From NCBI GenBank assembly GCA_021789095.1, contig JAJYJX010000005.1:1-31405 (forward strand): a DNA stretch of 31,405 nt, read 5' to 3'. The stretch's first letter is position 1. The number at the start of each line of letters is the position of its first letter. The stretch comes from a bacterium (lineage in GTDB: Bacteria; JAMCPX01). The translations under genes and the position numbers were made by a program. Shown here one piece after another: positions 1 to 31,405 of this stretch. The notes beneath the pieces are model-generated. The model was given only the letters and a program-made list of their open reading frames with translations, was not told where the DNA came from and searched no databases.

Positions 1-521
1 CCTTCTATCTCTTTGGCAGTTTTAGGTGAAAAAAATGGCTTTCCCCGCACTTTTAGACTTGTTGCGAGATTAATCATCGTTTTTAATCCAACATACTCAC
101 CATTAGCATTTGTTAATTTTTCTGACAGGTTATTCTTTGTAAAGGTTATAAAAATCAACTTTTCAAGTATCTTTCTTAATAAAAAAGCAACACAAGTGCC
201 ACTTTTCCCAAAATTCAAATTTAAGTCGTTAATTTCACTCAGAAAATCATCTCCTAAAGTATCAACAAGGGAAGCAGGGATAATTTCATCATTTAAAACT
301 ATTTCTTTAGAAGCATACTTTTGTACATATTTATAATTCCCTTTCGAGCCTTTTCTTGTTAGATATTTTGCATTCTTTAGAGCCATGCATAAATTTTGAT
401 CACTTGGATTACAATATAGTTTACTTAATTCGGCTTTCACTTCATTTAGGATTCTTGGGGTTCTAAATATATGTTTAGCCCATAATGTTTTTAACGTTGT
501 AGTTAATTTTGGTTCTGTCAT
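1..521 (-). CDS. Winged-helix-like protein with helical C-terminal region, partial (3' end off the window)
   Basis: The frame is open from an ATG at 521 to the left edge, 173 codons with no stop. A ribosome site (AAGGA) lies about 6 bases before the ATG. Residues 5-65 resemble the C-terminal halves of the two upstream genes: a start like LKTLWAKHIFRTPRILNEV, then a helix, then LTRKG and an aromatic strand ending YKYVQKY, which reads as a winged helix. From about residue 70 the protein changes character: IIPASLVDTLGDDF, then an amphipathic stretch with LLRKILEKLIF. This is loosely like the helical regions of HEPN/DUF4145-type proteins, but no catalytic RxxxxH motif is visible in the part present. 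It is third in a three-gene cassette, 24 bp after the previous stop. Function is unknown. A defence or stress role is only a guess from the AT-rich accessory setting. Confidence 0.75.
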   Translation of the reverse strand, partial: MTEPKLTTTLKTLWAKHIFRTPRILNEVKAELSKLYCNPSDQNLCMALKNAKYLTRKGSKGNYKYVQKYASKEIVLNDEIIPASLVDTLGDDFLSEINDLNLNFGKSGTCVAFLLRKILEKLIFITFTKNNLSEKLTNANGEYVGLKTMINLATSLKVRGKPFFSPKTAKEIE

Positions 522-545
522 TCTTATTCCTTGTCATTGCTCTTT

Positions 546-905
546 TTAGCTTTTAATATAATGCCATTTTTTAGCCTTACTTTCATCTGGCAACACTTTT
601 GTTCTTTTAAGAAGCCCTTTTCTAACTATTTTTCGCAAAGGAAGTGTCAAGTCTGGAGCTTTAAGATGAAAATCTCTATTTTTCAGTTCAGAAACGATAT
701 TTGCAATTTTTTGTGCCTTATTGAAAAATCCTTCATTTATGAGAGTAACTATCTTGTCAATAGTACTTCCATGCTTGTACCAATTAAGCGAGTTCGTTTT
801 ATTATTGTAAGCTCTTTTCCCTTCGAGTTCTGATATTCTTCTTTCGTGGTCATCAAGAATCTTTCTAAGTTGCTCTTCAATTATCATTTTATCATCTCTG
901 GACAT
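546..905 (-). CDS. Small winged-helix-like protein, middle gene of three-gene cassette
   Basis: This 119-residue protein starts at ATG 905 and overlaps the end of the preceding gene by 14 bases, so translation is probably coupled. An ATG six codons later (887) is an alternative start. Residues 1-35 are charged and helical, possibly a short coiled coil (EEQLRKILDDHERRISELE). Residues about 48-119 carry the domain shared with both neighbours: IDKIVTLINEGFFNKAQKI, a helix, a hydrophobic LTLPLRKIVRKGLLKR recognition-helix and turn, and a final strand KKWHYIKS. The EGFFNK core is identical to that in the 892-1260 gene. No enzyme motif is seen. It could be a DNA-binding or protein-interaction adaptor. 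Function is unknown. Confidence 0.78.
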   Translation of the reverse strand: MSRDDKMIIEEQLRKILDDHERRISELEGKRAYNNKTNSLNWYKHGSTIDKIVTLINEGFFNKAQKIANIVSELKNRDFHLKAPDLTLPLRKIVRKGLLKRTKVLPDESKAKKWHYIKS

Positions 906-1260
906 AAACCCATTTTTTCTCTTGTTTTATTCTTCTTAATTCTTTACCTTTTACTAGGCCTAAAACAATTGGCGACAAAGTAGTAATTGGAATAAAAGTT
1001 CCTTGTTCTTCAATGCCTTGCTTTATTTCAGATAAACCTTTTGGTTTATTAAAAAAACCTTCTGCAAGGAACTCCCTCACAGTATCAGTTATTGTTGGCT
1101 TTGAGTTTGCTTTCCCCTTAACAAATTTTTTTAATTCTTTTGCAGGAGTTTCAGCTTTCTCTTTGCCTTTATATAGGTTTATAATTTTTAAAATTTCTTC
1201 TGATGACCCTTCGATAATAATCTTTGTACCATCCTTTGTTTCAATATTTGCTTTAGCCAT
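892..1260 (-). CDS. Small winged-helix-like protein with N-terminal beta-hairpin, first gene of cassette
   Basis: This 122-residue protein starts at ATG 1260 with AGGAG 8 bases upstream and a clear promoter just beyond. Residues 1-30 (ANIETKDGTKIIIEG then SSEEILKII) look like a beta-hairpin followed by a helix. After a Lys-rich linker, residues about 56-122 hold the shared domain: TVREFLAEGFFNKPKGLSEI, a helix, LSPIVLGLVKGKELRRIKQ, and a final strand KKWVYVQR. This is the pattern of a winged helix in which the final aromatic strand forms the wing. It is the first gene of the operon and overlaps the next by 14 bp. No catalytic residues are recognisable. Such a protein could autoregulate through the repeats over its own promoter, but that is inference. 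Confidence 0.8.
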   Translation of the reverse strand: MAKANIETKDGTKIIIEGSSEEILKIINLYKGKEKAETPAKELKKFVKGKANSKPTITDTVREFLAEGFFNKPKGLSEIKQGIEEQGTFIPITTLSPIVLGLVKGKELRRIKQEKKWVYVQR

Positions 1261-1284
1261 TTTTTAGTCTCCTGAATAATAAGA

Positions 1285-1314
1285 ATAATAATGTAATAGT
1301 ATAATAATGTAATA
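1285..1314. repeat. Tandem 14-bp repeat over the cassette promoter (candidate operator)
   Basis: ATAATAATGTAATA occurs identically at 1285-1298 and 1301-1314, a 16-bp period. The two copies cover the -10 element, the spacer and the start-site region. Two identical sites in that position would suit a repressor, but the sequence is very AT-rich, so simple-sequence origin is possible. Confidence 0.45.
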
Positions 1315-1325
1315 TTTATTGTCAA
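1298..1325 (-). promoter_or_regulatory. Sigma-70-type promoter of the three-gene cassette
   Basis: On the minus strand TTGACA (1325-1320) is followed by a 16-base spacer and TATACT (1303-1298). It lies about 40 bases before the ATG at 1260, with AGGAG between. The -35 is a consensus match and the -10 has one mismatch. Confidence 0.7.
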
Positions 1326-1568
1326 GCTTTTTCAAAACCGAAATTTTAGGACGAAACAGAGGCAAGTCTTTATTCTTGCTATTGGTGCTTCTTTAACAAG
1401 CGGATTATCGTAAAACAATGAACCGAAAAGGGCTGTCCTTTAAAGAAACCCGGGGGTCTGACTTAAATATTGAGATTCCTTTAATACTACAGCTACCCTT
1501 TATTACTTTTACCGCTGTTTCTATGTCTTGCCTTAAATAATCACTGTTCTTCACTATTGCAGCCCTCT

Positions 1569-1595
1569 GTCATACCCGTGAAAACGGGTATCCAG
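1569..1595. repeat. 27-bp palindromic hairpin repeat, unit 1
   Basis: The unit reads GTCAT.CCCG...CGGG.ATCCAG with a perfect 8-bp stem ATACCCGT/ACGGGTAT and a GAAA loop. It faces unit 2 in inverted orientation 22 bp away. Extragenic hairpin repeats of this GTCATTCCC...GGGAATCCAG type are widespread in bacterial genomes. Function is unknown, and it may act on transcript ends. Confidence 0.7.
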
Positions 1596-1617
1596 TTTTG
1601 CCAATTCTGCAAGGTTT

Positions 1618-1644
1618 CTGGATTCCCACTTTCGTGGGAATGAC
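1618..1644. repeat. 27-bp palindromic hairpin repeat, unit 2
   Basis: Stem ATTCCCAC/GTGGGAAT with a TTTC loop, inverted relative to unit 1. It lies about 30 bp beyond the 3' end of the 1673-2437 gene, so it could fold in that transcript's tail. Stem bases differ from unit 1 in pairs, so base pairing is kept. Confidence 0.7.
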
Positions 1645-1672
1645 AAACAAATCGTTCACTTCATAAACTTCC

Positions 1673-2437
1673 TTATCTCCAAACACATTTTTTTTCGAGC
1701 AAACCTGGTTTGGATTTGTACACGGTGTTTTTGCCTTTGCCTATGCGGGTGATGGTGTTTGATTCGACAAGCCCGTGGAGCATGCGGTTGACGGTGAGCT
1801 TGGGGAGGCTGAGTTTGTTCATGCAATCTTTCGCACTTGTAGCGTCCTTTGATTTTATAAACTCAAGCAGTTCTATGCTTCTTGCATCAGGAATAGAAGG
1901 TGTATCCGGATTGTGGTTAACAGGATCATGGTTCGCATGTGCCTGCTGCTTTATTCTTGAACTAAAAGCCGCCTTGGATACAAAGGCAAGCGTATAAAGG
2001 GATACAACCTGCAGAAATGTTCTTTCAAGCTCATCAGGCATGTGCTCTGTTACATGCAGTGCAACCGTAAGTACTGCCGTAAGATATATAAGCCCGAGCA
2101 TGAATACGAGCATCTCAGCTCTCTTCAGCCTGCTTGCAAGCTCGGACTGTTCCAATACGGTAGCTGATGATCGCGCACTGAGCCACCGCGTGAACTCCTT
2201 TTTGCCCATGTAAGCAAGCTGAAGCGCAAGGTAGGCCGAAGTTGTAAGCTCCATTGCCTTTATACTGTTCGGCTGTTTCAGAGCAAGGAAGGCGCGGATA
2301 AAGGGTGTTACGTTTATCCAGTCCCACAGTATCAAACCGATCTGGACAATGGTTGCAATCCACAGCAAAACGAAGATTATGTCCCCGAATTCACGCTCAA
2401 CCTTTAGCAAATTTTTGTTGTAGGTATTATTATTCAT
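1673..2437 (-). CDS. Membrane protein with C-terminal winged-helix domain
   Basis: The protein has 254 residues from ATG 2437; only a weak AAGG lies just before the start. Hydrophobic segments at about 18-40, 107-128 and 138-158 look membrane-spanning, with a weaker one near 62-78. After a His/Asn/Pro-rich linker (166-180), residues 186-244 look like a winged helix: a helix ELLEFIKSKDATSA, then a helix-turn-helix KLSLPKLTVNRMLHGLVES, then a basic wing ITRIGKGKNTVYKSK. The layout suggests a membrane-anchored one-component regulator or a membrane protein that binds DNA directly. Nine TGATACGAA-like sites lie upstream (2506-2663) and are its obvious candidate targets. The family is not recognised by name. 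Neighbouring exbD is only a same-strand gene upstream and is separated by 347 bp. Confidence 0.75.
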   Translation of the reverse strand: MNNNTYNKNLLKVEREFGDIIFVLLWIATIVQIGLILWDWINVTPFIRAFLALKQPNSIKAMELTTSAYLALQLAYMGKKEFTRWLSARSSATVLEQSELASRLKRAEMLVFMLGLIYLTAVLTVALHVTEHMPDELERTFLQVVSLYTLAFVSKAAFSSRIKQQAHANHDPVNHNPDTPSIPDARSIELLEFIKSKDATSAKDCMNKLSLPKLTVNRMLHGLVESNTITRIGKGKNTVYKSKPGLLEKKCVWR

Positions 2438-2505
2438 GCCTTTTTATTACGATTGTATCCTATACATGTCAAATAAAAGCTGTTGGTTTGTGTTTTTGTG
2501 GCTTT

Positions 2506-2663
2506 TGATACAAATCTGATACGAAAGTGCTATGAAAATGATATGAATCCTTTGAGGGGTTATAAGAAATCCTTGTTTTACAGTTGGTTGCAAACATTCG
2601 TATCATCATTTATATCATGCATGATTCGTATCACTTTCGTATCATGACATGAAATGATACGAA
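2506..2663. promoter_or_regulatory. Array of nine TGATACGAA-like sites, mostly 11-bp phased
   Basis: Four direct copies begin at 2506, 2517, 2528 and 2539, exactly 11 bp apart (TGATACAAATC, TGATACGAAAG, TGCTATGAAAA, TGATATGAATC). A second cluster carries the reverse orientation TTCGTATCA at 2597, 2609 (TTTATATCA), 2625 and 2636, and a forward copy at 2655. The copies at 2636-2645 and 2654-2663 form a 10-bp-arm inverted repeat with an 8-bp spacer. Spacing near one helical turn implies cooperative binding on one DNA face. The gene downstream on the minus strand encodes a winged-helix membrane protein. Confidence 0.65.
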
Positions 2664-2708
2664 TAAAAGCTAAAAAGGTGATGATTTTTAGAAGGAGAAT
2701 TTAAGATT

Positions 2709-2735
2709 CTGGATTCCCGTTTTCACGGGAATGAC
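2709..2735. repeat. 27-bp palindromic hairpin repeat, unit 3
   Basis: Stem ATTCCCGT/ACGGGAAT with a TTTC loop, same family as the units at 1569 and 1618. It lies 50 bp beyond the exbD stop and may help end that operon's transcript. Confidence 0.7.
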
Positions 2736-2784
2736 ATGGGTAGGTTTGAGTGAATAAACAAACTCCTTTATTGCATTTTGGGAA

Positions 2785-3210
2785 TTAACGGGACGGCGGC
2801 TGGGGAGATACCTGGTCTGTCGTTGCTATTGCAAGCCTGTGGAGGCCTGCGGCACGAGCAGCTTCCATGACATCAACGACCCTGCCGTGGAGCACGTCCT
2901 TGTCAGCTTCTATGATAACGAGGGTGTCAGGCGCTTTCGCTGCTATTGATTCAAGCTCTGTCCTGAGCACACTCGTATTGACCTCTTTTTTATCGTAAAA
3001 GATGCCGCCATTCGCATATATGAAGATCCTGACATCGCCTTTTGGCTTGAGCATGACATCACCTTTTGCATGAGGCAGGTTTACCTTTATGCCCGGCGAC
3101 GAGATAAAGGATGTCGAGAGCATGAAAAATATCAGCAGGTTGAGGAACACATCGACCATGTTTATGACATCTATATGAAGTTCGTGCTTTTTTTTTATAC
3201 TGAAATCCAT
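2785..3210 (-). CDS. exbD: ExbD/TolR-family proton-channel subunit
   Basis: The protein has 141 residues from ATG 3210. The layout is classic: a short cytoplasmic N-terminus, one membrane helix (about 15-37) with the conserved proton-pathway Asp at residue 20 in INMVDVFLNLLIFFML, and a periplasmic domain with the family's VIIEADKD strand near residue 100. ExbD/TolR works with ExbB/TolQ to couple the proton motive force to an outer-membrane or envelope partner. The ExbB-like gene is immediately upstream, 6 bp apart. No TonB or TolA homologue is in the window, so the partner is unknown. ExbD and TolR cannot be told apart here. The C-terminus ends in a Pro-rich tail. Confidence 0.9.
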   Translation of the reverse strand: MDFSIKKKHELHIDVINMVDVFLNLLIFFMLSTSFISSPGIKVNLPHAKGDVMLKPKGDVRIFIYANGGIFYDKKEVNTSVLRTELESIAAKAPDTLVIIEADKDVLHGRVVDVMEAARAAGLHRLAIATTDQVSPQPPSR

Positions 3211-3216
3211 GATAGT

Positions 3217-3831
3217 TTACAGGGATTCGCCGCCCTTGACAGGTAATATGGAAAGTGTTTTTGCCGCAGTGCTGGAGAGAGTCACAGCAATCTTCGTAAG
3301 CTTTCCGTCTATATACTTGTACGCTATGTATGATACAACAGCAGCACCGAGCCCTGTCGCTGTTGCAAAGAGCGCTTCGGATATGCCGCTTGCAAGGAGG
3401 GAAGGATTGCCTATCCCGCCGCCGGCTATCACGTTAAACGCCTTGATGATCCCGAACACGGTGCCGAGCAGCCCGAGCAGCGGGGTCGTTGCGGCAACTG
3501 CCGACATGCCCTCTGCAAACCTGCCGAGCCTTATGATCTCCTGTTTGCCTGCTGATTCAACAAGTTCTTTTACCGTGTCCGGCCCTTTGCCGATATTGTT
3601 TATTGCAACGAGAACGATCCTTGCGATTGAGCTGTCATCGTTCTTGCAGAGTTCTATGGACTTCTCGAGGTCGCCGCTTTTCAGAAGGCCCTCAATTGCT
3701 ATAATGAAACTGCCGGGTATGACTTTTGAAGACCTGAGCACCCATAATTTTTCAAGGAATATGCCTACCGAAAACACGGAAAAAACAAATATAAGATAAA
3801 CAAAAATGCCGCCCCTTGTGAAAAGCTCCAC
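3217..3831 (-). CDS. exbB: ExbB/TolQ/MotA-family proton-channel subunit
   Basis: The protein has 204 residues from a GTG start at 3831 with a GGAGG site 6 bases upstream. Three membrane helices sit at about 8-27, 107-130 and 150-170. The conserved family stretch TTPLLGLLGTVFGIIKAF opens the second helix, and the third begins GISEALFATATGLG. The long cytoplasmic loop between helices 1 and 2 is typical of MotA/TolQ/ExbB proteins. It forms the inner-membrane motor with the downstream ExbD. It follows the lipoprotein gene by 11 bp, so lipoprotein, exbB and exbD look like one translational group at the tail of the purine operon. Confidence 0.92.
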   Translation of the reverse strand: MELFTRGGIFVYLIFVFSVFSVGIFLEKLWVLRSSKVIPGSFIIAIEGLLKSGDLEKSIELCKNDDSSIARIVLVAINNIGKGPDTVKELVESAGKQEIIRLGRFAEGMSAVAATTPLLGLLGTVFGIIKAFNVIAGGGIGNPSLLASGISEALFATATGLGAAVVSYIAYKYIDGKLTKIAVTLSSTAAKTLSILPVKGGESL

Positions 3832-3842
3832 TGTATCCTCCT

Positions 3843-4412
3843 TTAAAAGTCTGCTTCACCTTTGCCGAGTATGCCGGTAACTATAAACTTCATTCCTCCG
3901 CCGGGCCTGTTCCCATTTTTTATGAACTTTATCACGTAGACTCTATCCCACGAGCTAATCCACGGCATAAAACCCTTTAATAGTTCCCTCTGGTCTGTTA
4001 TCTCCTCCAGGGAAACGGGCGATTCCGTCTGTTCACCGGATTCGATATACATCTTCCATATGGAATCCTTACTGTCAAGGGAAGAATCTATTCCCGGAGC
4101 TGTATACACTATAAGATAAAATGCATCCCATTCCCTGCCTTCCTCGGCCTGCTGGAGCAGCATTTTTCCCTTTTCATCTTCCGACAGCATGTACAGCTTT
4201 GAATATTCGTCTGCATAGGCTTTCCTTACATCTTCGTTCATATGAACTACGTCCATGGAAAGTACAATTGAGAAGTCTCTTTCAATTGTAATACGTTTTG
4301 TGTTGTCTTCTATCGCATCTTTGAACGAGCCTGAAGCGGCATTGCGCGTTACAACGCTGCATCCGGTAAGTAAAAGGACAAACAGTATGAATGATGAACG
4401 CGGTTTATTCAC
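3843..4412 (-). CDS. Putative outer-envelope lipoprotein upstream of exbB
   Basis: A GTG at 4412 is chosen over frames opening farther upstream. From there the protein begins with a compact lipoprotein signal, VNKPRSSFILFVLLLTGC, with Cys18 as the likely lipidated residue. An AAAGG sequence lies upstream, and the start overlaps the pyrE stop by 8 bp. The mature part is about 170 residues, mostly polar, with several acidic stretches and a WDRVYVIKFIKNG strand near the C-terminus. No known domain is recognised. The position directly before exbB/exbD suggests it may be the envelope partner of that motor, which is inference. A TTG one codon earlier is an alternative start. Confidence 0.72.
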   Translation of the reverse strand: MNKPRSSFILFVLLLTGCSVVTRNAASGSFKDAIEDNTKRITIERDFSIVLSMDVVHMNEDVRKAYADEYSKLYMLSEDEKGKMLLQQAEEGREWDAFYLIVYTAPGIDSSLDSKDSIWKMYIESGEQTESPVSLEEITDQRELLKGFMPWISSWDRVYVIKFIKNGNRPGGGMKFIVTGILGKGEADF

Positions 4413-4959
4413 CAAGATCTGCCTTTGTAAACAACGAAAATAATCTGTATCCTTTGGACTCGATATGTTCCCTGCCGCCTTCGAGCCGGTCAACTATTGC
4501 AATTATACCAAGCACCTTGAGGCCTGCATCCCGAGCCTTTTCCGCAGCCGTTATAGCCGAATGCCCTGTTGTTACAACATCCTCTACTATTACCACTTCA
4601 TTCCCTGCTTTGAACCCTTTCATACCCTCTACCCATGCACCCGTGCCGTGTCCTTTGGGCTCTTTTCTTACGATAAAGCCTTTTAATCTCAATCCCTTTG
4701 TGTAACCCACGACCATGACAGCGGAGATAATGGGATCAGCTCCCATGGTAATCCCGCCAATCCCTTTTGCAGCGCTGAATTGGCTGCCTATAATATCCGT
4801 GAAGAGCTCTCCTACCAGATACGCTCCCTCAGGGTCCAGGGTTGTCTGTTTGCCGTCAATATAGTAATTGCTTTTTCTGCCCGAAGTCAGGGTGACTTCT
4901 CTTTTTTCGTAGGAAAGAGATTTTAACAGTTCAAGCAGCCTGACTCTTTTATCAGCCAT
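4405..4959 (-). CDS. pyrE: Orotate phosphoribosyltransferase
   Basis: PyrE makes orotidine 5'-phosphate from orotate and PRPP, the fifth step of UMP synthesis, in the cytoplasm. The protein has 184 residues from ATG 4959, which has AAGGGAG upstream and overlaps the purF stop by 8 bp (ATGGCTGA). The frame extends farther upstream but only inside purF. Key features are the SGRKSNYYIDGKQ substrate region near residue 26, the catalytic-loop stretch VRKEPKGHGTG near 97, and the PRPP-binding motif EVVIVEDVVTTGHS at 121-134. A pyrimidine gene within a purine operon makes sense because both pathways draw on PRPP. Confidence 0.95.
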   Translation of the reverse strand: MADKRVRLLELLKSLSYEKREVTLTSGRKSNYYIDGKQTTLDPEGAYLVGELFTDIIGSQFSAAKGIGGITMGADPIISAVMVVGYTKGLRLKGFIVRKEPKGHGTGAWVEGMKGFKAGNEVVIVEDVVTTGHSAITAAEKARDAGLKVLGIIAIVDRLEGGREHIESKGYRLFSLFTKADLGE

Positions 4960-6367
4960 GTAAACTCCCTTCATCAAAAAGTATGAGCTGGTGGTCCCTT
5001 TTGGTAAGCTCAAACGGTTCAGGGTAATCGCCCGTAAAGCATGCATAACAGAAATTATCTGCATCCTCGCCTACAACTTTTCTCAGGCCCTCTATGCTCA
5101 TGTACCTGAGGGAATCCGCGCCTATAAACTGCTCTATCTCCTTGACTGTATGGCTTGACGAAATGAGCTCGGCACGCGTGGGTGTGTCGATGCCGTAGTA
5201 ACAGGAATAATCTATTGGGGGCGAGCTTATGCGCATATGGACCTCTTTTGCGCCGGCATCCCGTATCATTTTTACAAGCGTTTTGCTTGTCGTGCCCCTT
5301 ACAATGGAATCGTCTATAATAATAATGCGCTTGCCGGATATAATCTCGGCTATGGGGTTAAGCTTGACCTTTACATTGAAGTCCCTTATGGTCTGATGCG
5401 GCTGTATAAATGTCCTCCCGACATAGTGGTTACGTATAAGGGCCATCTGGAACGGGATGCCGGTTTGCTGGGAAAAACCTATGGCAGCCGGTACGCCCGA
5501 ATCAGGCACAGGCACCACCATATCCGCCTCCACACCGGATTCCATACCAAGTATCCTGCCCAGTGCCGTCCTGATGCTGTAAACGCTCTTACCGAAGATA
5601 ATACTGTCGGGCCTTGCGAAGTATATATGTTCGAACACGCACTGTGAAGCCCTTGGTGTTTTGTTGGAGAACATGTAGCTGCGCATGCTGTCCCCGCTTA
5701 CAACGATCATCTCTCCCGCCAGTACATCCCGGATATAATGTGCACCGATCAGATCGAGTGCGCAGGTTTCCGAGGCAAAAACCAGCGAGCCGTTGAGCTC
5801 GCCGATAACAAGGGGCCTGAACCCGTAAGGATCACGCGCTGCGATGAGTTCCCTTTCTGTCAGGAGTACGATCGAATATGCGCCTTTCAGCTCATTCAAC
5901 GCGGAAGCAAGCCTGTCATGGATTGTTTCACCTTCAGCTTTTGCTGTAAGATGGACAATTACCTCCGTGTCCATGGTTGACTGGAATATGCTGCCTTCCG
6001 CTTCAAGCCTTGAGCGTATAGCCTCATAGTTTACTATGTTGCCGTTATGGGCGATTGCAAGACTGCCGTTTTTGTACTCAACTGCGAACGGCTGCGCATT
6101 CCTGAGTTCACTTGCTCCGTAGGTGGAATACCTGACGTGGCCTATCGCATTTTTCCCGTGCAGTATGGAAAGTACATGTTCATTGAAAACATCGTTAACG
6201 TAACCCATCTGCTTATACGAGTACAATTTCGTGCCGTCGGATATGGCTATGCCTGCACTCTCCTGGCCGCGGTGCTGGAGGGCATACAGGCCCAGATATG
6301 TCAGTCTTGCGGCATCTGCATTATTCCATATGCCGAATATGCCGCAGTCTTCCCTTAATTCATCCAT
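4952..6367 (-). CDS. purF: Amidophosphoribosyltransferase, Fe-S type
   Basis: PurF commits PRPP to purine synthesis by forming phosphoribosylamine with glutamine-derived ammonia. The protein has 471 residues from the ATG at 6367. A short propeptide MDELRED precedes Cys8, the N-terminal nucleophile of the glutaminase domain. The phosphoribosyltransferase domain carries the PRPP motif IIIIDDSIVRGTT at about 348-360. Cysteines 243, 389, 440 and 443 sit where the Bacillus-type enzyme binds its 4Fe-4S cluster (QCVFEH, YSCYYG, FCYACF), so this is the oxygen-sensitive, propeptide-processed class. It lies between purL and pyrE with 3-bp and overlapping junctions. Confidence 0.96.
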   Translation of the reverse strand: MDELREDCGIFGIWNNADAARLTYLGLYALQHRGQESAGIAISDGTKLYSYKQMGYVNDVFNEHVLSILHGKNAIGHVRYSTYGASELRNAQPFAVEYKNGSLAIAHNGNIVNYEAIRSRLEAEGSIFQSTMDTEVIVHLTAKAEGETIHDRLASALNELKGAYSIVLLTERELIAARDPYGFRPLVIGELNGSLVFASETCALDLIGAHYIRDVLAGEMIVVSGDSMRSYMFSNKTPRASQCVFEHIYFARPDSIIFGKSVYSIRTALGRILGMESGVEADMVVPVPDSGVPAAIGFSQQTGIPFQMALIRNHYVGRTFIQPHQTIRDFNVKVKLNPIAEIISGKRIIIIDDSIVRGTTSKTLVKMIRDAGAKEVHMRISSPPIDYSCYYGIDTPTRAELISSSHTVKEIEQFIGADSLRYMSIEGLRKVVGEDADNFCYACFTGDYPEPFELTKRDHQLILFDEGSLHG

Positions 6368-6370
6368 AAT

Positions 6371-8551
6371 CTAAATTCCTTTGGTATAGGCGTTCTTTAA
6401 TTCTTTAACAGGTATGGATAAAAGGTTGTTTATTCTGAGTCCTGACCCTTCTACCCTGCCTATTATTTTAAAGGGTATGTCATAACTTTCTGCCATTTTT
6501 TTTATTTTATCAATATGTTTGTCCGCAGCGCTTACTATGATTCTGTGCTGGGATTCGGAAAACAGTTCTCTGTCGGGCCTGTACTTCCATTTCATGTTGA
6601 TGACTGCTCCTCTATTCCCTGCTATTGCACACCGGGCAAGCGCTATACCCAGGCCTCCTTCCGAGCAGTCGGTCGCAGATTTAATTATGTGCAGCCTGTT
6701 CATTGCAAGTAACAGATCAACTAGTCTTGCTTCTGTCCGGGGTGAGACCGCGGGCGGGTTCCCGGTTATCCCGCCTGCCGTGATTTTAAGATACTCACTT
6801 CCTCCGCACTCATCAAGTGTTGAGCCAAGCAGGATAATTGCATCGCCCTTGTCCTTAAAATCAGGGGTTATCCTTTCATGAATGTTTTCTATAAGGCCTA
6901 CCATTCCTATGACCGGCGTCGGGTAGATCGATTTGCCCTCTGTCTCGTTGTAAAAGCTCACATTGCCGCTGATAACAGGAATATTCATTTTAAGGCACGC
7001 GGATGCAATGCCGTTTATGGATTCTATGAATTGCCACATAACATCCGGGTTTTCAGGATTGCCGAAGTTGAGGCAGTCTGTCAGTGCAACAGGTCTTGCA
7101 CCCACGCATGCTATATTTCTGGCTGCTTCACAAACAGCGGCGGCAGCACCCGTGTATGGACCAAGGTATGTGTACCTGGCATTGCCGTCGGTTGATATTG
7201 CTATGCCTTTGCGTGTGCCTTTTATCCTTATCAAGGCTGCATCACTGCCCGGTTTGATAACGGTATCGGTGCCGACGCTGTGATCGTACTGTTCGTATAT
7301 CCATGCCTTGCTGTTTATACCCGGTGAGGAGAGCAATTGAAGAAAGGTCTTCCCATAATCAGCCGGTTCGAGGATTTTTTCAACCGGTTGTTCTTCTGCA
7401 GCCTCCGCCATAGAAGCAGGCATCCTTGCATACCTTGTATACACAGGAGCATGGTCAACAAGAGCTTCAAGTGGAAGCTGCACGTGTATCTGGCCCCCGG
7501 CCCTGACGGTAATCCATGGCGATTTTACCAGCCGGCCGATCATACTGACATCAAGCCCCCACTTTTTGAATACGCGCTCAACAGCCTTTTCATGTCCCTT
7601 TCTGGCTATGAGCAGCATGCGTTCCTGTGATTCTGACAGCATGATCTCATACGGCTGCATCCCTTCCTCCCTCTGCGGCACCCTGTCAAGGTCGATCTCT
7701 ATGCCCAGTCCGCCCTTTGCGGCCATTTCGACAGATGAGGATGTCAGGCCTGCTGCACCCATATCCTGTATTGCGACAATGTGGTCGTCTTTCATGAGTT
7801 CAAGACATGCCTCCATGAGGAGCTTTTCCATGAACGGATCACCTACCTGTACCGTCGGTTTGAGTTCAGCGGTCTGGTCCGTAAAACTCGCGGACGCCAT
7901 GGTGGCCCCGTGTATGCCGTCCCTGCCTGTTTTCGATCCGACATAAAAAACGGGATTGCCTTCGCCGGACGCCTTTGCAAGGAATATCCTGTCGGCAGGT
8001 GCAATGCCAACCGCCATTGCATTAACGAGTATGTTGTCCTTATAGGCATCGTCGAAGTAGACTTCGCCGCCAACGGTCGGTATGCCCATGCAGTTGCCGT
8101 AACCTGCTATACCTGCAACAACGCCGTCTATCAGGTATCTCATCTTGCTGCTGTCAGGCTCACCGAACCGCAGGGAATCAAGTATTGCAACAGGCCTTGC
8201 CCCCATGGTAAAAATATCCCTCAGGATTCCACCCACGCCTGTTGCAGCACCATTGTAAGGTTCTATGAACGAGGGATGATTATGGCTTTCCATCTTGAAT
8301 ACTACGGCCAGGCCGTCTCCTATCGATACCGCACCGGCATTCTCCCCCGGACCAATGATAACGCGATCGCCTGAAGACGGCATGCGCCCGAGATACGGTT
8401 TTGAGCTCTTATAACTGCAGTGTTCGCTCCACATTGCAGAAAAGACCCACAGCTCCGTAAGGTTCGGTTCCTTCCCTATGAGTTCCACAATCTTTCTGTA
8501 CTCGTCGTGCGTAAGATTAAGCTCTTTCAGTATGCCGTCTAAATTTTCCAT
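6371..8551 (-). CDS. purL: Phosphoribosylformylglycinamidine synthase, small-type catalytic subunit
   Basis: PurL converts FGAR to FGAM using ATP and ammonia delivered by PurQ, with PurS as the third subunit. The ATG at 8551 gives 726 residues and has GGGGA seven bases upstream. The frame could extend to a TTG at 8584, but that has no ribosome site. The family signature [14 protein letters not shown] lies near residue 41, followed by the [10 protein letters not shown] and GGEVYFD stretches. A second AIRS-like half begins near residue 420. The length matches the Bacillus-type small PurL, as expected where purS and purQ are separate genes, which they are just upstream. Confidence 0.96.
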
Positions 8552-8654
8552 TCTTTTATCCCCGATAATGTTTTCATCCGGCAAATAAAATAATAAAGTT
8601 TGTTCATTATTTTCAAATGCAATTTTTTGTCGGGACTGGTAATCTTCTTTCCCC

Positions 8655-9353
8655 TCATTTGAGCGCCTTTTTGATTGACAGGAACAGCTTCCTGCCGTCC
8701 TCGCTGCCGAGTAGTTTATCGGACGCCCTCTCCGGGTGCGGCATCATGGCGAGGATATTGCCCCCGGCGTTGCAGAGGCCTGCAATGCCATACACGGAGC
8801 CGTTCGGGTTCGCATCTTCAGACACCCTGCCTTTTTCATCAACATACCTGAACACAACCTGGTCGTTGCCTTCGAGCGTCTTCAGCGTTTGCTCCGGTGC
8901 ATAATAATTCCCCTCTGCATGTGCTATCGGTATCCTCAGCACATCCCCCTTTTTATAAAGCATTGTAAAAGGCATGTTGTTCCTTTCGACCCTTACATGA
9001 ACGTCCCTGCATATGAATTTCAGCGTCTTGTTTTTCTGCATTGAACCCGGCAGCATAGATGCCTCAAGCAGGATCTGGAATCCGTTGCATATGCCAAGGA
9101 CCAGCCCGTTGTTTTCCGAATAAGCCCTCAGGGCATCCATGACCGGCGAAAACCTTGCAAGAGCTCCTGCCCTGAGATAGTCACCATAGGAAAAGCCGCC
9201 CGGCACCACGATTAACTGATACTGCTTCAGGGTTTTCTTTTCATACCATATATAATCAACATCAATACCCATCACCTGTTTTATGGCATGGTAGGTATCA
9301 CTGTCACAGTTTGTGCCCGGGAATACAATTACACCTGCTTTGGGTCCTGGCAT
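8655..9353 (-). CDS. purQ: Phosphoribosylformylglycinamidine synthase, glutaminase subunit
   Basis: PurQ releases ammonia from glutamine for PurL. The ATG at 9353 gives 232 residues, and AGAAGG upstream supports it; the longer frame runs back into purS. It is a class I glutamine amidotransferase. The oxyanion strand is [16 protein letters not shown], the nucleophile is Cys89 in [11 protein letters not shown], and the C-terminal His-Glu pair is in MMPHPERA. It begins 2 bp after the purS stop and is followed by purL after about 100 bp. The three subunits should form the PurLQS complex. Confidence 0.96.
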
Positions 9354-9355
9354 GA

Positions 9356-9601
9356 CTAACCTTCTACAATCTCGAACGTAAAATCCTCTATCAACTTGTT
9401 TACAAGCAGCGTATCGCACATCTTCTGTACGTCGGCATGGGCAGAGGATTTGTCATTCACATTGAGCCTGATTTCAATATATTTCCCTATCCTGACGTCC
9501 CCTATCTGGCTGAATCCAAGCCTGCTCAGCGCGCCGAATACGGCTTTTCCCTGGGGATCAAGTATGCCCTTTTTGGGTTTTATAAATATTTTTGCAAGCA
9601 T
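9356..9601 (-). CDS. purS: Phosphoribosylformylglycinamidine synthase subunit PurS
   Basis: PurS bridges PurQ and PurL so that ammonia can pass between them. The protein has 81 residues from ATG 9601, with a strong GAGGAG site 7 bases upstream. The sequence fits the small PurS fold: an N-terminal IFIKPKKGILDPQGKAV motif, then GFSQIGDVRIGKYIEI, and a C-terminal IEDFTFEIVEG strand. It is the first gene of the purine operon. The region before it holds a repeat element (9626-9737), so its promoter must lie in a short gap or inside the element, or it is read through from the PHP gene upstream. Confidence 0.95.
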   Translation of the reverse strand: MLAKIFIKPKKGILDPQGKAVFGALSRLGFSQIGDVRIGKYIEIRLNVNDKSSAHADVQKMCDTLLVNKLIEDFTFEIVEG

Positions 9602-9625
9602 GTTAATCTCCTCTTTTTTGGCTTT

Positions 9626-9737
9626 ACCCCGTTAGAAAGCCCCATTTTAAGCCTTAAGCATAATAGAAAGGACGTTGTCTAAAGCCACACCAGCATGCCA
9701 TAACTTCGGCATGCAGGCACATCCTTTCTAACGGGGT
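9626..9737. repeat. 112-bp element with 14-bp terminal inverted repeats (REP/MITE-like)
   Basis: ACCCCGTTAGAAAG (9626-9639) is exactly inverted at 9724-9737. Inside is a second hairpin, GCATGCC/GGCATGC at 9693-9714. The right end supplies the last two codons and stop of the PHP gene (CCC CGT TAG). The same end, CTAACGGGGT, occurs at 14481-14490 beside another hairpin. It encodes no protein. Short elements like this are usually moved by a transposase elsewhere in the genome. Confidence 0.7.
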
Positions 9738-11182
9738 TTATTCCTTATTGTACTTATGTACAACCACACAATCACGATCAGCAGTACGCCAATTGAATAA
9801 AACAATAATACGTATATAACTGTCAATAAAAGTGTATTCTCTGCAGGTATAAATGTTAACCCGGCTATCATGTTCATTGCGTAATACAGAGACATAAGGC
9901 CTGCAGCAATAAAAAGCATGTAAGGCAGCATCAGCGGCTTATTGTAGAAGAACAGCCTGTGTACCTTCCTGTAAACGGTGTAGGATACCCACAGTAAAAG
10001 ACTCCACACCATCCATGATACATAGCCCTTGAAAGGCAGTGTTGAGAAATAGTAATAAAAATCAAAGAATGGTGCAAAGACAAACCTCACTGTACCCCAA
10101 TATTGGTGGGGATAATCATATATGATTGGTATGATCTTACCGTTATCTCCGGAATTTCTGTTACGCAGCATTGATGTGATCATGACCTGCAGCTGGGGTG
10201 TAATATACATTGCGGCATTTGGTATATGAAAGGCTGTCCATGTATATGCATAATTGCCCCACCCGTGCCAGTCGGTTGAAGCAAGCAAGGGTATATGATA
10301 CTCACGTGAAACTTTATAAGCTGTTTCCCGGACTGCAGCATCCAGCATGTTTTTATGCCCTGCATTGGCTATTTCAAATGCGTCAACCCCGTCTTTTATA
10401 TAAGATTCAAGGTTGATCGGACCTTCCGTCCACCATAAAGCGAGTACAAGCGCACCGCCCCTTTTATGAACAGCATCGGCAAGTTCTTTCACAGTAGAAG
10501 GGCAGTCCGGGCACCACCCTGCAACAGGACTGATCATGCCAAGTGCCAGAAAAAAGTGTGGATCATCCTTTACCTTTATCTCCTCTCCGATCATGGCTTT
10601 GTAAGATGTCATAAGTGATTGATCCTGCTCCATGATAGCGCCCTTTATATTGTAGTGATCTGTTACAAAACCGCCTGTAAAACCCTGTTCAACATGCCAC
10701 CTGAGATTGTGCATGGGACTGACAAGCCCGTCATGCGAATAGAATGTGTGGGAATGGGGGTCGATCAAGCAGTATGAATTGTTCCCGGGAACACACTGAA
10801 ACAAAGGGAACGGAGTAAAAAGTACATAAACAGCGAACAAAGAAAAGGCCAGAATATAGGCCGCTATATGCAGCGGTAAAGCCCTGTATTTCTTGCTGAG
10901 CAAGCCGGACAGCAGAACAAAGAAAATGCCCCATATAAATAGTGCTATGCTCTCGGCACGGATGTAATGGTTTGTGCTTAAATAAACGGGTATGCCGATG
11001 AATGGTTCAAAGAAGTATGTGATTCCCGGTACTATAAGTTTAAAGTCTTTAACAGGCGCATAGGTTGCTGCGTTGAGCAGCGTATAGTTACCTGCAGGGA
11101 CAAGTTCTAACAGTGAGATCAGGACTATGAATGAAGACATGAAAGGGTATTTTTTTAGTGTATTTATAACGTTTAATTTCAT
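9728..11182 (-). CDS. Membrane-embedded PHP-domain metal-dependent phosphoesterase-like protein
   Basis: The protein has 484 residues from ATG 11182 (weak ribosome site; Met15 is an alternative). Hydrophobic helices at about 12-30, 78-96 and 104-124 precede a PHP domain (140-320). Three or more further helices follow (about 386-405, 417-440, 450-477). The PHP metal ligands are visible: H143 and H145 in DPHSHTFYSHDG, D175-H176 in VTDHY, E200/E201 in GEE, and D304/H306 in STDWHGWG. The usual His before the last motif seems replaced by LALWWTEG. A PHP active site placed between membrane bundles suggests hydrolysis of a phosphorylated lipid or envelope compound, but the substrate is unknown. Its stop codon lies in the repeat element. 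It may be cotranscribed with purS. Confidence 0.8.
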   Translation of the reverse strand: MKLNVINTLKKYPFMSSFIVLISLLELVPAGNYTLLNAATYAPVKDFKLIVPGITYFFEPFIGIPVYLSTNHYIRAESIALFIWGIFFVLLSGLLSKKYRALPLHIAAYILAFSLFAVYVLFTPFPLFQCVPGNNSYCLIDPHSHTFYSHDGLVSPMHNLRWHVEQGFTGGFVTDHYNIKGAIMEQDQSLMTSYKAMIGEEIKVKDDPHFFLALGMISPVAGWCPDCPSTVKELADAVHKRGGALVLALWWTEGPINLESYIKDGVDAFEIANAGHKNMLDAAVRETAYKVSREYHIPLLASTDWHGWGNYAYTWTAFHIPNAAMYITPQLQVMITSMLRNRNSGDNGKIIPIIYDYPHQYWGTVRFVFAPFFDFYYYFSTLPFKGYVSWMVWSLLLWVSYTVYRKVHRLFFYNKPLMLPYMLFIAAGLMSLYYAMNMIAGLTFIPAENTLLLTVIYVLLFYSIGVLLIVIVWLYISTIRNKPR

Positions 11183-11338
11183 TAGCTATTATAAATATTA
11201 GATTGCATAAAAATGCAACAGTTGAATTCACCGATTAAAATAATATCATAATATAAAACATGGATCTGCAAGATCTTGTTGATAACATAGTATAAAAACT
11301 GATTATTTTTATGTATATTTTTGCAGGTAAAATTGTTA

Positions 11339-11366
11339 TTGACAATGCTAAAAATAACTATATATA
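11339..11366 (+). promoter_or_regulatory. Promoter of nrdJ
   Basis: TTGACA at 11339-11344 is followed by a 16-bp spacer and TATATA at 11361-11366 (or TATAGT at 11363 with an 18-bp spacer). The nrdJ ATG lies 40 bp on. The -10 element sits inside the first NrdR-like box. Confidence 0.7.
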
Positions 11367-11398
11367 GTTGATTACAATCTGCATCATACTATATGTAG
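11358..11398 (+). promoter_or_regulatory. Tandem NrdR-box-like palindromes
   Basis: CTATATATAG at 11358-11367 and CTATATGTAG at 11389-11398 match the NrdR box core CWATATNTWG. Their starts are 31 bp apart, three helical turns, which is the known spacing of NrdR box pairs. The first covers the -10 element and the second touches the ribosome site. NrdR represses ribonucleotide reductase genes. nrdR itself is not in the window. Confidence 0.75.
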
Positions 11399-11406
11399 GA
11401 GGGCAT

Positions 11407-13746
11407 ATGAACAAAAACAGTATAAATATTGCACATTTGATTCCGCCGTTTGAATTGAGGCTTACTGACAATGCAAAAAAAGTGCTGGAGAAAAGATATC
11501 TTAAAAGGAATGCATCGGGTGAACCGGTAGAAACACCCGAACAGATGTTTTTACGAGTGGCTTACAACATAGCAAGGATAGACGCCAACTATGAGCCGGA
11601 TAAAGATATAGAACAGCTCACCTACAGATTTTACGGGATGATGGCAAATCTTGAATTCCTGCCAAACTCCCCGACGCTTATGAATGCAGGAAGGGAACTG
11701 GGGCAATTATCTGCATGCTTTGTTTTGCCTGTGGAGGATTCCATGGAAAGCATATTTGAAACAATAAAGCATACTGCACTCATACACAAGAGCGGGGGAG
11801 GCACAGGGTTCTCTTTTTCAAGAATAAGACCCAAGAACGATGTCGTTCTTTCCACAAAAGGCATATCAAGCGGTCCCATATCCTTTATGACGGTGTTTGA
11901 CGCTGCCACGGAAACGATAAAGCAGGGCGGCACGCGCAGGGGTGCAAACATGGGCATACTCAGGGTTGATCATCCGGATATACTTGATTTCATCCATGCA
12001 AAGGAACAGACGGACAAACTGAACAACTTCAACATATCCGTCGCTCTGACAGAGGCCTTCATGAGGGCGGTGGAGAACAATGAGGATTATGATCTTATAA
12101 ACCCGAGGACAAAAGAGTGCTATGGCACGCTTCATGCGGGGGACGTATTCAACAGCATAATACATCAGGCCTGGCTTACAGGGGAGCCGGGCATTATATT
12201 CCTCGACCGCATCAACAATGCAAACCCTACGCCCCGGGTAGGCGATATAGAGAGCACAAACCCATGCGGGGAACAGCCGCTTCTGCCTTATGAGTCGTGC
12301 AATCTGGGCTCAATAAACCTGGCAAGGATGGTTGCAGGCAAAAAGATAGATTTCGAAAAGCTCAAACAGACAACAAGGGACGCAGTCCACTTTCTTGACA
12401 ATGTGATCGATGCAAATAAATTTCCGCTCTCATCGATAGAGCAGATGACAAAGGCAAACAGGAAGATAGGTCTTGGCGTAATGGGGTTTGCAGACATGCT
12501 TGTCATGCTCGGGGTTCCTTATGATTCTGACGAGGCCATTGATACAGGCGGCAGGTTGATGAAGGTCGTACTTGATACCGGCAGGGAGGAATCATATGAG
12601 CTTGCAGAGAAGAGGGGTGCATTCCCTAATTTTAAAGGCAGTGTTTATGATGCCCCGGGAGCAAAGCCTATACGCAATTCCACGATCACGACGATAGCTC
12701 CCACAGGCACGCTCAGCATTATTGCAGGTGTGTCAAGCGGCATAGAACCCATATTTGCACTTGCGTATACAAGGAACGTCCTTGATAATACCCATCTTCC
12801 GGAAATACATCCGCTTTTCTTCGAGGTTGCAAAGAAAGAGGGTTTTTATTCGGATACACTGGTGAAAAATATCTTTGAAAAAGGCAGTGCGCGCGGCGTA
12901 CCGGAGGTGCCCGAAAAATGGCAGCAGGTTTTCGGGGTTGCGCATGATATTACGCCTGTCTGGCACATAAAAATGCAGGCAGCATTCCAGGAGTATGTTG
13001 ACAATGCGGTTAGCAAGACTGTCAACTTCCACAAGGATGCAACAGAGCGCGACGTTGAAGAGGTGTACTGGCTTGCATACAAACTCGGGTGCAAGGGCGT
13101 TACCGTTTACAGGGACGGCAGCAGGGAAAGCCAGGTGCTTACCGTTATGGGTGACAAGCAGAAAGAAAAGGCAAAGGAAGGACCGGTGGAGATAAAACCG
13201 GCTCCAACTCCCAAACCAAGGCCTGAGGTTATAACGGGTACAACAAGAAGGATGACAACAGGGTGCGGTAATCTTTATGTTACAATCAATGAAGACAGGG
13301 AAGGGCCTTTCGAGGTATTTGCAGCCATGGGCAAGGCAGGCGGATGCAGCGCATCGCAGACAGAGGCAATATCAAGGCTTGTGTCCCTTGCATTGAGATC
13401 GGGTTTAGACAGGGAGACCATCATAAAACAGCTGAAGGGTGTACGGTGTCCCGCACCTGCAAGGGAAAGGGGCGGGGGCATAATACTGTCATGTGCAGAT
13501 GCCATTGCAAAGGCGCTTGAAAGGCATCTCGAAGAAAAGCAGGGGAAAGGAACAGAAAATAAACTGGCATTCTCTATTGATGCAACAAGTATTACGGGTG
13601 TTAATGCCAAGCATAACATAAAGGAAACGCCGTATGTATTGGAGGGAGATATGCTTTATCCGTCGTGCCCGGAATGCGGCAGTGTAATGATGCCGTCAGA
13701 AGGCTGCTACACGTGTCCCAGCTGCGGGTATTCAAAGTGCCTGTGA
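11407..13746 (+). CDS. nrdJ: Adenosylcobalamin-dependent ribonucleotide reductase (class II)
   Basis: NrdJ reduces ribonucleotides to deoxyribonucleotides with a B12-derived radical, with or without oxygen. The ATG at 11407 follows a strong AGGAGG and gives 779 residues; the frame stays open a little upstream without a ribosome site. Features in order: an N-terminal region with TPEQMFLRVAYNIA, the active-site stretch LSACFVLPVEDSMESI, the finger-loop region around Cys287 in NPCGEQPLLPYESCNLGS, and STITTIAPTGTLSIIAG. A TSCPD-type domain follows (about 614-705, TTGCGNLYVTINED), and a C-terminal zinc ribbon CPECG...CPSCG carries a final Cys pair for redox shuttling. Probably regulated by NrdR through the two boxes upstream. 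Confidence 0.96.
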   Translation: MNKNSINIAHLIPPFELRLTDNAKKVLEKRYLKRNASGEPVETPEQMFLRVAYNIARIDANYEPDKDIEQLTYRFYGMMANLEFLPNSPTLMNAGRELGQLSACFVLPVEDSMESIFETIKHTALIHKSGGGTGFSFSRIRPKNDVVLSTKGISSGPISFMTVFDAATETIKQGGTRRGANMGILRVDHPDILDFIHAKEQTDKLNNFNISVALTEAFMRAVENNEDYDLINPRTKECYGTLHAGDVFNSIIHQAWLTGEPGIIFLDRINNANPTPRVGDIESTNPCGEQPLLPYESCNLGSINLARMVAGKKIDFEKLKQTTRDAVHFLDNVIDANKFPLSSIEQMTKANRKIGLGVMGFADMLVMLGVPYDSDEAIDTGGRLMKVVLDTGREESYELAEKRGAFPNFKGSVYDAPGAKPIRNSTITTIAPTGTLSIIAGVSSGIEPIFALAYTRNVLDNTHLPEIHPLFFEVAKKEGFYSDTLVKNIFEKGSARGVPEVPEKWQQVFGVAHDITPVWHIKMQAAFQEYVDNAVSKTVNFHKDATERDVEEVYWLAYKLGCKGVTVYRDGSRESQVLTVMGDKQKEKAKEGPVEIKPAPTPKPRPEVITGTTRRMTTGCGNLYVTINEDREGPFEVFAAMGKAGGCSASQTEAISRLVSLALRSGLDRETIIKQLKGVRCPAPARERGGGIILSCADAIAKALERHLEEKQGKGTENKLAFSIDATSITGVNAKHNIKETPYVLEGDMLYPSCPECGSVMMPSEGCYTCPSCGYSKCL

Positions 13747-13895
13747 CCGTGCAGGAGGAAAAGAGTTCAGGGATCCGGAGCGTGCGGACAAACTTTTGAG
13801 CCCGTGCTTTTACGGTATGATGTGATTCGGACAGATTATGCATACCATTGACTTTTTTGGTTCCCGGGATAAGTGTTGGACAATGGAGGCAGGGT

Positions 13896-14426
13896 ATGCA
13901 GAAACAAAGGACGGGCGCTAAAAAAAGAGCGGCAGTGCTTTTCAGGCGTGATTTTTCGATTGAAGCAGAATGGAAGGATGGCAGCATCATGGTTTACGGA
14001 ATGCTAAAGGATTCCTTTCACGAGATGGAGGCAGAGGCACGGTTTTCTTTCCCGGCACTCGCGATCCTTGATTTTAAAGGCAAACTGATAAGGTATCCCC
14101 ATGACGAATGTTTCGATGCGTCAACGCACCTTGCAAAGCTTAAAGACTTGAATGTTACAAGGCATTTTTACTCAAAGATGATGGAACGCACGGGAGGGAT
14201 TTTCGGATGCGCCCATATGAACAACCTTATTTATGAAATGGGCATGTCTGCAGTACAGGCAAGGTTTGCAAAGTTTGATCAGATTGCACCTCCTGATTTC
14301 GAGAAGCTTCCAAAAGCACAAAAGATAAAGACATATCTGAAGTTTATGCCAGGCATTAAAAATACATGCCATGCATGGTCAGAGAACAGCCCCATGGTAA
14401 AAGCTGCTGAAGCCCTGGAGGATTAA
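13896..14426 (+). CDS. DUF2889-family protein
   Basis: The protein has 176 residues from ATG 13896, supported by a GGAGG nine bases upstream; the open frame extends back to a TTG at 13848 that has no ribosome site. The family features are VYGMLKDSFHEMEAEARF, then IRYPHDECFDA with conserved His, Glu and Cys, then GGIFGCAHMNNLIYEMG with a second Cys-x-His pair. The conserved HDEC and GCxH residues suggest a metal or redox site. The family's role is not established. It follows nrdJ by 150 bp on the same strand, so cotranscription is possible. The protein is cytoplasmic, with no signal or membrane helix. Confidence 0.85.
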   Translation: MQKQRTGAKKRAAVLFRRDFSIEAEWKDGSIMVYGMLKDSFHEMEAEARFSFPALAILDFKGKLIRYPHDECFDASTHLAKLKDLNVTRHFYSKMMERTGGIFGCAHMNNLIYEMGMSAVQARFAKFDQIAPPDFEKLPKAQKIKTYLKFMPGIKNTCHAWSENSPMVKAAEALED

Positions 14427-14458
14427 CCCAATAATTCGTCTAACGATGAAGCAGAGTT

Positions 14459-14490
14459 CCACGGGCTTGTCCGTGGGTATCTAACGGGGT
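14459..14490. repeat. REP-like hairpin with conserved CTAACGGGGT end
   Basis: The stem CCACGG/CCGTGG (14459-14464 and 14471-14476) is followed by CTAACGGGGT at 14481-14490, identical to the end of the 9626-9737 element. A GTCTAA(C) motif lies about 20 bp before the hairpin here, as in the other copy. It sits between two convergent genes, may terminate both, and provides the stop codon of the minus-strand gene. Confidence 0.6.
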
Positions 14491-15698
14491 GAACTGCATT
14501 TATCCCTTTGCCGGATTACCTTATCAAGCAGTTCCTTCGGGTAAACATTTACGCTCAGTTTTTCCCATGTTTTCTTGGCATCTGCCTTCATTGTATTGAG
14601 GTCGGTGTCGCTGAACCTGATTTCCTTGATGCCCGACTTTTTAAAAGCCTCTAAACTTTGCTTCTCAAATGACGCAATATCACTTCTCCACTCGGGCTCA
14701 TATGTCTTCATGAAATCAACGAATATTGCGGTAATGTCATCGGCAAGTCCTGGAGGATATTTTTTGGAAATAGTATCTATTTGTTTCTTGTCAAGAAATA
14801 TTGCGGCAGGGGAGTAGAAGACAGGCGGTTCAATAAAATATTTCACGTATACGAACCCCTGTACGCCGATCAACCACACCGGCGGTGATATTGTAAAGTT
14901 TGTGATACCTGTTTGCAGCGATGAAACGACATCCGTGACAGCGATAGGAATCGGTTTAATACCCAGCTCGTTTAAGAAGGTACTCTCTACATTACCGAAC
15001 CAGGTCATCACTTTCTGTTTTTTCATCAATTCAAGGCTGGTTACGTCATTTTTGGCAAACATATAGAAGAAGCCCGTGTGAATAAGCCCGACAAGTATGT
15101 ATCCGTGTTTCTCGAACACACTCTCTATATCCTTTCTCATTCCATCTAAAACACAATCAACCTGGTTATAGTTATCGAAAAGAAAAGGCAAGGTGAGAAC
15201 AGACAGCTCGGGTGCCGCATTCATAACCCCCTGGGCGGTACACCCGCATCCCTGGAGCTCCCCAAGACGCATCTTCCTCAAAATGTCGGCATCCTCGCCC
15301 ATTGTTCCGCCCGGATAGATTCTTGAAGTCATTGTGCCCCTGGATTCCCAGGTGAGAAACGGTATAACCGTGTCTATTGCGTCCTTGATCCACGGTGTAT
15401 TTGCAGGCGCGAGCGTTCCTATGTTAAACATGATAGGTCCAAGTTTCTGAAGTTTCTCCACGCTCGTGTTGTACTTCTTTGCAAGCACGTCAATTATCCT
15501 TTCCTTTGTTAAATCCGTTATGCCGTATTTCTTTTTTAGTGATTTTGCGATGTTCTTTACTATGTTCGGGTCTCTTACCTTGAATTGAGACGCAAACATT
15601 TTGATTTCATCCGGACTTGGTTCTGCAGGCAATCCTGTAGACGGGATAAAAGAGATTACCATAGCCAGCAAACAAACCTTTGCCAAAAATTTAATCAT
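14481..15698 (-). CDS. dctP: TRAP transporter DctP-family solute-binding protein with N-terminal extension
   Basis: The protein has 405 residues from ATG 15698, with GGAGGGAGGG upstream. A signal peptide covers residues 1-25 (cleavage after LPA), so the mature protein is periplasmic. Residues about 26-88 form a helical, Lys-rich extension not usual in DctP proteins. The binding-protein core then begins with MFNIGTLAPANTPWIKDA and includes SRIYPGGTMGEDADILRKMRLGELQG and LSVLTLPFLFDN, all typical of TRAP receptors. No DctQ or DctM membrane gene is adjacent, so its transporter is elsewhere or it has another role. The last codons (S-P-R-stop) lie in a repeat-element end, so the original C-terminus may have been replaced. 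Confidence 0.87.
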   Translation of the reverse strand: MIKFLAKVCLLAMVISFIPSTGLPAEPSPDEIKMFASQFKVRDPNIVKNIAKSLKKKYGITDLTKERIIDVLAKKYNTSVEKLQKLGPIMFNIGTLAPANTPWIKDAIDTVIPFLTWESRGTMTSRIYPGGTMGEDADILRKMRLGELQGCGCTAQGVMNAAPELSVLTLPFLFDNYNQVDCVLDGMRKDIESVFEKHGYILVGLIHTGFFYMFAKNDVTSLELMKKQKVMTWFGNVESTFLNELGIKPIPIAVTDVVSSLQTGITNFTISPPVWLIGVQGFVYVKYFIEPPVFYSPAAIFLDKKQIDTISKKYPPGLADDITAIFVDFMKTYEPEWRSDIASFEKQSLEAFKKSGIKEIRFSDTDLNTMKADAKKTWEKLSVNVYPKELLDKVIRQRDKCSSPR

Positions 15699-15821
15699 TT
15701 TCCCTCCCTCCTGTTACGTATAATCAAAGGGTGCTTTCTATGGAATAATTGCAAAAGATGAGCTGAGCAATTATGCATTTCCTGGAATCAAATGTCAACC
15801 GGCAAATACCGGCAGGTTAAT

Positions 15822-15852
15822 TGCAGGGGCTTAATATATTAAGTCCCTGCAG
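15822..15852. repeat. 31-bp inverted repeat between divergent genes
   Basis: TGCAGGGGCTTAAT and ATTAAGTCCCTGCA are inverted copies with one mismatch and a 3-bp centre. The site lies between dctP (leftward) and the amidohydrolase (rightward), so it could be a shared operator rather than a terminator. There is no T-tract. Confidence 0.45.
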
Positions 15853-15936
15853 ACTTATTGCATTTTTGGAGTTATAGAGAAAGCTCCCCAACGAAGTTGC
15901 TTGCAAAAGAATCATAAAAACCCTAAAAACTCTTCT

Positions 15937-16827
15937 ATGGGCAATTTTAAGATCATCGACTTCCATACGCATATAGGGGATATTTTTAACGGATTTGAAA
16001 CTGTCAACCCACCTGATGAGAAACCTTTCAGGCTATTCGAATTTCTGTATGAAAAGATGGGTTTCACCAGTCCTTTGCCCGGCAAACAGCCTGACTGGCT
16101 GCGTGTACCGCTTGTTGTTGAAATCCAGTTAAGGTTCTCTTGGGCAATACAGGCCCGCTTGCTGGAAAGCATGGAGAAAAACGGCATTTCCGCGGCAGTG
16201 GTTCACCCTGTTGAACCATATTCATCAACAGAAAAGATCTTCAGAGATGCTGACGCCCACAAAAATCTTATAGTCTTTGCATCGGTTGATCCCAGGGACC
16301 CGCAGCGGCTTGAGAAATTAAAAAAATATGAGCACATGGGGTGCAAGGGACTGAAACTGCATCCAATCATACAGCGCACATCGCCTGAAGACAGGGCATA
16401 TTTCGAGATCGTGGATGCATACCAGAAGTACGGGAAGCCCGTTTTATTCCATACAGGGGAGTTTGATTATTACCTTACGAAGACGCATTATCCGGCATAC
16501 GGTAAAGTTGAATTGCATGAAAAGATCATTGCTTCTTTCCCCAAGGTTAATTTTGTTCTCGGTCATTGTGGACTGCACACGCCGGAGCCGGCAGTGGCGC
16601 TCGCGCAGAAATACAGGAATGTATATCTTGAAACAAGTTTTCAGTCCTTGAAAAGTCTGCACAATATATTCTCAAAGGTTGAAAAAACGAGAATTCTGTT
16701 CGGCTCGGACTGGCCCTCGGCTTTTCAGGAGCCCCATATAAAGGTTATGAGAAAAGCAACTGCAGGCGATAATAGCCTTGCAGAGCTTGTATTCCATAAA
16801 AACGCGGAACAGCTGCTGGGCATATAA
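15937..16827 (+). CDS. Amidohydrolase-family metal-dependent hydrolase (amidohydrolase 2 type)
   Basis: From the ATG at 15937 the protein has 296 residues; the frame opens earlier at a TTG (15901). Neither start has a good ribosome site, but ATG 15937 puts the metal motif at the usual N-terminal distance. It is a TIM-barrel hydrolase: H10 and H12 in DFHTHIGD, GLKLHP near 138-143, H172 in LFHTGEF, H210 in LGHCGLHTP, and D258 in FGSDWPSAF. These fit the ligand set of COG2159-type amidohydrolases and decarboxylases. The substrate cannot be read from sequence. It faces away from dctP, and the palindrome between them could link their control. It ends just before the tRNA-Arg fragment at the island's edge. 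Confidence 0.85.
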   Translation: MGNFKIIDFHTHIGDIFNGFETVNPPDEKPFRLFEFLYEKMGFTSPLPGKQPDWLRVPLVVEIQLRFSWAIQARLLESMEKNGISAAVVHPVEPYSSTEKIFRDADAHKNLIVFASVDPRDPQRLEKLKKYEHMGCKGLKLHPIIQRTSPEDRAYFEIVDAYQKYGKPVLFHTGEFDYYLTKTHYPAYGKVELHEKIIASFPKVNFVLGHCGLHTPEPAVALAQKYRNVYLETSFQSLKSLHNIFSKVEKTRILFGSDWPSAFQEPHIKVMRKATAGDNSLAELVFHKNAEQLLGI

Positions 16828-16869
16828 ACGGATTCGGGACTGTTCTCAGCCATACCTTTTGAACAAAAA

Positions 16870-16914
16870 GCGCCCCGGGGGATTTGAACCCCCGGCCTGC
16901 GGATTCGTAGTCCG
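16870..16914 (-). pseudogene. Displaced 3' end of tRNA-Arg (attachment-site duplication)
   Basis: These 45 bp match the 3' end of the intact tRNA-Arg at 20164-20208 at 43 positions, in the same orientation, and diverge right after. It includes the anticodon loop, variable region, T arm and acceptor 3' strand, but no 5' half, so it is not a functional tRNA. This is the usual scar of site-specific integration into a tRNA 3' end. Confidence 0.85.
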
Positions 16915-17065
16915 GAAAAGAAAATTTTTTTAAGGTCTTGAAAAATAAGGCTGGTTGCCTACAAACCAGCATGAATAAAGGTTCTGCGGGTTTCTATCTT
17001 TTATTAAATCGCTCCAACTGATTACAAGAAATGTGACCTCAAACAGCCCAAAAAACAGCCATAAT

Positions 17066-17081
17066 TAATTATGCATAATTA
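17066..17081. repeat. Perfect 16-bp palindrome near the island end
   Basis: TAATTATGCATAATTA is self-complementary across 16 bp. It lies 150 bp inside the attachment repeat. It could be a protein-binding site, or chance in AT-rich DNA. Confidence 0.35.
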
Positions 17082-17151
17082 TGCATCACAATGTTTTACA
17101 CTCTACTCTATTCTCAATTAAATCACTGTTTATGTAATTAACTATATTTTT

Positions 17152-17418
17152 CTATTTACTAATCCTATCGCGTATTGTAATTGCTTGATGTAGTGAGGCT
17201 TCTATTCCTTTATTCTCGCCAATAGCCAACCATTGACGGAGTCTCTTTGCTACCCACAGATAATTAGCATTGCCAAATCTACCTTTGTTGGGATACCAAT
17301 ATATTTCTGTAGGGGCTAACTCTTCTACTTGTTTTAAAAATAGAAAAATTATATTTTCTTTAGTATTATCAAAAATTGTTAAAAATGTTATAATAGTTGC
17401 ATTAGGTTTTATTTCCAT
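17152..17418 (-). CDS. Small island protein of unknown function
   Basis: The protein has 88 residues from ATG 17418, with AAGGGAAG directly upstream, a good ribosome site. The first half is hydrophobic with beta character (ATIITFLTIFDNT, then NIIFLFLKQVEEL). The second half is aromatic and basic (IYWYPNKGRFGNANYLWVAKRLRQWL). No family is recognised and no signal peptide is certain. It follows the HEPN-type gene by 94 bp on the same strand, so the two may be cotranscribed. A toxin-partner relationship is possible but unsupported beyond position. Confidence 0.6.
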   Translation of the reverse strand: MEIKPNATIITFLTIFDNTKENIIFLFLKQVEELAPTEIYWYPNKGRFGNANYLWVAKRLRQWLAIGENKGIEASLHQAITIRDRISK

Positions 17419-17512
17419 ATACTTCCCTTGTATCTCATTTTTGTAACATCTTTTGATGCAATTGCTGTTTTATTCTTTATCATTTATTTTGATCTCATTC
17501 CTGTTACCTTAG

Positions 17513-18169
17513 CTAACGAAAAAGTTCGTTACAAAATTCTGCTATTTTTGTAAGTTCACAGATACTTTCTGCTAACCAATGTATATCGTTGTGCATAGGA
17601 TGTGCACCATAATTCCGTAATTCCCAGATCGTCATTAATAGAGTTAGCGATAAACTCGTTTTTTTCTCCTCGTTTGTTGCCCATTCCGCTAAATTTTTAA
17701 ATAAGCCCTTCCATTCTGAATTACCTTCCATTCTCCACCCTTCATGTAGACCAAAAAAAAATTCTCTTGGGGTAGTTACTTCTTTTATTTCACCTGACTT
17801 TTTCTTTAATGTGATAGTTTTATTTATTCCTTTTGGATTAAGATTAATCCAATATGCGAATCTAAGAGCAGATTCATATATAGGGTATGTTAACTCAACG
17901 ATAACTGAGTGCAGTTCATACTCAAAAGGACTTAATCTATAAATTCTTATGAGTCTTTCAAATCTTTTCTTAATCTCTTCAGGAACATTATCAGAAAGTT
18001 TTGGGATTGTTGATATTCTTCCATCAATTGTGTCAGGCGTTAGGGGCATCAATGATCCGAGATTCCTTTCATCCATCTTTACTGGAAATATGAAGCTTTG
18101 TTCCTTTGCTTTTTGCCTATAAGCATCTCCCTCAGCCCTTATTTCATCCAGTTGTTTTGGTTTATCCAT
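17513..18169 (-). CDS. HEPN-motif protein, candidate RNase-type defence effector
   Basis: The protein has 218 residues from ATG 18169 (no strong ribosome site). The C-terminal region is helical and holds RNYGAH at 185-190, an R-x4-H motif as in the HEPN RNase superfamily, preceded by TLLMTIWELRN and followed by an aromatic helix. Upstream helices include SPFEYELHSVIVELTYPIYESALRFAYWI (about 80-108, in parts) and a conserved-looking FFFGLHEGWRMEGNSEW segment. HEPN proteins with this motif cut RNA in toxin-antitoxin, abortive-infection and other defence systems. No MNT nucleotidyltransferase partner is nearby. The location in a tRNA-integrated island fits defence cargo, which is inference. Confidence 0.65.
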   Translation of the reverse strand: MDKPKQLDEIRAEGDAYRQKAKEQSFIFPVKMDERNLGSLMPLTPDTIDGRISTIPKLSDNVPEEIKKRFERLIRIYRLSPFEYELHSVIVELTYPIYESALRFAYWINLNPKGINKTITLKKKSGEIKEVTTPREFFFGLHEGWRMEGNSEWKGLFKNLAEWATNEEKKTSLSLTLLMTIWELRNYGAHPMHNDIHWLAESICELTKIAEFCNELFR

Positions 18170-18361
18170 GTTCGTATTTTATATTCAAATCTCTAACAGG
18201 TCAATAAATTGAAGGTACCCATACGCATTAGTAGGTTTAATCGATACTATTGAAATCATGGAACTAAACAGCTAAACAATAAAAATAATTGACTTTACGC
18301 CTAATTCCATTAGTATCTACGTTAAATAAAAAGTAAGAATAGTTATTTCTTAACATTTAGG

Positions 18362-18906
18362 AGGGGCTATGAAAAAGATTTTTTTAATCTTGTCATCAGA
18401 AATCCTCATAACGAGCAATGCATATTCAAATGGTACAAGAAGTATGGCATGAAGCCATCCTTTCCTAAACTTGACGATGCTGAAAGGGTTAAACTGCTTC
18501 TGGGAGTGTTCAAGGACTTCAAGTCCAAGATAGAATCAGCTGAATGGCTTTTAAACATGTATTCAATAATATTTGGTAAATCCAGTTCACCTGACAGCTC
18601 TAACAAGCCATTGATAGATGGTGCAAAGGATTTCCCGACTCATACTCAGGATTATAAATACATCATCATGGGACATACACATAATCCAATACAGGTAACT
18701 ATTTGAACAATATGTGGAAAAAACAGATGAACCTGAATACTGGGACGTGGCGCAAGAGATACTTCCAGGGAGAGAATAGTGGCTTCGTCAACCTCGAGAA
18801 TCTTACATATACGATTACGATTTTCTATTCAAATGATGAAAGCGGGAATCAGGAGTTTGAGATATGGACTGGTTCTTTAAAGGAATATGTCAAACGAGGA
18901 AATTAG
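18362..18906 (+). pseudogene. Decayed calcineurin-like metallophosphoesterase
   Basis: Three reading frames in succession resemble one protein. Frame one, open through about 18359-18706, ends with YKYIIMGHTHNPIQV, the conserved GHTH metal motif. The continuation LFEQYVEKTDEPE is in a second frame (about 18699-18738). LNTGTWRKRYFQGENSGFVN is in a third (to the stop at 18904-18906), matching the NTGTW stretch that follows GHTH in this family. So at least two frameshifts are present, and the N-terminal metal-binding part (DxH, GD) is missing. An out-of-frame ATG at 18369 with a strong AGGAGGGG site starts only a 27-residue peptide. Sequencing error could explain one shift but not the missing 5' part. 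Confidence 0.65.
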
Positions 18907-18966
18907 AGAAAAGTATAATGTAAATATAAAGTTAATTCATTTATTTGGATATAGAGATAGCAAATA

Positions 18967-19770
18967 ATGGAAAAGAATAAAGATAAACCTAAGCCTAAGC
19001 CGTATAAACCAGGGTATCTGAAAAAGCGTAGTGAATTTATAATTAAAACACGCAAGTGGAGTATCGGCTTTGCAGGTGTATTGATAACCGCTGGTTATCT
19101 TATAAAAGAATTACAATCAATCCTTAAGCAACCATTTAATATCTTAAATTATGGTTATTTTATTTTGCTTCCCATAATAATAATGCTGATATTCCTATGG
19201 ATTTGGGCTACTCAAAAAGAACTTAATTTATTATTTGATTGGCTAGATCCTGAATTTTATGAACCACCGTCTGGTCTTAAGGAGACTGCTATTATACTAT
19301 GGTTGGCTTTCATAATAGTTATGTTAGTTTTTACCTCAAGAAGAGTTTTATTGTTTGGAATAGTTTTTACTATCTATTCCATTACTAATCTTTTATCCAC
19401 AAAATATTTAAATTATGAGCTCAGAGAAATTTTTAGGAAAAGTAAACAACGTATTGATGATGATACGTCCAGCGATAAATCATTAAAGGAAACTTATTTA
19501 AAGGGCATAGAAATCCTTGAATTCTATTTTATTAAACGATCACACATATTTCGTCTTTATTTAATAATGTTTTTTTCCTTTCTAGGATTGATTTTTTCTA
19601 TGTTACTGGAAATAAAAAAAACAACATTATTAGGGGTTGCAGCTTATTGTACATTCATTCTAACTATTATCATTTCAGAAATAGTTATATATATTTGGCG
19701 CGCGAAACGTGAAGAAGCATTACGACCATTGTATGCAGTACTAAATGAATTATTACGCATAGACGAATAG
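18967..19770 (+). CDS. Polytopic membrane protein of unknown function, island-borne
   Basis: The protein has 267 residues from ATG 18967 with only a weak AGATAG upstream. A basic, Pro/Lys-rich N-terminus (DKPKPKPYKPGYLKKR) is followed by hydrophobic helices at about 30-50, 60-83, 107-123, 127-143, 196-214 and 221-245. Between helices 4 and 5 is a charged cytoplasmic stretch (RKSKQRIDDDTSSDKSLKE). Six helices with a central loop and positive N-terminus are consistent with an inner-membrane protein. No family motif is recognised. Codon use is AT-rich, like the rest of the island. It ends just before a strong hairpin. A role as a membrane effector beside the HEPN gene is speculation. Confidence 0.7.
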   Translation: MEKNKDKPKPKPYKPGYLKKRSEFIIKTRKWSIGFAGVLITAGYLIKELQSILKQPFNILNYGYFILLPIIIMLIFLWIWATQKELNLLFDWLDPEFYEPPSGLKETAIILWLAFIIVMLVFTSRRVLLFGIVFTIYSITNLLSTKYLNYELREIFRKSKQRIDDDTSSDKSLKETYLKGIEILEFYFIKRSHIFRLYLIMFFSFLGLIFSMLLEIKKTTLLGVAAYCTFILTIIISEIVIYIWRAKREEALRPLYAVLNELLRIDE

Positions 19771-19785
19771 AACGGGTAAACATGA

Positions 19786-19823
19786 GGACAACCTCCATAT
19801 TACAAAAAATATGGAGGTTGTCC
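19786..19823. terminator. Perfect 16-bp-stem hairpin between convergent island genes
   Basis: GGACAACCTCCATATT (19786-19801) is exactly inverted at 19808-19823 with a 6-base ACAAAA loop. It sits 15 bp after the plus-strand membrane gene and directly at the end of the minus-strand ORF, so it can serve both. It lacks a long T-tract, so it may instead be a transposon scar. Confidence 0.55.
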
Positions 19824-20021
19824 CTATATTTGCTTGGTTGATTTATTTTCCTTAACGTATTGCTCAATACCTCTGACAAGTTCGGAGAAATTTGGCTTTA
19901 AAAGTGCATAAACAATTTTGGATATTATAGAATTAACGTTCTTTTTGAACAGAAGAGGAATCGGAGCATTATCAACAATATCAACAGGCAACATGGTTTT
20001 TAACTGATGATTATAATGCAT
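19824..20021 (-). CDS. Small hypothetical island ORF
   Basis: The protein has 65 residues from ATG 20021, with GAGAG about 7 bases upstream. An internal Met (MLPVDIVDNAPIPLLFK) is an alternative start. The C-terminal half is amphipathic helical and Lys-rich (SELVRGIEQYVKENKSTKQI). No family is recognised. Its stop abuts the 16-bp-stem hairpin, which favours a real transcription unit. The size and position would fit a fragment of a larger gene or a small antitoxin-like protein, with no direct evidence for either. Confidence 0.4.
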   Translation of the reverse strand: MHYNHQLKTMLPVDIVDNAPIPLLFKKNVNSIISKIVYALLKPNFSELVRGIEQYVKENKSTKQI

Positions 20022-20163
20022 ATTAACTCTCTTTGCCTTGTTTATAACCTCATAACGGTATTGTCAATATCGGAGAGAATTGATTTGTGTGCTAAAGGTC
20101 AAAAACAGCCATAGGCAGTGCTGGCGGAAACAATGAAACGTCTAAGTAGTTGAAAAATACCAA

Positions 20164-20235
20164 GCGCCCGGGGGGATTTGAACCCCCGACCTGCGGATTC
20201 GTAGTCCGACGCTCTATCCACTGAGCTACGGGCGC
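20164..20235 (-). tRNA. tRNA-Arg (anticodon ACG)
   Basis: The cloverleaf is clear on the minus strand: acceptor GCGCCCG/CGGGCGC, D stem GCTC/GAGC, anticodon loop CTACGAA with ACG, and T stem GGGGG/CCCCC around TTCAAAT. The outermost anticodon-stem pair looks mismatched. CCA is not encoded, and the base after the acceptor (20163) reads as U. Its 3' 45 bp are repeated at 16870-16914, so this gene is the integration target of the island. Confidence 0.95.
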
Positions 20236-20350
20236 ACCGTGTCTTGTCAATTCAATAATCCGGATGGTTCAAAAAGACAACATAAAGCAGAAAAATACAT
20301 TGATAAAGTTCGCTTGGTCGCTCATGCATGCTGATCTGTCTCTGCCAGAC

Positions 20351-21067
20351 TTAAACCTTGTTTTTGTATTCGTTTGTCAGTGCTTCTTTAAATTCGTCCG
20401 GTGTGAATACGCCTTTTTTTACAAGGAGCGATATAAGTGCCTTGATGAACGGCAGCAGTTTATCGGATGGATCATCGGACTTGTTTGCGGATGTCTCTGC
20501 ACGCAGGGCAGACTCATTGTGCATGATTGTTTCGGGCTGGGCTGACTGTTCAATCTCCATCGAAAGCTCCTCATCCCTCATGGTCATGGGCATCTCTGCC
20601 GTTTGTTTCGGGACCTCCCTGCCTTTGTAATAAAAATTTATAAAATCCGTGAGGCTGGAATCAAGCGCAAGTACAGGCTGGATTTTGTATCCTGCTGTGA
20701 ACTGTATTGTATCAATTGCTCCAAGGTTTGTCGGGTCCGACATGGCTAAGTGCAGCATGGGTTTGCCGGAGACCACTTTTATACCCAGCGGCAGTACGTT
20801 GTACTTTTCTGCTACATCAAAAGGTATAAGATCAATAAATTTCTGTTCAATGGTAATCTTGTATAAATCCACCATGGGCAACCCGAGCTGTTTGCTTAAG
20901 AATTTAAGCATATCAAGCTCTTTTATGAATCCCATCTTTACAAGCACCATCCCGAGCCTCCCGCCGTAGCTTCTCTGATTTGAGAGAGCTGCCCTGAGCT
21001 GGGATTCGTTGATTATGTGTGCGTCTATCAGCAGTTCACCAAGTTTTTTGTGCTGTACAGTGCTCAT
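20351..21067 (-). CDS. Stand-alone MshEN (GspE N-terminal) domain protein, second paralogue
   Basis: The protein has 238 residues from ATG 21067, overlapping the upstream paralogue's stop by ATGA. Residues 8-70 hold two tandem motif copies, KLGELLIDAHIINESQLRAAL and RLGMVLVKMGFIKELDMLKFL, the pattern of MshEN domains. Some of those domains bind cyclic di-GMP. Next is the usual PFDVAEKYNVLPLGI and LAMSDPTNLGAID region of the GspE/PilB N-terminal fold. The ATPase domain of GspE is absent. A polar linker leads to a short C-terminal helix pair, LLVKKGVFTPDEFKEAL, shared with the paralogue. It probably acts as a regulatory or adaptor protein, perhaps c-di-GMP responsive. Cytoplasmic. Confidence 0.82.
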   Translation of the reverse strand: MSTVQHKKLGELLIDAHIINESQLRAALSNQRSYGGRLGMVLVKMGFIKELDMLKFLSKQLGLPMVDLYKITIEQKFIDLIPFDVAEKYNVLPLGIKVVSGKPMLHLAMSDPTNLGAIDTIQFTAGYKIQPVLALDSSLTDFINFYYKGREVPKQTAEMPMTMRDEELSMEIEQSAQPETIMHNESALRAETSANKSDDPSDKLLPFIKALISLLVKKGVFTPDEFKEALTNEYKNKV

Positions 21068-21852
21068 TTTATGCGTTGTCTGATGTCAGATTCTTTTATG
21101 ATTCCTTTGTCGATCAACAGCTCAATGAGTATATTCAGAATCTCTCTTGTCTCCTTATTCATCAGCATGGTAAGCAGTTCGTGTGATAAACCTGTTTTCA
21201 GGCCAAGTGTGGAGTGAAGTATCGCCTTTGCTTCTTCGGGTAATTCGGCTTCTGTGACCCGCTCTGCAGGCTGGGACCCTCCCGGCTCATCGCGAATGAT
21301 TACCATCTCATCCTTTGGTGGTGCCTCCTGGGGCTGGACCGCAGGTTCAGGGGTGACATTTGTACCGGCAAACGGAATCGATTGCTCCGTTAAGGATTGC
21401 TGGGGTACCGGACTATAGTACTCTTTTATGGCATTTGAAATAGACGTATCTGCCGCAAGTACAGGTTTTACCGTGTACCCTGTTAAAAACTGTATCTCGT
21501 CAATAGCCTCCAAATTCGTTGGATCGGACGTTGCTATGAAGAGGGCTTTTTTGCCGCCCTCTGTTTTGATACCGAGTGGAAGGATATTGTGTTTTGTTGC
21601 CACCTCTTCAGGAATAATCTCAATTGTGGAAGGTGCTATCCTTGTTTTGCTTATATCAACATACTGGATCTTCAACTGCTGGCTCAAGAATTTTACCAGT
21701 CTGTCTTCCGTGATGAACTTTAAACGGACGAAATGATTGCCAAGACGGCCTCCCCATTTCTGCTGCTCCGCAAGGGCAGATCTCAGCTGAAATTGATCAA
21801 TCAATCCAGCCTCAACGAGCAAATCACCAAGTCTTTTCTTAGATTCCACCAT
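21064..21852 (-). CDS. Stand-alone MshEN (GspE N-terminal) domain protein, first paralogue
   Basis: The protein has 262 residues from ATG 21852 with a weak ribosome site. The tandem motif copies are RLGDLLVEAGLIDQFQLRSAL and RLGNHFVRLKFITEDRLVKFL (residues 6-60). PEEVATKHNILPLGI and IATSDPTNLEAIDEIQFLTGY follow. A Pro/Glu-rich linker (about 155-205) leads to a helical C-terminus with LIELLIDKGIIKESDI that parallels the second paralogue. No Walker motifs are present. The pair arose by tandem duplication and is translationally coupled. It is divergent from the glutaredoxin-groES unit, sharing a 127-bp AT-rich gap. Confidence 0.82.
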   Translation of the reverse strand: MVESKKRLGDLLVEAGLIDQFQLRSALAEQQKWGGRLGNHFVRLKFITEDRLVKFLSQQLKIQYVDISKTRIAPSTIEIIPEEVATKHNILPLGIKTEGGKKALFIATSDPTNLEAIDEIQFLTGYTVKPVLAADTSISNAIKEYYSPVPQQSLTEQSIPFAGTNVTPEPAVQPQEAPPKDEMVIIRDEPGGSQPAERVTEAELPEEAKAILHSTLGLKTGLSHELLTMLMNKETREILNILIELLIDKGIIKESDIRQRIK

Positions 21853-21979
21853 ATTATATTAAATATACATAAATCCAAATAATAATTCAACAACTATCAA
21901 GATAATTATAGTGCTTGACCTTTAATAATCAACTAATTAAATTTTTATATAATTTTAAATAGGAAAGGCGGGATAAAAT

Positions 21980-22237
21980 ATGTCAGATGAAATAAGGGAT
22001 GCTCAGGTTGTTGTGTTTACGACGCCGACATGCTCATGGTGTAAAAAAACAAAACAATATTTGGCCGAACACAGGGTAAGGTTTAGAGAGGTTGATATTT
22101 CAAGGGACCAGCAGGCTGCCAGGGATCTTGTGAAAAGGACCAATCAGATGGGTGTACCGGTTACCCTGATTAACAACAGGCCTGTTGTAGGCTTTAATAA
22201 AGCTGAGATAAATAGATTGCTAAATATAAAAGAATAA
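21980..22237 (+). CDS. Glutaredoxin-like thiol-disulfide protein
   Basis: The protein has 85 residues from ATG 21980, with AGGAAAGGCGGG upstream. The active-site motif is CSWC at residues 18-21 within VVFTTPTCSWCKKTKQYL. The cis-Pro loop MGVPVTLIN and the GFNKAEINRLL C-terminus match the NrdH/YruB-type mini-glutaredoxins. It likely reduces protein disulfides in the cytoplasm using a thioredoxin-reductase-type partner. It precedes groES by 17 bp, so the two form a unit. Confidence 0.9.
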   Translation: MSDEIRDAQVVVFTTPTCSWCKKTKQYLAEHRVRFREVDISRDQQAARDLVKRTNQMGVPVTLINNRPVVGFNKAEINRLLNIKE

Positions 22238-22254
22238 TATAAAAGGAGGTAGGT

Positions 22255-22527
22255 ATGAAAATTCAACCGTTAGAAGACAGGGTCCTTATAAGGCCCATGG
22301 AAGAAAAAGAAAAAAAGCTTGGCTCTATTATAATTCCTGAGACAGCCAAGGAAAAACCACAGGTGGGAGTGATTGAGGCCGTTGGAACAGACGAGGAACT
22401 GAAGAAAATCGTAAAGGTCGGGGACAAGATTATTTACGGCAAGTACAGCGGCACGGAATTTGAGATCGACGGTGTAAATTATTTAATCATCCCAAAAGCA
22501 GATCTACTCGGTGTTTTAAAGGATTAA
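22255..22527 (+). CDS. groES: GroES-type co-chaperonin
   Basis: The protein has 90 residues from ATG 22255, with AAGGAGG ideally placed. It follows the GroES pattern: MKIQPLEDRVLIRP at the start, a mobile loop KKLGSIIIPETAKEKPQVG (about 21-39), the VGDKIIYGKYSGTEFEIDG core, and a C-terminal ADLLGVL. GroES caps the GroEL barrel. No groEL follows, and a terminator comes straight after, so this is either a solitary second copy or a split operon. No CIRCE inverted repeat is seen upstream. Confidence 0.93.
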   Translation: MKIQPLEDRVLIRPMEEKEKKLGSIIIPETAKEKPQVGVIEAVGTDEELKKIVKVGDKIIYGKYSGTEFEIDGVNYLIIPKADLLGVLKD

Positions 22528-22532
22528 AAATT

Positions 22533-22560
22533 GCCCCCCTGCCTTCTGCGGGGGGCTTTT
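22533..22560 (+). terminator. Rho-independent terminator after groES
   Basis: GCCCCCC (22533-22539) pairs with GGGGGGC (22550-22556) around a 10-base loop and is followed by a T-tract. It ends the glutaredoxin-groES unit and leaves only 20 bp before the next gene. Confidence 0.9.
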
Positions 22561-22580
22561 TAATTTAAAAAGGGGGCATT

Positions 22581-23846
22581 ATGGGTTTAAAGAGGGGATG
22601 GCGGGTTGCATTCATGACAGCGGGCTTAATGGCATTTTCCTTGAATGTAATGGCCCAGAACGGGGTTGGTATTACTGCTTCCACTCATTCCATGGAAACC
22701 TCCAGGATCGTTACTGCAAAGGGTACATCAATGATAGCCAACGGGGATGAATCATCAGCAAGGAATGCGGCAATAAACGATGCCATGAGAAAAGCTGTAG
22801 AGCAGGCCGTTGGTGCGATTGTATCGTCCCAGACAACGGTGGAGAACTATAACCTGCTGAACGACAGGATATATTCTAATACATCGGGCTATATCCATGA
22901 TTACAAGATACTGGATGAAGGCAAGAAAGATAATCTTTATATGGTAACGATACAGGCAACAGTGGGAACAAAGCACCTGAAAGACGATCTCAGTGCTATC
23001 GGGCTTTTGATGAAACAGAAGAAGATGCCGAGGGTGGCCGTAATTATACTTGAACAGAACATTGGAGAAAAGGAATTCGAATCAGCGTTATTCAATGCCG
23101 GTGCAATCCCTTATGGCGGATATGTAGTAGGCATGGTTCAGCTGGTGCATGAAGCCGGGGACATGTCTGTAGCCGAGAACGAGTTGATGAAGAAGCTGAT
23201 AGATAACGGGTTTAACGTGGTTGATGAGGCGACAATCCTGAAAGACATAAAACTGCGTCCGGGATACAGGGTCCGGTCGCTCGATGACAATACCGTGAAG
23301 AGTCTGGGCAAGATTGCGGATGCAGATGTAATCATATACGGCAAGGCTGTAGCAAAACTTTACGGCAGGATAGCAGGCTCTGATATGCAATCGGCACAGG
23401 CGGATGTTTCCCTCAGGGCTGTTAACACGGATGACGGCAGGGTGCTTGCATCGGGTGAGCAGCACGCCGCTTCAGTTCATATCGATACAATCACGGCCGG
23501 CAATGATGCAATCAAAAAGGCCACCGGCGAGCTTGGTGATTCTATTATAGCAACAATCCTTGATAAGTGGAGGCAGGAGATCAGCAGCGGATCGCTTATT
23601 CAATTAACAGTAAACGGTATTAAGACAGCGGGAGATCTGGTTGAGTTGAAGGATGCACTTATGTCAACAAGCGGGGTCCAGGATGTTTATGAACACAGTA
23701 TAGGCAATGGAGAGGCTTCGATGGATGTCAGTTACCAGGGGGGTGCTCAAAGTCTTGTTAAATCCTTGCTTACCAATAAAACTGTTACAGCTTTATTTGA
23801 CATAACAGGAACAACGATGAATACGATCACCCTTAAGAAAAAGTAA
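22581..23846 (+). CDS. Secreted FlgT_N-domain envelope protein
   Basis: The protein has 421 residues from ATG 22581, with AGGGGG upstream. The signal peptide covers residues 1-25, cleaved after VMA, so the protein is periplasmic. Residues about 43-120 resemble the FlgT N-terminal domain (SARNAAINDAMRKAVEQAVG, then YIHDYKIL), which in Vibrio helps build the flagellar H/T ring. The middle part (about 148-310) looks like a CsgG/LpoB-like nucleotide-free fold (ADADVIIYGKAVAKLYG). The C-terminal about 90 residues hold a repeat-like strand-helix unit (LVELKDALMSTSGVQDVYEH). No flagellar gene is nearby. It heads a four-gene envelope operon with very short gaps. Confidence 0.78.
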   Translation: MGLKRGWRVAFMTAGLMAFSLNVMAQNGVGITASTHSMETSRIVTAKGTSMIANGDESSARNAAINDAMRKAVEQAVGAIVSSQTTVENYNLLNDRIYSNTSGYIHDYKILDEGKKDNLYMVTIQATVGTKHLKDDLSAIGLLMKQKKMPRVAVIILEQNIGEKEFESALFNAGAIPYGGYVVGMVQLVHEAGDMSVAENELMKKLIDNGFNVVDEATILKDIKLRPGYRVRSLDDNTVKSLGKIADADVIIYGKAVAKLYGRIAGSDMQSAQADVSLRAVNTDDGRVLASGEQHAASVHIDTITAGNDAIKKATGELGDSIIATILDKWRQEISSGSLIQLTVNGIKTAGDLVELKDALMSTSGVQDVYEHSIGNGEASMDVSYQGGAQSLVKSLLTNKTVTALFDITGTTMNTITLKKK

Positions 23847-23857
23847 GAATACACTAT

Positions 23858-24457
23858 ATGAGGAAGAGGGTCCTATATCTGCTTGCAGGTGTGGCGTATG
23901 CTGCCCTCGTTGCGGGCTGTGCCGGAGGACCGCACGCGGCACCGGTGCCGGAATTCGGTGCTATAAGACCGAACAGCATAGCTGTTATGCCTGTCATGAA
24001 CGAGACAGTCGATATGAAGGCGCCGGACGTTGTAAGACCCATCGTTTATAATAAAGTGATCGATTGGGGGTATGAGTCGCCTCCAAGCAGTATGATCGAT
24101 GAAATCCTTGCCAAGCATAATATCCGTGAGGCAGGGGAAGTGAATCAGTTTACAGCAAAGGAATTGGGCGAAATGTTTAGCGTTGATGCTATCCTGTATA
24201 CAACGATAACGGATTGGTCGACAACGTGGCTTGCTGTTTATGCATCACAAACCGTCGGCTTACGGCTTGAACTAAAAAGCACGAAAGACAACCAGGTTTT
24301 ATGGGAAAACAAGTATACGTATACGGAACGGGCCATTGCCGGGAATGAAAAACAGATGGTGGGACTCGCGGTTGGAGCGGCTATATCTCCGTATCAACCG
24401 CTTGTCCATAAGGTCGTAAACAGAATATTTAGAAAGTTGCCTTACGGCGGACGTTAA
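23858..24457 (+). CDS. DUF799/GNA1162-family lipoprotein
   Basis: The protein has 199 residues from ATG 23858, 11 bp after the previous stop. The lipobox LVAGC places the lipidated Cys at 21. The family pattern is NSIAVMPVMNETVDMKAPDVV near residue 38, then a helix region with AKELGEMFSVDAILYTTITDW (about 99-120), then VGLRLELKSTKDNQVLWENKY. DUF799 proteins adopt the TolB-N/LpoB-like fold and in Neisseria sit in an operon with a CsgG-family lipoprotein. The same partner follows here. Likely periplasmic, anchored to the outer membrane. Confidence 0.85.
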   Translation: MRKRVLYLLAGVAYAALVAGCAGGPHAAPVPEFGAIRPNSIAVMPVMNETVDMKAPDVVRPIVYNKVIDWGYESPPSSMIDEILAKHNIREAGEVNQFTAKELGEMFSVDAILYTTITDWSTTWLAVYASQTVGLRLELKSTKDNQVLWENKYTYTERAIAGNEKQMVGLAVGAAISPYQPLVHKVVNRIFRKLPYGGR

Positions 24458-24498
24458 GTATCTGCATGTAGTTGATGTTTATAGATAAGGAGGACGGT

Positions 24499-25446
24499 AT
24501 GAAGAGGAAAGATGTGTCAAGGTTAGCTTTATCGGTCATGGTAACAGGCCTTATTTTCACGGGCTGTGCAACGACTTACAGGGAGACACAGGTGCCCGGC
24601 CCGGCCCAACAACCTGTTGAAGGCAGGATCCAGACATACACAGGTCCCAAGAAAAGGGTATGCATAGTTGATTTTGTCAATAAGAGTGCGTACGGGCAGG
24701 ACAGACTAGGAAGATCGGCATCTGACATACTTTCAACGGAACTGTTCAAATCAGGTGCTTTTATCCTTGTTGAAAGGGAGAAGATGCAGCAGCTTCTCAA
24801 TGAGCAGTCGCTCGGACAGACAGGTGCTGTTAATCCTGCAACAGCGGCCAAGGCCGGACAGTTGCTGGGTTGCGGGGCCATTGTAACGGGCTCTATCTCC
24901 CAGTTTGGTGTAAAAGTTGTGGGAGCCGATTACGGGGTTTATAAGCAGAAGGTACAAAGGGCAGACTGCACGGTTGATGTCAGAGTTGTGGACACATCAA
25001 CAGGACAGGTACTGTTTGCAGATTCAGGCAAGGGTGAGTATGAAAGAAAAGCAACGCAGGTGTTCGGGCTGGGTCAATATGCAGGTTACGATGAAACTAT
25101 GGGACAGGAGGCTTTGAGGGCTGCAATAACCAAGTTTATTGATAACCTGATCCAGCAGCTGCAAAGTGTGGAATGGAGCGGCAGGATCGCGGGAATGCAG
25201 GGCAACAGGATCTATCTGAATGCGGGACAAAAGACAGGACTGACGATCGGGGATGAATTGATTGTGACCTCCCTCGGCGAGGAGATAACGGATCCGCAGA
25301 CAGGGCTTGTGATAGGAAGGGCGCCGGGGCCGGTGCTCGGGAGACTGAGGATTATAGCGTTCTTCGGGGAAGACGGTTCTGTTGCGACCGTCGAATCAGG
25401 ACACGGATTTAAGGTCGGGGATCAGGTAAAACTTTCCCGGCAATAA
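24499..25446 (+). CDS. CsgG-family lipoprotein
   Basis: The ATG at 24499 follows AAGGAGG; frames opening earlier lack such a site. The protein has 315 residues with lipobox FTGC (Cys23). The CsgG domain spans about 50-230: KKRVCIVDFVNKSAYGQDRLG, LSTELFKSGAFILVEREKMQQLL, GCGAIVTGSISQFG, and DCTVDVRVVDTSTGQVLFAD. A C-terminal beta domain of about 80 residues follows (AGMQGNRIYLNAGQKTGLTIGDEL), resembling the FlgT C-terminal/SH3-like fold. CsgG in E. coli is the curli exporter, but many family members are periplasmic and non-curli. No curli subunit gene is in the window, so a structural envelope role with its neighbours is more likely. Confidence 0.88.
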   Translation: MKRKDVSRLALSVMVTGLIFTGCATTYRETQVPGPAQQPVEGRIQTYTGPKKRVCIVDFVNKSAYGQDRLGRSASDILSTELFKSGAFILVEREKMQQLLNEQSLGQTGAVNPATAAKAGQLLGCGAIVTGSISQFGVKVVGADYGVYKQKVQRADCTVDVRVVDTSTGQVLFADSGKGEYERKATQVFGLGQYAGYDETMGQEALRAAITKFIDNLIQQLQSVEWSGRIAGMQGNRIYLNAGQKTGLTIGDELIVTSLGEEITDPQTGLVIGRAPGPVLGRLRIIAFFGEDGSVATVESGHGFKVGDQVKLSRQ

Positions 25447-25457
25447 AGGAGGGGCTG

Positions 25458-25781
25458 ATGTTAAAAAAAATATTGTTGATAGTGTCACTGTTTTCTTTCT
25501 TCCTGATAAGTTGCGGCATGCCGGTAGAAACTTTGAAGGCTGTCGGCAATGAGGGTTTGCTTAAGATTGTTGCCGATCCGGGCAGTGCAGAGGTTTATGT
25601 TGACGGCAATTTTGTTGGCAAGGCACGGGCTTATAACGGCAACCCGGGTCTGTTAAAGCTTACCCATGGTACACATACCATTGAATTGAGGAAGGACGGA
25701 TATCAGTCCTATACACGAAGGGTATTTGTAGGCAATGAGGCTCTTGAACCTATAAACATAATGCTTTTGAAGAATCAGTAA
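25458..25781 (+). CDS. PEGA-domain lipoprotein
   Basis: The protein has 107 residues from ATG 25458, with GGAGG 7 bases upstream. The lipobox LISC places the lipidated Cys at 19. Residues about 35-105 form one PEGA domain: LKIVADPGSAEVYVDGNFVG, then LKLTHGTHTIELRKDGYQSY and a closing strand. PEGA domains are surface or periplasmic beta sandwiches of unknown ligand. It is the last of the four-gene envelope unit, 11 bp after the CsgG gene. Confidence 0.88.
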   Translation: MLKKILLIVSLFSFFLISCGMPVETLKAVGNEGLLKIVADPGSAEVYVDGNFVGKARAYNGNPGLLKLTHGTHTIELRKDGYQSYTRRVFVGNEALEPINIMLLKNQ

Positions 25782-25823
25782 CCTGTAAGGATAGCTTCGG
25801 GGATCTCTGACTCATTTTTTATT

Positions 25824-26381
25824 ATGACCATACCAAATGTTGTTACCTTACTGAGAATCTTCTTATTGCCGGTTTTGTTTTACCTTATACAGGGGCATCA
25901 TCCTGTGATTGCTTTTTACCTTTTGATAGGGATCTGGATGACGGATTTGCTGGATGGATTTATAGCGAGAACATTCAACCAGGGCTCAAAGCTTGGTTCA
26001 TACCTCGATCCCATTGCCGACAAAATCGTTACTGCATCGCTGTTTATTTTTCTTACAATATTAAGCCGCATACCTTTGTGGCTTACCGTCATGGTGGTTG
26101 TAAGGGATATTTTTATTTTTGCGGGGTTGATCATTATACTTCTCCCGCAAAAGTTTCCCGCTGCATCACCGTCATACCTCGGTAAATTTACAACATTTCT
26201 GCAGGCAATAACCCTGTTTGTTGTTATGTCGGAAGGAGTACCGACATTTAATGCTCTTTTATCCCCGTTGTTTAATACGGTCATTTATATAACAACCGTA
26301 CTTACCCTGCTTTCATTTATCCAGTATATATTCAGGGGGATCGTGATGATAAGGGACAGGTATGAACAACACGGGAAGTGA
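25824..26381 (+). CDS. pgsA: CDP-alcohol phosphatidyltransferase (PgsA-like)
   Basis: The protein has 185 residues from ATG 25824; no good ribosome site is visible. It is an integral membrane enzyme with about five helices. The CDP-alcohol motif D-x2-DG-x2-AR-x8-G-x3-D-x3-D is complete: D41, D44, G45, A48, R49, G58, D62 and D66. It transfers a phosphatidyl group from CDP-diacylglycerol to an alcohol, most likely glycerol 3-phosphate, for phosphatidylglycerol. The start TIPNVVTLLRIFLLP is typical of PgsA. Substrate choice is not proven by sequence alone. Confidence 0.87.
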   Translation: MTIPNVVTLLRIFLLPVLFYLIQGHHPVIAFYLLIGIWMTDLLDGFIARTFNQGSKLGSYLDPIADKIVTASLFIFLTILSRIPLWLTVMVVVRDIFIFAGLIIILLPQKFPAASPSYLGKFTTFLQAITLFVVMSEGVPTFNALLSPLFNTVIYITTVLTLLSFIQYIFRGIVMIRDRYEQHGK

Positions 26382-26382
26382 A

Positions 26383-26874
26383 ATGAAACAAACAACGATT
26401 GCAAATATACCGATTCTTGGCTGTCTTAGATTCAGGGCGTCTGATAAAGGTATAACAAGCATAGACTTTGTAAAAAGAAAAACAGCTTCCCATAAACCAT
26501 CTTCACGGCTAATGAAGAAGACAATAAAAGAATTAAAACTGTACGCGGAAGGGAAGCTAAAGGTTTTTTCTGTACCTGTTGATATATCCGGTGTTTCTGT
26601 TTTTACAAGGCGGATACTGAATAAAGCAAAAAAGGTTTCATACGGCAAAACTATAAGTTATGGACAGCTCGCATCCGCCGTTGGTAAAAAGAGTGCTTGC
26701 AGGGCGGCAGGCAGAGCGCTGGGAAGAAACCCTGTACCTGTCATTATCCCGTGTCACAGGGTTATACGGGCTGATGGTTCCTGGGGCGGGTTTAGCGCCG
26801 GTAAGGATGTAAAAAGAAAGTTACTCGCTATAGAGGGGGTCAGGTTAACGGAATCAAAACATGGTAAGCCTTAA
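26383..26874 (+). CDS. ogt: Methylated-DNA-protein cysteine methyltransferase
   Basis: Ogt/MGMT removes alkyl groups from O6-alkylguanine onto its own cysteine, in a suicide reaction. The ATG at 26383 (GGGAAG upstream) gives 163 residues; an ATG at 26362 inside pgsA with AGGGACAGG is an alternative. The active-site motif is VIIPCHRVIRADGSWGGFS with Cys124. The helix-turn-helix ahead of it, VSYGKTISYGQLA followed by AAGRALGRNPVP, carries the family's Arg finger region. The N-terminal domain is short. Its 3' end overlaps bioD on the opposite strand by 21 bp. Confidence 0.94.
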   Translation: MKQTTIANIPILGCLRFRASDKGITSIDFVKRKTASHKPSSRLMKKTIKELKLYAEGKLKVFSVPVDISGVSVFTRRILNKAKKVSYGKTISYGQLASAVGKKSACRAAGRALGRNPVPVIIPCHRVIRADGSWGGFSAGKDVKRKLLAIEGVRLTESKHGKP

Positions 26875-27534
26875 GATCTTTTTATATAAAGCAACATCCT
26901 TTCTGAAATTATTGAATGTTATCTCTCCAAGGAACATTCTGCCAAGAAGTCCTGATAATGCATGGGGGTTTGTTTTCTTTGCAATGTCGTTTTTCCGGGT
27001 CATATTGTTCAGCACAACACCGAGCAACCCGAGCCTGTGATTTGCAATATAATCAACCGTTAAAAGCGTGTGATTTATGACGCCGAGCTTGTTTGCCGAT
27101 ACAATAAGTACAGGCAGTGCCAGTTCCTTTGCCAGGTCTGCATATGAAAAATTTTTCGTGATTGGAACGAGCAGTCCGCCTGCGCCTTCAACAACAACAA
27201 AATCGTATTGTTTGCTTAATGTATTGTATACACTTAAAACCCTATCAATGCTGATGCGCTTGTTCTCGATCTGTGCTGCCGTGTAAGGGGCGGCAGGTGC
27301 CGTGAATCTGTACTGGTTTACCATAGCGAGCTTATCTGTTCCACATGCCTTCATAAGTTTTGTTGCATCGGTCGGGGTCGGTATCGATCTCCTGCCGGAT
27401 ACGCTGCACCCTGTTTCAAACGGCTTCATTGCCGTGATATTGATACCGAGAACGCGGGCCGTTCTTATTAAACACAAGGCTGTATATGTTTTACCAACAC
27501 CTGTATCAGTCCCTGTTATAAATATGCCCTGCAT
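26854..27534 (-). CDS. bioD: Dethiobiotin synthetase
   Basis: BioD closes the ureido ring of dethiobiotin from diaminopelargonate, CO2 and ATP. The ATG at 27534 gives 226 residues; a GTG two codons earlier (27540) is possible. The P-loop is GTDTGVGKT near residue 7. KPFETGC follows at about 37-43, and VVVEGAGGLLVPI at about 113-125 is the second nucleotide/metal motif. No other biotin gene is in the window, so it is solitary here. It is convergent with ogt and divergent from thrC. Confidence 0.95.
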   Translation of the reverse strand: MQGIFITGTDTGVGKTYTALCLIRTARVLGINITAMKPFETGCSVSGRRSIPTPTDATKLMKACGTDKLAMVNQYRFTAPAAPYTAAQIENKRISIDRVLSVYNTLSKQYDFVVVEGAGGLLVPITKNFSYADLAKELALPVLIVSANKLGVINHTLLTVDYIANHRLGLLGVVLNNMTRKNDIAKKTNPHALSGLLGRMFLGEITFNNFRKDVALYKKILRLTMF

Positions 27535-27620
27535 TTCCACATTCCATACATTGAATTTACCCTGGATTTATGTATCAAATAATTTGATTTTAAACAATAC
27601 CTTGACTATGAAAACAAAAT

Positions 27621-27643
27621 GTATACTTAATAGTTGAGTATAC
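27621..27643. promoter_or_regulatory. Inverted repeat upstream of thrC, candidate operator
   Basis: GTATACT (27621-27627) and AGTATAC (27637-27643) are inverted, with a 9-bp spacer, 24 bp before the thrC start. TATACT could also serve as a -10 element, but the TTGACT at 27602 is only 14 bp away, too close for a usual promoter. Confidence 0.35.
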
Positions 27644-27666
27644 TACTAATGATTAAAGGAGGATAT

Positions 27667-28914
27667 ATGAGTTTTGTGCAAGGGCTGAGATGCAGGGAGT
27701 GCGGTGAGCTTTATCCAAAGGCAGCGCTGCATGTATGTGAGTTGTGCTTTGGGCCGCTTGAAGTAGTATATGATTATGAGAAGATAAAAAAATCCATATC
27801 AAGGGATATTATTGCGTCGAGAAAAAAAGGCATGTGGAGATACAGGGAATTATTGCCGATAGACGGGGAGCCAGTTGTAGGACATGACACCGGTTTTACA
27901 CCACTGGTTAGATCTCACAACCTTGCAAGGAAACTTGGTGTTAAGGAGTTATATATAAAAAATGATACAGTAAACCATCCGACATTTTCATTCAAGGACA
28001 GGGTAGTTTCTGTTGCAATATCCAAGGCGAAAGAACTCGGGTTTGATACGGTTGCATGCGCTTCAACAGGCAATCTCGCAAATTCAGTAGCGGCAAACGC
28101 GGCTGCATGCGGAATGAAAAGTTATGTTTTTATTCCTTACAACCTGGAGCATGCAAAGGTTTTAAATACCCAGGTTTACGGAGCAAATGTTGTCGGCATA
28201 AGGGGTAATTACGACGAGGTGAACAGGTTATGCTCGGAAATCGCGGGAAAATACGGCTGGGCATTTGTTAATATTACCATAAGGCCTTACTACGCAGAGG
28301 GCTCGAAAACGCTTGCACTGGAGGTTGCGGAACAGCTTGGATGGAGTGCGCCGCAGAATATCGTTGTACCGATGGCAAGCGGTTCACTTCTCACAAAGGT
28401 ATACAAGGGATTTAAAGAACTGCACGAACTCGGGCTTATACATGATATGAATACAAAGATCTACGGAGCACAGGCAACAGGCTGCTCTCCAATATCGACT
28501 GCAGTCAAGGAACATCAGGAGCTGTTCAAACCTGTTATACCAAAAACAATAGCTAAATCCCTTGCGATTGGAAATCCGGCAGACGGTTTTTATGCAATAG
28601 ATACTATAAACAAAACAGGCGGATGGGCGGAAGACGTTTCCGATGATGAAGTCATAGAGGGGATAAAACTTCTGTCGGAGACGGAAGGTATATTTGCGGA
28701 AACCGCAGGAGGGGTTACCGTGGGTGTTGCCAAAAAACTTATTGAAAAGGGCATCTTGCCAAAGAACGAATCCGTTGTATTGCTTATTACGGGTAACGGG
28801 CTGAAAACCCAGGAGGCGCTGCTGAACAAGGTTGATTCCCTCACGGTTATACCTGCCCGGCTTGATGCCTTCGATGATATGCTGAAGGAAAAGGAAAAAG
28901 CAAAATCAAGATAA
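27667..28914 (+). CDS. thrC: Threonine synthase
   Basis: ThrC makes threonine from O-phosphohomoserine with PLP. The ATG at 27667 follows AAAGGAGG; the frame stays open upstream without a ribosome site. The protein has 415 residues. Four cysteines near the start (9, 12, 24, 27: CRECG and CELC) form a zinc-ribbon-like extension seen in some threonine synthases. The PLP lysine is Lys110 in HPTFSFKDRV. ACASTGNLANSVAANAA binds the phosphate side, and TGNGLKTQEA is near the C-terminus. It leads a plus-strand cluster with cysM and sulfur-carrier genes. It uses the same fold as CysM. Confidence 0.94.
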   Translation: MSFVQGLRCRECGELYPKAALHVCELCFGPLEVVYDYEKIKKSISRDIIASRKKGMWRYRELLPIDGEPVVGHDTGFTPLVRSHNLARKLGVKELYIKNDTVNHPTFSFKDRVVSVAISKAKELGFDTVACASTGNLANSVAANAAACGMKSYVFIPYNLEHAKVLNTQVYGANVVGIRGNYDEVNRLCSEIAGKYGWAFVNITIRPYYAEGSKTLALEVAEQLGWSAPQNIVVPMASGSLLTKVYKGFKELHELGLIHDMNTKIYGAQATGCSPISTAVKEHQELFKPVIPKTIAKSLAIGNPADGFYAIDTINKTGGWAEDVSDDEVIEGIKLLSETEGIFAETAGGVTVGVAKKLIEKGILPKNESVVLLITGNGLKTQEALLNKVDSLTVIPARLDAFDDMLKEKEKAKSR

Positions 28915-28927
28915 TCTTTTTAATGCC

Positions 28928-29857
28928 ATGAAACTTGTAAATGTTGATATTGATAGTATGATAAAAGGCACGATACTCGAGTATGTAGGCAACACACCGC
29001 TTTACAGGTTGAGAAAATTTCCCAAGAAGAACAGCAAGGTAAACATATATGCAAAGCTCGAGAAGTATAACCCCGGCGGCTCTGTAAAGGACAGGCCTGC
29101 CATGAGGATGGTCCTTGAGGGTATAAGGACAGGCGAACTTGTAAAGTCAAAGGTTATACTTGAATCAACATCCGGCAACACAGGCATAGCGCTTGCAATG
29201 ATAGGGAGTGTGCTGGGGTACCGTGTGAAACTTTACATGCCGAAAAATGCGAGTGAAGAAAGGAAAAAGATCCTGTCTGCATTTGGTGCAGAGGTCATTC
29301 TTACAGACCCTGTCGAGGGCTCTGACGGTGCATACAGGGAATGCCTGCTTGAGTATGATAAGAACAGTGACAGATATTTTAAACCCGATCAGTACAGTAA
29401 CCCCGCGAATACGCTGGCGCACTACGATACGACAGCACCCGAAATCATAAAACAAACGGGCGGCAGGATAACACACTTTGTTGCAGGTATAGGAACAAGC
29501 GGTACACTCATCGGAGTTGGAAAAAGACTGAAAGAATACAATCCCGCTATAAAGGTTATAGGAGTGGAGCCTGATTCGCCGTTTCACGGGCTCGAGGGCC
29601 TGAAGCATCTTGAGAGTTCTATTATCCCGGGTATATATGAGAGGACAGTCCCGGATCGCATTATCTATGTTAATACAGAGGAAGCATACAACCTTGTAAG
29701 GCAGCTTGCGAGGGAAGAGGGCCTGCTTGTGGGAGAATCATCCGGAGCAGCACTGTGTGCTTCGCTGAAGATTGCATCAGAGGTGGATGAGGCAGTGATT
29801 GTAACAGTGTTCCCCGACGGTGGTGCAAACTATTTCAGCACAAAACTATGGGATTAA
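28928..29857 (+). CDS. cysM: Cysteine synthase, CysM-like
   Basis: The protein has 309 residues from ATG 28928, 13 bp after thrC. It is a fold-type II PLP enzyme: Lys54 in YNPGGSVKDRPA is the PLP lysine, STSGNTGIALAMIG (about 81-94) binds the substrate carboxylate, and GIGTSGTLIGVGKRL binds the phosphate. In Mycobacterium, CysM uses O-phosphoserine and the thiocarboxylated carrier CysO. The next genes here encode a JAMM peptidase, a MoaD-like carrier and a MoeB-like activator, so this enzyme probably takes sulfur from a protein thiocarboxylate rather than from sulfide. That is inferred from context. Confidence 0.9.
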   Translation: MKLVNVDIDSMIKGTILEYVGNTPLYRLRKFPKKNSKVNIYAKLEKYNPGGSVKDRPAMRMVLEGIRTGELVKSKVILESTSGNTGIALAMIGSVLGYRVKLYMPKNASEERKKILSAFGAEVILTDPVEGSDGAYRECLLEYDKNSDRYFKPDQYSNPANTLAHYDTTAPEIIKQTGGRITHFVAGIGTSGTLIGVGKRLKEYNPAIKVIGVEPDSPFHGLEGLKHLESSIIPGIYERTVPDRIIYVNTEEAYNLVRQLAREEGLLVGESSGAALCASLKIASEVDEAVIVTVFPDGGANYFSTKLWD

Positions 29858-29859
29858 CA

Positions 29860-30267
29860 ATGAGGTTCAAGAACACGGCATTGAAGGAAATGATGGTTCA
29901 CGTTGAACAGTCGTACCCGTACGAAGGATGCGGCATAATGCTGGGGAGAAATGATCTGGTAACCATGATCTACAAAGGAAATAATATAAGAGAGGACAGA
30001 CAGGCAGACAGATTTTTACTGGATCCTTCTGATATTATGCAAGCAGAAAAGATAGCAAAAGAGAAAGGCATCGATATTATAGGGTTCTATCACTCCCATC
30101 CCGATCATCCCGCAAGGCCTTCATCTACGGATCTGGAGAATGCGTGGGAGGGGTATTATTATCTTATAACGACAGTGAAAAAGGGCAAAATGGGTGATAC
30201 GGAATTATTCAGGCTTTCAGAACAGGGCAATACATTCGTGCAGGAGATATTAAATTTCGAAGATTGA
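29860..30267 (+). CDS. mec: JAMM/MPN-family metallopeptidase (Mec-like)
   Basis: The ATG at 29860, just after the cysM stop, gives 135 residues; an ATG at 29848 inside cysM is an alternative. The JAMM zinc site is complete: E22 in YPYEGCG, then H78 and H80 in YHSHPDHPARPSSTD with D91. In the Mycobacterium mec-cysO-cysM cluster such a peptidase frees cysteine from the CysO C-terminus. JAMM proteins also trim ubiquitin-like precursors. The following gene has an internal GG, so here it could do either or both. Confidence 0.88.
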   Translation: MRFKNTALKEMMVHVEQSYPYEGCGIMLGRNDLVTMIYKGNNIREDRQADRFLLDPSDIMQAEKIAKEKGIDIIGFYHSHPDHPARPSSTDLENAWEGYYYLITTVKKGKMGDTELFRLSEQGNTFVQEILNFED

Positions 30268-30280
30268 TAAGGAGGTAACT

Positions 30281-30811
30281 ATGGCAATCACGGTAAGAAT
30301 ACCTACACCTTTGAGAAAATATACGGAGGGTAAAGATGAGGTATCGGTAGAGGCATCAAATCTCAGGGAACTCCTTCAGAACCTTGAAAAGGGTTATAAG
30401 GGCATCGGTCAGAGGATTATGGATGATAAAGGAGGGGTGCGTCGTTTTGTCAATATCTATCTGAACGACGAGGATATAAGGTTCAAGAAGAACCTTGATA
30501 CACCTCTAAAAGACGGCGATGTTATCTCGATAATTCCTGCAATAGCAGGCGGAGCAGCGAAGAAGATGAAAATGATCCAAAAAAAAGTATATCTGACATA
30601 TAAAAAGAGCATGCTGAACAAGCCCATTATATGGGAGGCATCCAGGAAATTCGATGTCGTCATCAATATCGGCACTGCATCTGTTTCAGGGGATCTCGGG
30701 CTTGTCGGCGTTGAACTCGAAGGCAACAGGGAAGAGGTAGAATCGCTTGTAAAGTGGTTTACAAAAAAAGGTGTAAAGGTTGAACCTATAGAGCAAACAG
30801 TACTGGAGTAA
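30281..30811 (+). CDS. MoaD/ThiS-like sulfur carrier fused to a C-terminal NIL domain
   Basis: The protein has 176 residues from ATG 30281, with AAGGAGG upstream. Residues 1-91 form a MoaD/CysO-type ubiquitin-like domain (ITVRIPTPLRKYTEG at the start, DGDVISIIPAIAGG at the end). The Gly-Gly at 90-91 is normally the C-terminus, which is adenylated and thiocarboxylated. Here it continues with AAKKMKMIQ into a NIL domain (about 101-176; KKVYLTYKKSMLNKPIIWEA then GLVGVELEGNREEVES), a domain of ABC-transporter and sulfur-metabolism proteins. The fusion must be cut after GG, or the NIL part made separately from an internal ATG at about 30566, for the carrier to work in the classical way. Confidence 0.88.
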   Translation: MAITVRIPTPLRKYTEGKDEVSVEASNLRELLQNLEKGYKGIGQRIMDDKGGVRRFVNIYLNDEDIRFKKNLDTPLKDGDVISIIPAIAGGAAKKMKMIQKKVYLTYKKSMLNKPIIWEASRKFDVVINIGTASVSGDLGLVGVELEGNREEVESLVKWFTKKGVKVEPIEQTVLE

Positions 30812-30819
30812 TTATTATA

Positions 30820-31405
30820 ATGCTGACGGACATACAAATTGAGAGATATGCGAGACATATTATACTCGATGGGGTTGGCGGCAAGGGACAGGAAAAACTC
30901 CTTAAATCAAAGGTGCTGATCATAGGCGCGGGAGGCCTTGGCTCACCCATTGCCCTGTACCTTGCTGCGAGCGGGATAGGCACAATGGGCATCGTTGATT
31001 TTGATGTTGTTGAGGTTTCAAACCTGCAGAGGCAGATTATGCACTCGACCGCTACCGTTGGAATGCCAAAAGTGGATTCTGCGGAAAAAACGATAAAGAA
31101 CATTAATCCCGATGTCATTGTAGACAAGTATAACGTGAAGCTTACATCTGAAAATATAATGGATATAATCAAAAATTACGAACTTATTATAGACGGTACT
31201 GATTCGTTTCCTGCAAGATATCTTATAAATGATGCCTGTGTGCTTTCCGGAAAGAAGAACGTGTACGGCAGTATTTTCAAGTTTGAGGGACAGGCAACAG
31301 TATTCTCCCCTGGTGAAGGGCCGTGCTTCAGGTGCCTTTATCCGGAGCCGCCGCCGCCTGGAATGGTCCCAAGCTGCCAGGAGGCAGGTGTGTTTGGTGT
31401 ACTGC
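30820..31405 (+). CDS. moeB: MoeB/ThiF-family adenylyltransferase, partial
   Basis: The frame opens at ATG 30820, 8 bp after the carrier gene, and runs off the right edge with 195 codons. The N-terminus is typical: YARHIILDGVGGKGQEKL, then the nucleotide motif IIGAGGLGSPIALYLAA (about 34-50), FDVVEVSNLQRQI, and the catalytic Asp in IDGTDSFPARYLIND. Cys169 and Cys172 (PCFRC) form the first half of the structural zinc site, and Cys186 lies in PSCQEAGVFG. It should adenylate the GG end of the carrier made by the preceding gene. Whether a rhodanese domain follows is outside the window. Confidence 0.92.
   Translation, partial: MLTDIQIERYARHIILDGVGGKGQEKLLKSKVLIIGAGGLGSPIALYLAASGIGTMGIVDFDVVEVSNLQRQIMHSTATVGMPKVDSAEKTIKNINPDVIVDKYNVKLTSENIMDIIKNYELIIDGTDSFPARYLINDACVLSGKKNVYGSIFKFEGQATVFSPGEGPCFRCLYPEPPPPGMVPSCQEAGVFGVL

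What the first reader, a model, noticed from the sequence alone, without database searches (positions are those of the whole stretch)
1..1325. Three-gene cassette built on one winged-helix-like domain
Genes 892-1260, 546-905 and 1-521 share a domain. All three align over a LxEGFFNK- or IFRTP-type start, a helix, an L...LxRKG turn and a closing aromatic strand (KKWVYV, KKWHYI, YKYVQ). Each carries a different extra part: a beta-hairpin, a coiled-coil-like segment, or a helical C-terminal domain. The genes overlap or nearly touch and share one promoter in AT-rich accessory DNA. Serial duplication with divergent attachments suggests a multi-component complex, possibly for defence. I do not know it as a described system.
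Basis: partly seen in the sequence, partly recalled or inferred. Interest (0 to 1): 0.7.

Follow-up and report, generated by a model that had tools for sequence, protein, structure and literature searches.

The report
Winged-helix cassette carrying HEPN-like effector
Three short neighbouring genes are diverged copies of one DNA-binding-type domain, the last fused to a domain of a family best known for RNA-cutting toxins; scattered relatives pair the same domain with interchangeable toxin or nuclease-like genes, sometimes inside restriction systems, so this looks like a small unnamed bacterial defence module.

Summary
Genes 892-1260, 546-905 and 3-521 (minus strand, one promoter-like site, AT-rich DNA) share a winged-helix (wH) domain. 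Genes 1 and 2 are clearly homologous; gene 3's N-terminus is weaker but far above shuffles. Gene 3 is cut by the contig end. The local-duplication idea is not supported: each domain is nearer to domains in other phyla than to its neighbours. Relatives are rare (about 1% of sampled genomes) and scattered over phyla. In all 13 loci with sequence downstream of the wH gene(s), the next gene is an effector or its remnant. There are three unrelated classes: DUF4145/HEPN, a second HEPN-like family, and a PLD-like protein matching phage-defence candidate PDC-S05. Two relatives sit inside restriction-modification operons (HsdR-HsdS-wH-HEPN; Mod-wH-HEPN-Res); others adjoin Mrr, SIR2-like and Eco57I-methylase genes. 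Best reading: a toxin-type effector module with paralogous wH subunits that bind DNA and/or hold the effector, acting as an infection-triggered or guard effector. Defence is inferred from relatives; nothing in this window shows it. No library or paper searched describes this arrangement.

The parts
892..1260 (-). gene 1 (P0002, 122 aa): N-terminal beta-hairpin + helix, linker, C-terminal winged helix
1171..1260 (-). gene 1 N-terminal hairpin-helix domain (MAKA..GT..EG..EE; residues 1-30), shared with relatives that carry a different wH (L016, L062)
895..1104 (-). gene 1 winged helix (residues 53-122)
   Evidence: AlphaFold pLDDT 82-87; Z 11.1 to Fur DNA-binding domain
546..905 (-). gene 2 (P0001, 119 aa): N-terminal helical/coiled-coil-like segment + winged helix
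552..767 (-). gene 2 winged helix (residues 47-118)
   Evidence: hhalign E 4.6e-8 to gene-1 family; 2.8e-10 to the wider wH profile
3..521 (-). gene 3 (P0003, 173 aa seen, cut by the contig end): winged helix + DUF4145/HEPN-like domain
315..506 (-). gene 3 winged-helix-like domain (residues 6-69)
   Evidence: hhalign E 3.7e-5 to the wH family, 0/300 shuffles
3..284 (-). gene 3 partial DUF4145/HEPN-like domain (residues about 80-173); the stretch holding the LG(D/N)xxAH motif is missing
   Evidence: hhalign prob 95.6, E 1.2e-8; profile search E 8.5e-11
1298..1325 (-). sigma70-like promoter TTGACA-16-TATACT, 11/12
1282..1313 (.). two head-to-tail 16-bp repeats (15/16 identical) across the -10 region; candidate operator, not seen at the relatives' genes

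Best explanation
The cassette is a toxin-type effector module. Gene 3 encodes the effector: a winged helix fused to a DUF4145/HEPN-like domain, most likely an RNA-cutting (or RNA-binding) domain used for cell arrest. Genes 1 and 2 encode small paralogous winged-helix subunits that pair with gene 3 and with DNA. They keep the effector inactive and/or place it on DNA, and probably repress their own promoter. When phage or other foreign DNA upsets that complex (or, in the relatives embedded in restriction-modification operons, when the R-M enzyme is attacked or overwhelmed), the effector is released and shuts the cell down, in the manner proposed for HEPN proteins linked to R-M systems. In related loci the effector slot is filled by another HEPN-like family or by a PLD-like protein, so the wH subunits are the constant part and the killing part is exchangeable. 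Shown: wH homology, fold of gene 1, HEPN-like match of gene 3, conserved wH-then-effector order, R-M embedding in two relatives. Inferred: complex, silencing, trigger, RNase activity, defence role.
For: Shared wH domain. Gene 3 C-terminus matches DUF4145-type effectors (three of the four effectors in that profile pass the Pfam PF13643 cut-off). In 13 of 13 loci with sequence downstream, the wH gene(s) are followed directly by an effector or its remnant: DUF4145/HEPN in the window, L016, L060, L061, L062 (truncated); a second HEPN-like family in L010 (truncated), L011, L012, L056 (damaged), L058; PLD-like in L008, L009, L015. PLD partners match PADLOC PDC-S05 at 6e-11 to 3e-15. R-M embedding: HsdR (PF08463)-HsdS (PF01420)-wH-HEPN in G927; Mod (PF01555)-wH-HEPN-Res (PF04851)-DUF1016 in G940. 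Neighbours elsewhere: Mrr_cat, SIR2-like and Eco57I methylase. The cassette is absent from 8 sister genomes and the site differs in the six examined. DUF4145 is classed as HEPN, and HEPN proteins in R-M operons are proposed to be held inactive by R-M subunits (PMC3710099).
Against: No defence gene is seen in the 2 kb on the window side of the cassette, and the other side is missing. The four full-length DUF4145-type relatives read LG(D/N)xxAH or similar without an R at the spacing of the canonical HEPN Rx4-6H motif, so catalysis is uncertain; in gene 3 that stretch is missing. Gene 3 could not be folded (pLDDT 37). The candidate operator is not conserved at other loci. None of the small wH proteins matches a PADLOC family convincingly.
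Confidence: 0.5

Rival explanations
1. A plain toxin-antitoxin module: the wH proteins are DNA-binding antitoxins/autorepressors and the HEPN-like protein the toxin, serving stabilisation of mobile DNA rather than phage defence.
For: Short overlapping genes, one promoter with a tandem repeat across the -10, antitoxin-like small wH genes upstream of a toxin-like gene, sporadic distribution.
Against: Up to four different wH genes precede one effector (L010, L058); the effector itself carries a wH; two relatives sit inside R-M operons, and the proteins are nearly absent from plasmid records.
Confidence: 0.25
2. A transcription-regulator cluster: three wH proteins that together regulate other genes, the DUF4145-like domain being a non-catalytic dimerisation or RNA-binding part.
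For: wH domains are commonly DNA-binding regulators; closest folds are Fur, PadR, MecI/BlaI, Zalpha; canonical HEPN catalytic motif not seen in full-length DUF4145-type relatives.
Against: The slot after the wH genes holds three unrelated effector classes incl. a PLD-like PDC-S05 match; R-M embedding.
Confidence: 0.15
3. A DNA-maintenance (partition-like) cassette, as hinted by the weak profile match to the plasmid partition protein AspA.
For: AspA is the best sequence match of the wH profile in the Protein Data Bank, E 0.005.
Against: The match is weak and covers only the generic wH; no ParA/ParB-type gene was noticed beside the loci.
Confidence: 0.04

Closest known systems
HEPN effectors in restriction-modification operons (PrrC/RloC, DUF4145-type; Anantharaman et al. 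2013, PMC3710099)
   Same: HEPN-like domain gene embedded in R-M operons in two relatives; proposed silencing by partner proteins and release on infection
   Different: Here the partners are one to four small paralogous winged-helix proteins, and gene 3 itself carries a wH; the window locus shows no R-M gene
Effector-associated domain (EAD) systems (Kaur et al. 2020, PMC7159879)
   Same: one small non-enzymatic domain present in several adjacent genes, one copy fused to a variable effector
   Different: EADs there are mostly alpha-helical and tied to NTPase cores; here the shared domain is a winged helix and no NTPase is seen
PDC-S05 phage-defence candidates (PADLOC)
   Same: the PLD-like partner of three relatives matches this model (best E 6e-11 to 3e-15)
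   Different: the match covers only the PLD-like half; the wH partner genes are not part of it; the window has an HEPN-like effector instead
Type II toxin-antitoxin modules with DNA-binding antitoxins
   Same: small DNA-binding-type gene(s) upstream of a toxin-type gene, one promoter
   Different: several wH paralogues per locus, wH also in the effector

Membership tests
Winged-helix domain proteins | helix-helix-helix-beta hairpin (wing) fold | tested here: met
   gene 1: AlphaFold H57-67 H76-85 H92-104 E108-111 E116-119, Z 11.1 to Fur DNA-binding domain; genes 2 and 3 by profile homology only
DUF4145 / HEPN superfamily (gene 3 C-terminus) | significant match to the family | tested here: met
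   not to Pfam directly, but E 1.2e-8 and 8.5e-11 to a profile of four relatives, three of which pass the PF13643 cut-off
DUF4145 / HEPN superfamily (gene 3 C-terminus) | catalytic Rx4-6H motif | tested here: inconclusive
   gene 3 is cut before the motif; the four full-length relatives read G(D/N)xxAH without R at that spacing
HEPN effector of an R-M system (PrrC-like guard) | gene inside an R-M operon | tested here: inconclusive
   true in relatives G927 and G940; not seen in the window, where one side is off the contig
HEPN effector of an R-M system (PrrC-like guard) | silenced by partner, released by infection | not testable with these tools
   needs experiment
Effector-associated domain systems | same small domain on several adjacent genes, one copy fused to an effector | tested here: met
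   wH in genes 1, 2 and 3, gene 3 also carrying the effector domain
Effector-associated domain systems | adjacent copies more similar to each other than to others | tested here: not met
   identity table and tree
Effector-associated domain systems | an NTPase core (MoxR-vWA, GTPase, STAND) | tested here: inconclusive
   none in the window part or noticed at the relatives; the far side of the window locus is missing
PADLOC-DB defence families | window proteins match a model | tested here: not met
   only weak partial hits, best E 5e-4 over 47 residues

The most novel reading that the evidence does not exclude
An undescribed, modular class of bacterial immune systems in which a set of one to four paralogous winged-helix subunits (some with a constant hairpin-helix N-terminal domain) forms the sensor/silencer and an exchangeable effector (DUF4145/HEPN, a second HEPN-like family, or PLD-like protein) does the killing, either free-standing or plugged into type I and type III R-M operons.
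Probability: 0.35. Interest if true: 0.72.

Novelty: new variant of a known kind. Interest (0 to 1): 0.52.

Why it matters
If right, small 'hypothetical' wH genes next to HEPN or PLD genes, easily taken for stray regulators, are subunits of one defence module type with swappable effectors. That gives a search rule (wH family profile, then read the next gene) for finding effectors in uncultured bacteria, where known defence models find nothing, and a testable link between R-M systems and built-in back-up killers.

Tried and rejected
Pfam, NCBIfam, PADLOC and PHROG scans of the three window proteins gave no convincing family. A PADLOC RT_UG30 hit to gene 3 (E 5e-4, 47 residues) was set aside as a short match without a reverse transcriptase. 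tblastn of genes 1 and 3 in plasmids, and of gene 3 in phages, found nothing; gene 2 gave one weak plasmid hit, E 0.2. Five IMG/VR scans with gene 1, gene 3, a gene-1 alignment, the second HEPN family and the PLD family gave no confirmed relative. AlphaFold of gene 3 alone failed (pLDDT 37) and was not used for a fold search. BLAST of gene 3 against the L016 effector alone was not significant (E 0.29); the profile was needed. Matches of the wH profile in G152 were BlaI-like regulators and judged unrelated. The wH-like parts of the PLD and second-HEPN effectors are not recognisably the same family as the cassette's wH by profile; only the PLD N-terminus and the C-terminus of the L016/L062 hairpin-domain proteins match each other (E 3.6e-5). 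The 1673-2437 membrane protein with a MarR/IclR-like C-terminus scored near shuffle level against the family (18.4 vs a shuffle maximum of 18.1) and is not counted as a part. The missing end of gene 3 was not found on another contig. No paper found describes the arrangement.

Full report
What is there. The window is a whole contig (C67, 31,405 bp) of a genome held as 203 contigs; only nine genomes are held for its phylum. On the minus strand at its left end lie three ORFs: 892-1260 (122 aa), 546-905 (119 aa) and 3-521 (173 aa, open at the contig end). The first two overlap by 14 nt and the next gap is 24 nt. Upstream is TTGACA-16-TATACT with an AGGAG ribosome-binding site, and two head-to-tail 16-bp repeats (15/16) across the -10. 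These repeats are the only such pair in the window, and none arose in 3000 dinucleotide shuffles, but they do not recur at relatives. GC is 0.31. In six sister genomes the neighbouring ExbD-type gene (2785-3210 in the window) has other genes beside it, and none of the eight sister genomes held has the cassette: this is accessory DNA.

The shared domain. Genes 1 and 2: blastp E 1e-5, hhalign E 4.6e-8, and recovery of gene 2 by a gene-1 profile at E 2.8e-6. Gene 3 residues 6-69 match the wH family over its full length at E 3.7e-5, with a score of 27.9 against a shuffle mean of 9.1 (sd 2.1, maximum 22.4, 0 of 300). Gene 1 folds as beta-hairpin-helix, a loose linker and a confident winged helix, closest to Fur, PadR, Zalpha and linker-histone wH folds (Z up to 11.1, 70 residues, 2.4 A). 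The tree and identities place each domain nearer to domains of other phyla than to its neighbours (gene 1: 49% to G562, 42% to a Vogelbacteria protein, 24% to gene 2; gene 2: 31% to G940). The set is therefore an old family assembled or kept together, not a local duplication series; with 65-residue domains and long branches the tree itself is weak.

Gene 3 is the effector candidate. Its C-terminal half shows no Pfam hit. It matches a profile of four DUF4145-type proteins at hhalign probability 95.6, E 1.2e-8, and in a genome search at E 8.5e-11. Three of those proteins pass the PF13643 cut-off. DUF4145 is placed in the HEPN superfamily by Anantharaman et al. 2013 (PMC3710099). The stretch carrying the LG(D/N)xxAH motif lies beyond the contig end. 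In the full-length relatives that motif lacks an R at canonical Rx4-6H spacing, so ribonuclease activity is a supposition.

Relatives and their neighbours. Clear gene-1-type relatives were found in 5 of 386 bacterial genomes drawn as relatives (10 at E<=0.01, some of them chance), 4 of 379 Patescibacteria, 4 of 295 Nitrospirota and a few genome contigs. Fifteen loci were read. Two end at a contig edge just after or within the wH gene. In all 13 others the wH gene or genes are followed by an effector-type gene or its remnant. Five have a DUF4145/HEPN protein (window; L016; L060 in G927; L061 in G940; L062, truncated). Five have a second HEPN-like family (L010, truncated, after four wH genes; L011; L012; L056, damaged; L058 after four wH genes); L011 and L012 are 38% identical over the full length, and two members (L056 and a Natronomonas plasmid protein) keep an Rx6H motif. 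Three have a PLD-like protein with an HTH-type N-terminus (L008, L009, L015) matching PADLOC PDC-S05 at 6e-11 to 3e-15. The effector classes were assigned from family scans and pairwise comparison, not by activity.

Defence context. In G927 the order is HsdR, an intervening gene, HsdS, wH, HEPN. In G940 it is Mod (in two ORFs), wH, HEPN, Res, DUF1016. In G509 the HEPN gene is followed by a SIR2-like gene and an Eco57I-type methylase, and in G233 by an Mrr-type gene. L012 and L015 have an HNH-type gene just upstream (weak in L015). This supports a defence link for the family. The window itself offers no such neighbour: on the readable side are a membrane protein and core genes (ExbB/D type, then pyrimidine and purine synthesis, judged from the translations).

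How it probably works. The simplest model is that the wH subunits and the effector's own wH form a hetero-oligomer on DNA that keeps the HEPN-like domain idle, represses the operon, and releases the effector on infection or on failure of a linked R-M system. HEPN proteins in R-M operons have been proposed to work in this way (PMC3710099). The exchange of effectors behind a constant small domain resembles the effector-associated-domain principle (PMC7159879), but adjacent copies are not closest relatives and no NTPase core is seen. Steps shown: homology, fold of gene 1, gene order, contexts. Steps inferred: complex, silencing, trigger, RNA cleavage, protection.

Novelty. None of the three window proteins matches a family convincingly in four libraries, and seven literature searches found no description of the arrangement. 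HEPN effectors attached to R-M, and small DNA-binding partners of toxins, are known kinds; the wH-paralogue set with swappable effectors appears to be a new variant.

Noticed in passing
window 17513-18169 (-): 218-aa protein ending ..IWELRNYGAHPMHNDIHW.., a canonical-looking HEPN Rx4H motif, in a second AT-rich stretch (GC 0.31-0.35, 17-20 kb) beside tRNA-Arg 20163-20235; no Pfam, PADLOC or NCBIfam hit.
   Followed up: partly
window 1673-2437 (-): 254-aa membrane protein with a C-terminal MarR/IclR-like winged helix just upstream of the cassette; not found at the corresponding site in six sister genomes.
   Followed up: partly
L061 1116-7079 (G940): A wH + DUF4145/HEPN gene pair lying between mod (in two ORFs) and res of a type III R-M operon, followed by a DUF1016 gene.
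   Followed up: partly
L010 100-1849 (G212): Four consecutive wH genes and a HEPN-like gene whose resemblance to relatives breaks off after about 55 codons, with unrelated, insertion-sequence-like sequence beyond.
   Followed up: partly
L037 3450-4646 (Natronomonas pharaonis plasmid PL131): Archaeal relative of the second HEPN-like family with an intact Rx6H motif, followed by a 66-aa protein resembling the hairpin-helix N-terminal domain of gene 1.
   Followed up: no
L016 6001-6558 and L062 3398-3949: The hairpin-helix N-terminal domain of gene 1 is joined here to a different wH, which matches the N-terminus of the PLD-like effectors (hhalign E 3.6e-5): the parts look exchanged between loci.
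   Followed up: partly
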